From positions 2,757,076 through 2,821,075 of the forward strand of contig OX638344.1 in the NCBI GenBank assembly GCA_951813555.1: a DNA stretch of 64,000 nt. The letters are read 5' to 3'. The position numbers and the translations under genes were made by a program. This stretch comes from an uncultured Acidimicrobiales bacterium. GTDB lineage: Bacteria > Actinomycetota > Acidimicrobiia > Acidimicrobiales > Bin134. A model generated the notes under the pieces. That model did no database searches and was not told the origin of the DNA. It was given only the letters and a program-made list of their open reading frames with translations. This document shows, in pieces, positions 1 through 64,000 of this stretch. Position 1 is the stretch's first letter. Every line of letters starts with the position of its first letter.

Positions 1-651
1 CCTGCGACCCTCGACTTCGCTGTGCAGGCCAATGCGATGCAGCGCCGATGCGGCATTGGGGGAAATGAGCAGAACTCGGCCCGAGGCGTCCAGCAGCATC
101 AGCCCGTCGCCCACCCGGGGAGACTCCTCTGTCTCTATGTCGTCCACCGGGAACGGGTATTCCCCCTCGGCGATCATGGCTGCCAGTCGCCGGAACAGCT
201 TGAAGTAGCTCATCTCCAGCTCGCCGGGATTTCGCTGGATGTCGGGATCGAACTCCCGAGCCATCACTGCGACCACCTCGCCGTGGCAGTTCACCGGCAC
301 AGTCAGTGTGCGGATGCGGGGCTGGTCGGCTACGCCGATGCGTCCACCGTCGGTGATCCGCCCCTCGCGGTAGGCCACGTCCACCAGTGGACGCTGTTCG
401 GGGGCGAAAACAGCCCCCACCAGATCGCTGCGATGTACTGACCGGGCGGTTGTGGGCCGGATCTGGCCTGCGATGGCGTACCCGTTTGGGTTCTCGGTGG
501 CGGGAGTCTGACCCACCTGGCCCGTGGGCACGTACAGCAGCAGGTCGGCGAAGGAGATGTCGGCCAGCGGTGCCCATGTCCGCATGAGTCTCTGGAGATG
601 GTTCAGACGCGACTGGGGCAGGCCGGGGGCCAATTCCTCCAGGCTCGCCAT
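1..651 (-). CDS. pdtaS: PdtaS-like sensor histidine kinase, N-terminal part (cut by window edge)
   Basis: An open frame runs from ATG at 651 off the left edge (217 codons, no stop). The N-terminal part fits the GAF-like sensor domain of mycobacterial PdtaS, including ADISFADLLLYVPT near residue 30. At about residue 178 a PAS domain begins with PRVGDGLMLLDASGRVLLIS, followed by SPNAASALHRIGLHSEVEG, which closely follows PdtaS as I remember it. PdtaS is a cytosolic kinase that phosphorylates the ANTAR antitermination regulator PdtaR. The kinase domain lies outside the window, so the call rests on the sensor half only. Confidence 0.82.
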   Translation of the reverse strand, partial: MASLEELAPGLPQSRLNHLQRLMRTWAPLADISFADLLLYVPTGQVGQTPATENPNGYAIAGQIRPTTARSVHRSDLVGAVFAPEQRPLVDVAYREGRITDGGRIGVADQPRIRTLTVPVNCHGEVVAVMAREFDPDIQRNPGELEMSYFKLFRRLAAMIAEGEYPFPVDDIETEESPRVGDGLMLLDASGRVLLISPNAASALHRIGLHSEVEGRR

Positions 652-685
652 CCGACAAGTTTATTGTCTATTGGACAAGGGCGAA

Positions 686-916
686 TCAGCTCCCGAAGCC
701 GATGGATCGGCCGGATGCCGAGGGATCGAGCTCCACGTAGGCCACGCTGGCGGCTGGAACCCCGACCTCGCGGCCCCGATGGTCGGTCAGCCACAGCATC
801 TCGCCGGAGGCCAATTCCGAGGTGATGGCCTTTTTCACCGACTCCACATCGGAGTCGGGATCCAATTCCACCTCGATTTCCTTCTGGCTCCGGATCACGC
901 CGATACGAACATGCAT
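686..916 (-). CDS. DUF3107 family protein
   Basis: This is a 76-residue protein with the DUF3107 pattern: an N-terminal strand (MHVRIGVIRSQKEIEVEL), a short helix, then LTDHRGREVGVPAASVAYVEL. The family is small, nearly confined to Actinobacteria and functionally uncharacterised. AAGGAG lies 8 bases before the ATG and fixes the start. It sits 34 bp upstream of the PdtaS-like gene on the same strand. Confidence 0.85.
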   Translation of the reverse strand: MHVRIGVIRSQKEIEVELDPDSDVESVKKAITSELASGEMLWLTDHRGREVGVPAASVAYVELDPSASGRSIGFGS

Positions 917-944
917 TGAATTATCTCCTTGGGACTCGATCCTG

Positions 945-1787
945 CTAATTGATCTTGAGCTCGGGGCTGTAGATCCGCCGCGGCGGGGGGTTGTCTACCA
1001 AGTGGGCGGCCATCGCCGAGAATGCCCGACCGGCCTCCGAGTCGGGGGCCTCCGCCGCGATGGGCCGGCCCTTGTCAGCTCCCTCTCGCAGCGCGGGCAG
1101 CAGCGGTACCTGTCCGATCAGGGGCACGTCGAGCCGGTCGGCCAGCTCTTGGCCTCCCCCGGCACCGAACAGCTGGTACCGCTTGCCGTCGTCGCCGGTG
1201 AACCAGCTCATGTTCTCTATCACTCCCCGCACGGTGAGGTTCACCTTCTCGGCCATGAACGCGGCCCGCTGCGCTACTCGCTGGGCCGCAGGCTGGGGGG
1301 TGGTCACCACATACACTTCGGAACGGGGCAGGAACTGGGCCAGCGAGATGGAGATGTCCCCGGTGCCCGGCGGCAGGTCCACCAGCAAGAAATCGGGGTC
1401 GTCCCACGCCACGTCGGTGAGGAACTGCTCCAGCGCCTTGTGGAGCATGGGTCCCCGCCAGATCACTGCTTGGTCCTCCTCGGCGAAGAACCCCATGGAA
1501 ATGCACCGCACGCCGTGGGCCTCGGGGGGCACGATCATCTCGTTCACCATCTGCGGGAGATGGTCGATTCCCAGCATCTTGGGAACGGAGAAGCCCCACA
1601 CATCGGCGTCAACCACCGCGGTGCGGTGCCCGGCCGCGGCCAGGGCCACCCCCAGATTCACCGTGAGCGACGACTTGCCCACGCCGCCCTTGCCGGAGGC
1701 GATCAGCATCACCCGCGTGGTGGATGCCGGATCTGCGAAGGGGATGGTCCGGGGCGGCGGGGTGGGGGTGTCGCCAGCGGGAGCCAT
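945..1787 (-). CDS. mrp: Mrp/NBP35-family ATP-binding iron-sulfur carrier
   Basis: This 280-residue P-loop ATPase has a deviant Walker A near residue 34 (GKGGVGKSS), followed by VVDADVWG and DFLLVDLPPGTGD. These are hallmarks of the Mrp/ApbC/NBP35 group, which transfers Fe-S clusters to apoproteins. It lacks the N-terminal DUF59 domain that many bacterial Mrp proteins carry, so it is a short form. A divergent cysteine desulfurase starts only 73 bp away, which supports a shared role in Fe-S or sulfur metabolism. A start slightly downstream is possible because the first 20 residues are Pro-rich. Confidence 0.9.
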   Translation of the reverse strand: MAPAGDTPTPPPRTIPFADPASTTRVMLIASGKGGVGKSSLTVNLGVALAAAGHRTAVVDADVWGFSVPKMLGIDHLPQMVNEMIVPPEAHGVRCISMGFFAEEDQAVIWRGPMLHKALEQFLTDVAWDDPDFLLVDLPPGTGDISISLAQFLPRSEVYVVTTPQPAAQRVAQRAAFMAEKVNLTVRGVIENMSWFTGDDGKRYQLFGAGGGQELADRLDVPLIGQVPLLPALREGADKGRPIAAEAPDSEAGRAFSAMAAHLVDNPPPRRIYSPELKIN

Positions 1788-1815
1788 GCCGGTAGATTAC
1801 GGCATCGACCCTGAA

Positions 1816-1864
1816 ATCCCTGTGCCGTGAGCACTCCATCACCGTGACCATCCCTGTGCCGTGA
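1816..1864. repeat. 15-bp direct repeat upstream of the cysteine desulfurase
   Basis: ATCCCTGTGCCGTGA occurs at 1816-1830 and again, identically, at 1850-1864, 19 bp apart. The second copy contains the GTG start codon of the desulfurase. It may be a local duplication of the gene start or a paired binding site between the divergent mrp and desulfurase genes. Confidence 0.7.
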
Positions 1865-3003
1865 CCAGTCGCCACTATCTCGACCACGCTTCCACCTCGC
1901 CCATCAGGCCTGAGGCGGTGGCGGCCATGAACCGTTGGTGGGCCGCGGGCCTCGGCGACCCCTCCCGGATGCACGCTGAGGCGCTGGCTGCCCGATACGA
2001 AATCGAGCAGGCCCGCCAGCAGGTGGCCGACTGCTTCGGCGCCCGACCTCGGGAGGTGGTGTTCACCAGCGGGGCCACCGAGTCGATCGCGGCCGCAGTG
2101 TGGGGGGCATCACACCGGGGCACCCATCAAGTGCTGAGCGCCGTGGAGCACTCCGCGGTGCGGCTGTCGGCGCAACGCCTGTCAACCCAGGGGCACCGCG
2201 CCACCGTGGTCGGGGTCGACGGCACTGGCCGGGTAGACCCCGACGAGATGGCCGCGGCCATAGAGCCGGGTACCGCGGCGGTCCACTGCCAGTGGGCCAA
2301 CCACGAGGTGGGGACGGTGCAGCCGGTGGCCGAGGTGGTGGCCGCCTGCCGAGAACGGTCCCCCGATGCGCTGGTCCATGTTGACGCTGCCGCCGCCGCC
2401 GGGCGGATTCCAGTCAGCTTCGAAGAGGTCGGCGCCGATTTGCTGTCGATAAGCGCCCACAAGTTTGGGGGCCCACCGGGTATCGGGGCTCTGCTGGTGC
2501 GCCGCGGGCTGCGCCTGGTGCCGCTGCTGGAAGGCGGCGACCAGGAACGGGCCCGGCGGGCTGGACTGGAGAATGGCGCGGCCATCGCCGGCTTTGCCGC
2601 GGCCTGCACTGCGCTCCTAGAGGGCGCTCTGGAACAAGAGGCCGGCCGAGCACGATCCCAAACTGACAGGCTCGGCTACCGGGCTCAGAACATCGAGGGC
2701 GTCGAGATCTACGGCCACCCCACCCAGCGTCTACCCCACCTGGTGTGCCTGGGCATCAGCGACGTAGAGCCCCAGGCCGTGCTGATCGCCCTGGACCGGT
2801 CCGGAGTGGCCGCCCACTCCGGCAGCTCCTGCGCATCCGAATCGCTGGAACCGTCACCGGTGCTCGAAGCCATGGGGGTCGACGCCCACCACTCGCTGCG
2901 CCTTTCCGTAGGGTGGTCGACTTCCGATGAGGAGATAGAAGCCGCTGCTCAGGCCCTCGAAGAGGCCCTTGCCGACTTGCGCCGTCTCAGACTCGGCGGC
3001 TAG
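1861..3003 (+). CDS. Cysteine desulfurase family aminotransferase (IscS/NifS-like)
   Basis: This 380-residue PLP enzyme would take sulfur from cysteine as a persulfide for Fe-S or thiocofactor synthesis. It begins YLDHASTSPIRPEA, the usual N-terminal substrate-binding motif. HVDAAAAAGRIPV and SISAHKFGGPPGIG carry the PLP-binding Asp and Lys. AHSGSSCASES near residue 325 carries the catalytic Cys in its mobile loop. Length is normal for group I enzymes. The start is GTG inside the second copy of a 15-bp repeat. The neighbouring Mrp ATPase fits an Fe-S role. Its stop overlaps the stop of the convergent HAD gene by 4 bp. Confidence 0.9.
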   Translation: MTSRHYLDHASTSPIRPEAVAAMNRWWAAGLGDPSRMHAEALAARYEIEQARQQVADCFGARPREVVFTSGATESIAAAVWGASHRGTHQVLSAVEHSAVRLSAQRLSTQGHRATVVGVDGTGRVDPDEMAAAIEPGTAAVHCQWANHEVGTVQPVAEVVAACRERSPDALVHVDAAAAAGRIPVSFEEVGADLLSISAHKFGGPPGIGALLVRRGLRLVPLLEGGDQERARRAGLENGAAIAGFAAACTALLEGALEQEAGRARSQTDRLGYRAQNIEGVEIYGHPTQRLPHLVCLGISDVEPQAVLIALDRSGVAAHSGSSCASESLEPSPVLEAMGVDAHHSLRLSVGWSTSDEEIEAAAQALEEALADLRRLRLGG

Positions 3004-3413
3004 CCCAGCCAGTCGAAGAACTCTGTTCCGGCCAGCGCGTCTGAGATGCCGTCGAGGTCCTCAACGTGCATGAACTCAAATCCGGCGGCCTCGGCGTAGT
3101 AGCGGTCCACGTCGGTGTCGCCGATGTGGACGTAGCGGGTGGCCTCGAACTGGTTCCGAACCTCGTCCAGATGGTGCTTGCCCCCCACGAAATCCACGTC
3201 GATTTTGTGGATATCCCACAGGCGCTGCTGGTCGGAGCGCACCCGGTCGGAGCCGCTGCCCACCACATAGCCCCTGGCCTTGGCTTGGCGCATGGCTTCC
3301 AGCGCAATCGGCCCGGGCGGATCGCCACACTCCAGCGTGCCGTCGATGTCGAACGAAATGAGGATGGAGCCAGCATACTGCCGACCTGCACCCGCCCTAC
3401 CGCCGTTCACCAT
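3000..3413 (-). CDS. Small HAD-superfamily hydrolase
   Basis: The 137-residue frame has HAD motif I (ISFDIDGTLE, nucleophile Asp near residue 22), a Ser/Thr region (GSGSDRVRSD) and motif IV (HIGDTDVDRYYAEAAGF). There is no obvious large cap domain, so it is a minimal HAD phosphatase-like fold. The substrate cannot be inferred. The first 15 residues are poorly supported and translation may begin just before SILISFDIDG. It converges on the desulfurase gene. Confidence 0.75.
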   Translation of the reverse strand: MVNGGRAGAGRQYAGSILISFDIDGTLECGDPPGPIALEAMRQAKARGYVVGSGSDRVRSDQQRLWDIHKIDVDFVGGKHHLDEVRNQFEATRYVHIGDTDVDRYYAEAAGFEFMHVEDLDGISDALAGTEFFDWLG

Positions 3414-3454
3414 CTCATTCGCTGTTCTTGGGAAAATGTGTTTGCATCACGGCT

Positions 3455-3526
3455 GTGAGCACTGATGAGGGTCAAATCAACAGCATGCTGAGCATCGACG
3501 GCGATGAGTCGGGATTCTCGTTCTGA
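3455..3526 (+). other. 23-codon leader-like ORF overlapping the TauE reading frame
   Basis: GTG at 3455 opens a hydrophilic 23-residue frame (internal ATG at 3485, MLSIDGDESGFSF) ending at TGA 3524-3526. Its stop overlaps a CTG in the exporter frame. It could be a translationally coupled leader, or the displaced true N-terminus of the exporter after a frameshift. There is no homology support. Confidence 0.25.
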
Positions 3527-3573
3527 CTGCACTGGAGATCTTCATCATCATCGGCTTCTCCACAGCCGGGGCT

Positions 3574-4239
3574 GTGGTGCACGGCTCCCTGGGACTCGGA
3601 GCGGCCCTCGTCGCCGGGCCAGCTCTGGTGGCTATCGACCCGGGGTTCGCTCCCGGACCGCTTATCGTCATAGGCCAAATCGTGGGGTTCCGGCACGCTA
3701 TCGTCGAACGCCGACACACCGACCGCCGAGCAGTGCGCCATTGCGTCGTAGGACTCCCGTTTGGTTTGGCTGCTGGCCTCGCCGTTCTCACCGCGATCAG
3801 CGACGAAATTCTCGGGCTTTTGATCGGGAGTCTGACCGCGGCAGCTGCCATCTCGCTCCTTTGCGGCCTGCGAATCCGCCGCAACCCGCCCGTCGAGATA
3901 GCTACCGGCTTTGCCACCGCGTTTACCAGCATCACCGCCGGTTTGCCTGGCCCGCCGCTCGTGCTCACCTTTAGCGATATGAAGCCGGCCACATTGCGCG
4001 GCACTTTTGCCACATACGTCCTCATGGTGGCTGCCGCCGGATTTGCAGGGCTTGTCGTCACCGGTGAGTTCGGCCGCCACGAATTGGAGCTCACCGGTTG
4101 GCTGGCCCCAGGGGTCATATTCGGGCTGGTCATAGCCCGCTTCGTCCGCCCCCACGTAGATCGCACATGGTTCAGGCCCGCCGTGCTACTCGTGGCCCTT
4201 GCCGGTGCAATCGCTTTGATTCTTCGCCAACTCCTCTGA
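3574..4239 (+). CDS. TauE/SafE-family membrane exporter (start uncertain)
   Basis: The 221-residue frame is almost entirely hydrophobic, with six or seven membrane segments and the Gly-rich repeat of TauE/SafE proteins, which export sulfite or organosulfonates. GTG at 3574 is the first canonical start but falls in the middle of membrane segment 1. The same frame stays open back to 3508 and encodes LTALEIFIIIGFSTAGAVV, clearly the missing first half of that segment. No ATG, GTG or TTG lies between 3508 and 3573, so initiation must be at a rare codon (ATT 3514 or CTG 3523), or a frameshift has detached the start. Confidence 0.75.
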   Translation: MVHGSLGLGAALVAGPALVAIDPGFAPGPLIVIGQIVGFRHAIVERRHTDRRAVRHCVVGLPFGLAAGLAVLTAISDEILGLLIGSLTAAAAISLLCGLRIRRNPPVEIATGFATAFTSITAGLPGPPLVLTFSDMKPATLRGTFATYVLMVAAAGFAGLVVTGEFGRHELELTGWLAPGVIFGLVIARFVRPHVDRTWFRPAVLLVALAGAIALILRQLL

Positions 4240-4258
4240 AGCCCCCTAACGTGGTGGC

Positions 4259-4939
4259 ATGGCCCTTCGCCGCGGCACCGATGTCCTTGTGGAAACCGTC
4301 GATGTGGCCGGACAGGACGTCCTAGATGTGGGTTGCGGCGACGGCACGCTGGTCCGGTGGCTGCACAGCCAGGGGGCACGCGCCATCGGAGCCGATTGCG
4401 GTGCCGAGATGCTCCGACGAGCTCTGGAGGCCGATCCCGCGCACCCCGACAGGTACGTCGACGCGCCGGGCCAGGCCCTCCCGTTTGACGACAACTCCTT
4501 CGATGTCGTTGTCTTTTCGAATTCCCTGCACCACATCCCAACCGACGACATGGCCCAGGCCCTCGAAGAGGCTGGCCGTGTGCTCCGGCCCGGGGGGACG
4601 CTATATGTGGCCGAGCCCGAGATTGAAGGCCCCGAAGACTCGATGGCTTACCCGGTCATCGACGAGACCGCCGTTCGCACCGCGGCCCAGCAAAGGCTGG
4701 ACAAACTCGACCAAGGCCGGTTCGAATCGCTATGCCGGTTCACCTACACCTCGGAGGCCGTGTACGAGAGCTTCGATCAGTGGTGCGATCGGGTGGTGGG
4801 CATCGACCCCGACAGAGCCGCCGCCCTAGAGCAGCACAGAGAAGACCTAAACGAACGATTCCACCGCATGGGCGAACGCCGGCCCGACGGTTGGGCTTTT
4901 GCCCACAACAGCCTCGTCACCGTCACCACCGCAAACTGA
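4259..4939 (+). CDS. Class I SAM-dependent methyltransferase
   Basis: This 226-residue protein has SAM motif I at about residues 21-30 (VLDVGCGDGTL), the acidic residue after strand 2 (IGADCGAEML), and motifs DVVVFSNSLHHI and GRVLRPGGTLYVAEP typical of Methyltransf_11 enzymes. The substrate is unknown. It starts 20 bp after the exporter gene on the same strand and is probably co-transcribed with it. Confidence 0.85.
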   Translation: MALRRGTDVLVETVDVAGQDVLDVGCGDGTLVRWLHSQGARAIGADCGAEMLRRALEADPAHPDRYVDAPGQALPFDDNSFDVVVFSNSLHHIPTDDMAQALEEAGRVLRPGGTLYVAEPEIEGPEDSMAYPVIDETAVRTAAQQRLDKLDQGRFESLCRFTYTSEAVYESFDQWCDRVVGIDPDRAAALEQHREDLNERFHRMGERRPDGWAFAHNSLVTVTTAN

Positions 4940-4950
4940 GATGAGCCTGC

Positions 4951-5463
4951 TCATGGCAACGGTTGGGCGTCGAGCAGTACAAAGGCCAGGCGAGCAGGCA
5001 CCGCACCCCGGTTCTCCCAATGGTGGGCAGTGCCGCGCTGGACCACCGTGTCGTACTTGTGCAAGGTCACTTCGCCTTCGTCCAGCAGCAGTGTGACTTC
5101 GCCGTCAAGGACAACCATGTAGTCGATTGTCCTGGTTGTGTGCATACCGGGTCGGCCGTCGCTGTGCGTAGTGGCACCCTCCCTTGCCAGCCGCTCAGCG
5201 GTTTCTTCAACTGCTCCGGGGGCCAGTTCTTGGCTCGGAGGGAGCTCAACTAACCAGAACAGCGAGCCTTGCGGAGGGGCTTCGAGGCGAGTCTCCCTCA
5301 GAGCGGCATCGGCGACCTCCCCGGAGTTGTCGGCTGGGGAGCCCTCTGTCGTCCAGATCTGTACCCGGCGCTTGTAGTCGTGGACATCGTTGAAGGTGAT
5401 CACCGACCGACCGTCGGCATCGTGGCCGGTGACCACCCGGCGGATCTCGTTGGCATTGTCCAT
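4951..5463 (-). CDS. Cupin-domain protein
   Basis: The protein is 170 residues with a single C-terminal cupin barrel. Motif 1 is around TIDYMVVLDGEVTLLLDEGE and motif 2 is GTAHHWENRGAVPARLAFVL, which supplies His ligands. Proteins like this bind a metal and act as small dioxygenases, isomerases or sensors. AAGGAGG 6 bases upstream fixes the start. It is the last gene of the minus-strand operon that begins at 10161. Confidence 0.82.
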   Translation of the reverse strand: MDNANEIRRVVTGHDADGRSVITFNDVHDYKRRVQIWTTEGSPADNSGEVADAALRETRLEAPPQGSLFWLVELPPSQELAPGAVEETAERLAREGATTHSDGRPGMHTTRTIDYMVVLDGEVTLLLDEGEVTLHKYDTVVQRGTAHHWENRGAVPARLAFVLLDAQPLP

Positions 5464-5507
5464 TGTCTGCCTCCTTCTTGATCGATGAGAAGATGCTTCG
5501 GCCGCCC

Positions 5508-6302
5508 TCAGAGCGGCATTACCCGTCCGCCGCTGGCGTGAATGGTGGCTCCAAGCATTGCGTGGCTCGGAGCAGAGGCGGCATAGGCGATCACATCGGC
5601 CGCCTCATCGACCCCCAGGAGCCGACCCCACGGCAGCAATCCGCGGTGAACAACATTCAACATGCGTTCGTCCTGTTCAGGGGTTGGAGGGTTCTCGCTG
5701 CCCATCCCGCCGGTGGAGATTCCCCCAAGGGCGACGACGTTCACCACAATACCGTAGGGGGCCAGTTCTGCAGCAGCCGACTTGGTCCAGGCGATCAAGC
5801 CCCCCTTGGCCGCGTTGTACAGGGACACGGGGCTCATGTCGGCCGGAGGCGGGTTGAACGGCGCCGTGGACGCCACGCTGACAATCCGGCCATAATTTGC
5901 CTCCTTCATGGCCGGAACGACTGCCTGGGTGCACAGCATCGGACCAAGCAGGTTGACGCCGATGACCTGGTTGAATTCCTCGACTTCGAAATGCTCAGTG
6001 CTGCTGGCCCCGCCGATGGCGGCGTTGTTGACCAGCGCATCGATGCGGCCAAACTCTCCGAGCACGGTGTCGGCCATCGCGGCGACATCGTCACGATTCG
6101 ATATGTCGGCGCGCACCCAGATCGCCCGCTGGCCGGTATCTTCCATAATGGCCCCAGCGCTCTGCTCGCCCCAGTCCTGGCGGAGGTCGACCAGCGCGAC
6201 GTCGTAGCCCCGTTGGGCAAGGGCCCGCGCGGTCGCCCCACCCACTCCCCAAGGGCGAGCCCCAGTGACGATGGCAACCCTGTTCTCGCTGCGAGTGGTC
6301 AT
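5508..6302 (-). CDS. SDR-family NAD(P)-dependent oxidoreductase
   Basis: This is a 264-residue classical short-chain dehydrogenase. The N-terminus reads VAIVTGARPWGVGGATARAL, a variant of the TGxxxGxG dinucleotide motif, followed by NNAAIGG and the catalytic SLYNAAKGGL (Tyr/Lys). I place the start at 6302 because AAGGGAG lies 8 bases before that ATG and the protein then begins MTTRSENRVAIVTG. The longer frame adds 22 atypical residues. It probably oxidises or reduces an alcohol or ketone in the P450/CoA-ligase pathway. Confidence 0.88.
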   Translation of the reverse strand: MTTRSENRVAIVTGARPWGVGGATARALAQRGYDVALVDLRQDWGEQSAGAIMEDTGQRAIWVRADISNRDDVAAMADTVLGEFGRIDALVNNAAIGGASSTEHFEVEEFNQVIGVNLLGPMLCTQAVVPAMKEANYGRIVSVASTAPFNPPPADMSPVSLYNAAKGGLIAWTKSAAAELAPYGIVVNVVALGGISTGGMGSENPPTPEQDERMLNVVHRGLLPWGRLLGVDEAADVIAYAASAPSHAMLGATIHASGGRVMPL

Positions 6303-6315
6303 GTTCTGTGCTCCC

Positions 6316-7650
6316 TTAGCTCTTGTGAAGGGGGGAATTGTCGGACTCTGGTGGGCTATGGGTGGCATCGCCCATGGGATCGAAGGTGACCAGCAGCTGG
6401 GTGCGGCCGCGAAGGATGTAGCTGTCCATGAATGCGTCGGTGTGGTCGTTGGCCAGCATCACGTTGGGCAAGTCCAACATGGCGTTGGTACCAACCTTGG
6501 CCTCGAGGCGGGCCAAGCCCTGGCCAATGCAATAGTGCTCGCCGTATCCGAAGGCCACATGGTCATTGGATTCTCGGTCGATGTTGAAAGCGTCAGGCAT
6601 CGGGCACGCTTCAGGATCTCGGTTGGCGGCCGCGAACGCCAGCCATGCGAACTCTCCCTTGGCTACCGGCTTCCCTCCGAGTTCGGTCTCGCGAGTAGCA
6701 ACTCGGAATAGGCCAGTTACCGGCCCTTCGTGGCGCAGCGCCTCCTCGACGAACGCCGGCACTAGGTCCCGGTTCGAGGCCAGGCGATCACGCAAGTCGT
6801 GGTTGGTGGCTAGGCGGTGGCCAATGTTGCCCAACAGCGTGGTGGTTGTCTCGTTGCCCGCCAGTAAGAACTGCCGCAGTGCCCCCATGCGCTCTTCGTA
6901 GGTCAACGGCTCGCCGTCAACCTCGGCGTTGGCCACATCGGAGATCAGATCGTTTCGGGGCTCGGCTTGGCGCCGTTCGACCAAGGTCGAGAAGTACTCG
7001 TCGAACTCGTACTCCGATTTGATGTAGCTGCGCACCTCGTCGCGGCTGGGTCGGGCCCGCCCGATGGGAATGGCGAAGTCGTCCGACCATCCCTTGAACA
7101 TCTCCAGTTCGTCTTCAGGAACCCCCAGCATCCGCGAGATCATGACCATCGGCAACAACACGGCGTATTCCTGGACTAGATCGGCCCGACCCCGCTGGGC
7201 GAAAGCTGCAACCAGCGAATCGGAAACCGACTTGATCTCGGGCTCCAATGCCCGAAGGCGCGCGGGCCGGAAGGCACGGTTCAGAGCTCTCCGCTGGCGC
7301 ACGTGTTCGGGAGGATCGGCCGTGTTAAGCACCCGGCCCCTTGAGCGGCTGCGAAATCGGGCAACCGCCTCGGCCATCCCGGGTTCCTCTTCGACGGCGC
7401 TGGCATGCTCGGCTACTGGATTGCGAAATTCATAGGTGGCAGTGGGCGACCGGTTCGACCAAGTGGCCGGGTCGAGTACGATGTCGCGAAGCAATTGGTA
7501 GCTGGTAATGACCCAAGCCCCCATGGCCTCGCTGTAAAACGCGGGATCGGATTCCGACCGTACTTCGTCGAAGAGCTCCCACGGTGAGGCCAGCAGTTCC
7601 TCGTCGCGATCCAGCAACCGCTGAATCCTGTCGTCTAGAGATTCGATCAT
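6316..7650 (-). CDS. Cytochrome P450
   Basis: This 444-residue bacterial P450 has an I-helix LLAGNETTTT, a K-helix EALRHEG, and a heme-binding loop FGYGEHYCIG with the thiolate Cys at residue 374. It is soluble and needs a ferredoxin/reductase pair, not found nearby. It lies 16 bp downstream of the acyl-CoA ligase gene. The operon context (CoA ligase, TauD-type dioxygenase, SDR) suggests hydroxylation of a lipid or terpenoid acid, but the substrate is unproven. Confidence 0.93.
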   Translation of the reverse strand: MIESLDDRIQRLLDRDEELLASPWELFDEVRSESDPAFYSEAMGAWVITSYQLLRDIVLDPATWSNRSPTATYEFRNPVAEHASAVEEEPGMAEAVARFRSRSRGRVLNTADPPEHVRQRRALNRAFRPARLRALEPEIKSVSDSLVAAFAQRGRADLVQEYAVLLPMVMISRMLGVPEDELEMFKGWSDDFAIPIGRARPSRDEVRSYIKSEYEFDEYFSTLVERRQAEPRNDLISDVANAEVDGEPLTYEERMGALRQFLLAGNETTTTLLGNIGHRLATNHDLRDRLASNRDLVPAFVEEALRHEGPVTGLFRVATRETELGGKPVAKGEFAWLAFAAANRDPEACPMPDAFNIDRESNDHVAFGYGEHYCIGQGLARLEAKVGTNAMLDLPNVMLANDHTDAFMDSYILRGRTQLLVTFDPMGDATHSPPESDNSPLHKS

Positions 7651-7666
7651 CGGCTCTTTTCCGGAA

Positions 7667-9280
7667 TCATGAGCGGGGCGGGAAGATTCCCAGCGCCTCT
7701 CGGTCGTGGGTATCGGCGGTTACCCCAGCTTCCCGAAGCTTGTACTTCTGAACCCGCTGAGTGGGTGTCTTGGGGAGCTCGTCTACGAAACGCAGATAGC
7801 GGGGTACGGCATGGCGTGGCATGGTCTCACACAGGCGGCGAAAGAGTGCCTCCACATCGGGAGCCCCATCAGGACTGGGCACCACGGCGATCATGACTTC
7901 TTCTTCAGTGTCAGCAATCTCCGAAACCGCTGCGAACGCGGCACACTCCATGACCCCGGGCTCGCCCCGAACCGAGGCTTCGACTTCGAACGACGAGATG
8001 TTCTCGCCACGGCGCCGAACCGAATCTTTGATGCGGTCGGTGAACACGAAATAGCCGTCCTCGTCGACAAAGCCAGCATCGCCGGAATGGAACCAGAGAT
8101 TCCGGAACGCATCGACCGTTTCCTGGGGGCAATTCCAGTATCCCTGGAAGATGGCATATGGCTCCCTGGGTCGCCACAGCGCCTCACCGACCACATTGGG
8201 GGGAACAGGATCGTCCTTCTCATCGGCGATCATCAATTCCACTTGGCGACAGGGCAGGCCCATCGTTCCCAGCTTCGGTGGGCCTGATCCCAGGCCTGAT
8301 CCCAGCCCTACTTCAGTGGAGCCGTAGACCTCATAGAGAGTGACCCCAAAGCGCTCCTTCCAGGGCTCCATCAGCTCAAGCGGGGCGCTAGCCCCAAATG
8401 CTCGGGTCATCTTGTGGTCGCGGTCGGCGGATGACGGTTCTTGGTTGTACAAGAATGGAACGGTGGCACCGAAATAGCCCATCCAGGTCGCTCCCGAGGC
8501 TCTAATGTCCTCCCAAAACCCGTGGACTCTGAAATTCCCGCGCAGGGCGACTCGATTGCCGACCCACAATGCCGCAGTCGAACATGCCGACCGCCCCATC
8601 TGGTGAAACAGCGGGAACATCGAATAGCACACGTCATCGTCGGTCAGTTCGAGTCCCTCAACGAACGGCATGATGTAGTGGATCGAGCTGCGGTTGTTGT
8701 GTATGGCTCCCTTGGCAGGGCCGGTGGTCCCTGAGGTGTACATGATGTAGGTCGGGTCGGCGTCGTCGCGGGAAACGAGCGGACCGGGATCAGCAGCCAG
8801 GGTGTTGTCGAAGGAGTGGAGGGCAAAATTGGAGGAAATGTCGGATTCAATCTCTCCTTGGACGATCACATGCTCGAGGTCAGAAAGTTCGATCTGAGCA
8901 AGACGATCTACCCAGGCAGCATCAATGAAGATGGCCCGCGCTCCCGAGTCCCGCAGAATGTGCTCGAGGAAATGGCCCTTGAACTCATTGTTGATGGGCA
9001 CGTCGATGGCATTGCGCCAGACGATTCCGTGCCACGCGGCTACGTAATCGAGATTCGTGGGCAACATCGTGGCCACGCGGTCTCCAGGTTCGATGCCGAT
9101 GTCGGCCAAGAACGCCCCCACCCGGGACGCCCGGTCGACGAGATCGGCATACGACGCGCTGTCATTCTCGGAAGCAAACGCAATCTCCTCGCCGAATTGC
9201 TCGGCCCTGTCAACCAACATCGACGAGACGACCCAGTCGCCTTGGTATACCCGTGTCGTTGATCCCGGCATTTTGCTCAT
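7667..9280 (-). CDS. AMP-dependent acyl-CoA ligase
   Basis: This 537-residue ANL-superfamily enzyme activates a carboxylic acid to its CoA thioester through an acyl-adenylate. The P-loop-like motif YTSGTTGPAKGA occurs near residue 178. YEVYGSTEVGLG (A5), FHSGDAGFVDEDGYF (A7, Asp) and DRIKDSVRRRGENIS (A8) follow in order, with a C-terminal Lys region (TPTQRVQKYKLRE). Length is normal. It heads the P450-SDR-cupin genes and follows the dioxygenase gene in one transcription unit. Confidence 0.92.
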   Translation of the reverse strand: MSKMPGSTTRVYQGDWVVSSMLVDRAEQFGEEIAFASENDSASYADLVDRASRVGAFLADIGIEPGDRVATMLPTNLDYVAAWHGIVWRNAIDVPINNEFKGHFLEHILRDSGARAIFIDAAWVDRLAQIELSDLEHVIVQGEIESDISSNFALHSFDNTLAADPGPLVSRDDADPTYIMYTSGTTGPAKGAIHNNRSSIHYIMPFVEGLELTDDDVCYSMFPLFHQMGRSACSTAALWVGNRVALRGNFRVHGFWEDIRASGATWMGYFGATVPFLYNQEPSSADRDHKMTRAFGASAPLELMEPWKERFGVTLYEVYGSTEVGLGSGLGSGPPKLGTMGLPCRQVELMIADEKDDPVPPNVVGEALWRPREPYAIFQGYWNCPQETVDAFRNLWFHSGDAGFVDEDGYFVFTDRIKDSVRRRGENISSFEVEASVRGEPGVMECAAFAAVSEIADTEEEVMIAVVPSPDGAPDVEALFRRLCETMPRHAVPRYLRFVDELPKTPTQRVQKYKLREAGVTADTHDREALGIFPPRS

Positions 9281-9336
9281 TTCCCCATCTCAATAAGGCG
9301 AACCGCCACTCCGTTCGCCCTTCATTTGCTATGTGC

Positions 9337-10161
9337 CTATGTCGCCGATACTGGGCAATCACCCTCTACGAGAAGGCGTCGCAACACGCGATCGCCCACC
9401 CACGGGTCACGCACCGCGAAGTGAGCAGTGCACCGCTCGTCCCACATAACGACATCTCCGTTGCGCCAGCGCCAGCGACAGGTCACGCTGGGATTGGTGG
9501 CGTGTTCGGTAACGGCGGCCATCAGGTTTTGGCTGGCATCATCATCGAGCCCTTCAACGGTGGCGTCCCCAACGCAGAAGATCGCCTCCTCCCCGGTCTC
9601 GGGGTGTCGCCGAAGCAGGGGCTGGTGCACCCCCTGGAGGTTGTCCCGCCAAACCTGGGCTTCGAAGTTCGGAAAGATCGTCTTCTTCAAGCCAATGAGG
9701 GTGTCGGGCACACTGTGCACTGTAGAGCGCCCCTGCATCTGCTCTCGCAGTTCGTCGGGCAGCCACGACGCGGCAAGCACCAGGTTGGCCCACATGGTGT
9801 CGCCACCCACAGACGGTACGTCGATGGCCCGCAAGATGCCGAAGGCGGGCGGGTTGGGGGCATACAGCACATCCAGATGCCATCGGTCGGTCAGCAACTG
9901 GTGGTCGCTGTTGACCCGCAACTCCGACGGCTCGGCCGAATCGACACCAGCAAGACGGTCCATGGGATGGATCCACGGCTCGCCGAGCGACTCGGCAAGT
10001 CGGATGTGCCCAGCATCGTCTAGGAACTGATCGCGAATGCCAACCACCTTGTACTCCAGCAAGGCTCTCCGCAGTCCCGAGGCCGTATCGGCGTCGAGTT
10101 CCCCGAGGTTGATGTCCACCAACTCGGCGCCGAGTGCCGCTGTAAGCGGTTCGATTCGCAT
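9337..10161 (-). CDS. TauD/TfdA-family Fe(II)/2-oxoglutarate dioxygenase
   Basis: This 274-residue enzyme has the HxD facial-triad start (DRWHLDV, near residue 94), GGDTMWANL, and a C-terminal distal His/Arg region (ERCTAHFAVRDPWVGDRVLRR is the relevant end). Such enzymes hydroxylate taurine, sulfate esters, aryloxy acids or other acids while decarboxylating 2-oxoglutarate. GGGAGG lies 8 bases before the ATG. It is the first gene of the minus-strand catabolic operon. Confidence 0.9.
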   Translation of the reverse strand: MRIEPLTAALGAELVDINLGELDADTASGLRRALLEYKVVGIRDQFLDDAGHIRLAESLGEPWIHPMDRLAGVDSAEPSELRVNSDHQLLTDRWHLDVLYAPNPPAFGILRAIDVPSVGGDTMWANLVLAASWLPDELREQMQGRSTVHSVPDTLIGLKKTIFPNFEAQVWRDNLQGVHQPLLRRHPETGEEAIFCVGDATVEGLDDDASQNLMAAVTEHATNPSVTCRWRWRNGDVVMWDERCTAHFAVRDPWVGDRVLRRLLVEGDCPVSAT

Positions 10162-10315
10162 ACTGGTGACCTCCCGTTTCTACGTTGTGGCTGGTATATG
10201 GCTCTACTTGATCTGCGCCCAGATTGCGAATGCTGTGACCGGAATCGGCCGACGACCTCGCCAACTACCCCGTCAGCACCACCCGGGTACTGAATCCCGA
10301 GGGGTGTCCCCGACC

Positions 10316-10347
10316 TTGGGACTGGCCAAGGATGGAGATGTTATGAT
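10316..10347 (+). promoter_or_regulatory. Putative leaderless promoter of vapBC
   Basis: TATGAT at 10342-10347 is a good -10 hexamer. The ATG at 10354 follows after 6 bases, so transcription would start at or next to the start codon. A weak -35 (TTGGGA, 10316-10321) lies 20 bp upstream. No Shine-Dalgarno sequence precedes the ATG, which fits leaderless initiation, common in Actinobacteria. Confidence 0.55.
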
Positions 10348-10360
10348 GCGCATATGCGCA
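10347..10360. promoter_or_regulatory. 14-bp perfect palindrome over the vapB start: likely VapB operator
   Basis: TGCGCATATGCGCA is perfectly self-complementary and covers the vapB ATG (10354-10356) and the expected transcription start. Antitoxins with ribbon-helix-helix domains typically bind such palindromes to repress their own operon. Confidence 0.7.
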
Positions 10361-10590
10361 CCACAATCACCATTGATGATGAGGTATACGAGGAAGCCCG
10401 GCGAATCGCATTTGAGTCTCGGCGAACGCTCGGCGAAATCATCAATGAGCTCCTTACCGAAGGGCTCAGACTTGTGGCTCAGCCATCAAAGCGCCGCCAG
10501 CTTGGGCAGCTCCGGGGAACAATCACCATCGCCGCCGACTTCGACGACACCCCGGTTGACGTACGCGACTCCCTTAGTGATCCGATCTGA
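10354..10590 (+). CDS. vapB: VapB-type antitoxin (ribbon-helix-helix)
   Basis: This 78-residue antitoxin starts with the strand MRTTITIDDEVYEEARRIAF and two helices, the usual RHH/VapB DNA-binding fold. An acidic C-terminal tail (FDDTPVDVRDSLSD) would wrap the toxin. TGATG overlap with the next gene indicates translational coupling. Autoregulation is likely through the palindrome at its start codon. Confidence 0.88.
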   Translation: MRTTITIDDEVYEEARRIAFESRRTLGEIINELLTEGLRLVAQPSKRRQLGQLRGTITIAADFDDTPVDVRDSLSDPI

Positions 10591-10970
10591 TGGCCGACCT
10601 GCTGCTCGACACCCATGTACTGCTCTGGGCCAACGAGGCGCCAGAGCGGCTTTCTCCCGAAGCCGTTACCGCGCTGGAAGACCCGACGAATCGCCTACTG
10701 GTGTCAGCTGTCTCGGTTGCTGAGATCGAGATCAAGCGACGGCTTGGAAAGCTGGTCATGGAACACAGCTGCCAAACCCTGGTGTCTCGGCTCGGCGGGG
10801 CGTGGCTCGACCTGACTGCCGCGCACGCCATGGGACTGCGCGCCCTGCCCCTGTTGCATGCCGATCCGTTCGACCGGCTCCTCATAGCCCAAGCAGTCTC
10901 CCATGGCTGCCCCCTGGTCACAGCCGACCAGAAAATCCTCGCCTATCCAATTGAAACGCTCACTGCTTGA
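10590..10970 (+). CDS. vapC: VapC-type PIN-domain toxin ribonuclease
   Basis: This 126-residue PIN-domain protein begins MADLLLDTHVLLWAN. The expected acidic metal ligands are visible: D7, E45 (VSVAEIEIK), D92/D95 (HADPFDRLL) and D113 (TADQKI). VapC toxins cut tRNA or rRNA when released from VapB. All key acids are intact, so it should be active. Its start overlaps the antitoxin stop by one base. Confidence 0.9.
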   Translation: MADLLLDTHVLLWANEAPERLSPEAVTALEDPTNRLLVSAVSVAEIEIKRRLGKLVMEHSCQTLVSRLGGAWLDLTAAHAMGLRALPLLHADPFDRLLIAQAVSHGCPLVTADQKILAYPIETLTA

Positions 10971-11009
10971 CCGGCTCATTCCGGGGACCCATTTGGCCAA
11001 GGCCGGCAC

Positions 11010-12152
11010 TCATTCAACTAGTGACCAGCGGTAATAGATCAGCCTAAAGAAGTCGTTGTGGGCTGGCTCAAGATCGGGATCGAGTTGCCACCCTTCCCGT
11101 TCGTAGAAGCGCCGAGCCCGATTGTGTACTTCGACGACCCGCAGTCGAGCGTGCGTGTGGCCTCGCCTAGCGATCCAGTCCAGTCCGGCGTCGAGAAGTC
11201 GGGGTGCGACTTGCGAACCCCATGACCTTGGATCGACGTACAGCATGTCGATCTCGGGCAAGTCACGTGGCGGCGGCAAGTCTTCGTTGGCCTGCATGAC
11301 TCCAAGGACGCGATTGTCCGAATCCACTGCCACCCGCACCGTGGCCGTTTCCGATTTGATTTCCCGAGACCAGTCGAAGCCTGCTCGCTTCTGCGCTTCC
11401 TCACTTAGAACATCGGGTTGCAGGAATCCGTTGTAGGCCGCCCGCCATGAGCGCAAATAGCACTCGCGAATGCCGGGAATGTCCGCTTCGATGGCTTCAC
11501 GAACAGAGAAACCAGTAGCGGCATTCTGCTGGCCATGGTTGGAATGAGCGAAGGCCTGCCACGCTCTCTTGCCAATTGACCAGGCTACGTCGACGCCAAT
11601 TGTCGCTGGTGCATGAGGCTCGACTTGTGACTCGCCTTCATGATGGTACCCAAGCGCCTCCACAACGCTTCGACTGCGCGTGTTGGCTTTGTCATGGTGG
11701 ATCTCCACCCGCTCGATGCCGGGGACGGCGAAAGCTGCGGAGGTGAGGCTTCGAGCCATCTCAGTGGCGTATCCCTGTCTCAGATGATCAGCGTGAACCC
11801 AGTAGCCAATTTCCAGTGTGTTCGGGCCTGATCGGCGGTGAAATCCACAACCGCCCACTACTTCGTCTCTCAAGTACGCACCGAAAACGACCTCCCTTCC
11901 GGCGATCCAGTCGTCCTCCCAGGTGCGGATGAGTGCTTCTCGGTCGCGGTCACTCTGCGGCTCGAACGCGATCCAAGACATCCAGGGCCGGAGATGTTCG
12001 AGGCTGGCCTGGATGGCCCCTCGGAGAGCTGGCATGTCGCTGACGCGCCAGCGACGCAGCTCCAGGCGGGGGCCGACGACTACTTCGGGCAAAACACCCA
12101 CTCTCCAACACTTCCACAGCAGGTTTGTGTTTCTCAGCGGAATTACCACCAC
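11010..12152 (-). CDS. Double GNAT-domain N-acetyltransferase
   Basis: The 380-residue protein carries two GNAT domains. Residues about 25-200 are RimJ/RimL-like (LELRRWRVSD, then EIGYWVHADHLRQGYATEMA as the acetyl-CoA pyrophosphate loop). Residues about 215-380 are a second GNAT (FSVREAIEADIPGIRECY, IDMLYVDPRSWGSQVAPRLL, HNRARRFYEREGW). The second pyrophosphate loop has SQVAPRLL in place of the usual GxGxGxxLL. The start is uncertain: GTG 12152 or GTG 12101. It is divergent from the following DUF1214 gene. Substrates are unknown. Confidence 0.83.
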   Translation of the reverse strand: MVVIPLRNTNLLWKCWRVGVLPEVVVGPRLELRRWRVSDMPALRGAIQASLEHLRPWMSWIAFEPQSDRDREALIRTWEDDWIAGREVVFGAYLRDEVVGGCGFHRRSGPNTLEIGYWVHADHLRQGYATEMARSLTSAAFAVPGIERVEIHHDKANTRSRSVVEALGYHHEGESQVEPHAPATIGVDVAWSIGKRAWQAFAHSNHGQQNAATGFSVREAIEADIPGIRECYLRSWRAAYNGFLQPDVLSEEAQKRAGFDWSREIKSETATVRVAVDSDNRVLGVMQANEDLPPPRDLPEIDMLYVDPRSWGSQVAPRLLDAGLDWIARRGHTHARLRVVEVHNRARRFYEREGWQLDPDLEPAHNDFFRLIYYRWSLVE

Positions 12153-12200
12153 CGGGAAGATCGCTACCAGGGCGAGGGTGGTCTATTTTGCAGGTCGTCT

Positions 12201-13280
12201 ATGACTACATGGAGCGAGTTCTGTGATCGGATTCGGGTTCTCGGGGAGGGCCTCGACGATGAGGGGCAGCGGCACTTGGCCAATCAAGTGGCCTGTTGGC
12301 TGACTTACTCGATAGGCCACAACGATCCCCGTCACCCTGCCCTCTTCCGGAGCAGCGATCCGGTGTACCAGTGGGGAGGACCCAACGCCGATCAGGTAGC
12401 CAGAAGGACCGCGATCGACGGGGAAGGGGTTTATCGAATCTCTGGCCACATGGGCTCCTGTGAGGAGTTTGTCCTTCAAATTAAGCTCGGGGCGACTCAG
12501 AGCGGTGGTGCAGGAGTTGGGCTGGAGGTGACCGGATCAAGTCTTGGGCTGGGCCCCGGCGACGACATCGACATAACGCTGGGCGGCGAAGAGCGTGACA
12601 ACCAGAGTGGTAGCTGGTTGCCGCTCGACCCCGAAGGCTCGTTCGTCCACATCCGCGATTACTACTTCGACTGGCAGCCGGCCGAGCCGGCCACGCTTGT
12701 GATCGAGCGCCTCGACACGGTGGGCGAGCCGAAATCGGAGGTCGACGCCGCCGCCATCCTCAGCACTGCACTCGGCGAGATTGAACACTCCTTCGATTTC
12801 TGGAACGGCTACCAGGTGCGCATGCTCGGCGACCAGCCGCCCAATACGTTTCTGCCACCGGCAGGAATGGGCCGCGGCGTCAAGACGCTGATCTACAGCC
12901 ACGCCGGGGTGGTCCTCGATGCCGACCAAGCCCTCGTTGTCGAGATCGACCACCGTGGGGCCACCATGTGGGATATCCAGCTCTACAACCGCCCGTGGTA
13001 TGAGGCACTGGACTTCACCAACCGACTGACCTGCCTCAACCATGCGCTCATCGAGCCCGGGCCCATCGTCATCGCCGGTTCCGATCCTGGTGGAGCCAAT
13101 TGGCTCGACACCGAAGGCCGAGACTCAGTTCTGTGCACCATCCGCTGGTGGCACCCGCCCGACACCCCGGCGGTCGACGCCCAGGTTGTGCCCCTCAGCG
13201 AGCTCGACCTGCCAATGGTGGACCGCCAAACCCAGATCGCCCGCCGCTCCTCCCATATCGCCTGGCGCTACCGCACCTAG
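12201..13280 (+). CDS. DUF1214-type protein, copy 1
   Basis: The 359-residue soluble protein resembles the DUF1214/DUF1254 beta-rich family, with the block GSWLPLDPEGSFVHIRDYYF and a C-terminal NWLDTEGRDSVLCTIRWW. A homologue with the same blocks in the same order lies at 15921-17030. I start at ATG 12201 because the longer frame to 11838 runs antisense into the GNAT gene. The family's molecular role is not settled. The context (SDR, amidohydrolase, SRPBCC) suggests catabolism of a carbonyl or aromatic compound. Confidence 0.75.
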   Translation: MTTWSEFCDRIRVLGEGLDDEGQRHLANQVACWLTYSIGHNDPRHPALFRSSDPVYQWGGPNADQVARRTAIDGEGVYRISGHMGSCEEFVLQIKLGATQSGGAGVGLEVTGSSLGLGPGDDIDITLGGEERDNQSGSWLPLDPEGSFVHIRDYYFDWQPAEPATLVIERLDTVGEPKSEVDAAAILSTALGEIEHSFDFWNGYQVRMLGDQPPNTFLPPAGMGRGVKTLIYSHAGVVLDADQALVVEIDHRGATMWDIQLYNRPWYEALDFTNRLTCLNHALIEPGPIVIAGSDPGGANWLDTEGRDSVLCTIRWWHPPDTPAVDAQVVPLSELDLPMVDRQTQIARRSSHIAWRYRT

Positions 13281-13343
13281 CCCGAGCTGCAGAATGGTTC
13301 AGGTGATCTATTGTCCAGATCGCACGAGGCCGCAGGAGGTGTT

Positions 13344-14105
13344 ATGTCGACGAAGCCACTCACAGGGAATGTCGCAGTCGTGACCGGCGCGGGGCGTGGT
13401 ATCGGACGGGCGTGTGCTGAGCGTTTGGCCCAAGAAGGCGCCGCGGTGGTGCTTGCGGCTCGTTCTGCCCATGAACTCGATGGGGTTGCGGCCGGGATCG
13501 AGGCTGCCGGCGGACGGGCCGAAGTGGTCGTGACGGATGTGTCGGCACGGGCTGATGTCCGCCACCTTTTCGAACGCACCAAAGAGGTCTTTGGCCGACT
13601 GGACATTTTGGTGAACAATGCCGGGGCGATGCAGCCGCTCTTACCGGTGGGAGAGCTTGTTGACGAAGACTGGGACCGCTGCTTCGACGTTAATGTGCAT
13701 GCGGTGCACTACTGCTGCGACACCGCACTTGAGCTGCTTGCCGCTGGCGACGGCGGGCACATCATCATGATCGGCTCCGGTCAGGGTCATTCGCCCTCAC
13801 CGGGAGCCGCCGCGTACTGCTCGGCAAAAGCAGCTGTGTCTATGTACGTCCGCGTGCTGGCCCGAGAACTCCGGCCCCGGGGCATCACGGTCAACGAGAT
13901 CGTTCCGGGCGCGGTTGCCACTGAGCTGTTGAGCTGGACAGTGGGGCTACCGATAGACCGGCTCAGTGAACTGGAGCCTGCCCTTGGCGGGGACCGAATG
14001 AAGGACCCGAGCGAGGTAGCCGACTACGTCTCATTCCTCGCCACCCGCTCAACCCGAGCCGGCCCGACCGGCCAGTGTTTCAGCCTGCTCGGACGAGATC
14101 TCTGA
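13344..14105 (+). CDS. SDR-family oxidoreductase
   Basis: This 253-residue classical SDR has TGAGRGIGRACAERL at the N-terminus, NNAGAMQPL, and catalytic Tyr/Lys in GAAAYCSAKAAVSMY, with IVPGAVATELL behind. AGGAGG at 13334-13339 lies 4 bases before ATG 13344 and decides this start over an upstream in-frame one at 13311. It is close to the general 3-oxoacyl-ACP reductase-like SDRs, and its substrate is unknown. It probably forms a unit with the DUF1214 gene 63 bp upstream. Confidence 0.88.
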   Translation: MSTKPLTGNVAVVTGAGRGIGRACAERLAQEGAAVVLAARSAHELDGVAAGIEAAGGRAEVVVTDVSARADVRHLFERTKEVFGRLDILVNNAGAMQPLLPVGELVDEDWDRCFDVNVHAVHYCCDTALELLAAGDGGHIIMIGSGQGHSPSPGAAAYCSAKAAVSMYVRVLARELRPRGITVNEIVPGAVATELLSWTVGLPIDRLSELEPALGGDRMKDPSEVADYVSFLATRSTRAGPTGQCFSLLGRDL

Positions 14106-14113
14106 GCGGGGTG

Positions 14114-15403
14114 CTATGAGTAAGGGCCGGTGGTGCGGAAGGCGAAGTAGCCGTAACCTTGGCGCTCTGGTCCGTCTAGGGCCGGCACTGCCTCTAGGGG
14201 CGTGGTGATCTCCTCGATAGTGGGGCCGATGTGGTCGGCGATCCCCCGCAGCTTGTCGGCATCGAGGCCGTAGACGCGGGCGGCGTTCTCGCCGACGATG
14301 GCCCGGACTTTGTTGTGGGGTTTTCCGGCCATGGCGTGGCGCAATGAGAGATGAGTCATCGGCGACTCGTCGGGGTCATCCGAGTAGCGCCAGGTGCCCT
14401 CAGGATGGGGATAGTCGCGGCCCCAGAAGATGTTGGTCCACCACCAGTCCCCTACCGCGGCCTCAACCTCGAACGGGGCGATGAAGCTGGCCCCGACGAA
14501 CACGTTGGTCTTGAAGTAATCGCTGGGTTTCTTGGACAGTTCCCCATTGGCCAGTGGCAACGGCGCCCTAGCTGCTGAGTCGAGTTCGTTCAACGAGGCC
14601 GGTATCCAGACCCCAGGCTGTTCGGTCATGGCCAGCTTGAGGCCGGGGAACCGTTCGAACACCCCGCCGAAGATCATGCGGGCAATTGCCCGGCGGTTGT
14701 AGGCGCCGCCGGCTTCCATCAATAGCAGCGGCGTCCCGTTCACCGCCCGCACCGCTGGATCAGTTGCTGCTCCAGCATGAGTGGCCAGAACCATTCCGTT
14801 CTCTTCCACCGCGGCCCAGAACGGATCCCAATGGGATTCGTTGTACTGGACCCACTGCGGGCGGGCACTGGGGAAATTCACCGCCCTCAACCCGTGAGCA
14901 GCGGCCCACCTCACCTCGTCGACAGCAGTGTCGAGATCCCACAGCGGAATGTGAGCCAGACCGATCAGGCGCTCGGGGGCGGACGAGCAGAAGTCGGCCA
15001 GCCAGCGGTTGTAGATCTGAAACCCCGCGCTGGCCAGCTCAGGATTGTCCAACTCGGGCCAACCCAGGTCGTTGAACGGCATCGGCTCGCCGTTGAAGCT
15101 GTTGTGGAACATCACCTCGGCAGCAACGCCGTCTCGGTCCATGTCAGCAAGACGAGCCTGCGGATCGTCGTGACCTGAAGTGCGCAAATACAGCGACTCG
15201 CCCCTCCTGACCCCGGCCCGCAACTCCTCAACCTGCTGACTCCCAGCGAATTCGTCAAAGGACTCGAAATAGGCCTGCGGGCAGTACGTCCGCAGCGCAT
15301 CCAAGGTTGGCCCCACATGGGAATCCCCCGAAACCAACAACACCCGCTCGTCGACAACGCTTGTCAACTGATCCACCTCAATCGCCCTCGGCAAATATGG
15401 CAT
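14114..15403 (-). CDS. Amidohydrolase family 2 (TIM-barrel) hydrolase or decarboxylase
   Basis: The 429-residue protein belongs to the amidohydrolase_2/ACMSD-like group. It has LLVSGDSHVGP at the N-terminus (Asp-x-His metal site), VLATHAGAATD and ERFPGLKLAMTEQPG in the middle, and a C-terminal GENAARVYGLD. Relatives act as metal-dependent decarboxylases or hydrolases on aromatic or cyclic acids. Its start overlaps the end of the SRPBCC gene by 26 bp, so the two are translationally linked. Confidence 0.85.
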   Translation of the reverse strand: MPYLPRAIEVDQLTSVVDERVLLVSGDSHVGPTLDALRTYCPQAYFESFDEFAGSQQVEELRAGVRRGESLYLRTSGHDDPQARLADMDRDGVAAEVMFHNSFNGEPMPFNDLGWPELDNPELASAGFQIYNRWLADFCSSAPERLIGLAHIPLWDLDTAVDEVRWAAAHGLRAVNFPSARPQWVQYNESHWDPFWAAVEENGMVLATHAGAATDPAVRAVNGTPLLLMEAGGAYNRRAIARMIFGGVFERFPGLKLAMTEQPGVWIPASLNELDSAARAPLPLANGELSKKPSDYFKTNVFVGASFIAPFEVEAAVGDWWWTNIFWGRDYPHPEGTWRYSDDPDESPMTHLSLRHAMAGKPHNKVRAIVGENAARVYGLDADKLRGIADHIGPTIEEITTPLEAVPALDGPERQGYGYFAFRTTGPYS

Positions 15404-15872
15404 CGATCTGTCCGAGGGATTCTACCAATCCCTCTTCCGCGCCCATGGCCAACATCTGCTCCATAACTTCAGCAGATGGGAACGCAGATTTGATGGTCAT
15501 CGTCGTCCCGCCGTCGGCTGAGGCTCCAAGCAAAATGGTGCTAACCGTGGTACCCAAGCTGTAGTCAGGCTCCCCGTCATCATCGGAGAATCCATCTTCG
15601 AACTCGAGCCGTTGCGGGGGTTCGACTGAGATCACCTGCCACCACCCGTGGTACTTCTCACCTTCGGTTCCGGTCATGAAATACGACACCCGCCCACCGG
15701 GGACAAGATCGTGGTCAACCACCGTCGAGGGAAAAGACGGCGGACCCCACCAGCGCTCAAGCTGACGTGGGTCGGCCCACAGCAACCAAACCCGATCTAC
15801 GGAAACATCGAATTCTGAGGTAAACGTCATCGTCAGCTGAGTCGGGTCCTTGTCCACTCCTACAACCGTCAT
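15378..15872 (-). CDS. SRPBCC/AHSA1-domain protein
   Basis: This 164-residue START-like fold protein has the AHSA1 pattern: FDVSVDRVWLLWADPRQLER, WWGPPSFPSTVV, and GGRVSYFMTG. Such proteins bind hydrophobic ligands, or in some cases help chaperones. It is the gene immediately upstream of the amidohydrolase and downstream of the second DUF1214 gene. Its ligand is unknown. Confidence 0.85.
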   Translation of the reverse strand: MTVVGVDKDPTQLTMTFTSEFDVSVDRVWLLWADPRQLERWWGPPSFPSTVVDHDLVPGGRVSYFMTGTEGEKYHGWWQVISVEPPQRLEFEDGFSDDDGEPDYSLGTTVSTILLGASADGGTTMTIKSAFPSAEVMEQMLAMGAEEGLVESLGQIDAIFAEGD

Positions 15873-15920
15873 AGAACCTCTCCTAGTTGATGATCAGGAC
15901 GCTATGGCACCGACGGCAGG

Positions 15921-17030
15921 TCAAATCGCGTCGACGGACAGCACGCGCGTCTCGAGTTGGGTGGGCTCTTCGGTGGGAAGCAGGTAGCGCCAGAAGATGG
16001 TGCCGGTGGGGGCACCGGCGGTGTCCAGCCAGTTGGGGACGCCGGGGTCGCGATGGGCGAGGATCATGCGGAACGAACCATCGGGCTCGAGCACCGTTTG
16101 GCGTCGATTCAGGGACACCCGTCGGCCCCGGTACGGCGGAGTCTGGATGAAGCGGTTGTTGAGCACCACGTTGGCGAACCGGCATTGCGGGAACCGGCCC
16201 CGAATCTCAAGCGCCTCGTCAGGACCTAGCTGATAGCGGGTCGAGCGGTAGGCGTTGTCGGCGGCGGCGTAGCCAATGGCCCGATTTCCTTCATCGAGCG
16301 GAGGATTTGTGAACTCGTTGGGAACAGATGAGCTCCACGCCAGTGGTTCCCGCGGGCCCGAGGGCCGGTCCACGGTAACGCTGCGAAGAAAGGTGATCGC
16401 CCGCTGGAGTCCTTCGGCGCAGGCTTCATCATCGGGAATGGCCGGCGGACCGGGATCGACCGTAGGCTCGATGGACAGGGGAACGTGCATGTTCGGGTCG
16501 GTTGCCACAGGACGATTCCACTCGAAGTAGTGCCGGGTGGTGATGCTGCCGGACTCCGGCGAGAGCGCGAGCCAATTGCCCGGCTGGGGGTTCTGGCTGA
16601 CGTGCAACTCGTAGCTCCCATCGGCGTTGATCTCGATCTCATCGTCGTTGAGCGTGGCCCCGAGCCCGCTCGACATCGCACCGCCAGCAGTTCCCTGCTC
16701 GACCGTGAACGAGGTGTAGACCGCACCGGCCAGATTCCCCCGGATCACGTAGTCGCGACCGGGATCGATGACGCTGCCGTAGTAGATGGCATCCGGGTTG
16801 TCTCCCAGCAGCTTCTTAGTGGGCGAGAACCACCGATAGAACCATGGCCGGGCCGGATCAGCCTGCGACCAGAACTCCAAGGCATGCTGCAAGCCATTCA
16901 GAGCAAACACCCGCGCCTCCGCCCGGTCGTCAGCAGTCGGCATCGCTCTGGCCTCACGCCACCAGTCGCTCTCGATCTCGCCCATCAACTCCACGAGTTC
17001 GCCCCAAACTTGCCCTGATCGGTCAGTCAT
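15921..17030 (-). CDS. DUF1214-type protein, copy 2
   Basis: The 369-residue protein is homologous to the product of 12201-13280: DPGRDYVIRGNLAGAVYTSF matches its IDGEGVYRISGHMG block, GNWLALSPESGSITTRHYFEW matches its GSWLPLDPEG block, and VPNWLDTAGAPTGTIFWRY matches its NWLDTEGRD block. The two copies flank the SDR-amidohydrolase-SRPBCC genes on opposite strands. No catalytic residue set is known to me for this family. Confidence 0.75.
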   Translation of the reverse strand: MTDRSGQVWGELVELMGEIESDWWREARAMPTADDRAEARVFALNGLQHALEFWSQADPARPWFYRWFSPTKKLLGDNPDAIYYGSVIDPGRDYVIRGNLAGAVYTSFTVEQGTAGGAMSSGLGATLNDDEIEINADGSYELHVSQNPQPGNWLALSPESGSITTRHYFEWNRPVATDPNMHVPLSIEPTVDPGPPAIPDDEACAEGLQRAITFLRSVTVDRPSGPREPLAWSSSVPNEFTNPPLDEGNRAIGYAAADNAYRSTRYQLGPDEALEIRGRFPQCRFANVVLNNRFIQTPPYRGRRVSLNRRQTVLEPDGSFRMILAHRDPGVPNWLDTAGAPTGTIFWRYLLPTEEPTQLETRVLSVDAI

Positions 17031-17141
17031 CTGATCTTCCTTGCTTCAGCAGCCGCACGTCGGTTGAACAGCATCGGCATCGCTAGGCAACGGTAGGCCC
17101 AAGGCGCTCCGACCTGCCAGGTTCAAGCTCAGATACCCGAA

Positions 17142-17573
17142 TTAGTGGTCCGGATCGAGCAGCGGGCCGAAAGCGGCGGCACACCGCTGGGAGTCGTAGA
17201 ACTCGCGGAAGCGGCTGATCAGGCCGTCGCGGAATTCCACCAGCGTGATATAGCTGTTCTGATAACGCTCCCCCGAACCAAGCATGTGGCCATCGCTGTG
17301 GTACTCGACCAGAAAGCAATCAGGGTCGGTGAGTTCGTAAATCTCGGTGATGTGGAAGGCCATGCTCACTAGGCCGTACGAAGTGGACAGCCGGTCATAA
17401 ACCGCCTGTCTGCCAAACGTGCGTGAGGGCGTCCCGGTAAACGAGAACGGAGCTTCGAACACGATTTCGTCGTGCCAGTGCATTGACAACGCATCGACAT
17501 CGCCAGTGGCTATCAGATCGAAGTATTCACGGATACGCTTGAGGTTGGCTGCTCGGCCAGCACCTAGGCCCAC
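17142..17573 (-). CDS. SnoaL-like (NTF2-fold) protein
   Basis: This 143-residue cone-shaped NTF2-like protein contains LKRIREYFDLIATGDVDALS, HWHDEIVFEAPFS and LVEFRDGLISRFREFYDS, a typical SnoaL_2 layout. Members are cyclases, isomerases or hydrolases on small hydrophobic substrates. The start is GTG 17573. It is the first gene of the minus-strand unit running to 14114. Confidence 0.82.
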   Translation of the reverse strand: MGLGAGRAANLKRIREYFDLIATGDVDALSMHWHDEIVFEAPFSFTGTPSRTFGRQAVYDRLSTSYGLVSMAFHITEIYELTDPDCFLVEYHSDGHMLGSGERYQNSYITLVEFRDGLISRFREFYDSQRCAAAFGPLLDPDH

Positions 17574-17675
17574 GAGCGGAATCTACCGCCTACGGATATG
17601 GCGCGTTTTCAACCGTAGACAATCTCACCCCGGGATATGCCAGCCAGCCCTAATGATCGACGCCGCGACGCTCAA

Positions 17676-17695
17676 CACTAGGGTGGTTCCTAGTG
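17676..17695. promoter_or_regulatory. Perfect 7-bp inverted repeat covering the start codon of the fusion gene
   Basis: CACTAGG (17676-17682) and CCTAGTG (17689-17695) are exact complements around a 6-base spacer. The last three bases are the GTG start of the epimerase-Ddn gene. As RNA it would be a hairpin hiding the start codon. As DNA it would be a dyad operator at the transcription or translation start. Confidence 0.6.
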
Positions 17696-19210
17696 CGGGT
17701 GATGATCACGGGGGCAACAGGATTCATAGGCGGACACACCGCGGCGCGCGCCATTCAGGCTGGTCACGAAGTCTGTGCCCTGGTGAGGTCGCCCGAAAAG
17801 CTTGAAGACCTCCGTGTGGCCTTCAATTTGCCCGCTATAGACCATGTAGCAGGAGACATGACAGATCCAGCTGCCGTCAAGGCGGCCCTCGAAGGCGCCG
17901 ACGCGGTCATCCACTGCGCCGCCGTTGTGTCTCTCGACGCTCGGGGCAACGCCCAGGGAATTGAGAACAGCATCGACGGTGCCCGGCTTGTGCTCCATCA
18001 GGCTCATGCCAAGGGGCTTGACCCGATCATTCATGTCTCCAGTGTCGCTGCCCTGTTCGAACCTGGAGCTGGAGCGCTCACCACCGACCACCCGCCCTCA
18101 TCGGCCGGCTACTCCTACGGCCAGGCCAAGGCTGACGCAGAGATGGTGGCCCGGAAGCTTCAAGCCGATAGTGCACCCATCACGATCGTCTATCCCAGCG
18201 CGGTGATCGGCCCGCCTGCGGGGTCGGCTTTCGGCGAGGCCAGCGAAGACATGGCCCGATTCACCGCATCCGGCATCATTCCCACCCGCCGGGCCGCGGT
18301 GGCGATCTCCGATGTCCGAGACATGGCCTCGCTCCTCGTTGCGCTGCTCGAACCGGGCCATGGACCTCGTCGTGTCATGTGCGGCGGTCATTTGGTCGAC
18401 ATGAACCTCTTCGCCCGCATCCACCGCGACTTCACTGGTCGAAGGTTCCCCATGATGCCGCTTCCCCCATCAGCCCTCCGGGGGGTGGGCCGTATGGCTG
18501 ATGCCATTCGGCGTGTTGTGCCCATCAACGCAGCGATGAACAGATTCAGCATGAGCGTGCTCACCCAGTGGGAGGGATCGGAAGACAGCGATCTCGCCAC
18601 CTACGGGGTGGAGTTCCGCGCCATAGAGGAGACTTTCGCTGACAGCTTGGTTGCTTGGCACGAAGCCGGCCTGCTCACTGACCGACAGTTTGGGAGAGGA
18701 CTCTCCTCCCCCAATCCCCGCACCGCGCCAACGCCGCCCAAGGGATTCCGGATGCCCCCCGGAGTGGTCCTCTCTCGCCCCTTCCGCGCCATCGGTCCTC
18801 ACGTCGTCCCACAGTTCCACCGGATGATCAACCGGCTCACCCGGGGAAGAACACTGCTCGATTCCTCCGCACAACCCATGCTCATGCTCTTCTCTATAGG
18901 CGCCAAGACCGGCCATACCCGAGAGACCCCGCTCGGCGCAGTTCCGCTTGAAGAGGGCCGCTTCTTGGTGGTGGGCAGCAACTTCGCCCGCCAAGATCAT
19001 CCGGCCTGGACAGCCAACCTTCTGGCCAACCCCGATGCTGAGATCGCGTTCCGCGGCCAGCGGACTCCGGTGCGGGCTCGACTCCTATCCGGTGCCGAAC
19101 GTGAGGCGAGATGGCTGACCGCGGTGGACTGGTATCCGCTGTGGACCCGGTACGACGCCATAACTGAGCGCGAGCTGCGCTTGTTCGAACTCGAACCCAT
19201 AACCGAGTGA
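17693..19210 (+). CDS. Fusion of NAD(P)-dependent epimerase/SDR with a Ddn-like (F420-type) reductase domain
   Basis: The protein is 505 residues. Residues 1 to about 330 are an extended SDR: ITGATGFIGGHTAARA at the N-terminus, VIHCAAVVSLDA, HVSSVAALFEPG, and Tyr/Lys in GYSYGQAKAD. Residues about 360-505 match the Ddn/DUF385 split-barrel family: PMLMLFSIGAKTGHTRETPL, FLVVGSNFARQDHPAWTANL and WTRYDAITERELRLFELEP. Ddn proteins are F420H2-dependent quinone or nitro reductases. One polypeptide would thus join a nicotinamide-dependent and a deazaflavin-dependent site. There is no stop between the domains and both look complete. Confidence 0.85.
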   Translation: MRVMITGATGFIGGHTAARAIQAGHEVCALVRSPEKLEDLRVAFNLPAIDHVAGDMTDPAAVKAALEGADAVIHCAAVVSLDARGNAQGIENSIDGARLVLHQAHAKGLDPIIHVSSVAALFEPGAGALTTDHPPSSAGYSYGQAKADAEMVARKLQADSAPITIVYPSAVIGPPAGSAFGEASEDMARFTASGIIPTRRAAVAISDVRDMASLLVALLEPGHGPRRVMCGGHLVDMNLFARIHRDFTGRRFPMMPLPPSALRGVGRMADAIRRVVPINAAMNRFSMSVLTQWEGSEDSDLATYGVEFRAIEETFADSLVAWHEAGLLTDRQFGRGLSSPNPRTAPTPPKGFRMPPGVVLSRPFRAIGPHVVPQFHRMINRLTRGRTLLDSSAQPMLMLFSIGAKTGHTRETPLGAVPLEEGRFLVVGSNFARQDHPAWTANLLANPDAEIAFRGQRTPVRARLLSGAEREARWLTAVDWYPLWTRYDAITERELRLFELEPITE

Positions 19211-19259
19211 GAGGGCAGCTAGGTAACTGGCCCCCCCGGTATCTTCGTCGAGCGGACTC

Positions 19260-20549
19260 CTAGTGGTAGGTCAGATACTCGTTTAACTCCCAGTCGGTGA
19301 CCGCTTGGGAGAAGCGGCGCCACTCCTCTCGCTTCATGGCCACGAAGTTGGCCACAAGTTCTGAGCCCACGGCTTCGGCCAAGGCCTGGTCGGCCTCTAG
19401 GGCATCAAGGGCCAGGCTCAGGTTCTCGGGAGCGCAGCGCTCTGTATTTGCGGTCTCTAGGCCGTCGCCCTCCTCGCACGGGGGTGGCGAGATTTGGCCC
19501 TTCGCCCCGAGGAGCGCGGCCTGCAACAGCGCCGCGGTGGCCACGTAGGGATTCGACGCGCCATCGGGCAGTCGGTTCTCCAGACGGGTGGCAGCACCGC
19601 GATCGCGGGGAACGCGAACCGCCACGGCGCGGTGGTCGTACCCCCAATTGGCCCAATAGCCCGACAACTGCCCGGGAATGAGCCGCTTGTAGGCGTTCAC
19701 GGTGGGGGCGCACAGCGCGGTCAGCGCCTCGTGATGTTCGAGCATGCCCCCGATGCCGTGGTGGGCAAGGGCGGTGAGCCCATCGGCGGCCTGCGGATCT
19801 TGGAACAGATGTTGGCCAGCTTCATTCTGGAAGCTGATGTTCACGTGGAGCCCGTTGCCGCCGCGATCGCCAAAGGGTCGGCCGAGAAACGTCAACAGGA
19901 GCCCGTGCCGGGCGGCGACCTCTCGGCACAGCAGCTTGAGGAGAAAGGTGTTGTCGATCGCCTCAAGGGGCTCCTGGTGCTCGATGGTGAACTCGAACTG
20001 AGGCGTGTCGTACTCGCTGGCGATGGTCTCCAACCCGATGCCCGAGGTTGCGGCCGCGGCCATGATGTCGTCCAGCAATCCGGTGGGGTCCACCAGCGGG
20101 CCGGTTCCGTAGCAATGCGAACCTGGGGTGTCCCACTTCTCCCAGCCCCCCTTTCCGTCGGGCTGAAGCACGTAGGCCTCAAGCTCGATCCCGACTCTGG
20201 CCCGGTACCCGGAGGCTTCGAGGTCATCGACCGCCTTGGCCAACGCGTTCCGAGGCGAAATGGCGAGCGGCTTGCCGTCCTGGACGAGATCGCCGATGAC
20301 CACCCCGGTCGCCTCCTGCCAGCATTCTCTGACCCGTTCTAGGTCGTAGACAGCACGGAAATCACCGAGTCCGTCGAGCACTTCGGCACCGGGGGCTGGA
20401 ATCAAGGCCCGGTCGTATCCCACCCCGAAGATGGCGATGGAGAAGCCCACCTCCCCGGTGGCCGCGGCCATCGGAATGTATTTTCCGCGGGCGAAGCCGA
20501 ACATGTCGGGGTAGAGCACCCGCACTCTGGTGTGGTCAGGATTGGCCAT
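19260..20549 (-). CDS. Glutamine synthetase-family ligase
   Basis: The 429-residue protein has GS blocks: the N-terminal beta-grasp (VRVLYPDMFGFARGKYIP), VGIELEAYVLQ (metal Glu), GNGLHVNISFQNEAG (metal His), ANWGYDHRAVAVRVPRD and RLENRLPDGASNPYVATAALL. It lacks the adenylylation loop and is not a classical GlnA. Relatives gamma-glutamylate amines such as polyamines or anilines. Its start overlaps the stop of the molybdopterin hydroxylase gene by 14 bp, so both are co-expressed, possibly to process a purine-derived or aromatic amine. Confidence 0.88.
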   Translation of the reverse strand: MANPDHTRVRVLYPDMFGFARGKYIPMAAATGEVGFSIAIFGVGYDRALIPAPGAEVLDGLGDFRAVYDLERVRECWQEATGVVIGDLVQDGKPLAISPRNALAKAVDDLEASGYRARVGIELEAYVLQPDGKGGWEKWDTPGSHCYGTGPLVDPTGLLDDIMAAAATSGIGLETIASEYDTPQFEFTIEHQEPLEAIDNTFLLKLLCREVAARHGLLLTFLGRPFGDRGGNGLHVNISFQNEAGQHLFQDPQAADGLTALAHHGIGGMLEHHEALTALCAPTVNAYKRLIPGQLSGYWANWGYDHRAVAVRVPRDRGAATRLENRLPDGASNPYVATAALLQAALLGAKGQISPPPCEEGDGLETANTERCAPENLSLALDALEADQALAEAVGSELVANFVAMKREEWRRFSQAVTDWELNEYLTYH

Positions 20550-22845
20550 GGAGCACCTCCCATATCCGGTTCGGTGAAAGTGGTGTGGTCACGTTGGTCC
20601 AGTCCACGTCGGGCAGCGCAGCGCAGACAGCATTCACGACCGCAGCGTAGGCGCCGTTGGTTCCCCCCTCCCCCATCCCCTTCATCCCCCCTGGGGTGTA
20701 CGGACTGGGGATCTCCATGTGCTCGATGCGGATGTCGGGCATCGTCGCGCTGTCGGGAACGTGATAGTCGAGCAACGTGGACATCAGCGGCTGGCCATTG
20801 CTGTCGTAGACGAACTCCTCGATCAGCGCCGCGCCCAGACCCTGCGCCACACCCCCCTCGATCTGGCCTTCGACGATGGTGGGGTTGACCAAGGTGCCGC
20901 AGTCGCTCACCACCACATAGTCCTCCACGGCTACCTGTCCGGTGCCGGGATCAACGGCCACCCGGCAAGCGTGGGTGGCATAAGAAAACGTGGCGCTGAC
21001 GGGGTCATAGGAGTACGACTCCGACAGCCCAGGCTCGATCCCTTCGGGAAGCCGAAATCCCTGCCAGGCCCGTTTGGCCACGTCGGGCAGGCCAACCCCG
21101 ATTTCCGTTCCCGCCACGCGAGCTTGACCTTCACCGAGCTCGATGTCGGCCGGACTCGCCTCCAGCATCTCGGCCGCGATGGCTCTGATTTTGTCCGCTA
21201 CCCGCTGGGAGGCGACTACCGCGGCTCCACCGCCCACGGCAATCGATCGCGAGGCGGCCGTGCCGTACGGCGAATACGGGGAGGTGTCGGTGTCGCCGTG
21301 CACCAGCTCAATCGTGTCCAGCCCCACGCCGAGTTCGTCGGCGACCAGCTGGGGGATGGTTGTCTCCAGACCTTGGCCATGGGGAGAGACCCCGGTTGCC
21401 ACTCGAACCGACCCGTCGGGCTCGATACGGATGTCGGCGCTCTCGAATCCTCCGATGCTGAGGCCGATGAATTCGTTCGCGGTGCTCGGCCCGATCCCGG
21501 CCATCTGCACGTAGCAGCAATAGCCGATTCCGCGGAGCCGCCCATCGTCAGGAGCGTCAGGGCCGCTGTTGATGAGCTGGCTGGCCCGCCGAAGCGATTG
21601 CGGGTAGTCGCCGTTGTCAAACTCGATCATGGTTCGAATCCGATACGGCAGCTCTTCGGGACCGATCATGTTCTGAAGCCGAAGCTCTACCGGATCACGA
21701 CCCAGCTCCGCGGCCACCCGGTCGACCACTCGCTCGCGAATGAATGCCGCCTGGGTCTGTCCGAATCCCCGGTAGGCGCCTGTGGTCATGGTGTTGGTGG
21801 CCACCACCCGGCCCAGGCAGCGCACGGCATCCCAACGGTAGGGCCCGGGCACAACACCGAACACGGTGAACAGGGGTCCACCGCCGAATACCGTGAACCG
21901 AGCCCCGGCGTTCCGCAAACCCTCCACTCGCAGCCCCCGCAGAGTTCCGTCATTGTCGAACGCCACCTCGATGTCGTGTATCTCATCGCGGGCATGGGTG
22001 GTGGCTATTAGGGATTCGGATCGGTCTTCGACCCATTTCACCGGTCGACCCAAGTCCATGGCCGCCGCGGCCACGATGACCTCGTCCTCGTACACATGGT
22101 CTTTGAGTCCGAAGCCGCCCCCGACATCGGGAGCGATCACCCGCACTTGGCTCTGAGCCATGCCCAGCGCTTCGCACAACGAGTCGCGCACCGAATGCGG
22201 TGCTTGCGTCGAGGTGTAGGCCGTGAGCTTCCCCTGGGGTCCGGGCACCGCAACAATCCCCCTCCCCTCAATGGCCAACCCGTGAACCCGCCCGATCCGC
22301 AGCCTCATTTGCAGCGTGCGATCTGCCGCCGCGAACACCGCCTCCGTGTGATCCCAAGAATCGCCCGCTTCGAACGAAGCCAGCACGTTGGAACCGAGCT
22401 CGGGATACAACAGCGCCGTGTCGGCAGCCAGTGCTGCGTCGATCTCCAACACCGGGTCAAGGTCTTCGATGTCTAGGCCAACCCGTTCGGCCTGGTCTTC
22501 GGCCAGATACCGAGAATCAGCGATGGCCACGGCGATTGGCTGGCCCACGTACCGCATTACGTTGTCGATCACCGGTGTGGAGCGCTGCTGCTGGTTGCCC
22601 AATATCCACAGGACGGGCAGCTCGCCCGGAACGAGTTCTGCCAGCCGATCGGGGCTGTAGACCGTGGCGGGGCCGTCGTCGGCAGGATCGAATCCGATCA
22701 GGCGCCCGTGGGCTACCGGACTCCTGACAATGGCGGCATGGACCATGCCAGGCAGCACGATGTCGTCGAGGTAACGACCCGTGGCGCGTAGCAACCCGTC
22801 GTCGTTAGTGCGGGGAACCCGCTGGCCGACCAACCGGTGCTTCAT
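20536..22845 (-). CDS. Xanthine dehydrogenase-family molybdopterin-binding large subunit
   Basis: The 769-residue protein is a CoxL/XdhA-like large subunit. It opens LVGQRVPRTNDDGLLRATG, then has GGGFGLKDHVYEDEV, TTGAYRGFGQTQAAF and a late GMKGMGEGGTNGA carrying the catalytic Glu. These bind Mo-pterin cytosine dinucleotide and hydroxylate a carbon next to nitrogen or an aldehyde. The [2Fe-2S] small subunit and FAD medium subunit genes it would need are not in this window. The neighbourhood of purine deaminases and a nucleoside transporter points to a purine or related heterocycle. Confidence 0.93.
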   Translation of the reverse strand: MKHRLVGQRVPRTNDDGLLRATGRYLDDIVLPGMVHAAIVRSPVAHGRLIGFDPADDGPATVYSPDRLAELVPGELPVLWILGNQQQRSTPVIDNVMRYVGQPIAVAIADSRYLAEDQAERVGLDIEDLDPVLEIDAALAADTALLYPELGSNVLASFEAGDSWDHTEAVFAAADRTLQMRLRIGRVHGLAIEGRGIVAVPGPQGKLTAYTSTQAPHSVRDSLCEALGMAQSQVRVIAPDVGGGFGLKDHVYEDEVIVAAAAMDLGRPVKWVEDRSESLIATTHARDEIHDIEVAFDNDGTLRGLRVEGLRNAGARFTVFGGGPLFTVFGVVPGPYRWDAVRCLGRVVATNTMTTGAYRGFGQTQAAFIRERVVDRVAAELGRDPVELRLQNMIGPEELPYRIRTMIEFDNGDYPQSLRRASQLINSGPDAPDDGRLRGIGYCCYVQMAGIGPSTANEFIGLSIGGFESADIRIEPDGSVRVATGVSPHGQGLETTIPQLVADELGVGLDTIELVHGDTDTSPYSPYGTAASRSIAVGGGAAVVASQRVADKIRAIAAEMLEASPADIELGEGQARVAGTEIGVGLPDVAKRAWQGFRLPEGIEPGLSESYSYDPVSATFSYATHACRVAVDPGTGQVAVEDYVVVSDCGTLVNPTIVEGQIEGGVAQGLGAALIEEFVYDSNGQPLMSTLLDYHVPDSATMPDIRIEHMEIPSPYTPGGMKGMGEGGTNGAYAAVVNAVCAALPDVDWTNVTTPLSPNRIWEVLHGQS

Positions 22846-22848
22846 AGG

Positions 22849-22860
22849 TGTCGCGACACT
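22849..22860. promoter_or_regulatory. 12-bp perfect palindrome between the divergent hydroxylase and amidohydrolase genes
   Basis: GTGTCGCGACAC is perfectly self-complementary. It lies 3 bases before the hydroxylase start codon and about 70 bases before the divergent amidohydrolase gene that leads the transporter operon. Its position suits a shared repressor site. No regulator gene is found nearby. Confidence 0.5.
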
Positions 22861-22929
22861 AGCGAGCGATTGCCAGGCCCATCAGCGGCGATTGCACTGC
22901 CACCGGCTCAAAGGCGAGACTCGCAGGAG

Positions 22930-24327
22930 ATGCCAGACACCTTGATCCGCAACATCAGCCATCTGGTCACCTTCGACGAGAGCGACCGGGAAATGGAAGG
23001 TGCAGACATCCTGGTGTCCGGCCAGCGCATTGCCGCAGTCGGCCATGGCCTTGAGGTTGATGACTCGGTCGAGGTCATAGACGGCCAAGGACTACTGGTG
23101 CTCCCTGGCCTGATCAATGGGCACCAGCATCTCTACCAGGTGGGGTTGCGCTCATTTGCCGAACTGGAGCGGGCGCCCATTCACCCTTGGCTGACCGCGC
23201 TCCATGTCAAAACGCTGTATCTCTGGCGCCAGGGCCACTACACGCCGGCTTCAGTGGGCGCCGTCGCCCGAGCGGGGATGGTGGAGTCTCTACTTGGCGG
23301 GGTCACCACGGTGGCAGACCAGCACTATGTGTTCGTCGAAGGCAAGACCGAGCCCTTCATCGAGGAGATGATCGAAGGCGCCCTCGAAACCGGCATCCGG
23401 TTGCACGCCGGCCGGGGCTCGATGACCAAGGGCAAGAACCGAGGCGGCGTGGTGCCCGACATCGCCTGCCAGTCGATCGACGAGGTTCTGCGCCACTCGC
23501 AAGAGCTCATCGACAAGTACCACGACCCCGATCCCCTGGCCCGAATCAGAATCGATCTGGCTCCGTGCGGGGTGCACACCGACGAGCCTGAGATGTACCG
23601 CGAGTTCGCCCGACTGGCCGCTGAACGACCGGGAGTTGGCATGCACACCCATCTGTACGAGGTCATCGACACCGGGTTCTGCGTCGACATCTATGGCGTC
23701 ACGCCGTGGAACTTCCTCGTGCAGAACGGCTGGGACCAAGACAGGGTGTGGCTGGCCCACATGGTCGATCCGCCCCATGAGGAGATTTCCGAATTCGCCC
23801 AGGCGGGGGTGGGCATCGTGCATCTCATCGCGCCGGACCTGCGCATGGGGTGGGGGTTGGCGCCCTTGCGGAAGTACCTCGATGCCGGATGCAAGGTCGG
23901 GTTCGGGACAACGGGTTCGGCCTCCAACGATGGCTGCAACCAACTCGGCGACATCCGATTGGCAGCTCTGGCCCACCGCGACATGCATTTGCCCGCACAC
24001 AAGTGGCCGAGGGCGTACGAGTTGCTCCGGTTGGCCACGAGAGGCTCGGCCGCGTGCCTGGGACGCCACGATCTGGGAGCCATCGAACCGGGGATGGCCG
24101 CAGACATAGCCGCCTGGGATATGACCACCGTCGACCGGGTGGGGGTCCACGACGCAGTAATCGGCCTGGTTCTTGGTGGGCTCTCCGATAGAGCCTCATT
24201 GGTAATGGTGAATGGCGAGGTCGTCGTAAGGGAAGGACGCTGCACGACGGTGGACGAAGATGCCATAGCCGAAGCGGCGCGGGACGCATACCCCGTGCGT
24301 CCAGACCCAAAGCGGCGACGCAGCTGA
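22930..24327 (+). CDS. Amidohydrolase of the TrzA/AtzB/8-oxoguanine deaminase group, atypical active site
   Basis: The protein is 465 residues. H65 and H67 (GLINGHQHLYQ), H239/H241 (MHTHLYE) and H277 (WLAHMVD) are conserved zinc ligands or neighbours. The expected Asp of the family's [V/T]DGSASND motif is Thr here (GFGTTGSASND, T328), and the usual HCPSSNMR stretch reads HLIAPDLR. It may use another residue or act on another substrate. AGGAG touches the ATG at 22930 (no spacer), so initiation could instead be at TTG 22942 or upstream. It leads the BMP transporter operon. Confidence 0.82.
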   Translation: MPDTLIRNISHLVTFDESDREMEGADILVSGQRIAAVGHGLEVDDSVEVIDGQGLLVLPGLINGHQHLYQVGLRSFAELERAPIHPWLTALHVKTLYLWRQGHYTPASVGAVARAGMVESLLGGVTTVADQHYVFVEGKTEPFIEEMIEGALETGIRLHAGRGSMTKGKNRGGVVPDIACQSIDEVLRHSQELIDKYHDPDPLARIRIDLAPCGVHTDEPEMYREFARLAAERPGVGMHTHLYEVIDTGFCVDIYGVTPWNFLVQNGWDQDRVWLAHMVDPPHEEISEFAQAGVGIVHLIAPDLRMGWGLAPLRKYLDAGCKVGFGTTGSASNDGCNQLGDIRLAALAHRDMHLPAHKWPRAYELLRLATRGSAACLGRHDLGAIEPGMAADIAAWDMTTVDRVGVHDAVIGLVLGGLSDRASLVMVNGEVVVREGRCTTVDEDAIAEAARDAYPVRPDPKRRRS

Positions 24328-24435
24328 CGGCCCGCAGCCTTCGCAATCGACGCTCCTCGAAGAAAGGGCTAAGGTCGGTTGTTGTCCGACACGAGCGCTG
24401 TTCTGGTGGCAGCGCCGTACGAGGGGGAGGTACCC

Positions 24436-25506
24436 GTGTCACGACGTTCTTCGTTCCTATTCAGGATCTTCGCACTGCTGATGGTCTTCGGCCTGGTTGC
24501 CGCCGGGTGCGGCAACGACGACGACTCGGACGACGATGGCGCCCTTAAGGTTGCGCTGCTTCTGCCCGGCGTTCGTAACGACAACTCGTTCAGCCAGGCG
24601 GCCTACGAGGGCTTGCGTGACGCCGTTGCCGAGGATGGCAACGTCGAGACTGAGGTTCTCGAGGAGATCATCGACCCGACCGACTCGCTCCCGGCCATTC
24701 GCGACTTCGCCAGCCAGGGATTCGACCTGATCCTGGGGCATGGCATCGAGTACGTGGATCCGATTCAGCAGCTTTATGCGGAGTTCCCCGATGTGTCGTT
24801 CTCTATGACCGGCGGCATATTGGTGCCCGGCTCGGTCACGAGCGACAACGTGGTGGACTGGCTCTACAACGTGCAGGACATGGCCTATCCGAACGGCATT
24901 CTGGCCGCAAAGGCAGTCATCGGCGACACCATTGGGATCGTCGGAGGCCCTGAATTCGACTTTGTGAAGACGATGCACCAGTCGTTCCGCGATGCAGCCT
25001 TGTCGGTGAACCCCGACATCGAATTCCTCGAGGGCTTTGCCGGTTCGTTCGTCGACGTTCAGGCCGCGGCCGAGGTCACCCAGCAGCTCATAGACCAGGG
25101 CGCGGATTTCATCTACTGCTCAGGTGACGGAATCTGCATCGGTGCGGCTCAGACCGCATCCGCGGCCGGGATACCAATCTCGGTGGGATTCGGTTCCCAG
25201 GAGCAGACGGCGCCCGATGTCTATCTGGCCGCCACCGTCATCCGCATGAAAGACCTGTACCTGGATTTCTTCGCCCAGGTTCGCAACGGAACCTTCGGCA
25301 CCCCCGACGGTGAAGTGCACGCGGTGGGCGAAGAGGGATACGCCTTCTATCCCGGTGGCATATTCAACGCTCAAGTAGAAGTCTTGCCGGTCAACACCAA
25401 TGCGACGGTTGAGACCGCAGTGAGCCTTGACGAACTGCAAGCCGCGCTCGACGAGCTGGTCGCGTCTATCGAGGCCGGCGAGTTCTCAATCCCCTTCCCC
25501 GGCTAG
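24436..25506 (+). CDS. BMP-family substrate-binding lipoprotein of a nucleoside ABC transporter
   Basis: This 356-residue PnrA/BmpA-like protein has a signal peptide with lipobox LVAAGC, so it is anchored to the outside of the membrane. BMP motifs follow: VALLLPGVRNDNSFSQAAYE, FDLILGHGIEY, IGIVGGPEFDF and DFIYCSGDGICIGAAQTA. The family binds purine nucleosides. GTG 24436 is chosen because GGGGGAGG lies 5 bases upstream and the signal peptide then starts properly (MSRRSSFLFRIFALLM). The next four genes make up the transporter. Confidence 0.9.
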   Translation: MSRRSSFLFRIFALLMVFGLVAAGCGNDDDSDDDGALKVALLLPGVRNDNSFSQAAYEGLRDAVAEDGNVETEVLEEIIDPTDSLPAIRDFASQGFDLILGHGIEYVDPIQQLYAEFPDVSFSMTGGILVPGSVTSDNVVDWLYNVQDMAYPNGILAAKAVIGDTIGIVGGPEFDFVKTMHQSFRDAALSVNPDIEFLEGFAGSFVDVQAAAEVTQQLIDQGADFIYCSGDGICIGAAQTASAAGIPISVGFGSQEQTAPDVYLAATVIRMKDLYLDFFAQVRNGTFGTPDGEVHAVGEEGYAFYPGGIFNAQVEVLPVNTNATVETAVSLDELQAALDELVASIEAGEFSIPFPG

Positions 25507-25521
25507 CTGGCTGCACAATCA

Positions 25522-27072
25522 TTGAATTCTGAGACTGGCGCGGCGCCCGCATCCGGCACTCCCCTGTCAGTTCGGGGCGTCTCCCGGCGGTTCGGGGCCG
25601 TCCAGGCCCTAGACGACGTGGATTTCACCCTTGAGGAGGGCGAGATCCACGCGCTCGTCGGCGAGAACGGAGCCGGCAAGTCCACGCTGGCCAAGATCGT
25701 CGCCGGATCCATCCTCTCTGATTCCGGGTCGATGAGCCTGTTCGGTGAGCCCTACCAACCGTCATCGCGCCGGGAAGGCGCCGCCGCCGGAGTCGCTCAC
25801 GTGAGACAGCAGCTCTCGTTGGTCCGGGGGCTCACCGTCGCCCAAAACCTGCAACTGGGACGACCGGATGCGCCTGCGATCTTCAACGCGGGCGCGGCCC
25901 GGGCCGAGGTAGAGCGCTGGTCCGACGAATTCGGCCTGGGCGTCCCCGCTGAGACGCTCATCGACGACATGCCCCTGGCTATTCGCCAACAAGCGGAAAT
26001 CCTTATCGCGGTGGCGTGGGGGGCACGGCTGCTGATCCTGGACGAACCCAGCTCGGCGCTGGGGCCCCTCGAGACCCAGGCCCTCATCGCACTGTGCCAC
26101 CGTTTGCGCTCTGAGGGCACTCCGATCATCTACATCTCCCACCGATTGCCCGAGTTGACGGAGTTGGCCGACCGGCTCACGGTATTGCGAGCAGGCAAGG
26201 TCGTGGTTGCGGGGGCCGACGTACGGGACGCCGACCTCCGCGAGGTAGCGACGCTAATGATCGGCGACGTCACGCTGCTGGAGGTCGACCGGCCCGAGAT
26301 CCAGCGGGGGTCAATTCGATTGGCAGTGAGCGACCTTTCGGTTTCGTCTCCGCACGGCGTCGGATGCCACGGACTTGACTTCGAAGTGGCCGCCGGTGAG
26401 ATCCTCGGGGTCGTCGGCATTGCCGGGAACGGCCAAGATTCGCTGGCCAAAGCACTGACCGGACAGGTGAAGCTAACTGGCGGCCGCATCACGGTGGATG
26501 GCACAGACATCTCGGGATCGGCGGGCCAGGCAATCGCTGCGGGAGTGGCCCACATCCACGAGGACCGCTCCAACGGTCTCGCCGCATCCTTCTCGGTTGC
26601 CGACAACGCAACCGCCCGGCATATCGGCAATCGGCGATTCACCAGCTTTGGCGTGCGTCTGGGGGACAAAATCGCCCTCCACGCCCGAGAATTGATCGAG
26701 CGCTTCCAAGTCCGTCCTCCAGAGCCCGCAGCCAAGGCCAGCTCGCTTTCGGGTGGAAATCAGCAGAAGCTGATGGCGGCCCGGGAACTGGAGCAGAATC
26801 CCGCAGTGCTCGTAGCCCATGGGCCGACCAAAGGACTTGACCCCGAGGCCGCCAAGGCCATGCGCGATCGCTGCTTTGCCGCGGCCCAGGCCGGGGGTGC
26901 CGTGGTGGTGATCTCCGCCGACCTCGACGAGGTGGCCGACCTGGCCCACCGGATCATCGTGCTGTACCGAGGCGTGGTGACCGATGCGTTCTCCAGTGAG
27001 GACATGACGCCCGAGCGCCTGGGCGCGGCTATGGCCGGTTTGACCGAGACCTCGGGAGCAACCGGTGACTGA
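25522..27072 (+). CDS. ABC transporter ATPase with two nucleotide-binding domains (nucleoside/sugar type)
   Basis: The 516-residue RbsA-like protein starts at TTG 25522, 15 bp after the lipoprotein gene. Domain 1 has Walker A GENGAGKST and Walker B LLILDEPSSALGP. Its signature region reads MPLAIRQQAEI and lacks LSGGQ. Domain 2 has the usual altered Walker A (GIAGNGQDSL) and a good signature SLSGGNQQKLMAARELEQNP, but its Walker B reads VLVAHGPTKGLDPEA, with AHGPT in place of the usual SQPT/DEPT. It powers the two permeases that follow. Confidence 0.9.
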   Translation: MNSETGAAPASGTPLSVRGVSRRFGAVQALDDVDFTLEEGEIHALVGENGAGKSTLAKIVAGSILSDSGSMSLFGEPYQPSSRREGAAAGVAHVRQQLSLVRGLTVAQNLQLGRPDAPAIFNAGAARAEVERWSDEFGLGVPAETLIDDMPLAIRQQAEILIAVAWGARLLILDEPSSALGPLETQALIALCHRLRSEGTPIIYISHRLPELTELADRLTVLRAGKVVVAGADVRDADLREVATLMIGDVTLLEVDRPEIQRGSIRLAVSDLSVSSPHGVGCHGLDFEVAAGEILGVVGIAGNGQDSLAKALTGQVKLTGGRITVDGTDISGSAGQAIAAGVAHIHEDRSNGLAASFSVADNATARHIGNRRFTSFGVRLGDKIALHARELIERFQVRPPEPAAKASSLSGGNQQKLMAARELEQNPAVLVAHGPTKGLDPEAAKAMRDRCFAAAQAGGAVVVISADLDEVADLAHRIIVLYRGVVTDAFSSEDMTPERLGAAMAGLTETSGATGD

Positions 27073-28189
27073 CGTCGTAGCCGGGGGCGAACGGGGCGAA
27101 ATCGAGCACGCACCCGCGGGGACCGAAGAGCGCAGCCTTACCACTTCATTGTCGACGAGCAGCCTTGCCGTTCTCATCGCGGTGGTGGTCGGCGGGCTCA
27201 TCATGCTCTTTTCGGGAGAAAACCCCCTCACCGCCTATGGGGCCATGCTCGACGGCGCCTTCGGATCGAGATTCGCGCTGGGCGAGACCTTGTCTCGGGC
27301 CGCACCCCTGGCCATCGTGGGGTACGGCACCGCGGTGGCGCTTCGGGCCGGGCTGATCACCATCGGGGCCCAGGGCCAGGTTGTCGCCGGTGCCATCGGG
27401 GCGCTATTGACGGCCCAATTCTTCGAGACTGCACCGTCTGCGGTGGCCATTCCGGCCGCCGCCATCGGAGGCGCCCTCTTCGGCATGGCCTGGGTGCTGA
27501 TCCCGGCGATGCTGCGGGCCTACTTCAGCGTAAACGAGATCCTCTCAACCCTGCTGTTCACCGAGTTCGCCGCCCTGCTCATCGAATACCTCCTCAACAA
27601 CCCGCTCAAGCCCCCCACTGCGATCACCCCGCAGTCCGACCCTTACCCGGACAACGGCATCCTCGGACTGGTCATCGACGGCACCCGCTTCCACACCGGG
27701 GTCTTCGCCGCCGTCATCATCGGCCTCGCTTTCATCTGGTGGGTGCGCTCGGATCGGGGATTCAGCTACGACCTCTACGGTGAGAACCCGAACCTGGCCC
27801 AAAGCCTGGGCATCTCCAGCAACCGGGTGATCATCAACTCGCTCCTCATCTCCGGGGCCACCGCCGGTCTGGTCGGTTGGATCCAGGCCGCCGGCCTTCT
27901 CCAACGGGTCTACGTGGGGATCGCATCCGACATCGGGTTCTTCGGCCTCGTCGTCGCCTTCCTCGGGGGCGCGACCGCGGGCGGCGTGCTGGTGGCCGCG
28001 CTCCTGTTCGGAGCTCTCCAGGCTGGCGGGCTGGCCATGCAGTCTTCCGAGGGCATCCCCGCCTCGCTGTCCGACATCATTCAGGCGCTCCTCCTGCTCG
28101 GGTTCTCAATCCGATATGCCCCCCAGATCATTCGCCTCACCCGCGGGGTCATGGCCAACTTCACGCTCGTCGGGCGGAAACGCCGATGA
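27065..28189 (+). CDS. ABC transporter permease 1 (BPD_transp_2, nucleoside type)
   Basis: This 374-residue membrane protein has about ten hydrophobic segments after a 30-residue cytosolic start. ENPLTAYGAMLDGAFGS and IGAQGQVVAGAIGALL are typical of the YufP/BmpC-like permeases paired with BMP lipoproteins. It overlaps the ATPase stop by 8 bp and the next gene by ATGA. Confidence 0.9.
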   Translation: MTDVVAGGERGEIEHAPAGTEERSLTTSLSTSSLAVLIAVVVGGLIMLFSGENPLTAYGAMLDGAFGSRFALGETLSRAAPLAIVGYGTAVALRAGLITIGAQGQVVAGAIGALLTAQFFETAPSAVAIPAAAIGGALFGMAWVLIPAMLRAYFSVNEILSTLLFTEFAALLIEYLLNNPLKPPTAITPQSDPYPDNGILGLVIDGTRFHTGVFAAVIIGLAFIWWVRSDRGFSYDLYGENPNLAQSLGISSNRVIINSLLISGATAGLVGWIQAAGLLQRVYVGIASDIGFFGLVVAFLGGATAGGVLVAALLFGALQAGGLAMQSSEGIPASLSDIIQALLLLGFSIRYAPQIIRLTRGVMANFTLVGRKRR

Positions 28190-29121
28190 GCCAATTGCTG
28201 GAGGCCACGTTTTGGAGCGCCACGGTGGCAGGCGGGCTGAGGCTGGCCACCCCTCTGATCTACGCATCCATCGGTGAGACCTTTGCCCAGCGGGCCGGCG
28301 TCTTGAACTTGGGGCTTGAGGGGTACATGATCATCGGCGCCCTTACGTCGCTCTACGTGGCCGACCCCACAGTGGCCCCGCTCGGATTCTTGGCCGGAGG
28401 CCTAGCCGGGATGCTGTTGGCCGCTTTTATGGTTTTGCTTTCGATTCGCCTGTACGCCAATCAGGTGGTCGTCGGTTTCGGCCTGACCATCCTCGGCATC
28501 GGGACAACCGGGTACATATTCCGGGTCACCACCGATGTCGGCGGAAGGGACCGCCAGGTGTCTTTGCCTTCAGAGGTCGACATACCGCTTCTGTCGGACA
28601 TCCCCTGGCTGGGCGATGCCCTCTTCGGCCACAGCTGGTACACGTGGTTGGCCTTGGGCCTGGTAGTGGTGACCGGATTCATCGCCTCTCGGACCATCTT
28701 CGGCCTCGAAGTAAAGGCAGTTGGAGAGGATCCCGATGCCGCGGCGGCCCGAGGCGTGGATGTGGTGCGCGTCCGCACCATGGCCACGCTGATGTCGGGA
28801 TTCCTCGGCGGGCTGGGAGGTGCCGCCCTGATGCTGGGCAGCGTGGGGCGGTTTCAGCCCTGGCTCACTGCAAACCGCGGCTTCATTGCGCTGATCGTCA
28901 TCATCATGGCCAGTTGGAGCATCTGGGGTGCCGCCGTGGGCGCCTTCGTGTTCGGGTTCTTCGAGGCGCTGGGCTTCAACCTGAACAATGTGTTCGTCGA
29001 CGTTCCCGTCGAGGGGCTCAATGCCATCCCATTCTTCGTGGCCTTGTTGATTCTCACCGCCAGCGCCCGCTGGGCCCGCATGCCCCGGGGGTTGGGCGAG
29101 AACTACGTCCCGACTGTTTGA
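28186..29121 (+). CDS. ABC transporter permease 2 (BPD_transp_2, nucleoside type)
   Basis: This 311-residue permease of the YufQ/BmpD type has PLIYASIGETFAQRAGVLNLG and LEGYMIIGALTSLYVA, a pattern diagnostic of the second permease of BMP systems. ATG 28186 overlaps the upstream TGA (ATGA), which sets the start over longer in-frame options to 27877. It ends the operon and converges, with 19 bp overlap, on the adenosine deaminase gene. Confidence 0.9.
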   Translation: MSQLLEATFWSATVAGGLRLATPLIYASIGETFAQRAGVLNLGLEGYMIIGALTSLYVADPTVAPLGFLAGGLAGMLLAAFMVLLSIRLYANQVVVGFGLTILGIGTTGYIFRVTTDVGGRDRQVSLPSEVDIPLLSDIPWLGDALFGHSWYTWLALGLVVVTGFIASRTIFGLEVKAVGEDPDAAAARGVDVVRVRTMATLMSGFLGGLGGAALMLGSVGRFQPWLTANRGFIALIVIIMASWSIWGAAVGAFVFGFFEALGFNLNNVFVDVPVEGLNAIPFFVALLILTASARWARMPRGLGENYVPTV

Positions 29122-30104
29122 TCGAGCAGGGCTCGCAGGACTGCTCTGTCTTCATCCGAGCAAAAGGCGGCGTCGATGGCACGATGCTGGGCTGCGACCA
29201 GATCGGCCATGTCCCAGTCGAGATGTTCCGCGGCCAGCATGAGCTCGCTGCACAGTGAGATGCCGAGCGTCTCGGGATCATCGGTGTTGATGGTGTAACG
29301 CACCCCGGCGGCGTCCAGATCTTTGATCGGATGGTCGTCCAGGCTTGAGTACAGCAGGGTGCAGTTGGACGTTGGGCAGACGTTCAGCGTGATGCTGTTG
29401 TCCAGGACCATGGCCAATACCGCCGGGTCCTCAGCGCAGCGAACCCCGTGGTCGATGCGGCTCACGCCCAATAGCTCTATGGCATCACGGACACCCTCGG
29501 CGCCCGACGACTCACCCGCATGGGCGGTTCGACCCAGACCGATCCGGGCCGCGTCGGCATAGGCGGAGGCGAATCGGGGACCGGTCCGACCGGCTGCATC
29601 TTCGTTGCCATCTATTGACAGCCCGATGATCCGGTCCAAGCCTGCACCCTCGATCCACTCGACCAGTTCTCTGGCCTCCTGTTCGGATTGCTGTCGCAGA
29701 ATTGATGGGAGTAGGCGATAGTCGCCAAGCCCATCCGCCTGGGCCCGATCGAATCCCCGGGCACACGCGAAAAAGAGCTCAGCCGTGGAGAGTCCCGACC
29801 AGTGGGTTGGGTTCACGATCACCTCGGCGTAGACGATGCCCTGGTCATGGGCGTAGGCCGCGAAGTCATAGGCCACCTGCTCGGCGGTCGGCCCGTCGCG
29901 GACCAGGCCGCAGACCCAGTCCAGGGTTTCCAGAAAATCGGCGAGGTTGTCTGCCTCGAAGAGCCGGTCGACCGGCCGGGGCGGCTCTTCGCCGGCGATG
30001 GCAGCCAGTTCGGCGACCCTCGCGGGGCGAAACGTGCCCTCAAGGTGGATATGGAGCTCAACCTTGGGGACGGCGCGGACCTGCTCTGCCCTGAGCGGCG
30101 TCAT
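29103..30104 (-). CDS. add: Adenosine deaminase
   Basis: This 333-residue enzyme deaminates adenosine or a related nucleoside to inosine. All key motifs are intact: HIHLEGT (H18, H20), GLSIDGNED, THAGE-like TAHAGES, RIDHGVR and the metal Asp pair in INTDDPETLG. ATG 30104 overlaps the stop of the upstream acyl-CoA dehydrogenase-like gene (ATGA), which decides this start over an upstream one at 30215. Its presence beside a BMP transporter supports nucleoside salvage. Confidence 0.93.
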   Translation of the reverse strand: MTPLRAEQVRAVPKVELHIHLEGTFRPARVAELAAIAGEEPPRPVDRLFEADNLADFLETLDWVCGLVRDGPTAEQVAYDFAAYAHDQGIVYAEVIVNPTHWSGLSTAELFFACARGFDRAQADGLGDYRLLPSILRQQSEQEARELVEWIEGAGLDRIIGLSIDGNEDAAGRTGPRFASAYADAARIGLGRTAHAGESSGAEGVRDAIELLGVSRIDHGVRCAEDPAVLAMVLDNSITLNVCPTSNCTLLYSSLDDHPIKDLDAAGVRYTINTDDPETLGISLCSELMLAAEHLDWDMADLVAAQHRAIDAAFCSDEDRAVLRALLDQTVGT

Positions 30105-31339
30105 GTGTAGATGCCGGGGGAAGGATCCCATCCTGTGAGGACGTGGCGGCCGATCTCGACGTGCTTCCACTCGACCGGATCGTGAAGCGTGAGGGTGCGG
30201 ACGTTCCTCCACCATTGATCAAACCCCAGGGGGCGACGAGCCGAGCGAGTGCCCATGAGCCCGTACACGCCCTGAGCGGCGGCCAACCCGGCCCGGTCGG
30301 CAGCCGACCGGGCGGCATAAATGGGAATGGCCAGTTCGGTTCGGCTCATCTCGCCCCGCTCAAATGAATCAAGGGCGTGGCCACACCGCATGGTCAGCTC
30401 GTGGGCGGCGGCAAGGTCGGCGACCAACTCCCCCATGGTCCGCTGAACCATGGGATCCTCGGCCGCGTTGTCCACCTCGGCTGAGGGCCACGGCCGGCTC
30501 TGCTCGTTAACGAACGGCACCGCAGCCTGAAGCGCGCCGATGCCGATGCCCACGTTCACCGCGGCAAAGCCGGCCTCGAACCGGACCCCGGAATGGGGCA
30601 GCGGCGCTCTACCGGGGATGCTGGCAACCCACTCGGGACCCACCCTCACATTCTCAAAGCTGATGCTCCCCGAGTCGGTGGCCCGCTGTCCCAGCGCATC
30701 CCAGTCGCGGTGGACCGTCATAGCCGGGTTGTCTTTGGCCACCAGGTTCAGCTGGAGGGCGAAGAACGGGTTCTCCGGGGTGAACCGCTCGGGATTGAAA
30801 CCCCATACCGCCACGTAATCGGCCTCCGCGGCGCCGGTGGTGTAGATCTTCTGGCCGTTGACCACATACCCGCCGTCTTCTTGCTCGAGAGCCAACGTGG
30901 TGAACGGCTCGGCCACCGTCTTGCCCGCCTCAGCCACTGCCAGGCCCAGGGTTGCGCTCTCATCGAGGACCAGCGAGGCTAGGCGGGGCTTCAATTCCTC
31001 CGAGCAATAGCTGAAGATCTCTCTCACCAGTTCGTCGTGCACCTTGTAGACCTGGGCCACCGACGAGTCAGCGGTGGCCAGCCGCACCTGGGCGTGCAAG
31101 CTGGCGGTATGGGATGCACCGACGCCACCGAACTCCGCAGGGACGGCCAGCGCCAGGATTCCGCAGCTCTTGAGGGCGTCAACGGCCCGAGTGGGATACC
31201 GACCGGCATCGTCGTGCTCGGATGCCAGCGGCGCCACCACTTCGGCAATCACCTCGTCCAGCGTCTCCAGAGCGCGCTCTTCATCGCTGCTGAGCTCGGG
31301 GGGCGCGATCGCCGAGCCCAAGAAACGTGCCAATGTCAT
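30101..31339 (-). CDS. Acyl-CoA dehydrogenase-fold flavoprotein (DszC/monooxygenase-like)
   Basis: The 412-residue protein has the acyl-CoA dehydrogenase fold: GILALAVPAEFGGVGA, the flavin-contact GYVVNGQKIYTTGAAEADYV and a C-terminal helical domain (GVYGLMGTRSARRPLGFDQW). The ending resembles the DszC/SfnB/HsaA branch, in which reduced flavin and oxygen oxidise the substrate, more than a beta-oxidation enzyme. It lies between adenine and adenosine deaminase genes on the same strand, so it may oxidise a nucleobase-derived or N-alkyl compound. That role is inference. Confidence 0.8.
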   Translation of the reverse strand: MTLARFLGSAIAPPELSSDEERALETLDEVIAEVVAPLASEHDDAGRYPTRAVDALKSCGILALAVPAEFGGVGASHTASLHAQVRLATADSSVAQVYKVHDELVREIFSYCSEELKPRLASLVLDESATLGLAVAEAGKTVAEPFTTLALEQEDGGYVVNGQKIYTTGAAEADYVAVWGFNPERFTPENPFFALQLNLVAKDNPAMTVHRDWDALGQRATDSGSISFENVRVGPEWVASIPGRAPLPHSGVRFEAGFAAVNVGIGIGALQAAVPFVNEQSRPWPSAEVDNAAEDPMVQRTMGELVADLAAAHELTMRCGHALDSFERGEMSRTELAIPIYAARSAADRAGLAAAQGVYGLMGTRSARRPLGFDQWWRNVRTLTLHDPVEWKHVEIGRHVLTGWDPSPGIYT

Positions 31340-31370
31340 CGTTGTCTCCTCGTGGTTCGATCAGCCGGCT

Positions 31371-33191
31371 TCATCGTGTCACTCCCCCGCCATCATGAAT
31401 GTGCTGGGGGCACCGACAGCACAACAGCACCGGTATGAACGACTGGGTCATGGTGTCGATGAGCCCCTTCTCAGTGAGGCCGTAGTCGGGCACGCCGGCC
31501 AACCCGACGAAAGCCAGGATCATGTACGGCGACGCGATCTCACAGCCGAGCGAGGCCGCGGCATGGTTGGCCTCGATCGACTCGTCGTACACCCGCTCCC
31601 ACGGCTGGTCGCTCATTATGCCCCCGAGGGGAAGCGGGACGGTGGCCAGCACCTCGCCATTGGCCACACAGACGTAGCCCCCTCCGATCTCCTGAAGGGT
31701 GCTGGCGGCGTGGGCAAGGTCTTCGTCGCTGGTTCCCACCACCACCAGGTTCTGGTTCTCGCAGTTGCTGGTGATGCCCAGCGCGCCGCGGGCAAGACCG
31801 AACCCCCGCACGAATCCCGTGGCCCGGGTGTCGGTTCCGTGGTGGCGGTCGAAGACCGTGATCTTGGCGATGTCGATTGCAGGATCGGGGATCACGTTGC
31901 CGTCCACCACCTGGAGCTCGGCCTCAATGGCCCGCTTGAAGTAGCCGTCGTACATCTCCATGGCCCGAACAACCGCCACCTCGTCGGCCGCGGCGTCGGC
32001 TTCCACCCGAAACAGGTCGGAACCGAAGTCCTCCGGCAAGTGCACAGTGTTTCGCACCCAATCCGGCATGGTGTCGGGGTTGACGAAGGTGGCCTCGCCG
32101 TCTCTACCAGCGATCTCGCCCCCCACGATGACCAGCGAAGGCCGCACATCGCTCAATTCGTCGAGGATCATCACATCAGCCAGTCGGCTGGGGGTGATCG
32201 AACCGAGAAGGTGATCGAGTCGGTAGTACTGCGCCGCGTTGAGCGTGGCCATGCGATAAGCCTCGATGGCAGGCACACCTTGGGCTATGGCGCTGCGCAC
32301 GTGATGGTCGATGTGGCCCTCGTCCCGAAGATCTTCCACATGGCGGTCGTCAGCGCAAAAGCTCATGTAGTCGAATCCACCGGACACTGCGGGCACGTCC
32401 TCGAAGACCAGAGGGACGTTGTCGTTCATCGACCCGGACATCACCGTGATCATCACCCCGAGGCGCAGCCGATCGATGACCTCAGCAGTGTTGAACGCGT
32501 TGTGATCATCGCTGACGCCACCGGCCAGATAGGCCCATAACGGCTCATCCGCGATGCGGGCGGTGTGACCGGTGAGCCTTCGACCGGCGGCCATCGCGGT
32601 ATGGGCCTTGCGAGCCGCCGAGATGTCCAGATCGAAGGGGTTGCTCTCACCCAGGGTGGCCACACTTGTGGCACTCAGGCGCTCGATCACGTCGGCCTCT
32701 GGCATGACCGCTCCGCCCAACTCCAGATCGGGCACCCGGGGAATCTTGTGGGAGATCTGCTGGAAGATGCGCATCGGTGTACCAGTGGCTGCCATTACGT
32801 CGGCCCCCCGGGTTCCCACCACATTGGCCAAACAGTTGGGGTCGGCCAGCACCGTAGTGGTGCCCCTGGGCACAACCAGCCGAGCCAGCTCTCCCGGTGT
32901 GAGCATGGTGTACTCGATGTGGAGATGAACATCGATGAACGTCGGAGCGACAAACCGGCCCGTCGCATCAACTTCTGTGTCAGCCTCCAGCCGGCCGACA
33001 GGCGTAACCGCTGCGATGTGCTCTCCGACGATCAGAACGTCGCGTTCTATGAGCTCGCGGTTGTGGAGCGCGAGCACCTTGCCTCCCCGGATGGCCAGGT
33101 CGGCGGGCTGCTCGCCTCGGGCCACGGCCTGAAGCCGCAAGATCTGCTCGGGTTCGGGAACGAGGTTGGCGCCGATGAACATCTGGCTCAC
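31371..33191 (-). CDS. Adenine deaminase paralogue A (altered DPHE block)
   Basis: The 606-residue protein fits the Ade family from end to end. H89/H91/E93 (FIDVHLHIEYTMLTP), LGES at 180-183 and CADDRHVEDL with DDRH at 281-284 followed by GHID at 292-295 are present. The family block DPHE[IL]AN reads DPNCLAN (117-120), and IESSM reads IEYTM. The C-terminal domain (SITPSRLADVMILDE onward) is complete. It is 31 bp upstream of the flavoprotein gene and 34 bp downstream of paralogue B. It may deaminate adenine, a modified purine, or work only with B. Confidence 0.85.
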   Translation of the reverse strand: MSQMFIGANLVPEPEQILRLQAVARGEQPADLAIRGGKVLALHNRELIERDVLIVGEHIAAVTPVGRLEADTEVDATGRFVAPTFIDVHLHIEYTMLTPGELARLVVPRGTTTVLADPNCLANVVGTRGADVMAATGTPMRIFQQISHKIPRVPDLELGGAVMPEADVIERLSATSVATLGESNPFDLDISAARKAHTAMAAGRRLTGHTARIADEPLWAYLAGGVSDDHNAFNTAEVIDRLRLGVMITVMSGSMNDNVPLVFEDVPAVSGGFDYMSFCADDRHVEDLRDEGHIDHHVRSAIAQGVPAIEAYRMATLNAAQYYRLDHLLGSITPSRLADVMILDELSDVRPSLVIVGGEIAGRDGEATFVNPDTMPDWVRNTVHLPEDFGSDLFRVEADAAADEVAVVRAMEMYDGYFKRAIEAELQVVDGNVIPDPAIDIAKITVFDRHHGTDTRATGFVRGFGLARGALGITSNCENQNLVVVGTSDEDLAHAASTLQEIGGGYVCVANGEVLATVPLPLGGIMSDQPWERVYDESIEANHAAASLGCEIASPYMILAFVGLAGVPDYGLTEKGLIDTMTQSFIPVLLCCRCPQHIHDGGGVTR

Positions 33192-33225
33192 CGAAGTTCG
33201 AATTCGGAGACGGCAGGCAACCGGT

Positions 33226-34995
33226 TCACGACAACACGAGGTCGTCGACTAGCTGGCTCAATGTGCCGTCCACCACGCCGATGTCGGTCACATGCGGTCC
33301 CGTCAAGCAGGCCAAGCTCATCAACATGACCGAGAACAGCGGTTGGGTGAGCGGCCCGGGCGGCAAGCCGATGGCTTGGGCCGCGGCGCCGACCTCTGAC
33401 TGGAGCCGAGCGACGTCGGTGGCAGGCAAAGGTGACAGAATCCCAGCCACAGGCAGCTCGAGAATCGAGACGACCTCGCCATTCTGGACCACTGCCACTC
33501 CTCCCCCGGTGGCGATCACCGCATTGGCTGCCACCGCCATGTCGGAGGGATCGCGGCCGAACACCGAGAGGTTGTGGGTATCGTGGCTAATCGTGGTGGC
33601 TACCGCACCCGTCCAGTGGCCCCAGCCGCCTAGCAGCCCGGCAACCGGCGTGGCCGGAATCCGCCCATGGCGGTGCACGACCACGTTCAGCAAGTAGCCA
33701 TCGGGAACGGTGACGACCCCGTCGGCCACATCGACCTCGGCCTCGCCCCACTCGGTCATCACCACACCCTCTACCACCTTCATGCGGTGGCGTCCGTCCG
33801 GAACACCGGGCAGGCGGAAAATGAAGTCGTCGGCGGTCATTGTCGACAGCCTGATCGTGTCGAGCGGCGGGTTCGACGGGGCCTCGGAGACTGATTCAAG
33901 CATCACTCCCCCATGGGCCACCTGACGGCCGTCGAAGAACACATCGTCCACCGCGACTTCTTCCAAGGAGGACAACACCACGATGTCGGCCCGGCGGCCG
34001 GCGGCAACCATGCCGAGGTCGGTGCGCTGGAGGCGATAAGCAGCGTTGTAGGTGGCGATTCTCAAAGCACGCGTCGGCTCTAGGCCATAGCGGATCAATC
34101 GGCGCAAGAGATCGTCGATGCCGCCTTCTTCCAACAGCGTGGCGGCGAACAAGTCATCAGTGGCGGCAATGATGTGGGTGGGAAACTCCGGCAACTTGGC
34201 CAACTCCTCGACCAGGAGCGGCAGCACGAAATCGAAGGCGCCCCGCAACTCCACGGTCATGCCGGCGCGGAGCTTCTCCATGGCGTCCACATGGGCGAAG
34301 ACCTCATGGTCGGAGAAGATTCCCGCGCTGAGATAGGCCTGAAGCGCGGGCCCGGTCAACCCGGCGGCGTGGCCGCTGACCAGCTTTCCGCTCTCGTGGC
34401 CGGCCGCCACGATGTCAACCATGCGGGCGTCGCGGCCCAAGACTCCACCCATGTCCATGACTTCAGCCAAGCCGCCGACCTCTTCCCAAGAGAGCATCTC
34501 GGCAATGTCGGCGGCGTGCAGGTCGTGACCGGACAGCTCCAAGCCCGGCAGCGGAGGAACACAAGAGGGGGCCTGCACCACGAACCGGACCGGCAGACCC
34601 CGGCTGGCGTCAACGGCGTAGCGGACTCCCTCGACTCCGGCGATGTTGGCCAGCTCGTGGGGGTCTATGAATACCGTGGTGGTGCCTCGGGGACAGATGG
34701 CGGCGGCGTACTGACCGGGGGTGAGCATGGAGCTCTCGAAGTGCACGTGCATGTCGATGAAACCGGGGGCGATGTACCGGTCGGTGCAGTCAAAGGAGTC
34801 GGCGGCGTCGGTGCGGGAGTCAGTCGGATGGATGCTGGCCACGACCGGGCCGACGATTCCCACGTCGGCTTGGCGCAACTCTCCTGTTCCGACGTCGACC
34901 ACGGTGCCGCCGGTCAGGATCAGGTCGAAGGGTTCGTTGCCGAGCGCGGCCCCAACCGCTCGAGCCCGGGTCTCCTCCTCAAGATGGCTGTACAT
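33226..34995 (-). CDS. Adenine deaminase paralogue B (altered DDRH block)
   Basis: The 589-residue Ade-family protein has H83/H85/E87 (FIDMHVHFESSMLTP), an intact DPHELAN (111-114) and GLAEVMDMGGVLG. The block that is CTDD[KR]HPDDL in typical members reads ATDDLFAATL (D280, D281), so the conserved His is missing, and the following Gly-His reads GGID. Paralogue A has the opposite pattern. It starts the minus-strand operon B-A-flavoprotein-adenosine deaminase and is divergent from another amidohydrolase gene 63 bp away. Confidence 0.85.
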   Translation of the reverse strand: MYSHLEEETRARAVGAALGNEPFDLILTGGTVVDVGTGELRQADVGIVGPVVASIHPTDSRTDAADSFDCTDRYIAPGFIDMHVHFESSMLTPGQYAAAICPRGTTTVFIDPHELANIAGVEGVRYAVDASRGLPVRFVVQAPSCVPPLPGLELSGHDLHAADIAEMLSWEEVGGLAEVMDMGGVLGRDARMVDIVAAGHESGKLVSGHAAGLTGPALQAYLSAGIFSDHEVFAHVDAMEKLRAGMTVELRGAFDFVLPLLVEELAKLPEFPTHIIAATDDLFAATLLEEGGIDDLLRRLIRYGLEPTRALRIATYNAAYRLQRTDLGMVAAGRRADIVVLSSLEEVAVDDVFFDGRQVAHGGVMLESVSEAPSNPPLDTIRLSTMTADDFIFRLPGVPDGRHRMKVVEGVVMTEWGEAEVDVADGVVTVPDGYLLNVVVHRHGRIPATPVAGLLGGWGHWTGAVATTISHDTHNLSVFGRDPSDMAVAANAVIATGGGVAVVQNGEVVSILELPVAGILSPLPATDVARLQSEVGAAAQAIGLPPGPLTQPLFSVMLMSLACLTGPHVTDIGVVDGTLSQLVDDLVLS

Positions 34996-35058
34996 GAAAA
35001 GAAACTAGCCTCTAGCCATTACCGTGACCCGCAGAGGTGGCTTTGAAAGGCAGGCACG

Positions 35059-36429
35059 GTGACCAGTTTCTTGTTGCGCGGCGGAACGGTGCTCCCGATG
35101 GAGGGTTCGAAGGTCGTCTTCGATCCGGGATCGGTATTGGTGATCGATGGCAAGATCGAACTGGTGGGCGATGTGGCCGACGTCGATCAGCACCCCGCCG
35201 CGTCGAATGTCGAGGTGATCGACGCCACCGGCCATGCGGTGGTCCCGGGCTTTCACAACTGCCACCTCCACTCCGGGCTGCTGCGAGGCACGGCCGAATC
35301 CCTGGCCCTTTGGGAGTGGCTGGAAGACCACATCGACCCGGCCCACCGGGCGCTGACCCCGGAGATCGCCGAGGCGGCCTCGTGGATGGCCTACACCGAG
35401 GGGCTGCGGGGCGGCACCACGTCGGTATTGGATATGTGGCGGCACATGGAGGGTTCGGCGAGGGCCGCAGAGGCGATCGGCATTCGGGCCACGCTGGCTC
35501 CCTACACCGCCGATCTGTACGACTACTTCGAGACCTTGGAGACCAATCGGCGCCTGTTGGAGACGCATTTGGTGGCCGCCGATGGCCGGGTTCGAACGTG
35601 GGTGGGCTTGGAGCACATCTTCTACTGCTCACCGGACATGTTCCGGCAGGCGGCCGCGCTGGCCGAGGAGTTCAACACGGGGATCCACACCCACTCGTCG
35701 GAGTCGATATGGGAGGTGCAGGAATGCCTGCGCCAATTCGGCCGGCGCCCCATCGAGGAGTTCTACAACCGGGGAATCTTGGGAAGCCAGAGCGTGATCG
35801 CCCATGGCGTGTGGCTCGACGACCGGGAGGTGCAGTTGATGGCCCAGACCGGCACCAGCGTCACCCACTGCCCTTGCTCCAACATGAAGCTGTCGTCGGG
35901 TCCGGCCCGGATTGGCTTCTATCGGGAACAGGGCGTGACGGTGGCTTTGGGCACCGACGGGGAGAAGGAGAACAACAACCTCGACATGCTGGAGGAGATG
36001 AAGTTCGCGTCGCTCCTTCAGAAGGTGAGCACCCTCGACCCCACCACTGGAGACCCCTGGGACATCCTCGACATGGCCACCCTGTCGGGTGCCCGAGCGC
36101 TAGGCCTCGACGACGTGACCGGCTCGCTCGAGGCCGGCAAGGACGCCGACATCGTCACCGTGGACCTGGGCGGGCTGCACTTCGTGCCGGTTATGCACGG
36201 CGACGACTTCAATATCGCGGCCCACCTGGTGTTCACCGCGTCATCCCACGATGTGGCCAACGTCTGGGTGCAAGGACGACGACTGGTGGCCGATGGCGAG
36301 GTGGCCTCTGTTGACGTCGGCCAAGTCGCCGAGCAGGCACAAGCCGCGGCCGAGGAGCTATTCGAGCGTCGCCGCCAGCTTCAGGGCGCCACCCCCAGCC
36401 CCGCCACAACGCTGGGAAAGAACGCCTAG
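35059..36429 (+). CDS. Amidohydrolase (TrzA/AtzA/SAH-deaminase subgroup), canonical site
   Basis: The 456-residue enzyme has the full metal set: CHLH (GFHNCHLHSGLL), HTHSSES, VIAHGVWLDD, THCPCSNMKLSSG and LGTDGEKENNNLD with the catalytic Asp. The group deaminates or dechlorinates purines, pterins and triazines. The context argues for a purine analogue or guanine-like substrate. The start is GTG 35059 with AAGG upstream. Its last 92 codons and the bases after its stop are repeated at 43111-43411. Confidence 0.88.
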   Translation: MTSFLLRGGTVLPMEGSKVVFDPGSVLVIDGKIELVGDVADVDQHPAASNVEVIDATGHAVVPGFHNCHLHSGLLRGTAESLALWEWLEDHIDPAHRALTPEIAEAASWMAYTEGLRGGTTSVLDMWRHMEGSARAAEAIGIRATLAPYTADLYDYFETLETNRRLLETHLVAADGRVRTWVGLEHIFYCSPDMFRQAAALAEEFNTGIHTHSSESIWEVQECLRQFGRRPIEEFYNRGILGSQSVIAHGVWLDDREVQLMAQTGTSVTHCPCSNMKLSSGPARIGFYREQGVTVALGTDGEKENNNLDMLEEMKFASLLQKVSTLDPTTGDPWDILDMATLSGARALGLDDVTGSLEAGKDADIVTVDLGGLHFVPVMHGDDFNIAAHLVFTASSHDVANVWVQGRRLVADGEVASVDVGQVAEQAQAAAEELFERRRQLQGATPSPATTLGKNA

Positions 36430-36452
36430 TTCAGCCGCACCCAGCGGCGCCA
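36154..36452 (+). repeat. Direct repeat copy 1: 3' end of the amidohydrolase gene
   Basis: This segment (last 92 codons plus about 23 bases after the stop) matches 43111-43411 at about 91% by hand count over the coding part (25 differences in 276 bases, of which about 20 fall in codons that stay synonymous). Both copies are in the same direction and enclose the hsa-like genes, the dioxygenase and the sulfatase. Confidence 0.9.
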
Positions 36453-36489
36453 TATGGCCAGCTGGGGTGCGCCTACCGTTGGCATTGGG

Positions 36490-37386
36490 TCAGCCCTCGT
36501 CAGCGGGAGTCGGGAAAGGCCGGTGACCCCAAAAGCTCGGGCGGGAGATCTGGTAGGTGCCGGCGTGGTCTGGGTCCTCGACCCGTAGCCCACCCCATCC
36601 GAACTCGACCATCATCGAGTCGGGCGCTTGGCAATAGAAAGAGATCATCTCGTCGTTGGTGTGACGTCCCAAGCACATGCGGACGGGGACTCCCTGGTCG
36701 AGGCAGCGGTCTTGCGCCATGCCGACATCATCGATGGTCGCCGCTTCGACCATGATGTGCCCAAGCGGATGGGTCCGAGGCAGACCGGCGCTGAATCCCA
36801 GCGTGTGGTGACGCGGGTTGCAGCCCAAAAACGCCATCGATATCGCACCGACATGCCAGGTGTTCCGCAGGTGGAAGCCGAGCACGTCTCGGTAGAAGTT
36901 CAGGACCGGCTCGAGTTCATCGACCTTCAAAACGGCGTGTCCGAAGCCCATGTCTCCGGTCACGAAGCTCGAAACAAGGGGTGTCACCACTGGAATGTCG
37001 TTGCGAATGGGGCCGTGGTAGAGCTCTAGCGGCGTGCCGGCGGGATCTTCGAATGAGACGTAACCGGTCACGAGACGGGCGGCGGCCTCTTCGTCGGAGC
37101 CTGCTCTCACGTCGACACCCGCCCGCTCGAGGCGAGAGACCTGGGCGTGCAAGTCAGTGTCGTCGATGACTTCGAACCCGATGGCGTCGACTCCCGCGGT
37201 GTCAGCTTCGGCGACGACCAGGCGGTAGGGGTAGTTGTCCCATCGGAAATAGGCCGCGGTCGCGTCGGGGCCGGGTGTGGGCATGAAGCCGAGCACGTCG
37301 GTAGCGAACCTGCGCCACTCGTCCAGGTGTGGACTGGCGAGCCGGACGTACCCGAGGGACAGGACAGCGCTCTTTCGTGTGCTCAT
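36490..37386 (-). CDS. hsaC: Type I extradiol ring-cleavage dioxygenase (HsaC/BphC-like)
   Basis: The 298-residue protein has two VOC modules. The second carries the Fe(II) ligands H150 (FGHAVLKVDE), H210 (PLGHIMVE) and E261 (MMVEFGWGG). The catalytic His/Tyr positions NPRHHTLGF, RHTNDE and ISFYCQ are also present. It would cleave a catechol next to its hydroxyls. Order and orientation after hsaA- and hsaD-like genes match the steroid A/B-ring meta-cleavage block of Mycobacterium. The gene overlaps hsaD by 4 bp (ATGA). The exact catechol substrate is not shown by sequence. Confidence 0.87.
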   Translation of the reverse strand: MSTRKSAVLSLGYVRLASPHLDEWRRFATDVLGFMPTPGPDATAAYFRWDNYPYRLVVAEADTAGVDAIGFEVIDDTDLHAQVSRLERAGVDVRAGSDEEAAARLVTGYVSFEDPAGTPLELYHGPIRNDIPVVTPLVSSFVTGDMGFGHAVLKVDELEPVLNFYRDVLGFHLRNTWHVGAISMAFLGCNPRHHTLGFSAGLPRTHPLGHIMVEAATIDDVGMAQDRCLDQGVPVRMCLGRHTNDEMISFYCQAPDSMMVEFGWGGLRVEDPDHAGTYQISRPSFWGHRPFPTPADEG

Positions 37387-38264
37387 AGGGTGGTCTCCGA
37401 CTCATCGCGGGTGAGGAACTCGATCACGACCCGCTCAAACTCGTCCTTGCGTTCGATCATCGTCCAGTGCCCACAGTCCGGGAAGATGTGAACTTCGCAG
37501 TCGCGAATCAGGCGCATTGCGGGGATCAACCCGTCAGGGGGCGTGACCCGGTCGTCTCGCCCCCAGGTGACCAGCGTCGGCGCCTGGATCTCGCGCAGCG
37601 TCACGAACTCGTTGGTGTTGTCGAGCATGATGTCGCGTAGAAACGACAGCATTTCCCGGCTGTAGATCTGGCGGATACCGGCGAGCGCCTCGGGCTCGGT
37701 TGCTGCCTCCCAGCGACGGTCGATCATCTTCTCGGTGAGGGTGGCGGTGTCGAAAACCATCGATCGCATCCAGGCGATGAGCAGTTCTCGGGTGGGGTTC
37801 TCAACGAAGTCGACGAGCCGACTGATGCCTTCCGACGGCAACGGGCTGAACAGCGGAAGTCCGACCCCGCCGATGGTCGCCAGCCGCCGCACCTGGTCGG
37901 GGCGAGCCGCCGCCACCTGAGAGGCGAACTTTCCCCCCAGTGAATTGCCGAGCAGCGAGAACGAATCCAGGCCGAGCCCGTCAACGAAGGCAGCAACGGC
38001 CTCGGCCCCGTGAAGTACAAGATTGGTGGGTGGGGTGTAGCTGCGACCGAAGCCCGGCAGATCCAGCACCAGGCAACGGAAGTGGGGAGCGAACGCCGCG
38101 AGGTTCTCGCCGAAGTTGGCCCAGCCGGTAGCCCCCGGGCCAGAGCCGTGCAGCATGACCAACGGCGGACCATGGCCCACCTCGTGAAAGTGCAGGACAC
38201 CGTGCTCGGTGCGTAGCGTTCGGCTGGTGTCCTCTTCGGTGAAGAGTGGCGTCGTTGCGTTCAT
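37383..38264 (-). CDS. hsaD: Meta-cleavage product hydrolase (HsaD/BphD-like)
   Basis: The 293-residue alpha/beta hydrolase has oxyanion motif HGSGPGATGWANF, nucleophile S108 (GNSLGG), D239 (WGRDDRVTPP) and H267 (DCGHWTMIE). Residue spacing is nearly that of mycobacterial HsaD. It cuts the C-C bond of the ring-opened vinylogous acid made by the extradiol dioxygenase whose gene follows with 4 bp overlap. Confidence 0.87.
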   Translation of the reverse strand: MNATTPLFTEEDTSRTLRTEHGVLHFHEVGHGPPLVMLHGSGPGATGWANFGENLAAFAPHFRCLVLDLPGFGRSYTPPTNLVLHGAEAVAAFVDGLGLDSFSLLGNSLGGKFASQVAAARPDQVRRLATIGGVGLPLFSPLPSEGISRLVDFVENPTRELLIAWMRSMVFDTATLTEKMIDRRWEAATEPEALAGIRQIYSREMLSFLRDIMLDNTNEFVTLREIQAPTLVTWGRDDRVTPPDGLIPAMRLIRDCEVHIFPDCGHWTMIERKDEFERVVIEFLTRDESETTL

Positions 38265-38283
38265 GGACTGAGAACCTCTGCGC

Positions 38284-39471
38284 TCAGATGGTGACCGCTG
38301 ATGGACCGGTGGGCGGCAGGCCCATCAGGACCCCTCCGGCGAGGTCGAGCAGCGGGCCTCGGAGGAAAATGCCGTGATGGAGCCCGGCGTGCATGCCCCG
38401 CCAGAATCGCTGCACCGGCTTGTCGAGACGGATCGCGTTCCCACCGCAGATGTCATAAACGGTGTTGGCTGCCTCCGCCGCCCGCCACGCCGCGCGGACC
38501 TGATCGCGCCGAAGCGCAACCCGCTGGTCGATCCCAATCGTGTGGCCGGCTCGAACCGCGTCGTATGCCTCGCCGATGTTGTGGACCAACTGAATGCGAG
38601 CGCTGGCGATTTCGGCGGCCGCCTCGCCGAGCACCCGCCGAGAATGGGGGTCGTCGGCCTGCACGACCCCTAGGTTGGAGACCCGCCCTGCCTGGTATTC
38701 AATGCCCCGCTGGAGTACGCCTTCGGCGATTCCGATCAGCCCTGCTGCCACCCCACCGGGAAACACGGCTGACCACGGCACGTTGAACAGGGGATCGCCG
38801 CTGCGGACCGACTCCTTGGCGGCGCGACCGTCGAGGAGCTTGCGCACATCGAGTGTGCGATAGTCGGGCACGAACTTGCCATCGACGATGACGTCTTTGC
38901 TCCCGGTCCCTTCGAGTCCAATCGTGTTCCACGAATCCTCGACGATTTCGTAGTCGGCGCGAGGCAACATGACATGGAGACTGCCGATGGGCGGATCGTC
39001 CGGTCCGGCGGAGGCCGCCTTGACCATCGCACCCAGCACGATCCAGTCGCAGAGATCGGTGCCGGAGGAGAACGACCAGCGGCCATTGACGATGAAGCCG
39101 CCGTCGGTCGGCGTTGCGACTCCCGAGGGTGCGTACGGCGATGCAACCCATGTGTCAGGGTCGTCACCCCAGACCTCCTCTTGCAACCGAGTGTCATTGA
39201 GGGCCAGCTCCCAGGGGTGAACGCCGACCACACCAGCGGTCCAGCCCGCCGAGGGGCAGTAGTTCCCGATGTCCATCACGGCGTTGAGGAAGTCGCGGGG
39301 ATCGGCCTCCAGGCCTCCGAAGTCCCGCGGCTGCAACATCCGAACGACTCCGGTCTCCTTCAGCAACTTGCCCGTGTCGTCGGGAAGCCGTCCGAGTGCA
39401 TCGGCGTTGCTTGAGTGGTCGGCCAGGTAGGGCCCGAGCTCGGCGATCTGTTCGATGGTGGGATGGGCCAT
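38284..39471 (-). CDS. hsaA: Flavin-dependent monooxygenase oxygenase component (HsaA-like)
   Basis: The 395-residue acyl-CoA dehydrogenase-fold protein closely follows HsaA: LPDDTGKLLKETGVVRMLQP, GGLEADPRDF, GVHPWELALNDTRLQEEVWG, GRWSFSSGTDLCDWIVLGA and IGLEGTGSKDVIV. HsaA hydroxylates a phenol to a catechol using reduced flavin from the partner HsaB. No hsaB-like flavin reductase gene is present nearby. GGAGGA 9 bases upstream supports ATG 39471 over the ORF start at 39495. It is the first gene of the hsaA-hsaD-hsaC unit. Confidence 0.87.
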   Translation of the reverse strand: MAHPTIEQIAELGPYLADHSSNADALGRLPDDTGKLLKETGVVRMLQPRDFGGLEADPRDFLNAVMDIGNYCPSAGWTAGVVGVHPWELALNDTRLQEEVWGDDPDTWVASPYAPSGVATPTDGGFIVNGRWSFSSGTDLCDWIVLGAMVKAASAGPDDPPIGSLHVMLPRADYEIVEDSWNTIGLEGTGSKDVIVDGKFVPDYRTLDVRKLLDGRAAKESVRSGDPLFNVPWSAVFPGGVAAGLIGIAEGVLQRGIEYQAGRVSNLGVVQADDPHSRRVLGEAAAEIASARIQLVHNIGEAYDAVRAGHTIGIDQRVALRRDQVRAAWRAAEAANTVYDICGGNAIRLDKPVQRFWRGMHAGLHHGIFLRGPLLDLAGGVLMGLPPTGPSAVTI

Positions 39472-39541
39472 GCGTGTGTGTCCTCCGGATAGCACGATGG
39501 GTCAAGGGGCGGTCAGTAGCGTCACGCAGGCGTCGATGAGA

Positions 39542-39558
39542 ATAAGCTAGTAACTTAT
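39542..39558. promoter_or_regulatory. Imperfect 17-bp palindrome between hsaA and the dioxygenase gene
   Basis: ATAAGCTAGTAACTTAT has 14 of 17 positions matching its own complement (ATAAG/CTTAT arms and an inner TA/TA). It lies 34 bp before the dioxygenase ATG and 71 bp before the hsaA ATG. It looks like a TetR-type operator for the divergent pair but is not the KstR motif as I remember it. Confidence 0.5.
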
Positions 39559-39591
39559 CGCGACGTCTACTGCGACGGGACGCAGCCCTGC

Positions 39592-40542
39592 ATGAAAGTG
39601 ATCAATAAGGCCCAGGGAACGATCGATGCTGGCGACCGGGTCGAGGTTCTTCCGATGTCTCAGCACACGGGTGCGGAGATTCACGGCGTCGATCTCCGCG
39701 AACCGATGGATGACTCCACAATTAGCGCCATCCGCGCCGCTCTCTTGCGGTGGAAGGTCGTGTTCTTCCGGGACCAGGAACTCACCCGAGACGAGCACGT
39801 GGCGTTTGGCCGCGGCTTCGGATCAGTGATCTCTGGCCATCCGACGCTGGCACCGCGGTTCCCGGAGCATCCGGAAATCGTGATGATCGAAAAGGAACAC
39901 CACCGCGACGACCCAGACGCCAACGAGATCGAGCACCGCTGGCACAACGACCTGTCGTACACGGCCGCGCCGCCGATGGGGTCGATTCTTCGCGCAATTT
40001 CCGTGCCGCCGTTCGGTGCCGATACCGAATGGACGAATCTCGCGGCGGCGTACGCGACCCTGTCTGCCCCCATCCGTGAGCTCATCGACGGGCTTACCGC
40101 GGTCCACCACAACGTCTTGCACGTCGTGAAGGGGGAACCGAACAAACTCGCCCGCGAGTTCATGGCCACTCCTCTCCGAGCCCGGCACCCCGTGGTGACC
40201 GTGCACCCCGAAACTGGCGAGCGCCAGCTGTACGTGAACCCCGACTACACAAGCCACATCGTCGAACTCTCACGCCAGGAGAGCGGCCATCTGCTCGAAA
40301 TGCTCAACGAACACCTGTGCAGCCGAGAGTTCACGGTTCGGTTCCGTTGGCGCCCAGGCAGCATCGCATTCTGGGACAACCGGGCGACGGCCCACATTGC
40401 GCCGGCGGACGTGGTGCCGGGCCATCGGCGCGTCATGGAGCGCATCACGCTCGACGGTGCTTCGTTCGTCGGCCCGACCGGCTTCGAGTCGGTGACGGTG
40501 GACGAGTCAGGTGCTCCCGTGGTCGGCACCCGGAGCCCGTGA
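39592..40542 (+). CDS. TauD/AtsK-like Fe(II)/2-oxoglutarate dioxygenase
   Basis: This 316-residue enzyme has the facial triad HND (RWHNDLSY) and distal His (DNRATAHIAP), with the 2-oxoglutarate Arg in GHRRVMERITL. Family members release sulfite from taurine or cleave alkyl sulfate esters. Directly downstream, in the same unit, is a sulfatase, so organosulfate use is a fair guess. The ATG start follows a 120-bp divergent promoter region shared with hsaA. Confidence 0.9.
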   Translation: MKVINKAQGTIDAGDRVEVLPMSQHTGAEIHGVDLREPMDDSTISAIRAALLRWKVVFFRDQELTRDEHVAFGRGFGSVISGHPTLAPRFPEHPEIVMIEKEHHRDDPDANEIEHRWHNDLSYTAAPPMGSILRAISVPPFGADTEWTNLAAAYATLSAPIRELIDGLTAVHHNVLHVVKGEPNKLAREFMATPLRARHPVVTVHPETGERQLYVNPDYTSHIVELSRQESGHLLEMLNEHLCSREFTVRFRWRPGSIAFWDNRATAHIAPADVVPGHRRVMERITLDGASFVGPTGFESVTVDESGAPVVGTRSP

Positions 40543-40570
40543 GCAACCCGGAGTACACAATCACACGAGC

Positions 40571-42856
40571 ATGAACGACAACCATCGGGACCAGCCGCAG
40601 CCCTTCGGCGGCCACATTGCCCGTCTGGCCGGCGATTCGACCCCATGGTGGCCCGAACCGGTTCGGCCCGCTCAGGGCAACCCCAACATCATTGTCGTCC
40701 TACTTGACGATCTCGGCTTCTCCGACATCAGCCCCTACGGCTCGGAGATCTCCACCCCTACCCTCGACCGCCTCAGCGCCGGGGGCCTGCGCTTCACCAA
40801 CTATCACACCGCCCCGCTGTGCTCACCGTCTCGTGCGTCCATCCACACTGGGATGAACCCGCACCGGGCCGGGTTCGCCGGAGTCGCCAACTTCGACCCG
40901 GGCTTTCCGGGTTGGACGATGGAGATCGATCCCTCGATCGACACGCTCCCCCACCTCCTTCGCGACGCGGGGTACGCCACCTTCGCCGTCGGCAAGTGGC
41001 ACTTGACTCGCGACGGGGCGATGCACGACGGCGCTCCCCGCAATTCGTGGCCGCTACAGGTCGGCTACGACCGGTTCTACGGCGTGCTGGAGGGCTGGAC
41101 CAACATGCACCATCCCCATCGGCTCGTGCGCGACAACTCACCGGTGGCGGTCGACACGTACCCCGACGGCTACTACTTCACCGACGACATCACCGATGAG
41201 GCGATCTCCTATCTCAAATCGCTGCGATCCCACGACTCGACCCGCCCTTACTTCCTGTACCTGGCCCACGGGGCGGTCCACGGACCGCTCCAGGCCAAGG
41301 CGAACGACATCGCCACGCATCGGGGCCGTTACCAGCAGGGGTGGGATGAGGTCCGAGCACGCCGATTCGCAAATCAGATCGAGCTGGGCTTGTTCGACAA
41401 GGGCACGGCGCTACCGCCGCGCAACCACGAGCCTGGCTACGAGGTTGAGGCTTGGGCCACCCTCCCCGCTGAGGCTCAGGACAGGTACGCAAGGTACATG
41501 GAGGTCTACGCCGCGATGGTCGACAACGTCGACCAGAACCTCGCCCGCCTCTTGGCTGCAGTCGAAGCGCTGGGCGACCTGGACAACACGGTCGTCTTGT
41601 TCACCTCCGACAACGGCGCGACCCGAGAGGGCGGGGCGCAGGGAACGCGGAGCTACTACCGCCAATTCGGAAACCCAGCAGGGTTTGGACGCGACTTCGA
41701 CATCGAGCGCGATCCCGATCTCATCGGCGGTCCTCAAGCGATGGTGCACTACCCCCGCGGATGGGGGATGGCGTCTAACACGCCGTTTCGGCTCTACAAG
41801 TCCTGTACCCACGCTGGCGGCGTGCGGGTGCCCATGATCGTTTCGTGGCCAAAGGGCATCGGACTCGACCGCGCCGGCACGATCCATCGCCAGTACCAGT
41901 ACGTCACCGACCTCCTCCCGACAATCCTCGAACTCGCTCAGGTCGAGACGCCAAAGGACCTCGACGGCGCCAGCTTCGCCTCCGCCATCACCCATGGAGC
42001 CACCGAAAGCACCCACCTGGAGCAATACTCGGAGTGCTTCGGCAATCGAAGCTTCTACCGCAATGGATGGAAACTCGTCACGCTCCACCAGCGTGGGGCC
42101 GCGTATGACGACACAGAGTGGGAGCTCTACAACATCACCACCGACCCCACCGAGGTCAACGACGTCGCCGCCCAGCACCCAGAAGTCATCGCGGAACTCG
42201 CCGATGCCTGGGAACGCACCGCCTGGAACAACCAGGTGTTCCCGCTCGACGACGGCCTCGGGCTTCTCCAAGTGTTGCGCCGACCCGATGAAGCCTCGCT
42301 CAACGAACCCGTCCGTCTCCTGGCGGGCACACCGTCACTCGAGCGCTACCGGTCCCAGAAGCTCGTCGCACTCCGGGACTTCGACATCGAGATCGACATC
42401 GTGCACCAAGACGCCGACGGTGTCCTCGTCGCCCACGGTGACCAGGGAGGCGGATACGTGGTGTACATCGAGCATGGCATCGTGCATTTTGGATATAACG
42501 AGTACGGCATCGAAAAGATCGTCGCGGCGAACCTCTTGGACCCGGGCCGGCACCAGATCCACATCGCGGCTCGTTGTGGCGAGCCCTACACCTGGAATTT
42601 CACGATAAGCGTGGACGGCCGCCCGCAGGCAACCCTCGACGGAGTAGAGATGCTGATGGGCTTTGCTCCATTCCAAGGCATCGACGTCGGCATCGATCGC
42701 CGCTCTCCTGTCCTGTGGTCGACGTTTGAGACCCACGGCGCCTTCGCCTACCCCGGCGTCATCGAAGCGGTTACCTACCTACCTGGCCCCCCGGCACCCT
42801 ACGACCCGGCCGAACTCATACAGCTGATGCGTAGCGCAGGAAGACGAACGGAATAG
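40571..42856 (+). CDS. Type I sulfatase (formylglycine-dependent), AtsD-like length
   Basis: The protein is 761 residues. Metal-binding VVLLDDLGFSD (D46, D47) is followed by the modification motif C84-S-P-S-R (PLCSPSRASIHTGMNPHR), GKWHLTR and TSDNGATREGG. The Cys must be oxidised to formylglycine by an FGE or anSME enzyme, and neither gene is in the window. Residues from about 590 form a beta-rich extra C-terminal domain (DIEIDIVHQDADGVLVAHGD onward). There is no signal peptide. ATG 40571 is preferred over the frame start at 40511, which overlaps the dioxygenase gene. Confidence 0.9.
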   Translation: MNDNHRDQPQPFGGHIARLAGDSTPWWPEPVRPAQGNPNIIVVLLDDLGFSDISPYGSEISTPTLDRLSAGGLRFTNYHTAPLCSPSRASIHTGMNPHRAGFAGVANFDPGFPGWTMEIDPSIDTLPHLLRDAGYATFAVGKWHLTRDGAMHDGAPRNSWPLQVGYDRFYGVLEGWTNMHHPHRLVRDNSPVAVDTYPDGYYFTDDITDEAISYLKSLRSHDSTRPYFLYLAHGAVHGPLQAKANDIATHRGRYQQGWDEVRARRFANQIELGLFDKGTALPPRNHEPGYEVEAWATLPAEAQDRYARYMEVYAAMVDNVDQNLARLLAAVEALGDLDNTVVLFTSDNGATREGGAQGTRSYYRQFGNPAGFGRDFDIERDPDLIGGPQAMVHYPRGWGMASNTPFRLYKSCTHAGGVRVPMIVSWPKGIGLDRAGTIHRQYQYVTDLLPTILELAQVETPKDLDGASFASAITHGATESTHLEQYSECFGNRSFYRNGWKLVTLHQRGAAYDDTEWELYNITTDPTEVNDVAAQHPEVIAELADAWERTAWNNQVFPLDDGLGLLQVLRRPDEASLNEPVRLLAGTPSLERYRSQKLVALRDFDIEIDIVHQDADGVLVAHGDQGGGYVVYIEHGIVHFGYNEYGIEKIVAANLLDPGRHQIHIAARCGEPYTWNFTISVDGRPQATLDGVEMLMGFAPFQGIDVGIDRRSPVLWSTFETHGAFAYPGVIEAVTYLPGPPAPYDPAELIQLMRSAGRRTE

Positions 42857-42866
42857 CAGTGATGTC

Positions 42867-42926
42867 GGAGGGGGACCCACGAGGATCTATAACTGCATTT
42901 AAATACAACCAGGGTGTGCCCCCTCC
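42867..42926 (+). terminator. Possible long hairpin after the sulfatase gene
   Basis: GGAGGGGG (42867-42874) pairs with CCCCCTCC (42919-42926), and the adjacent ACCC can pair with GGGT (42912-42915). The loop is AT-rich and about 40 bases long. It starts 10 bases after the sulfatase stop. No U-run follows, so it could be a terminator or an mRNA-stabilising stem. Confidence 0.4.
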
Positions 42927-42970
42927 CGCGGAGTGCACCTGGTGAGATGACGTGCCGCCACGGAGCGTGC

Positions 42971-43078
42971 GTGAACGAGCAGCCGAAAAAGAACGAAATG
43001 ACGGACAGTAACAGCGGTGCGACATCGGTCAACGTCATCGGCCCGGTGCCACCTGATCCCGAGCAGCTCACCAACTAG
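42971..43078 (+). other. Small hydrophilic ORF, unsupported
   Basis: GTG 42971 opens a 35-codon frame (starts MNEQPKKNEMTDSNSGA, ends VPPDPEQLTN) lying just before the amidohydrolase tail copy. The composition is gene-like, but there is no recognised family and no clear ribosome-binding site. It could be the end of a disrupted gene at the repeat junction. Confidence 0.2.
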
Positions 43079-43110
43079 AGCCGTCGTCTCCGTGTTCGTC
43101 GGGAAGGGAC

Positions 43111-43411
43111 CATCGTCACCGTGGACCTGGGTGCCCTCCACTTCGTGCCGGTCATGCACGGCGACGACTTCAACATCGCCGCCCACTTGGTGTTCACCGC
43201 GTCATCCCACGATGTGGCCAACGTCTGGGTGCAAGGACGACATCTCGTGGCCGATGGCGAAGTGGCCTCTGTTGACGTCGGCCAAGTCGCCGAGCAGGCC
43301 CAGGCCGCGGCCGAAGAGCTATTCGAGCGCCGCCGCCAACTCCAAGGCGACACCCCCAGCCCCGCGACAACACTGGGCAAGAACGTCTAAATCAGCCTGT
43401 ACCAGCGGCGC
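43111..43411 (+). pseudogene. Orphan 3' tail of an amidohydrolase gene (direct repeat copy 2)
   Basis: From 43111 the sequence encodes the last 92 residues of an amidohydrolase (LHFVPVMHGDDFNIAAHLVF ... ending SPATTLGKNV, stop at 43390). It is almost identical to the end of the intact gene at 35059-36429, and the similarity continues about 20 bases past the stop. There is no 5' part, so it is non-functional as an enzyme. Most base differences from copy 1 are synonymous, so this tail came from a gene that was under selection, not from decay of a recent copy. Confidence 0.88.
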
Positions 43412-43418
43412 TGGATAG

Positions 43419-44630
43419 TCAGCCCCCGGTGGGGGTGAAGGTGAGTGGCATGGTCTTGGGGGCCCGGGTGAACACGCCTTCTGGCGTGGGTGGGAGGCCG
43501 TCGAACGCGACAATATCCATGGCATCCAGCAGCTGGTTGGTGGCGATGTCGACCTCGGTCTTGGCCAGCATGGCCCCGATGCAGAAATGCCGGCCCAAGC
43601 AGAATCCGGTGTGGTTGGCGGCCCCGGAGAACGCCTTGGACACGTCGAGATCCTCGCGGAAGATGTCGAAGCGGTCGGGATCGTCGTAGCGGCGGGGGTC
43701 GCGGTTGGCGCCGGCGATGAGACAGGTCACCGTGGAACCGGCCGGAATGGTCACCCCGTGCATCTCCACGTCCACTTCGGGCTGGCGCATGATCATCTGC
43801 ACCGGTGGCGAGTGCCGCAGCGTCTCGGCGAAGGCATTGTCGATGAGGCTGCGATCGTTGCGAACGGCCTCTAGCTGATCTGGGTTGGCGACCAGGTTCA
43901 TCATCATGTTGGCCATGGCCTTGTCGGTGGTCTCTCCCCCGGCCACCAACAGCAGCGATACAAACGCCTTGATCTCTAAATCAGTCATCTGCTCGCCGTC
44001 GATAACCGCGGTGCATAGCGTGCTGAGCAGATCGTCGCCGGGATTGGCACGCCTCTCGGCGATGATCGGCATCAAATAGGCCTGGAGCTCGTCTTTGGTC
44101 TGGAGCCCCTGGGCCATAACTTCCTCGTCGCCAGTGAGGTTGCTGAGGAACATCATGATCGAGTGGTACCACTTCTGGAATCGCTCGTGATCCGACTTGT
44201 CCAACCCCAGCATGTCGACGATCACATTGATCGGGAAGCGGATCGAGAACTGGTCGACCAGGTCGACCTTGCCGTCAGTGCGGAAGCCGTCGATGAGGTC
44301 GCGGGCATTGGCCGCGATGACCGGGACGAACTTTGCCGTCAACTCGCTGCCCCGGAAGGCGGGAGCGATCAGATTTCGGTGGGCGGAGTGGTCGCGCCCC
44401 TCCATCTGGAGGATCGTCCGTCCGTGGACCGGCTCGAGCTGCCACTCATAGTTCTTGTTGGTGAAGGTCTTGTCCTTGAAGGCCCTCTCGACGTCGTCGT
44501 AGCGAGAGATCAGCCATGCCTCGGTGGCCTCGTGATACACGACAGGGTATTCCTCACGCATCACCGCCAAGACGGCATTGGGGTCTTCGGCAAATGCTGT
44601 GGACAGAATGTCCGGTTCGATGGCGGCCAC
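43419..44630 (-). CDS. Cytochrome P450
   Basis: This 403-residue P450 has I-helix LLVAGGETTDKAM, K-helix ETLRHSPPVQ and heme loop FCLGRHFCIG with thiolate Cys350. It starts at GTG 44630. Its 3' end faces the amidohydrolase tail copy and its 5' end abuts a katG tail remnant. No redox partner gene is near. The substrate is unknown. Confidence 0.93.
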   Translation of the reverse strand: MAAIEPDILSTAFAEDPNAVLAVMREEYPVVYHEATEAWLISRYDDVERAFKDKTFTNKNYEWQLEPVHGRTILQMEGRDHSAHRNLIAPAFRGSELTAKFVPVIAANARDLIDGFRTDGKVDLVDQFSIRFPINVIVDMLGLDKSDHERFQKWYHSIMMFLSNLTGDEEVMAQGLQTKDELQAYLMPIIAERRANPGDDLLSTLCTAVIDGEQMTDLEIKAFVSLLLVAGGETTDKAMANMMMNLVANPDQLEAVRNDRSLIDNAFAETLRHSPPVQMIMRQPEVDVEMHGVTIPAGSTVTCLIAGANRDPRRYDDPDRFDIFREDLDVSKAFSGAANHTGFCLGRHFCIGAMLAKTEVDIATNQLLDAMDIVAFDGLPPTPEGVFTRAPKTMPLTFTPTGG

Positions 44631-44639
44631 AGGCCAACC

Positions 44640-44693
44640 TTACAGATCGAAGCGATCCAGGTTCATTACCTTGGCCCAGGCCGCCGAAGAGTC
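44640..44693 (-). pseudogene. Remnant of a katG 3' end
   Basis: Read on the minus strand this encodes [17 protein letters not shown] then TAA. The intact catalase-peroxidase gene ends [18 protein letters not shown]. The remnant is in the same direction as katG and lies 0.8 kb beyond its stop, with the mazEF-like module between the two tails. No further katG sequence precedes it. Confidence 0.85.
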
Positions 44694-44714
44694 AAGGTGA
44701 CCGCTGGTCGACCA

Positions 44715-45071
44715 TCACAGGCTAAGTGCGTTTCGCAGGATCTCGTCTATTGCCCGCAAGCGCACTGGATCGAGCCGACCTAGCCGTTCCACGAAACGAT
44801 GAGTCGATACCGCCCGGACCTGTTCGACTTGGAACGCAGTGGCCGAAACAAGGCCGGTGCCAACATCGGGTTCAACCACGACATGAAGCGGCACCGAGCG
44901 AATCGTCGATGTGCCCGGCACCACGATCACCATCTTCAAATTTGGATGGTGCAGTCGGTCGTCAGAGACAATCAGCGCTGGACGGCGAAAGGCCTGCTCA
45001 GGATGCTCAGGGTCGGCGCCGAAATCCACAGACCACACATCACCCCGAGCGAACCGCCCCTCAGAGTTCAT
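44715..45071 (-). CDS. mazF: MazF/PemK-type mRNA interferase toxin
   Basis: The 118-residue protein has the MazF SH3-like core: ARGDVWSVDFG, RRPALIVSDDRLH, MVIVVPGTSTIRSVPLHVVV, then QVEQVRAVSTHRFVERLGRL. MazF cleaves single-stranded mRNA at short motifs. The start overlaps the antitoxin stop by 11 bp. All typical core residues seem present. Confidence 0.87.
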   Translation of the reverse strand: MNSEGRFARGDVWSVDFGADPEHPEQAFRRPALIVSDDRLHHPNLKMVIVVPGTSTIRSVPLHVVVEPDVGTGLVSATAFQVEQVRAVSTHRFVERLGRLDPVRLRAIDEILRNALSL

Positions 45072-45288
45072 CCAAACCGTCTATTGCGGCAGCATCCAAC
45101 CGCCTACTCTCCATCTGGTAGGCGTCAACCTCCGACGGGGCCAGATCATCAAGCGCATCCCGGACCGATGACCACCACTCGTCACGGCCAAGCCGATGTA
45201 CCGCGTCGGCAACGACGTCAACCATGGACGTGCCTCGCTGCTCAGCCATCCAGGCGATCTCATCCCGCAACTCGCTCGGGACCCGCAA
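45061..45288 (-). CDS. MazE-like ribbon-helix-helix antitoxin (true start probably upstream)
   Basis: The frame encodes a strand (TLRVPSELRDEIAWMAEQRG) and helices of an RHH antitoxin, then an acidic tail ending GLDEL. TTG 45288 is the only canonical start but cuts the DNA-binding strand in half. The frame continues upstream as APSKTTT, the usual start of such antitoxins, to an ATA codon at 45312 and is open to 45321. TAGTCT at 45324-45319 looks like a -10 box 6 bases before that ATA. Either a rare ATA start or a mutated ATG is likely. Confidence 0.78.
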   Translation of the reverse strand: MRVPSELRDEIAWMAEQRGTSMVDVVADAVHRLGRDEWWSSVRDALDDLAPSEVDAYQMESRRLDAAAIDGLDEL

Positions 45289-45369
45289 TGTTGTCGTCTT
45301 TGAAGGCGCTATAAAAGTAGACTACCACGGATACCTAACAGGCTTCTATCCCGTAAGCCTACGAAGGCT

Positions 45370-45405
45370 GCCGGCCAGCGGGAGAGGGGGATCCCGCTGG
45401 CCGGC
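45370..45405. terminator. Strong GC-rich hairpin downstream of katG
   Basis: GCCGGCCAGCGGG (45370-45382) is an exact 13-base complement of CCCGCTGGCCGGC (45393-45405) with a 10-base loop. It lies 16 bases beyond the katG stop, between katG and the antitoxin gene. No U-run follows on either strand, as is common for actinobacterial terminators. Confidence 0.7.
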
Positions 45406-45420
45406 TGGCCATCACTGGGC

Positions 45421-47604
45421 TCAGGTCAGGTCGAACCGATCCAGGTTCATGACCTTGGCCCAGGCTGAGGCGAAATCGTTGACGAACTTCTCCTCGCCGT
45501 CGTCGCACCCGTAAACCTCGGCTATGGCCCGGAGCTGCGAGTTGGAGCCGAACACCAGGTCGGCGGCGGTGGCCGTCCAGCGGAGCTCGCCGGTGGCGCA
45601 GTCCCGGCCCTCGTAGACGCCGGACTGGTCGATTGAGGCCTGCCATTCGGTGTCCATGGTGAGGAGGTTGGTGAAGAAGTCATTGGTGAGGGTGCCCGGC
45701 CGGTCGGTGAGCACACCGTGTTGGGATTGGCCGACGTTGGCATTCAGCGCTCGCATCCCGCCGACCAGCACGGTCATCTCGGGAGCGGTCAGGTTGAGCA
45801 GGAACGCCTTGTCCACCAGCAGCTCCTCGGCGGGACGCTTGTGGAAGTCGGCCAAGTAGTTGCGGAAGCCGTCGGCGGTGGGCTCCAGCACGGCGAAGCT
45901 CTCGACGTCGGTCTGATCCTGGGAGGCGTCGGTGCGGCCCGGCGAGAACGGAACTGCCACGTTGTGGCCGGCTTCGCTAGCTGCTTTCTCCACTGCGGCG
46001 CATCCGCCGAGGACGATGAGATCGGCCAGTGAGACCTGCGGACCTCCTTGGGCGTTGAAGTCTGCTTGGACCTGCTCGAGGACGGCTACCACGTCGGCCA
46101 CGCCCGCTTGGACGTTGACGTTCCAGCCGCTCTGGGGTGCGAGTCGAATGCGGGCTCCGTTGGCCCCGCCTCGCATGTCGGTGCCCCGGAACGTCGAGGC
46201 CGAGGCCCAGGCGGTGGAGACCAGCTGGGAAACCGACAGCCCGGAGCTCAGGATCCGGGCCTTCAGGTCGGCGATCTCATCGGCACCGATGGACTCGCCC
46301 TGGGGAGCGGGAACCGGGTCTTGCCAGATCAGCTCCTCATCGGGAACCTCAGGGCCGAGGTAGCGGGCCACCGGGCCCATGTCGCGGTGGGTGAGCTTGA
46401 ACCAGGCCCGAGCGAAGGCGTCGGCCAGCTCGTCGGGATTCTCGTGGAAGCGGCGGGAAATGGGCTCGTAAATCGGGTCGAACCGCAACGCCAGGTCGGT
46501 GGTCAGCATCATCGGCGCACACCGCACGGATGGATCATGGGCATCCGGGACGGTGTCATCCGCGGCCCGGTCGGTCGGGCGCCACTGGTGGGCGCTGGCG
46601 GGACTCTGGGTCAGCTCCCATTCATAGCCGAACAGGTTGTCGAAGAAACCGTTGTCCCACGTCGCGGGGTCGTTGGTCCATGCTCCTTCGAGGCCACTGG
46701 TGATGGCATCGCCGCCCACTCCGGTTCCGAAGGTGTTCTTCCAGCCCAAGCCCTGTTCTTCGATGCTGGCTGCTTCGGGATCATCCCCGACATAGGTGTC
46801 GGGGGCGGCTCCGTGAGCCTTGCCGAAGGTGTGGCCGCCGGCGATCAGCGCCACGGTTTCCTCGTCGTCCATGGCCATGCGGGCGAAGGTCTCCCGGATA
46901 TCGATTCCGGCGGCAATGGGATCGGGATTGGCGTTGGGGCCTTCGGGATTGACATAGATGAGGCCCATCTGCACCGCGCCCAGCGGGGTCTCCAGGTCGC
47001 GTTCTCCGGTGTAGCGCTCGTCGCCGAGCCACTCATTCTCCGAACCCCAGTAGATGTCCTCCTCCGGGGCCCAGATGTCGGGGCGGCCGCCGCCGAACCC
47101 GAAGGTCTCGAAACCCATCGACTCCAGGGCCACGTTGCCGGCCAGAATCAACAGGTCGGCCCAAGAGAGCCTGCGGCCGTACTTCTGCTTGACCGGCCAC
47201 AGCAGCCGGCGGGCCTTGTCGAGGCTCGCGTTGTCGGGCCAGCTGTTCAACGGCGCAAACCGCTGAGCGCCGGTGCCGCCACCGCCGCGGCCGTCGCCGA
47301 CCCGGTAGGTGCCCGCCGCGTGCCAGGTGAGGCGGATCATCAACGGGCCGTAGTGGCCGTAGTCAGCGGGCCACCAGTCCTTGGAGTCGACCAGCACGTC
47401 GGCGATGTCCTGTTTCACCGCCGCCAGATCGAGTGTTTCGAACTCTGCGGCGTAGTCGAAGCCATCCCCCATCGGATCGGCTTCAGGGGAATGCTGGTGC
47501 AGGATCTTCAGATTCAGCTGCTCAGGCCACCACTGCTCGGTGGCCGATGTGCCCTTGGCGGTGTTGGCGCCCGAAAACGGGCACTGGCTGGTGCTCTCAG
47601 TCAT
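45421..47604 (-). CDS. katG: Catalase-peroxidase
   Basis: The 727-residue bifunctional heme enzyme breaks down hydrogen peroxide. Distal R91, W94, H95 ([15 protein letters not shown]), the W94-Y217-M243 crosslink set ([16 protein letters not shown]) and proximal H258 ([12 protein letters not shown]) are all intact. Length is normal, with the second, heme-free domain in the C-terminal half. It lies 42 bp downstream of the Fur-family gene, the usual furA-katG operon, repressed by metal-loaded Fur and induced by peroxide. Its last 17 codons recur as a remnant at 44640. Confidence 0.97.
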
Positions 47605-47646
47605 GGGACTCTCCTTTGAGTTGTTGCTTGGTTGTTGGTTGGCTCA

Positions 47647-48093
47647 TCAGACGGCCGGCTCGCTGTCGGCGGCGAAGCACTCGGGGCAGCGGCCCCAGTA
47701 GATGACCTCGGCCTCGTCGATCTCGTATCCGGAGTCGTCGGCTGCGGTGAGACACGGGGTGTAGCCCACCGCGCAGTCGACGTCCACCATCCGATTGCAT
47801 GAGCGGCAGATCAAGTGGTGGTGGTTGTCGCCCACCCGGTCCTCATAGCGGGCTGGCGATCCCGCGGGCTGGATCCTTCGGATCAGGCCCTTTTCGGCCA
47901 GCATCCCCACCGAGTCATACACCGCCTGGCGGGATATGGCGCCAATGTCGTTGTGGACCACCTCGGCCACATCATCCACCGTACCGTGAGGACAGGCCGA
48001 AACGGCACGGATGACGGCAATGCGCTGTGCGGTGACCTGGAGGCCGTGCTGGCGCAATAGGTCAGCGGGGGCGGGGGTGTCGCTCGACGGCAT
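47647..48093 (-). CDS. furA: Fur-family peroxide/metal-responsive repressor (FurA-like)
   Basis: This 148-residue repressor has a winged helix ([35 protein letters not shown]) followed by the metal-binding domain [19 protein letters not shown] with two CxxC-type pairs (CRSC and CPEC). It is placed upstream of katG, so it most likely represses katG and itself and is inactivated by peroxide. It is the only clear DNA-binding transcription regulator in the window apart from the antitoxins. Confidence 0.93.
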
Positions 48094-48125
48094 GGGGCCA
48101 TCGTATCGGCAGGTTTGGAATTAGT

Positions 48126-48135
48126 CAAATATTTG
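48126..48135. promoter_or_regulatory. AT-rich palindrome upstream of furA, likely Fur box
   Basis: CAAATATTTG is perfectly self-complementary and lies 33 bp before the furA start in an unusually AT-rich stretch (48118-48156). The wider context AGTCAAATATTTG-TTTAACT resembles a Fur/PerR-type operator. It fits autoregulation of furA-katG. Confidence 0.6.
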
Positions 48136-48187
48136 TTTAACTCTGATTACTTCATTCTTCCCGTACCCGGACTTCGCGGGAAGTCAG

Positions 48188-49081
48188 TCAGGCCGGGTGA
48201 TTCTCGACGAGGCGGCGGATGCCGTCCTGCCAGTTCACCAGTCGGTCGGGCCGCAGGGCCTCGATGCGGCTGGTGTCCATGACGGTGCTGGGAATGGCGG
48301 TATCAGACTCCACGATCTTGGGCGGGTCGCAGCCGTCTATCTCGGCCATGAACGCGCACCATTCGGCCACTGACACCAGTCCGGGGCTGGCCCAGTTCAG
48401 CGTGGTAGCCGGTACCGAGGCCTGATCGAGCAATACCGGCAGATCGGCGGCGATGTCCTCGTCGTGGACGAGGTTGTAGCGGGCGCCGTCGGTGTGGACT
48501 TCGATGTCCATGCCCGCTCTCATCATCAGAAGATGGAAGAAGGGCCATCCGGTGGTGTCGCCATAGGGCACGTTGAGCCGGGTGATCACCGTAGGCAGGT
48601 TGAATTCCTGAGCCCCGAACCGGGCCACCGACTCCCCCGCGATCTTGCAGATCGAATAGGTCGGCATCATGTGGGCGTGGTGGTTGCCATGAGGGCTGTC
48701 CTCGGTGAACGGCTGGCCGCCGTTGGGCTGATAGACCGCCCCCGAGGAGCAGTGCAAGAACGCCCCGGCGTCGCGGAAGTGGCTCATCAAGTGGCCGGTG
48801 GCCTCTGAGCACACGGCCAGATCGGTCTTCCAGTCGCCGGTCTTGATAACCGCTAGGTTCACGACGACATCCACATCGCGGGGAACCGCCGAGAAATCAG
48901 CTTCGACGAAGTCCACGGCGATGCACTCCACTCCCCCAGACTCAAGATCGGCCCGAGCATTGGCATCCGAGAACCGAGCCAACGCGATCACCCGATTGTC
49001 AGCCGCCAAGGTCTTGCACAACGGCGGCCCCACCATCCCCGTCGGCCCCGTCACCACGATGGTCTTGTTTCTTAGCTCCAC
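48188..49081 (-). CDS. NAD-dependent epimerase/dehydratase family protein
   Basis: This 297-residue extended SDR starts MELRNKTIVVTGPTGMVGPP with the Rossmann TGxxGxxG motif, then VNLAVIKTGDWK, HCSSGAVYQPNG and Tyr/Lys in MPTYSICKIAGE. GTG 49081 is chosen because GAGGAG lies 6 bases upstream. The longer frame to 49114 adds an unlikely Trp-rich start. The product is unknown. It is divergent from the bicupin gene. Confidence 0.85.
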   Translation of the reverse strand: MELRNKTIVVTGPTGMVGPPLCKTLAADNRVIALARFSDANARADLESGGVECIAVDFVEADFSAVPRDVDVVVNLAVIKTGDWKTDLAVCSEATGHLMSHFRDAGAFLHCSSGAVYQPNGGQPFTEDSPHGNHHAHMMPTYSICKIAGESVARFGAQEFNLPTVITRLNVPYGDTTGWPFFHLLMMRAGMDIEVHTDGARYNLVHDEDIAADLPVLLDQASVPATTLNWASPGLVSVAEWCAFMAEIDGCDPPKIVESDTAIPSTVMDTSRIEALRPDRLVNWQDGIRRLVENHPA

Positions 49082-49163
49082 TTTGTGCTCCTCTATCAAC
49101 CAGAGGGCCCACAATCTAGTGCGAGTCTTCTTCGCTCAGAATATTCACATGCAGAGGTGAGAA

Positions 49164-50270
49164 GTGACGACGACAACTACTGGATACAAACCCGACCTTG
49201 TCCCCACCGGCATGGAGGGCGGCGTCGACACCAACGCCCTGCCTTGGATCGAAACACCCCAGGCGCCGGGATGGCGGATCAAGCCACTTCGCGCGTCGAG
49301 AGAATCCGGTGTGTTCTCCGCGATCGTGGGACTCGACGCCGGGGTCACGTTGCGCCCCGCTGTGCATTTGGGTGCCACCGACTTGTTCGTGTTGTCGGGG
49401 CGCATGCGCTACACCCAAGAACCGCTTGCCGCAAGCATCGAGACGGGCACGTGGGGATACATTCCCGCCAACGCTCGCATCGAAGGCCTCGAGGTCGACG
49501 AGGAAACCGAGCTGTTGATGAACTTCTTCGGCCCGGTCGCCTTCCTCGGTGCCGACGGGCACAGTGTGACCAGCATCCTCACTGCACTGGACATACAGGC
49601 CGCGGCCCAAGCCAATGGCCTGGCGCTGGTGCCCAACACTTTGGCCGAGTGCATGGTGCCGCGCCCCCAGAACTCCGACCTATCGCCCGCGCCGCTCCGC
49701 ATCGCCGAGGATGCCGCCAACCAATTGTTGATGACTGCGGAGAACCGCCCGACAAATGCGACGACCCACCCTCATTTCGTGGACACCCGGGCGTTCGATT
49801 TCTTCTCCAATCCGAACGGGCCCGGCTTTGGCATAAAGGTCCTTCGGGTCAGCGAGGAGACCGGCCACGTTTCGATGATCATCAGGCACATCGGTGTCGC
49901 CGGGCCCCACTTCCACCTGGGTGCCGGCGACTTCCTGGTCATCAACGGCCGCATCGGGTATCGAGCCGGTCCGCCTGAGGGGTACGGGTCTGGAGTATGG
50001 TTCTACGAACCCGCTGGCGCCCGCCACGAAGCCACCCAGCAACTGGGCGACGAAGACCTCATCTACACCGCCAACATCTACGGCCCGATCCAGTTCGACG
50101 ACGGCCCCGGCACCCCAATCACCACGGTCTCGTCGTGGATGCAGTACAAGGCAACCGCCGAAATCGCCGGCACACCGATGGTGGCCAACGTTTTTGAAGG
50201 CGACACGTCGCTGCTGGCCTGGGCGCCCCTGGGCAGCGATCCCGCCGCAAGCAAAGGAGCGGTCCGTTGA
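49164..50270 (+). CDS. Bicupin protein (ChrR-like / dihydroxyacetophenone dioxygenase-like)
   Basis: The 368-residue protein has two cupin barrels. The first is around residues 60-130 (VTLRPAVHLGATDLFVLSGR) and the second around 235-310 (GVAGPHFHLGAGDFLVINGR, with HxH ligands). The first lacks the full His set, so only the second is likely to bind metal. Relatives cleave aromatic side chains. It starts at GTG 49164 and overlaps the monooxygenase gene by 4 bp. Confidence 0.78.
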   Translation: MTTTTTGYKPDLVPTGMEGGVDTNALPWIETPQAPGWRIKPLRASRESGVFSAIVGLDAGVTLRPAVHLGATDLFVLSGRMRYTQEPLAASIETGTWGYIPANARIEGLEVDEETELLMNFFGPVAFLGADGHSVTSILTALDIQAAAQANGLALVPNTLAECMVPRPQNSDLSPAPLRIAEDAANQLLMTAENRPTNATTHPHFVDTRAFDFFSNPNGPGFGIKVLRVSEETGHVSMIIRHIGVAGPHFHLGAGDFLVINGRIGYRAGPPEGYGSGVWFYEPAGARHEATQQLGDEDLIYTANIYGPIQFDDGPGTPITTVSSWMQYKATAEIAGTPMVANVFEGDTSLLAWAPLGSDPAASKGAVR

Positions 50271-50590
50271 TCCTCATCGTGGTCAAGTTCAAGACTAAAC
50301 CCGAGTGGTCTGACCGCTGGATCGACCTGGTCGACGAATTCACCAAGGCCACCCGGGCCGAGCCCAAGAACCTGTGGTTCGACTGGTCCCGCAGTGTCGA
50401 AGACCCCGACGAGTTCGTGTTGGTCGAAGCGTTTGAAGACGACGGAGCAGTGCCCCACGTCGAATCCGACCACTTCAAACAGGTCATGCAAGATATGCCC
50501 CAGGCCCTCGCTCAAACTCCCAAGATCATCAACACCACCATCGAGGGCGCCAACGAGTGGTCCCAGATGGGCGAGCTCAGCGTCGACTGA
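50267..50590 (+). CDS. ABM-type (YgiN-like) antibiotic biosynthesis monooxygenase domain protein
   Basis: This 107-residue ferredoxin-like dimeric barrel has ILIVVKFKTKPEWSDRWIDL, LWFDWSRSVEDPDEFVLVEAF and HVESDHFKQVMQDMPQAL, typical of the ABM family. Such proteins oxidise quinols or act as cofactor-free monooxygenases. The TTG start overlaps the bicupin stop, so the two probably work on the same substrate. Confidence 0.85.
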   Translation: MILIVVKFKTKPEWSDRWIDLVDEFTKATRAEPKNLWFDWSRSVEDPDEFVLVEAFEDDGAVPHVESDHFKQVMQDMPQALAQTPKIINTTIEGANEWSQMGELSVD

Positions 50591-50635
50591 TCATCCTCGA
50601 GGTTCGGCGCCCAAACAGGTTGGCCGCCCCGTCAC

Positions 50636-51553
50636 CTAGGAGGCCCGCTCAGCAGCCAGTTGGTCTTTCATCTCCTCGTAGCTGATCTCGCCGCGGAGCA
50701 TGCGCTGGGTGACTTTGGACAGCGGACTTCTCGGCCAACGGTCTTCGCCTACCAGATGGGCCTCGCTGGTAACCGAACCGTCTTCGGCAAACTGGTATGT
50801 GCGGTAACCGGGCGGCATCGTGGTGAAGTTCTCATGGTCGATGTTGACGGACAGCGACGGGCACTGGTGGATGGGTCGACCGGCAACCTCCAAAGTCGTA
50901 TTGGTGTGGGTATGGCCAGCTCCGATACCACGGATTTCCGGGGCCATTTCGATGAGTCGGGCGAACTCGGCGTCATGGTCGGCCATGTGGAAGAAGCCGA
51001 ACGCCCCCGGGGGATGGTGGGTCCAGACGAAGGCGTGCTCGGCGTCGCTCTGCTCGACGGTTTCGGCCATCCAAGCCACTTCAGCATCGCCGAAGCGTCC
51101 GTGTTTGTGCGTCCGGTCCTCGCGATCGACCAGCGATCCGTCTGGGCGCCGATCCCGCCCTTCTGCATTGGAGTCGGCAAATAGAAACAGCCAGCTCCCG
51201 ACCCGCAAAGTTCGCCCGTTGCTAACCCCCGGGCGGGGCAAAATGGCATCGAAGGGCACCTGTCGGTCGTGATTGCCTGGACACACCACCGCAGGCACCG
51301 GCAGACGGGCAAGCTTCTCAGCGATTTTCTGGTATTCGGCCTCGGTACCGTTGTGAGCGATGTCTCCGGTGATCACCACCAGATCCGGAGTGGGCCGACC
51401 TGAATCGAACGCCTCGCCGAAGACCGCATCCCAGGAGTCATCGGTATTGCGCGGCTCCCCCTCCGGCTCGGTACAGAAGTGCATATCCGAAAACTGCGTG
51501 ACTCGAAACACGTCCTGAGTCTTCCAAAGTCGCCAAGGCTGCACCACTGTCAT
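50636..51553 (-). CDS. Calcineurin-like metallophosphoesterase
   Basis: This 305-residue cytosolic enzyme has all five motifs: FSDMHF (D23, H25), VVITGDIAHNG, VVCPGNHDRQ, WTHHPPG and GAGHTHTN. It resembles the CpdA/GpdQ group that hydrolyses cyclic nucleotides or phosphodiesters. ATG 51553 is preferred. The frame start at 51604 overlaps the divergent gene that begins at 51594. Confidence 0.88.
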   Translation of the reverse strand: MTVVQPWRLWKTQDVFRVTQFSDMHFCTEPEGEPRNTDDSWDAVFGEAFDSGRPTPDLVVITGDIAHNGTEAEYQKIAEKLARLPVPAVVCPGNHDRQVPFDAILPRPGVSNGRTLRVGSWLFLFADSNAEGRDRRPDGSLVDREDRTHKHGRFGDAEVAWMAETVEQSDAEHAFVWTHHPPGAFGFFHMADHDAEFARLIEMAPEIRGIGAGHTHTNTTLEVAGRPIHQCPSLSVNIDHENFTTMPPGYRTYQFAEDGSVTSEAHLVGEDRWPRSPLSKVTQRMLRGEISYEEMKDQLAAERAS

Positions 51554-51593
51554 TTTTCCAGCACCGGCTAGGCGTCGAGTAGGTTCGAGCGCC

Positions 51594-52577
51594 GTGACGA
51601 GCATGATCCGACGGTTTTACGTCTTGCCATTGATGCCCGGGGTGCCCGACGTGAAGGCGCAGGAGATGATCGAGGTGTTGGGCGCCGCCGATCGCTTCAT
51701 ACCGGGCCTGTTGGATTCCTCCGCCGGCGTCGATCTCGACTCGCGCACGGTGCTGTGGGAGAACACCTTCGTCGACGAGGCCAGCTACTCCGGGCCCTAC
51801 ATGGTGCACCCCTACCACATCGGGGCCATCGACAATTACGTGATGCCCGACAGCCCCGAATGCATCACCGACAACACCTACGCCACGCGCTACACCACAC
51901 CCGACGCCACCCAGGTGGTGCGAGGCGGCATCCGCCGAGTGCTGCTGTTGAACGCAAGCACCGATGCCGACGCAGCAGCAATCGAAGCCCTCGCGGCGCA
52001 GCCCCAGGAGATGGCGGCATCCGCCTTCGGTGCCGACGACGTGGGGTGGGTGTCGCCCAAGGGCCGGGCCTGGACCCATATCTGGGAGCAGGCCTTCACC
52101 GACATGGCCCAGTTGAAGCGCCACCTCGACACACCCAACGGCATGGCCTGCTCGAGTGTGGAGGGCTTTGCCAGCCTCAGCATCAAGCTGAGCTCGCTGA
52201 AGACTTTCACCTGCCCGTTCGAACTCTCACCGGTCGAGCACCAGTCGCCCCCCACCACCCCGCCGGACACCTCCCCAGTGCTGTACACCATCACCGCCCG
52301 CACCTCAGTGGCCCACGCCGACACCTACGTCGAGTTGCTCGAACGCCACTACGACCCATTCATGGTCGAAGGCGGCTGCCCCCTCCTGAATCGCTGGCGC
52401 ACCGTCGATCAGGGCTATCTCGAGGCCGAGGTCCACTCCACCTGGCAGATCGACTCCCTTGCCGCCTACTGCGACCTCCGGGCCACAACCATCGCCGACC
52501 CGCACTGGACAGCCTTCGTCAAAGATGCCATGCCCCTGGTGCAGGGCGGATCTCGACGCTTCCACCACGCCGTATAA
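51594..52577 (+). CDS. Three-repeat Dabb/EthD-like alpha-beta barrel protein, function unknown
   Basis: The 327-residue protein appears to consist of three ferredoxin-like barrel units: residues about 5-105 (IRRFYVLPLMPGVPD ... YMVHPYHIGAIDNYV), 108-205 (GIRRVLLLNASTDADAA ... AQLKRHLDTPNG) and 225-327 (SPVLYTITARTSVAHADTYV ... TAFVKDAMPLVQGG). Each has the strand-helix-strand start and an Hx4-5 helix near its end, as in stress-responsive Dabb proteins. Single or double units are usual. No catalytic residue can be named. Confidence 0.65.
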   Translation: MTSMIRRFYVLPLMPGVPDVKAQEMIEVLGAADRFIPGLLDSSAGVDLDSRTVLWENTFVDEASYSGPYMVHPYHIGAIDNYVMPDSPECITDNTYATRYTTPDATQVVRGGIRRVLLLNASTDADAAAIEALAAQPQEMAASAFGADDVGWVSPKGRAWTHIWEQAFTDMAQLKRHLDTPNGMACSSVEGFASLSIKLSSLKTFTCPFELSPVEHQSPPTTPPDTSPVLYTITARTSVAHADTYVELLERHYDPFMVEGGCPLLNRWRTVDQGYLEAEVHSTWQIDSLAAYCDLRATTIADPHWTAFVKDAMPLVQGGSRRFHHAV

Positions 52578-52633
52578 GCGCCAACGCCGTCCGGCATGGG
52601 CAACAAGCTCAGATCACCGGAGCTCCGCTGTTG

Positions 52634-53635
52634 CTAGTTCCGTCGGAACATTGGGGGTGCCCACCCCGGGTATTCGGGCCTGAGGCTGCTGGCCTCGTCG
52701 AGTCGAGCCATGTCGACTGTTGACAGATCCAGATCCACGGTGCCGAGGTTGCCCTTGAGCTGCTCTTCGGTTCGCGCTCCCACAATGACGCTGGTGACGC
52801 CGGGCTTGTGCAGCAGCCATGCGAGGGAGACCTGCGCAACCGAGGTGCCATGGGCATCGGCGATCTCGCGAGCAACATCGACGATGTCGTGGCCCCGCTC
52901 CTCGTCGACCGGGGGCAGCGCCAACTGGGCACGGCGCCCCCCGACGGCGTTCGCTCCGCTGTACTTGCCCGTCAGGAATCCGCCCGCGAGGGGGCTCCAA
53001 ACCAGGATCCCGAGGCCGAGGTCGATCGATGCCGGAATGATCTCGCGCTCCAACTCCCGTCCGACCAGGGAGTAGTAGGCCTGCACTGAACAGCATCTTT
53101 CGAGACCGAGCTGACGGCAGATGCCGTCAGCCTTGGCCAGCTGCCACGCCGCATAGTTCGACACGCCGGCGTACCGCACCTTGCCCTGCTGCACGAGCTG
53201 GTCGAGGCCGCGCAACGTTTCCTCCAACGGGGTCGTCTTATCGAAGCTGTGCACCTGGTAGAGGTCGATCCAGTCCGTGCCGAGCCGTTGGAGGCTGTTC
53301 TCGCACTCGCGAATCATCGCCAGGCGGCTGCTACCGCCAGCGTTCGGCCCTTCACCCACTTGCGTGGTGAACTTCGTGGCGACGATCACGTCTTTGCGGC
53401 GAGATCCGAGCGCCTTGCCGAGCATGATCTCGGACTGACCCATCCCGTAGTTGTTGGCGGTGTCGAAGAGGTTCACACCCGCCTCGATCGACAGGTCGAC
53501 CATGCGGGTGGCAAGGTCTTGCCCGGTGCCGCCGATTCGCGCGCCGAACGTGCCGTCCTGGTGGTCGAACGTCATGGCACCGAGGGTGAGCTGGGACACG
53601 TAGAGGCCAGTGGCGCCAAGCGGGACGTACTTCAT
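52634..53635 (-). CDS. Aldo/keto reductase
   Basis: This 333-residue NADPH-dependent reductase has the catalytic tetrad D58, Y63 (NLFDTANNYG), K88 (VIVATKFT) and H129 (DLYQVHSFD), with the C-terminal VIVGARTEEQLKGNLG for the cofactor. AAGGAG 6 bases before ATG 53635 fixes the start. The upstream extension to 53956 only encodes a repeat and ADH antisense sequence. It is the last gene of the Liv transporter-dehydrogenase operon. Confidence 0.92.
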   Translation of the reverse strand: MKYVPLGATGLYVSQLTLGAMTFDHQDGTFGARIGGTGQDLATRMVDLSIEAGVNLFDTANNYGMGQSEIMLGKALGSRRKDVIVATKFTTQVGEGPNAGGSSRLAMIRECENSLQRLGTDWIDLYQVHSFDKTTPLEETLRGLDQLVQQGKVRYAGVSNYAAWQLAKADGICRQLGLERCCSVQAYYSLVGRELEREIIPASIDLGLGILVWSPLAGGFLTGKYSGANAVGGRRAQLALPPVDEERGHDIVDVAREIADAHGTSVAQVSLAWLLHKPGVTSVIVGARTEEQLKGNLGTVDLDLSTVDMARLDEASSLRPEYPGWAPPMFRRN

Positions 53636-53648
53636 CGTTGACTCCTTG

Positions 53649-53693
53649 TTGGTTTGAGCAAGGTTGGTTTGAGCGAGGTTGGTTTGAGCGAGA
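53649..53693 (-). repeat. Three tandem 15-bp repeats between the dehydrogenase and reductase genes
   Basis: TTGGTTTGAGCRAGG occurs three times in a row (53649, 53664, 53679), followed by a partial fourth unit at 53700. They fill most of the 68-bp gap between the alcohol dehydrogenase stop and the aldo/keto reductase ribosome-binding site. They may be replication slippage or a spacing element. Confidence 0.85.
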
Positions 53694-53703
53694 GCACGGT
53701 TGG

Positions 53704-54798
53704 TTAGAAAACAAGGACGGGTTTGACGACGCTGCCGTCGGCGCTGGCTGCTTCGACTTCGTTGATCTGGTCGAGGGGGAACTCGACGATCAGCTCGTGG
53801 AAGGGGAACACACCGTCGGCGTTGAGTTGGGCGAGGTGGGGGATGAATTCCGCTGGGGTGGAGTCGCCCTCCATGACGCCGGTGATGGTGCGGCCGCCGA
53901 TCATCGTCATGTAGTCGAGGACCAGTTCGCCGAGTCCGACGCCGGCCAGCGCACACGTACCGATGTTGTTGAGGCCGTTGACGACGGCCCGCACGACCGG
54001 GGCAGCGCCGGTGGCATCGAAGGCATAGTCAGCGCCGCCGCGCGTCGCCTCTATGATCGCTCCGGTCATTTCCACCGGGTCGCCGCTGAGCACGTGGGTT
54101 GCGCCGTACGCGGTGGCGAGGTCGAGTCGTTCCTGGTGGCGGTCGATGGCGATGATCGTTCCGGCCTCGGCAACCTTGGCGGCCATGATGGCGCTGAGCC
54201 CGAGTGCGCCGGCGCCGGCAACCACAAGCGATGACCCGGCTTCGACGCCGAGCGTGTTGAAGACCGTACCTGCGCCGGTTTGCACGCCGCAGCCCAGCGG
54301 GCCGAGACGGGCGAGGTCCAATGAGGAGTCCACCTTCACTACCGAGTTGGCGGCGGCGATGGTGTGGTTGGCGAACGACGACTGGCCGAAGTAGTGCGAC
54401 CCGACCCGGTCGCCGTTGGTGTCGGTGAACGCCGAGGTGCCGTCGGGGCGGCCGCCGGCTGTGTTGGCCATCGGGAAGTTGAAGCAGTACGGGAACCGCC
54501 CCTGGTTGCAGGCGGGGCAGTCGCCGCAGTTGTTGAACGACAGCACGACGTGGTCGCCGGGGGCCACGTGGGTGACGCCTTCGCCCACCGATTCGACCAC
54601 ACCGGCGCCCTCGTGGCCGTAGACCTGTGGGCCCATGAAGAACTCCGGTGGGAGTTCTCGGATGAGAACGTCGGTGTGGCACATGCCCGCGGCGACCATG
54701 CGGACCGCGACCTCGCCGGCCTGCGGTTCGCTTACCGTGAGCTCTTCGACTGTGAAGGGGTCCTGGCCCCCTCGAAGAACGGCTGCTCGTGTTTTCAT
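53704..54798 (-). CDS. Zinc-dependent medium-chain alcohol dehydrogenase
   Basis: The 364-residue protein has the catalytic zinc set C40 (AAGMCHTD), H62/E63 (YGHEGAG) and C170 (GPLGCGVQTGAG). The structural zinc lobe is C91, C94, C97, C105 (CGDCPACNQGRFPYC), and the Rossmann motif is VAGAGALGLSA. It resembles the aryl/benzyl-alcohol and class III-like dehydrogenases. It lies 38 bp downstream of livF on the same strand. Confidence 0.92.
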   Translation of the reverse strand: MKTRAAVLRGGQDPFTVEELTVSEPQAGEVAVRMVAAGMCHTDVLIRELPPEFFMGPQVYGHEGAGVVESVGEGVTHVAPGDHVVLSFNNCGDCPACNQGRFPYCFNFPMANTAGGRPDGTSAFTDTNGDRVGSHYFGQSSFANHTIAAANSVVKVDSSLDLARLGPLGCGVQTGAGTVFNTLGVEAGSSLVVAGAGALGLSAIMAAKVAEAGTIIAIDRHQERLDLATAYGATHVLSGDPVEMTGAIIEATRGGADYAFDATGAAPVVRAVVNGLNNIGTCALAGVGLGELVLDYMTMIGGRTITGVMEGDSTPAEFIPHLAQLNADGVFPFHELIVEFPLDQINEVEAASADGSVVKPVLVF

Positions 54799-54836
54799 CG
54801 GTACTCCCTTGTGTGGTTGGCGTTCGGCCAGTCGCC

Positions 54837-55547
54837 CTACGTGGGCACGCTGCCGTGGAGGTAGGAGGCCTGGATCTCGTCGAGACGTCCACTGAGCTCG
54901 TTGGCCGCACCGTCGAGGACCACCTCGCCGCGGTGTAGGACGTAGGCGCGATCGGCGTACTTGAGCGCAAGATGGGCGTGTTGCTCGACGAGCAGCACGC
55001 CGACCCCGCGTTGGTCTGCCGCTTCACGGGTGGCCTCCAAGAGCCGGGCCACGATCAGCGGGGCGAGACCGAGGGATATCTCGTCGGCCAGGAGCACGCG
55101 AACGTCTCCGGCCAGGGCTCTCGCCAGTGTCAGCATCTGCTGCTCGCCTCCCGAAAGCAGGCCTGCGGGGCGGTCGACCAGTGGCTCAAGCTCCGGGAAT
55201 GTCGCCAACGCGTCGTCCACCGGACCAGGACCCAGTTTGAGGTTGTCGAGCACATTCAGCGAACGGATGACCGATCGCTCCTCAAAGACATAGCGCACGC
55301 CACGGCGAGCGCGCCTGTGGAGAGGTTCGACCGAACGTTCGCCCATAAGCTCGGTGTACCCGTCTGATGCCTTCAAGAGGCCGGCCAGACCCATGAGGGT
55401 GGTGGACTTCCCCGCTCCGTTCGCGCCCATGAGCGCGACCACCTCGCCGGCGCGAACCTCGAGGTCCAGTGCCGACACGGCTGGTACCGCGCCATAGCTG
55501 AGCGAAAGGCCCCGTGCCCCAATCAGAACTTCAGGTCCGGAGCTCAC
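54837..55547 (-). CDS. livF: Branched-chain amino acid-type ABC transporter ATPase (LivF-like)
   Basis: The 236-residue ATPase has Walker A GANGAGKSTT, signature LLSGGEQQMLTLARAL and Walker B VLLADEISLGLAP, a typical LivF (TYELSLGL-like) region. Its start overlaps the upstream fusion gene by 4 bp. It pairs with the LivG domain at the end of that fusion protein. Confidence 0.93.
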   Translation of the reverse strand: MSSGPEVLIGARGLSLSYGAVPAVSALDLEVRAGEVVALMGANGAGKSTTLMGLAGLLKASDGYTELMGERSVEPLHRRARRGVRYVFEERSVIRSLNVLDNLKLGPGPVDDALATFPELEPLVDRPAGLLSGGEQQMLTLARALAGDVRVLLADEISLGLAPLIVARLLEATREAADQRGVGVLLVEQHAHLALKYADRAYVLHRGEVVLDGAANELSGRLDEIQASYLHGSVPT

Positions 55548-58500
55548 GCCGTCTCCTCCCCACCCACGGCATTGCCCAAATAGGACGACACGACGGCGGG
55601 GGAATTCGCGATCTCTTCCGGCGTGCCCTCGGCGATGACCACGCCGAAGTCGAGAGCGACGATGCGGTCACAGGTCCGCATGACCAGGCCGACGTCGTGC
55701 TCGATGAGCAGCACCGACATGCCCCAGTCTCTGGCCAGGCGGCGGATCAGCTGCTCGAGTTCGTCGGTGCTCGCCGCATCGAGCCCTGCTGCGGGCTCGT
55801 CCAGAAGGATGATCGAGGGGCTGGCCGCCAGCGCCCGCGCGATGGCCACCATTCGGCGTTTGGCATAGGGGAGTTCGTCAGGCTTGTTCTGCAGCACGTC
55901 GGCGAGGCCGAACTCGTTGATGGCGGCGATAGCGGATTCGGTGAGCTGTGGATTGCGAGGCCAGACCAGGTCGGTGACATATGGGCCCGCGCTCTTGGCG
56001 TCGGCTGCGGTGCGGATGTTGTCGAGCACCGTCATGTCCTCGAACAGCTCGAGCGACTGAAACGAACGAGCGATGCCTTGACGAGATCGCTGTGTAGCTG
56101 AACTGCTCGAGATGTCCGTGCCGTCGACGGCGATCCGGCCCGTTGCATTGACGAAGCCGGTAATGGCCTCGACCAGCGTGGTCTTGCCCGCACCGTTGGG
56201 ACCAATCAGGCCAACGATCTCTCCTGGGTGCACCGTGAGCCTGGCGGCGGAGAGCGCCTGGACATTTCCGAATGACACTGAGACGTTGTCGAGCGCCAGC
56301 GCCTTGGGCGGAACCTCGGTGATCGACTCGGGGGCTGCCATGTCGATGTTCTCGGTTCCGCTTCGGTCCACGATTTCCTTCGCCAGGACCGCACCGGCGA
56401 AGGCCAGCGCGAATACGCAGCCGGCCACGGTCCATTCCCATGTTCCGTCCAATTCCAGGTCGTCGCTGAGCCGTGTGGTCGCAGCGATGCCGAGCAGGCT
56501 GATCACGGTGATGACCGCAGCGGAGATCAGATGGCTGGCGAGCCTATACGCGGCGATGGCCACCACCACCCCGATCACGAGGATGATCCGCGCCAGGCTG
56601 ACCCGGTCGAAGTCGGTGCCCCTGACCCCGTCGGCTGTCCAGTTGGTGTGGATCGCCGCCAGCGAGATGACGAAGCCAAAAGCAGCGAGCAGGAGCAGCT
56701 TTGCCCGGGAAGGCTTCGCCAGCTTCTTGAAGCCCTCGACCAGGTAGGCGACGCCGCCGTGGGGTCGAAATATCACAAAGAGAACCAGCAGCCCGCCGGC
56801 CATAAGGCGCCACCAGTCCTTGGTGTCTACGAGGAGACCCACGAGACGTTCGGCCATGCCGCCTACTGCCAGGGTTCCGCCGGCCAGTGCTCCGCCGATG
56901 TACCCGATGCCCCCGAGCACACTGAACAGCACAATCTCGATGTTTCGGAACCTGGGGAAGCTGCTCCCGAAGACCAGGCTGGTGTTGGAGAACGCGATGA
57001 TTGCACCTCCGAGCGCGGCAAGCGCCGATGCCACCGCGAAGGCGTAGGTCTTCACTCCCAGGACGCTGATGCCCAGGCTCGCGGCCGCGTTCTCGTTGCC
57101 GCGCACTGCGATCATCCGGCGACCAATACGACCGCGTCGCAGGTTGGCCACTGCGATAGCGGCCACTCCGAGGAGGATGATGGCGAAGGTTGCGTACCGA
57201 GTTGGGTGCCTCCGGGCAAGGATGTCGATTCCGAAGATCGACGGTTCGGGAACCAGGGCCGGTTGGAAGTTGACGATGGAGTACTTGGGGTTGCTCAGGA
57301 CCATCGAGTCGATGACCACCGCCATGGCGAGCGTGATTATGGCCAGGTTCACCCCTCGAACCCGCAGCGCCGGCAGGGCGAGGAGCAGACCGAACGGGAT
57401 GGTCAAGCAGACGCCGACAACGACCGAAGCCAAGGTTGGAAGGCCCCAGATCCCGGCGGCGACCCTTCCGGCGAAGAGAGCACCCAAACCCGCCACCGCC
57501 CACTGAGCCAGACTGAGCTGCCCTGCCATACCGGTGAGCGCCACCAGCGAGAGCGCTACCACCGCAACCGACGTCCCGATGATGACCGCCCTGGTCCACG
57601 GTGTGTCGAACGTATGCACACTGCCGATCGTCAACACCACTGCGGCGACCACCATCTCGGGCCGAATCCGCCCAGTCCCGATGCTGGGCAACCGGTCGGC
57701 GGCGAAGCTGCGAAGCGGCAGCGCACGCCCCCGAACGATCAGCACCAGCACGATGGCGAGGAGAGGTACAGCAGGGCGAAAGCCCTTCGTGAAACCGGTG
57801 TCGTCGATGTAGAGCAACGCGAGACTCTGGGAGGCTCCTAATGCGAGCGCCGCGGCCACGGTACCCAGGTACGAGCGAAAGCCTCCAAGGAGCGCAGCGG
57901 CGAGTGCCGGGATGATGATGAGCGTGTGGCTCACCGGCTCGATGCCCAGCAGCCCGAACAGGAACGAGCCGCCGAGGCCGGCCAACGCGCCGCCCAGCGC
58001 CCAGTTCCCGGTCGCGATCAGACCAGGAGACCACCCCTGAGACGCGGCCACGTTTTCATTCTCCGCGACTGCGGCCGTAGCCAACCCGAATCGACTCGAC
58101 CGATACAACAGCCACAGGGCCAGCCCGAGCGCCACCGCCACCGCGAACAGATAGATGCGACTCTCGGGTATTCGGACATCTCCACCGAGATGCAGGATGT
58201 CGTTGGGCAAGAACGAATCGGGGGGCACGGGGTTCGGGTAGACGCGACGCCACACCTCTAGCCCGACGCTCAAAAGACCCAGGGTGGCAACCAAGCGGGC
58301 CAACGGTGACGACCCACGCATTGGACCCATGACCAGCACCTGGATTAGGGCACCGATCGCCGCACCTCCGAGGACGGCGGCGCCTATCGCGACGACGACT
58401 GGGACGTGCTGGTTGGCTTCGTAGTAGAAGGCGGCACCCGATAGCGCGATCGCGCCCTGAGAGAAGTTCACGACACCCGAGCCCCGGTAGACCAGCACCA

Positions 58501-58573
58501 GCCCCAGCGAGACCAGGGCGTAGATCGACCCGGTGCCCAGACCGAGAAGCACAAACTGTATGAACTCGCTCAT
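55544..58573 (-). CDS. LivH-LivM-LivG fusion: both permeases and one ATPase in a single polypeptide
   Basis: The protein is 1009 residues. Residues 1 to about 285 are a LivH permease (SIYALVSLGLVLVYRGSGVV). About 310-615 is a LivM permease (ALVALTGMAGQLSLAQWAVAG). About 625-740 holds roughly four extra membrane segments. 758-1009 is a LivG ATPase with Walker A GPNGAGKTT (791-799) and Walker B IILLDEP (921-927). Its signature reads LPYAKRR (from 901), with Ala in place of the usual Gly. With LivF and the lipoprotein it would import branched amino acids, amides or short acids. Confidence 0.92.
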   Translation of the reverse strand: MSEFIQFVLLGLGTGSIYALVSLGLVLVYRGSGVVNFSQGAIALSGAAFYYEANQHVPVVVAIGAAVLGGAAIGALIQVLVMGPMRGSSPLARLVATLGLLSVGLEVWRRVYPNPVPPDSFLPNDILHLGGDVRIPESRIYLFAVAVALGLALWLLYRSSRFGLATAAVAENENVAASQGWSPGLIATGNWALGGALAGLGGSFLFGLLGIEPVSHTLIIIPALAAALLGGFRSYLGTVAAALALGASQSLALLYIDDTGFTKGFRPAVPLLAIVLVLIVRGRALPLRSFAADRLPSIGTGRIRPEMVVAAVVLTIGSVHTFDTPWTRAVIIGTSVAVVALSLVALTGMAGQLSLAQWAVAGLGALFAGRVAAGIWGLPTLASVVVGVCLTIPFGLLLALPALRVRGVNLAIITLAMAVVIDSMVLSNPKYSIVNFQPALVPEPSIFGIDILARRHPTRYATFAIILLGVAAIAVANLRRGRIGRRMIAVRGNENAAASLGISVLGVKTYAFAVASALAALGGAIIAFSNTSLVFGSSFPRFRNIEIVLFSVLGGIGYIGGALAGGTLAVGGMAERLVGLLVDTKDWWRLMAGGLLVLFVIFRPHGGVAYLVEGFKKLAKPSRAKLLLLAAFGFVISLAAIHTNWTADGVRGTDFDRVSLARIILVIGVVVAIAAYRLASHLISAAVITVISLLGIAATTRLSDDLELDGTWEWTVAGCVFALAFAGAVLAKEIVDRSGTENIDMAAPESITEVPPKALALDNVSVSFGNVQALSAARLTVHPGEIVGLIGPNGAGKTTLVEAITGFVNATGRIAVDGTDISSSSATQRSRQGIARSFQSLELFEDMTVLDNIRTAADAKSAGPYVTDLVWPRNPQLTESAIAAINEFGLADVLQNKPDELPYAKRRMVAIARALAASPSIILLDEPAAGLDAASTDELEQLIRRLARDWGMSVLLIEHDVGLVMRTCDRIVALDFGVVIAEGTPEEIANSPAVVSSYLGNAVGGEETA

Positions 58574-58606
58574 CGTGTCGATTGGAGGTCACTGTCCGGC
58601 GCGCCA

Positions 58607-58650
58607 AGGGCCGCCCGCGCCCCCGGTGGGCGGCGGCACCGGGCGGCCCT
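58607..58650 (-). promoter_or_regulatory. Stem-loop between the binding-protein gene and the permease fusion
   Basis: AGGGCCGCCCG (58607-58617) pairs exactly with CGGGCGGCCCT (58640-58650), and an inner CGCCC/GGGCG stem can form. It lies 23 bases after the lipoprotein stop and 33 bases before the permease start. Such stems usually stabilise the binding-protein mRNA or partly stop transcription, giving an excess of binding protein. Confidence 0.6.
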
Positions 58651-58673
58651 GCTCGAGTCCATGAACTGCCGGA

Positions 58674-60107
58674 CTAGCCGACGAAGATCGGCTCCCACTC
58701 ACCGAAGTAGACGATCTCGCCGTCGACGATCTCCCTGGCCATCACGCTGACGTCGCGAAGGTTCGTAATACCGAGTGGGTTCACTCCGGGCACCGACCAA
58801 TCGAGCGGCGTGGCCGTCAATCCCCCGGTGTCGTAGTCGACGACGACCTCAGGGACCGCCGCGGCGATCGCCGCAGGGTCGTCGCCAGCGGAGCGAATCA
58901 CGTCCGCAGCGACGCGCAGCCCGAGCCATCCCATGACGCCGAGCGGGAGGGGCGGCGAGTCGTCGCCGGTCGTCTCCGCGACAGCAGCGACATACTCCGC
59001 GTAGCCTGGCGAGGTCTGATCGTAGATGTCAGCAAGAACGACATTGTTGGCGGCATCGCCGAGCGCCTCGATCACCGCTTCGGCCGCATTGAAGTCGCCC
59101 GGGATCTGGATCTGTCCGTCGTACCCCTGGTCCCGAAGGGCCTGGATCAGCGGCGGGACCTGTGGGAGGTTGACGCCAGCCGTAATGCAGTCGGGGTCCG
59201 CACCGATGATCTTTGCGGCGGACGGCGCGAAATCCGCCTGGGCGAAGCCGATCGGTTCGGTGTGGATCAAGTCGATCCCGTCGCGTGGCCCGGTGACCAA
59301 GGCCTCCACGAGCGGCGGGACCTGGGCCCCGGCTGGAATGTCGTTGTAGGCATAGGCGAGCCGTGAGCCGCCCACGATGATGCAGGCAACCGGGCCGCCT
59401 GCGCCCGCGGTAAAGGCTCCACCATTGGTGGAGTACAGGAACTCGACTCCGAAGTCCCCTGGGGTGTAGAGACCACCACCGATGATGACGTAGCCCGCCT
59501 CACCGATAACCGGGTTCACGGCATCGCCGAACGGGGTGAAATTGGCCACGAAGGTGGACACGCCGGCATCGATGTGCTGTTGTGCGCACTCGACAGCCAA
59601 GTTCGGGTCCCCAAGATCGTCACAGATCAGAACCTCGATTGGGCGACCATCAATGCCGCCGTCGTTGTTTATCGCGATCGTCGCTGCTTCCAGGCCGTTG
59701 ACCATGGCGTCGAACGAGGCCTGTCCCGCCAGGATCGAGGTCCCGACGAAACCGATGAGCACCGGATCGCCGCTGAGCTCAGTCCCCTCGTCCGACTCTT
59801 CGCCGTCGTCGGCCGCCTCACCGTCGTCGGTCTCTCCCGCGTCGGCCGCCTCGCCGTCGTCGGCCGCCTCACCGTCGTCGGTCTCTCCTGCGTCGGCCGC
59901 TTCGCCATCGTCCGACCCTTCGCCGTCGGCCGCTTCGCCATCGTCGGCCGCTTCGCCATCGTCGGTGTCGCCCGCGTCGGTCTCCGTTGTGGCCTCGGAG
60001 GTGTCGCCCGGTGACGGTTGAACGTCTGCGGCGTCGTCGTTACCACACGCCGCGCCAATCAGCGCGAAGGCAAGAAGCATGCTCAGCAGCTTGTGTATTG
60101 GTCTCAT
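58674..60107 (-). CDS. Branched-chain-type ABC substrate-binding lipoprotein with acidic repeat linker
   Basis: This 477-residue protein has a signal peptide MRPIHKLLSMLLAFALIGAA with the lipobox Cys next. Residues about 25-118 are a low-complexity Asp/Glu/Gly/Ala linker made of DDGEAA and longer AGETDDGEAADDGEAAD units. The Peripla_BP_6 domain follows (VLIGFVGTSILAGQASFDAM, INNDGGIDGRPIEVLICDD). ATG 60107 is chosen because AGGAG lies 10 bases upstream and the signal peptide fits. It is the first gene of the Liv operon. Confidence 0.92.
   Translation of the reverse strand: MRPIHKLLSMLLAFALIGAACGNDDAADVQPSPGDTSEATTETDAGDTDDGEAADDGEAADGEGSDDGEAADAGETDDGEAADDGEAADAGETDDGEAADDGEESDEGTELSGDPVLIGFVGTSILAGQASFDAMVNGLEAATIAINNDGGIDGRPIEVLICDDLGDPNLAVECAQQHIDAGVSTFVANFTPFGDAVNPVIGEAGYVIIGGGLYTPGDFGVEFLYSTNGGAFTAGAGGPVACIIVGGSRLAYAYNDIPAGAQVPPLVEALVTGPRDGIDLIHTEPIGFAQADFAPSAAKIIGADPDCITAGVNLPQVPPLIQALRDQGYDGQIQIPGDFNAAEAVIEALGDAANNVVLADIYDQTSPGYAEYVAAVAETTGDDSPPLPLGVMGWLGLRVAADVIRSAGDDPAAIAAAVPEVVVDYDTGGLTATPLDWSVPGVNPLGITNLRDVSVMAREIVDGEIVYFGEWEPIFVG
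59786..59996 (-). repeat. Imperfect tandem repeats encoding the acidic linker
   Basis: Units of 18 bp (DDGEAA) combine into a 51-bp higher-order unit (AGETDDGEAADDGEAAD) present about twice, plus partial units. The repeat stays in frame throughout, so length changes by slippage would alter linker length without breaking the protein. Confidence 0.8.
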
Positions 60108-60221
60108 GGCCCGGTCTCCTGTTCTCCCCCTGCGGCCTGTGCCGAAAGATACTAAACCAATAGTATGCATACGGCAGAGCCGCTGTCCAGAGTCGGATTT
60201 GCCTCCCTGCGTTGCTCGCGG

Positions 60222-61379
60222 CTATTCGGGGAGGCCGAGCACGCGTTTCGCGATCGTGTTCTTCTGGATCTCGTCAGTGCCGCCCCAGATCGAATGGGCG
60301 CGTGAGAAGAGCCATTCGCGAGTTCGTTCGAGCTGGGCTGGCTCGAAACCAGGGCCCTCCCAGCCCAAGCCCCCGGAACCCGCCGCGTCCATGGCCAGGT
60401 CATGCTCGGCTTTCATCATGTCGGCCCAGCGGAATTTCCCGACAGAGCCGATGTCGCGTCCTCGGTGGCCGGCGCTTACTTCTTCGACGGCGCGTTGCAT
60501 GGTGAGGTCGAGCGCACGCGTGTCGATCTCGTGCGCAGCCAAGCGTTCACGCAGCACAGCGTCGGCCAGCACGCCATTGTTCATGCCCACCTCGCGTTTC
60601 ACCAGTTCGACGATGGTTTCCTTCGACTCACCGACGATGTCGCCGTGGGTGGCGCTGTCGGTGGTGCGCTCGTGTTGGAGCAGGCGCTTCGCCACCGTCC
60701 AGCCGCCGTGCAGCGGGCCCACGATCTGATCCGCGCGCGCCCGGGCATCGTCGAAGAACACCTGGCAGAAGTGAGCGGTGCCATCGATGAGTTCGAGCGG
60801 CGTCACCTCGATGCCGGGCTGGTCCATCTCGAACAGGATGAGACTGATCCCGCGGTGCTTGGAGGCGTCGAAATCAGTGCGTACCAGACAGAAGATCCAG
60901 TCCGCCTCGTCGGCACCCGAGGTCCAGATCTTCGAGCCGTTGATCACGTACTCGTCGCCGTCGAGGTCGGCGCGGCACTGAAGGCTCGCCAAGTCCGACC
61001 CCGAACCGGGTTCGCTGAAGCCCTGACACCAGCGGACCGCGTTGCGTGCCACCCCGGGGAGATGTTGACGCTTCTGCTCCTCGGTTCCGAACTCGAGCAG
61101 AGTTGCCCCGAGCAACCTGACGCCCGCGGGGGACTCGACCGGGGCTCGGACGGCCCGGAGTTCGCCCCTCAGCACAGCGGTCTGCTCGCGATCAAGTCCT
61201 CCTCCGCCGTACTCGACGGGCCACTCGGGTGTGAACCAGCCGCGCTCGGCGAGCGCGGCCGTCCATTTCCGCAGCGGCTCCTCGGGCAGGTCGGGGCGGT
61301 TCCCGACCCGCAACTCGTCGGGGAGGTTGTCGGCCAGGAAGTCTCGTACTTCGCGCCGGAACGACTCGAGGTCGGCCAT
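60222..61379 (-). CDS. Acyl-CoA dehydrogenase (FadE-like), copy 1
   Basis: The 385-residue protein has N-terminal helices, GFSEPGSGSDLASLQCRADL, NGSKIWTSGADEADWIFCLV (flavin and substrate contacts) and the C-terminal HSIWGGTDEIQKNTIAKRVLGLP. It inserts the alpha-beta double bond into an acyl-CoA. AGGAG 5 bases upstream supports ATG 61379, and that site partly overlaps the stop codon of the duplicated tail of the preceding gene. It resembles the long-chain or steroid side-chain FadE26-like group. Confidence 0.92.
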   Translation of the reverse strand: MADLESFRREVRDFLADNLPDELRVGNRPDLPEEPLRKWTAALAERGWFTPEWPVEYGGGGLDREQTAVLRGELRAVRAPVESPAGVRLLGATLLEFGTEEQKRQHLPGVARNAVRWCQGFSEPGSGSDLASLQCRADLDGDEYVINGSKIWTSGADEADWIFCLVRTDFDASKHRGISLILFEMDQPGIEVTPLELIDGTAHFCQVFFDDARARADQIVGPLHGGWTVAKRLLQHERTTDSATHGDIVGESKETIVELVKREVGMNNGVLADAVLRERLAAHEIDTRALDLTMQRAVEEVSAGHRGRDIGSVGKFRWADMMKAEHDLAMDAAGSGGLGWEGPGFEPAQLERTREWLFSRAHSIWGGTDEIQKNTIAKRVLGLPE

Positions 61380-61387
61380 GTTTGCTC

Positions 61388-61433
61388 CTAGTAACCTTTC
61401 AGCGAGGCGAACCGTCGCAGGTGATAGCTCGCG
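61388..61433 (-). pseudogene. Orphan 46-bp 3' tail of an acyl-CoA dehydrogenase gene
   Basis: On the minus strand this encodes SYHLRRFASLKGY and TAG, exactly the last residues of the next gene upstream. It is a tandem copy of 61434-61479 with 4 differences in 46 bases, all at synonymous positions. Its TAG overlaps the ribosome-binding site of copy 1. Confidence 0.9.
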
Positions 61434-62561
61434 CTAGTAACCCTTCAGCGAAGCGAACCGTCGCAAGTGGTAGCTCGCGTCGCCCAGGGTGATGTCTGCG
61501 GCCCGCAGGCGCTTGAAGAACAGGCCGATATCCAATTCGTCGGTCATGCCGATGCCGCCGTGCATCTGAATCGCCTCCGCGCCGATGAGCCGTGCGGCCT
61601 TGTTCGCCTGCGTCTTGGCGGCACTCGCGCTCAATGAGATGTCATCTCGATCCTCATCAACTGCCGAGAGCCCGTCGAGCACCAGCGATCGAGCGAACTC
61701 CAGCTCGGCGAACATTTCCGCAGCTCGGTGCCGTAGCGCCTGGAACATGCCGATCTTGACCCCAAACTGCTCACGCTCCTTCAAGTGCTCGAGCGTGCGC
61801 TCAAAGGCCTCTTCGGCCATTCCCACCATCTCCGCAGCAAGACCGAGCGTAGCCTCATCGAGCACGCGATCGAGCAACTCGGCGTTGCCCAGGAGGCGAT
61901 CGGCACCGACGTCGACGCCGGCGAAGCCGACACGTGCCGCGTTCCGCCCGTCCATCATTGTCGTGCGTACGATCTCGACGCCATCGGTGTCCGCGTCGAC
62001 GAAAAAGAGCGTCAAGCCGTCGCGATCTCCCGCCGCGCCGGAGGTGCGGGCGACGACGACGATCTGATCGGCGGTGTGACCGTCGAGCACGTACCGCTTC
62101 TCGCCGGTTATGCAATAGCCATCAGCAGTCAACACGGCTGCCGTGTTGATGGCGTAGGGATCGAATCGTCCCGTCTCCTCCAGGGCGAACGCGATGAGCC
62201 GCTGCCCTGCCGCGACCGCGGGAAGCACATCGCCCTTCAGCGCCTCGTTCGAGGAGAGCCGCACGGCGTTGGCGCCCAGCAACAGCGTCGAAAGCACTGG
62301 TTCAGGGGCCAGAACGCGACCGCACTCCGTCATGATGACCGCAACTTCACGAAGTCCCTTGCCGCTGCCGCCATGTTCTGCGCGAAGCTGGATCCCGAGC
62401 CAACCCAGGTCGGCCATGACCTTCCAGACGGCGCGAGAGAAGCCCGTCGCGTCTCGTTCGTCGCGCAACGCCCGCATCCGCGACACCGGCGACTTGTCAT
62501 CCAGAAAGCTCCGGGCAGAATCCCGCAGGAGCTGCTGGTCTTCGCTCAAGGTGAGCGCCAT
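61434..62561 (-). CDS. Acyl-CoA dehydrogenase, copy 2
   Basis: This 375-residue protein starts MALTLSEDQQLLRDSARSFL and has FALEETGRFDPY in place of the usual EPxxGSD loop, then CITGEKRYVLDGHTADQIVV and EAIQMHGGIGMTDELDIGLF. The altered flavin loop and pairing with copy 3 suggest a heteromeric alpha2-beta2 dehydrogenase as known for FadE pairs in Mycobacterium. ATG 62561 overlaps the previous stop (TGATG). The longer frame to 62663 is not used. Confidence 0.9.
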   Translation of the reverse strand: MALTLSEDQQLLRDSARSFLDDKSPVSRMRALRDERDATGFSRAVWKVMADLGWLGIQLRAEHGGSGKGLREVAVIMTECGRVLAPEPVLSTLLLGANAVRLSSNEALKGDVLPAVAAGQRLIAFALEETGRFDPYAINTAAVLTADGYCITGEKRYVLDGHTADQIVVVARTSGAAGDRDGLTLFFVDADTDGVEIVRTTMMDGRNAARVGFAGVDVGADRLLGNAELLDRVLDEATLGLAAEMVGMAEEAFERTLEHLKEREQFGVKIGMFQALRHRAAEMFAELEFARSLVLDGLSAVDEDRDDISLSASAAKTQANKAARLIGAEAIQMHGGIGMTDELDIGLFFKRLRAADITLGDASYHLRRFASLKGY

Positions 62562-63676
62562 CAGATCCCCCGCGCGGTCGCGGCCCGTTCGAATGATTCC
62601 TGCGTCTCGCCGTAGCTCCCGAAGAAGCCCTGCAACCTGCGCATGAACAGCTGGACGTCGCACTCGTTGGAGAACCCCAGAGCGCCATGAAGACGGAACG
62701 CATCGTTCGCAACACGCTCAAAGAGCTCGTTGGCCAGCGCCTTGGTGGCCGGTATCTCTTCGTCGGCGTTCCGACCGTTGTCGACCATCCACGCGGCCTG
62801 CTGCAACAAGATGCGGACCGAATCGGCGCTGACCCGCATGTCCGCGCACGGGTGCGAAACCGCCTGGAACATACCGATGGGCCGACCGAACGCTTGTCGC
62901 GAAGTGACGTGCTTGACCGTCATCGTGATGAGAGCTTCGCACCAGCCGACCGCCTCGGCTGTCGCCAGCAGCGAACCGGTCTGCAACCCGGCACGGAGCG
63001 CGGCGGCCGCATCTTCTCCCTCATGTATCACCCGCCCTGTGGGAACGAGCACGTCGGTGAACTCGGCAGACGACAGCGGTACACCGACCTTCGAATGGTG
63101 AGGGGTAATCGTGACGCCCTCGGTGGCCGGGTCGACGGCAACGATGGCCAGGTCATTTGCCGAGGTCGCCGCGGTGACCAACAGCTCGTTCGCCGCCGAT
63201 GCGAATGACACGAGAACCTTTTTGCCAAACAACCGGAAGTCGTCGCCGTCCGACCGCAGTAGAAGCCGCACGGTATCCCACTCGTTGCGCCCGTGCTCGT
63301 CGATCAGTGCCGGCGCGACGATGGTCCCCGCAGCGATCGCCTGGAGCAGCCGGTCGCGCTGTGTCCCGCGGGGCGATCGTTGCAGCATTGTCGCGGCGAC
63401 CCCGGAGCTGACGACCAGCGGCAGCGTCGCCCCGGCTCGCCCGGTCTCCTCGACCAGCACACACATGTCGAGAAGGCCGCGGCCTTTACCGCCGAACTCC
63501 CCCGCCAGTGGCACCCCCGACCAGCCGAGTTCGACGCCTGCATCCCAGAGGGTGCGGGGAAAGCCGTCGGCGGTGGCTTCGGCTTCGCGTACCTGCGCAC
63601 TGGAGAACTGCTCGTCGAGCAGGCGCCGGGCGCGTTCCTGAAGTTCTTGCTGAGCCGGACTCAGACGAAAGTCCAT
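62561..63676 (-). CDS. Acyl-CoA dehydrogenase, copy 3
   Basis: This 371-residue protein starts MDFRLSPAQQELQERARRLL. GVPLAGEFGGKGRGLLDMCV and DDFRLFGKKVLVSFASAANE mark the central domain, and FRLHGALGFSNECDVQLFMR marks the C-terminal domain. The usual WxTSG loop is degenerate, so it is probably the non-catalytic partner of copy 2. Its start follows the stop of copy 4 by 2 bp, and the stop overlaps copy 2 (TGATG). Confidence 0.88.
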   Translation of the reverse strand: MDFRLSPAQQELQERARRLLDEQFSSAQVREAEATADGFPRTLWDAGVELGWSGVPLAGEFGGKGRGLLDMCVLVEETGRAGATLPLVVSSGVAATMLQRSPRGTQRDRLLQAIAAGTIVAPALIDEHGRNEWDTVRLLLRSDGDDFRLFGKKVLVSFASAANELLVTAATSANDLAIVAVDPATEGVTITPHHSKVGVPLSSAEFTDVLVPTGRVIHEGEDAAAALRAGLQTGSLLATAEAVGWCEALITMTVKHVTSRQAFGRPIGMFQAVSHPCADMRVSADSVRILLQQAAWMVDNGRNADEEIPATKALANELFERVANDAFRLHGALGFSNECDVQLFMRRLQGFFGSYGETQESFERAATARGI

Positions 63677-63678
63677 GG

Positions 63679-64000
63679 CTATCGCCCCCGGGGAATGCCT
63701 AGGCCGTGTTGGGCGATGATGTTGCGCTGGATCTCGCTTGACCCACCCGCGACCTGCACGGGAAGCGCATGACCCCACCATGCGTACGCCCCGTCACCCA
63801 GTGTTGCCATCGGGTCGGCTTCGAGAAGGGCCCCTCGAGAGCCGGCGAGCTCCATGGCGAGTTGCGCGGCTTGCAGCGTGGTCTGCCCGCCGAGCACCTT
63901 GTAGATCGAGGGGTCGACTACCGCGGCCCCGGCACCTGTCTGGTCGGCAAAAACTCGATACATGATGAGCCGCTGCGCTCGGTTCAACGCTCGGAGACGA
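63679..64000 (-). CDS. Acyl-CoA dehydrogenase, copy 4, C-terminal part (cut by window edge)
   Basis: The frame is open through the right edge (RLRALNRAQRLIMYRVFADQ at the edge) and ends VQVAGGSSEIQRNIIAQHGLGIP, the canonical end of acyl-CoA dehydrogenases (GGSSEIQRNIIA). Only about 107 residues are visible. It is the upstream member of the four-gene run and is probably transcribed with it. Confidence 0.9.
   Translation of the reverse strand, partial: RLRALNRAQRLIMYRVFADQTGAGAAVVDPSIYKVLGGQTTLQAAQLAMELAGSRGALLEADPMATLGDGAYAWWGHALPVQVAGGSSEIQRNIIAQHGLGIPRGR

Follow-up and report, generated by a model that had tools for sequence, protein, structure and literature searches.

Unconventional circularizable structures are blocks of DNA that are flanked by direct repeats and have no recombinase. 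Homology-facilitated illegitimate recombination (HFIR), in which homology on one side is combined with an illegitimate join on the other side and no dedicated recombinase takes part, is known from S. pneumoniae, A. baylyi and P. stutzeri and, at low frequency, from E. coli, and is described as generally deleting recipient DNA (PMC3240628). In the part of the same report that deals with an E. coli plasmid experiment with a cloned piece of the lacZ end, a PCR product for a duplicated lacZ end was obtained from 56 of 60 lacZ-negative clones, and the duplications in the 14 that were sequenced measured 109-950 bp. They were explained by a circle that had closed again, carried a truncated arm of homology and integrated by a single crossover, which leaves the gene ahead, the insert, and a truncated gene end behind (PMC3240628). 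In Vibrio and other bacteria, at loci for T6SS effectors and Rhs proteins, an incoming module displaces the old 3' end backwards, for which the authors propose HFIR (PMC5361080).

Here, we analysed a 64-kb window, by which we mean the whole stretch of DNA studied, in which the 3' end of an amidohydrolase gene is repeated around a five-gene cassette (Table 1). The repeat is real: alignment of the breakpoints gave two gapless copies with 90% identity (BLAST E 3e-114), a 39-bp pair was the sole other repeat in a self-comparison of the window, and the 301-bp tail used as a query matched only two places in the genome (E <= 0.001). The first-pass annotation had placed the copies at 36154-36452 and 43111-43411 with about 91% identity, which deviates by no more than 4 bases and one percentage point, and had correctly described the second copy as lacking any 5' part of the gene. 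Its view that everything between the copies is a self-contained cargo holds for the five-gene core; the outer parts are a short left flank and, on the right, the broken start of a kshA-like gene.

Table 1. Features of the amidohydrolase locus and its neighbourhood, numbered from the first base of the window.
Feature	Position	Strand	Evidence
Amidohydrolase, TRZ/ATZ/deaminase-like, complete, bears tail copy 1	35059-36429	+	PF01979, E 6e-64
Tail copy 1: final 280 bases of the coding sequence and 21 bp past the stop	36150-36450	+	271/301 identical to copy 2
Left flank of core cargo, 57 bp, holds last codons and stop of hsaC	36451-36507		Among the matches listed, shared with G013 only
HsaC/BphC-like extradiol ring-cleavage dioxygenase	36490-37386	-	PF00903, PF22632; under NCBIfam cut-offs for HsaC and BphC
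HsaD-like alpha/beta hydrolase	37383-38264	-	PF00561; NF045632 best, under cut-off
HsaA-like monooxygenase, oxygenase part	38284-39495	-	PF08028; NF045629 best, under cut-off; PDB 2or0, 2rfq, 3afe
TauD-type dioxygenase	39592-40542	+	PF02668, E 3e-62
Sulfatase	40511-42856	+	PF00884, E 6e-58
Core cargo common to five genomes	36508-42856		Identity 99.64% (G013), 99.24% (G015), 98.76% (G020), 93.51% (G002)
KshA-like Rieske oxygenase gene, first 37 codons with TAG as codon 27, breaks off where tail copy 2 begins	42998-43110	+	103/113 identical to G008 gene
Tail copy 2, lacks the 5' part of the gene, connected to the side of the P450	43111-43411	+	Alignment, genome comparison
Cytochrome P450, downstream neighbour at empty sites	43419-44630	-	PF00067
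KatG orphan tail (second case)	44643-44689	-	Within contiguous 97% match to G013, 44400-44689
Gene for a PemK/MazF-like toxin, flanked by the two KatG tails	44715-45071	-	PF02452, E 1e-20
KatG-type peroxidase, 3' end (about 45421-45660) looks imported	45421-47604	-	PF00141; identity profile

By their NCBIfam scores, the HsaA-, HsaC- and HsaD-like proteins are related to the steroid ring-cleavage enzymes HsaACD but are not assignable as equivalogs, as all three stay below the cut-offs (254 of 450 bits for HsaC, 260 of 400 for HsaD and 359 of 450 for HsaA). For the HsaC-like protein, the BphC model gives the higher score (286 against a cut-off of 366). An HsaC-like gene was detected in 5 of 22 genomes of the genus (E <= 1e-20), and the copy in the cassette is the only one found in the genus. 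A foreign base composition of the cargo was considered and rejected, its GC content being 64.3% against 64.0% for the window.

A near-full-length amidohydrolase gene, with DNA identities to the window gene of 96% in G013 and 84-89% in six other genomes, is present in 8 of the 22 genomes. In half of these (G006, G010, G018 and G001) the gene is followed directly by the P450 gene; this empty form had been predicted by the first-pass annotation, and the genus thus does not show one gene order throughout. The other four, namely the window genome, G013, G015 and G020, are filled, and the second amidohydrolase tail is found in the window genome and G013 only, being absent from G015 and G020. A fifth genome, G002, carries the cargo with 93.5% identity between two other convergent genes. 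Across a named genome collection, the P450 gene (at least 91% protein identity) follows in 7 of 79 loci with amidohydrolase relatives, all of them in genomes of the genus. Since G013 is a separate assembly with the same arrangement (its left junction is identical and its right junction falls 24 bp earlier when counted along the tail), a single mis-assembly is unlikely. The named relatives are metagenome bins and repeats can mislead an assembler; against an assembly or binning artefact, the two genomes sharing the arrangement differ at 23 of 6349 cargo bases, and the loci of G013 and G015 lie on contigs of 243 kb and 258 kb, which makes this explanation extremely improbable.

The cargo of the window is 98.8-99.6% identical to that of the other filled genomes, whereas the compared surroundings average 82-92%. 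In comparison with G015, all 13 cargo segments of 500 bp reach at least 98.6%, against a mean of 82.1% and a maximum of 89.6% for 61 background segments; the corresponding minimum is 99.0% for G013 (63 background segments, mean 92.2%, maximum 98.6%) and 97.7% for G020 (9 background segments, mean 87.9%, maximum 91.0%). The cargo is thus far more alike than the compared surroundings and has moved recently between species, so that the five-gene cassette is a recent horizontal acquisition. The alternative, an ancient presence of the cargo in the genus followed by losses in G006, G010, G018 and G001, is favoured by the cargo site patterns, which agree with the species grouping: 17 of 113 two-state sites join the window genome and G013 against G015 and G020, and none conflicts. 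The number of transfers is therefore uncertain. However, the compared surroundings are about ten to twenty times more divergent than the cargo, also when third positions and non-coding sites are counted, which account for 27 and 6, respectively, of the 48 cargo differences from G015, and the cargo of G002 sits elsewhere, so that we consider vertical inheritance with losses highly improbable. When the initial 4 kb of the cargo were searched against 397 genomes from the order, 100 of them gave a match; among the matches listed, only the same five genomes of the genus carry it in full length (at least 93% identity), and the others are partial.

Most differences between the two tails of the window had been described as synonymous in the first-pass annotation, and 20 of 25 coding differences over 280 bp fall on third codon positions (p 2e-6); the same is true for 15 of the 20 differences between the second tails of the window and G013 (p 2e-4). 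The tails therefore diverged under coding constraint, as parts of working genes, and did so before their joining; the bias speaks against a plain duplication of the target site with later decay in place. Between the window and G013, tail 1 has 19 and tail 2 has 20 differences per 280 bases, far more than the cargo. One might also propose that the gene end was duplicated in place when the cargo entered through two illegitimate joins whose targets overlapped by about 320 bp, so that the tails would have been identical at first, and that tail 2 and the end of the P450 gene were later overwritten by recombination with other strains. Tail 2 runs on without a break into the P450 region and could be replaced by recombination, and the identity between the window and G013 dips to 91-92% over 43251-43750 before it returns to 98%. 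This scenario requires two rare joins and a later replacement in both genomes, and four clustered states in the first 76 bp of tail 2 (36171, 36173, 36174 and 36177) are shared with tail 2 of G013 and with none of the eight other tails compared; we regard it as unlikely.

The cargo ends differ between settings. The left junction lies 21 bp past the stop codon in the window and G013 and at the stop codon in G015 and G020, which are identical to the base there, and the join of the G002 cargo falls within the last codons of hsaC. The right junctions differ between the window/G013 pair, G015 and G020: in the window and G013, the right flank ends within the start of the kshA-like gene and is abruptly fused to the tail, at 43110/43111 in the window, and in G015, 7 bp (GCAGTGA) are common to the cargo flank and the empty site of G006, relative to which some 13 bp were lost. 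The versions of G015 and G020 have neither the spare tail nor the non-coding flanks, and G020 alone has TAAG at both cargo ends. The G008 gene that matches the kshA-like fragment has the KshA_C (PF19298) and Rieske (PF00355) domains. Within the 397 genomes of the order, the 254-bp right flank was found in the window genome and G013 only, and G008 was probably not drawn into that sample, because it is neither a match nor among the genomes listed although it holds the matching kshA part within the genus.

The lack of an integrase, a transposase and a tRNA, recorded in the first-pass annotation, was borne out: the window has no tRNA, positions 34000-46000 have no Rfam match, and a Pfam scan of 28 proteins shows neither type of enzyme; 18 of these proteins come from the window and represent part of its open reading frames. 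An integrase-borne genomic island was rejected on the absence of a tRNA in the window and of an integrase among these 18 proteins, and a transposon or IS insertion because the ends vary between settings, no exact inverted repeat of at least 10 bp connects the two cargo end regions, and the window repeat is 301 bp long and 10% divergent. A rival reading is a mobile element whose own recombinase was lost or is unrecognised, with the gene end as its target or attachment site and the block moving as a unit. Such an element could explain four filled sites at one place, the flanking direct repeats at two of them, the identical left junctions of G015 and G020 and the TAAG at both ends in G020. The ends that differ among the window/G013, G015, G020 and G002, the long repeat missing at two of the four filled sites, and the absence of both exact inverted repeats of 10 bp or longer between the end regions and a recombinase among the scanned proteins make it quite improbable. 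Regarding possible vehicles, 46 plasmid records match the cargo query, none covering 80% of it at one place; the best of the ten listed covers 27% at 64.9% identity, and five records in the 90-95% identity band lie outside those listed. One scan of viral contigs gave no relative of the HsaC-like protein. A ComEC-type gene is present in the genome, a weak sign of DNA uptake, as the family also occurs in 10 of 14 control genomes.

The interpretation of the first-pass annotation, which left the choice between a tail-restoring insertion and recombination with a related strain assisted by homology, is supported. Its second option fits better than a dedicated inserting element because the cargo ends vary, the end regions share no exact inverted repeat of 10 bp or longer and the tails diverged under coding constraint before their joining. 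New beyond that reading are the presence of the cargo in five species and at two sites and the flank with the broken kshA-like gene. We therefore propose that the cassette was acquired recently and horizontally, probably by recombination anchored in the amidohydrolase 3' end together with one illegitimate join, which is a known kind of event. We infer the following order. The incoming DNA would have carried the five-gene cassette, originally followed by the kshA-like gene, and the recipient would have had the amidohydrolase directly before the P450 gene. Homology in the amidohydrolase 3' end would have anchored the incoming DNA, and the other side would have been closed by one illegitimate join of the broken kshA-like gene to the inside of the amidohydrolase tail. 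As this join lies about 300 bp upstream of the gene end, a whole gene is kept before the cargo and a leftover tail follows it. HFIR in the chromosome may have produced the join, or the fragment may have closed to a circle that integrated by one crossover. The assembled block would later have passed between species, the versions of G015 and G020 lacking the spare tail.

Some observations speak against this recombination model. After one simple transfer, the flanks should still contain stretches that resemble the donor, yet identity falls at the cargo edges, and later recombination with other strains must be invoked. The amidohydrolase tail would be the homology shared with the recipient in the window and G013, but donor-type stretches outside the cargo are visible over a few tens of bases at most. 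A clean circle model would predict that the 3' parts of tail 1 agree in the window and G013, but they disagree, and a search of the tails for a clean Campbell-type mosaic found none past position 36225. Three sites (36342, 36405 and 36417) pair tail 1 of the window with tail 2 of G013, too few to claim an exchange, and an import of the final 32 bases of the tail in G015, which equal those of the window, was dropped since a similar sequence occurs in G018, a more distant genome. In addition, the shared left junction of G015 and G020 and the TAAG at both ends in G020 could reflect a short target duplication.

Like unconventional circularizable structures, the window block has direct repeats and no recombinase among the proteins scanned; the differences are that two of the four filled sites are without repeats and that a circular form would be hypothetical here. 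Illegitimate joins as in HFIR are seen in the kshA-like fusion and the G015 join with its shared bases. In contrast to the deletion of recipient DNA that is usual, though not universal, in HFIR (PMC3240628), the gene tail is duplicated in the window and G013, and the homologous crossover point is not locatable. The arrangement is that of the re-closed lacZ circle (PMC3240628), but here the tails are 10% apart and form no clean mosaic. At the T6SS loci (PMC5361080), the effector gene itself is exchanged, whereas here the gene is kept and an unrelated catabolic cargo is added.

A second, smaller case of a duplicated tail lies 1.2 kb away. The last 300 bp or so of the KatG gene are 91-98% like six other genomes, yet over 45460-45659 their identity to G013 is 80-88%, and it is the orphan tail that resembles G013. 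The anatomy resembles that of the amidohydrolase case, and the KatG 3' end looks imported. We tentatively raise the rather doubtful idea that conserved genes of these bacteria have 3' ends that act as portable docking arms, the cargo travelling with a spare tail of the gene ahead. If true, each arrival would keep the gene whole and displace the old tail, and the amidohydrolase and KatG would both exemplify a general way of stocking cassettes between convergent genes that needs no recombinase.

Taken together, empty sites, filled sites, two choices of site and a broken junction gene occur in one natural case, in which the spread of a cassette without mobile-element machinery can be read from the sequence. 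As a ring-cleavage cassette is seen to move between species of an uncultured marine group, this bears on the distribution of sterol and aromatic breakdown there.

A first-pass annotation had claimed that the 3' end of an amidohydrolase gene recurs in the same direction behind a block of catabolic genes (hereafter the cargo, encoding HsaC/BphC-, HsaD- and HsaA-like proteins, a TauD-type dioxygenase and a sulfatase), and the two tails indeed align without gaps at 271 of 301 positions. Within the window's whole genome, a single contig of 3.81 Mb, the 301-bp tail query matches these two places only; the protein has further distant matches at no more than 40% identity, which is ordinary. As claimed, the window contains no tRNA, and no Rfam family scored above threshold within 34000-46000.

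Features discussed in the text (window coordinates unless a fetched locus is named)
Feature	Position	Observation
hsaC last codons	36490-36507 (same place in L042, L068)	Vary by setting, stop in or at insertion site; after shared HRPFP end TPADEG, T or AGPAPG
Tail 1, in complete amidohydrolase gene	36150-36450	
Cargo	36508-42856	
kshA-like gene start	42998-43110	103/113 identical to gene of G008
Tail 2, orphan	43111-43411	Stop 28 bp from P450 gene
Patch at tail 2 and P450 end	43251-43750	91-92% to G013, beside 97-99% windows
Orphan KatG end	44643-44681	Recurrence of 45427-45465
Segment with PemK/MazF-like toxin gene between KatG tails	44643-45465	Toxin segment without match in G013
Gene-attached KatG end	45427-45465	
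KatG last ~300 bp and downstream end	45360-45659	91-98% to six of ten genomes; 81-88% to G018 and G021
KatG end against G013	45460-45659	80-88%
Further KatG dip against G013	46060-46359	81-83%
Presence/absence site	19197-19250	Sequences nearly adjacent at about 19200 flank kshA-like gene and neighbours in G008 (L069 1855-2862)
Cargo in G002	L068 5731-12088, reverse complement	93.5% identity

It had also been predicted that related genomes would carry an empty site, in which the amidohydrolase gene is followed directly by the P450 gene. In a search of 60 genomes, the window's own included, a near-full-length amidohydrolase gene turned up in that genome, in seven more genomes of its genus (84-96%) and in a single genome from another family (74%). 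The genus was represented by 22 genomes; some of those with no match are incomplete bins (68-84%), in which absence is not firm, and several of the related Acidimicrobiia bins are presumably sponge-derived, judging from isolate names. The empty site is present in four of the eight genus genomes (G006, G010, G018 and G001). The other four sites are filled, with two tails flanking the cargo in the window and G013 and a single tail beside it in G015 and G020.

The cargo has moved recently. It differs from that of G013 at 23 and of G015 at 48 sites over 6349 bp, from that of G020 at 79 of 6348 and from that of G002 at 412 of 6347. Against G015, no 500-bp window of the cargo falls below 98.6%, compared with a mean of 82.1% and a maximum of 89.6% in 61 background windows. 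The comparison with G013, over 63 background windows, gives the same contrast, as does that with G020, where the background comprised only 9. As 27 of the 48 differences to G015 are third-position and 6 are non-coding, these sites are nearly unchanged too. Among two-state cargo sites, 17 of 113 group the window and G013 against G015 and G020 and none conflicts, a pattern that more than one order and number of transfers could have produced. G002 carries the cargo at a second site, flanked by a convergent MFS gene and a DUF4143 AAA gene. Among seven stretches from six genomes, G012, G003 and G015 have these two genes directly next to each other with a gap of about a dozen bases, a contig end suggests the same arrangement in G007, and G018 and G020 have other sequence behind the MFS gene. 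Judged against this sequence in G018, the G002 join lies within the last hsaC codons, and hsaC thus ends differently in window/G013, G015/G020 and G002.

The 254 bp behind the sulfatase gene in the window are absent from G015, G020 and G002 except for a few initial bases (6 in G015), and the last 113 bp are the start of a gene that in G008 encodes Rieske and KshA C-terminal domains. Codon 27 of the fragment is an in-frame TAG, and further on the sequence is cut short by tail 2; G013 shares both fragment and stop, its junction keeping 24 bp more. This indicates that the block once ran on into a kshA-like gene and that an illegitimate join forms the left edge of tail 2. If the amidohydrolase gene provided a homology anchor with its 3' end and the other side of the cargo was closed by one illegitimate join, the outcome would be a complete gene in front, the cargo, and an orphan tail behind. 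Both forms of such an event, homology-facilitated illegitimate recombination (HFIR) and single-crossover integration of a re-closed circle whose arm is shortened, are known from the laboratory, where 56 of 60 lacZ-negative clones yielded the PCR product of a duplicated lacZ end, with 109-950 bp in the 14 sequenced (PMC3240628). HFIR is also the mechanism put forward for displaced 3' ends at Vibrio effector loci (PMC5361080), and in a survey covering E. coli and other species, much of the variable sequence at small scale was attributed to illegitimate recombination (PMC2884548). Within the literature collection searched, no paper combined HFIR with 'metagenome-assembled'.

The third-position bias of the differences between tails speaks against a plain target duplication with later decay in situ: 20 of 25 coding differences between tails 1 and 2 are third-position (p 2e-6 against one third), as are 15 of 20 between the tails 2 of the window and G013, both now detached from a gene (p 2e-4). 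The tails therefore diverged while they belonged to functional genes, before they became attached to the cargo. The four tails of the window and G013 show 19-26 mutual differences, compared with 28-57 to six other tails. Between the two tails 2, one difference falls in the first 76 bp and 19 in the remaining 204 (p 0.018), and both carry four clustered states that the other eight tails lack. The inner end of tail 2, unlike the rest, thus seems to move together with the cargo. The patch across tail 2 and the P450 end is likely a further recombination tract. Identity drops right at the cargo edges in the pairs examined, which would not be left by a single transfer through long flanking homology; we assume repeated later exchange in the flanks. 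G015 and G020 share a left junction identical to the base, and TAAG stands at both cargo ends in G020, as would likewise be expected after a target-duplicating insertion.

The window holds a second repeated gene end, that of KatG, of which G013 has one copy. In 100-bp windows across ten genomes, the gene-attached end is closest to G015, G019, G012, G010, G006 and G003; G017 had no KatG match within the stretch fetched. The orphan tail extends a contiguous G013 match of 97% identity, although this piece is short and other matching genomes reach 83-95% over its 39-47 bases. From these identities, the gene-attached end would seem to come from a G015/G019/G012-like source, and the orphan end looks native; the second dip against G013 indicates that KatG is mosaic at more than one place. 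By analogy, amidohydrolase tail 2 would be the native one, which its own sequence does not settle.

Within the genus, an HsaC-like gene occurs only in the five cargo genomes (5/22 at E <= 1e-20). As the HsaA-, HsaD- and HsaC/BphC-like proteins fall short of the NCBIfam cut-offs, steroid ring cleavage is a lead, to which the broken kshA-like neighbour adds. Steroid-degradation genes have been reported from sponge metagenomes, and horizontal transfer of kshA and hsaC has been suggested for proteobacterial bins (Holert et al., PMC5790920).
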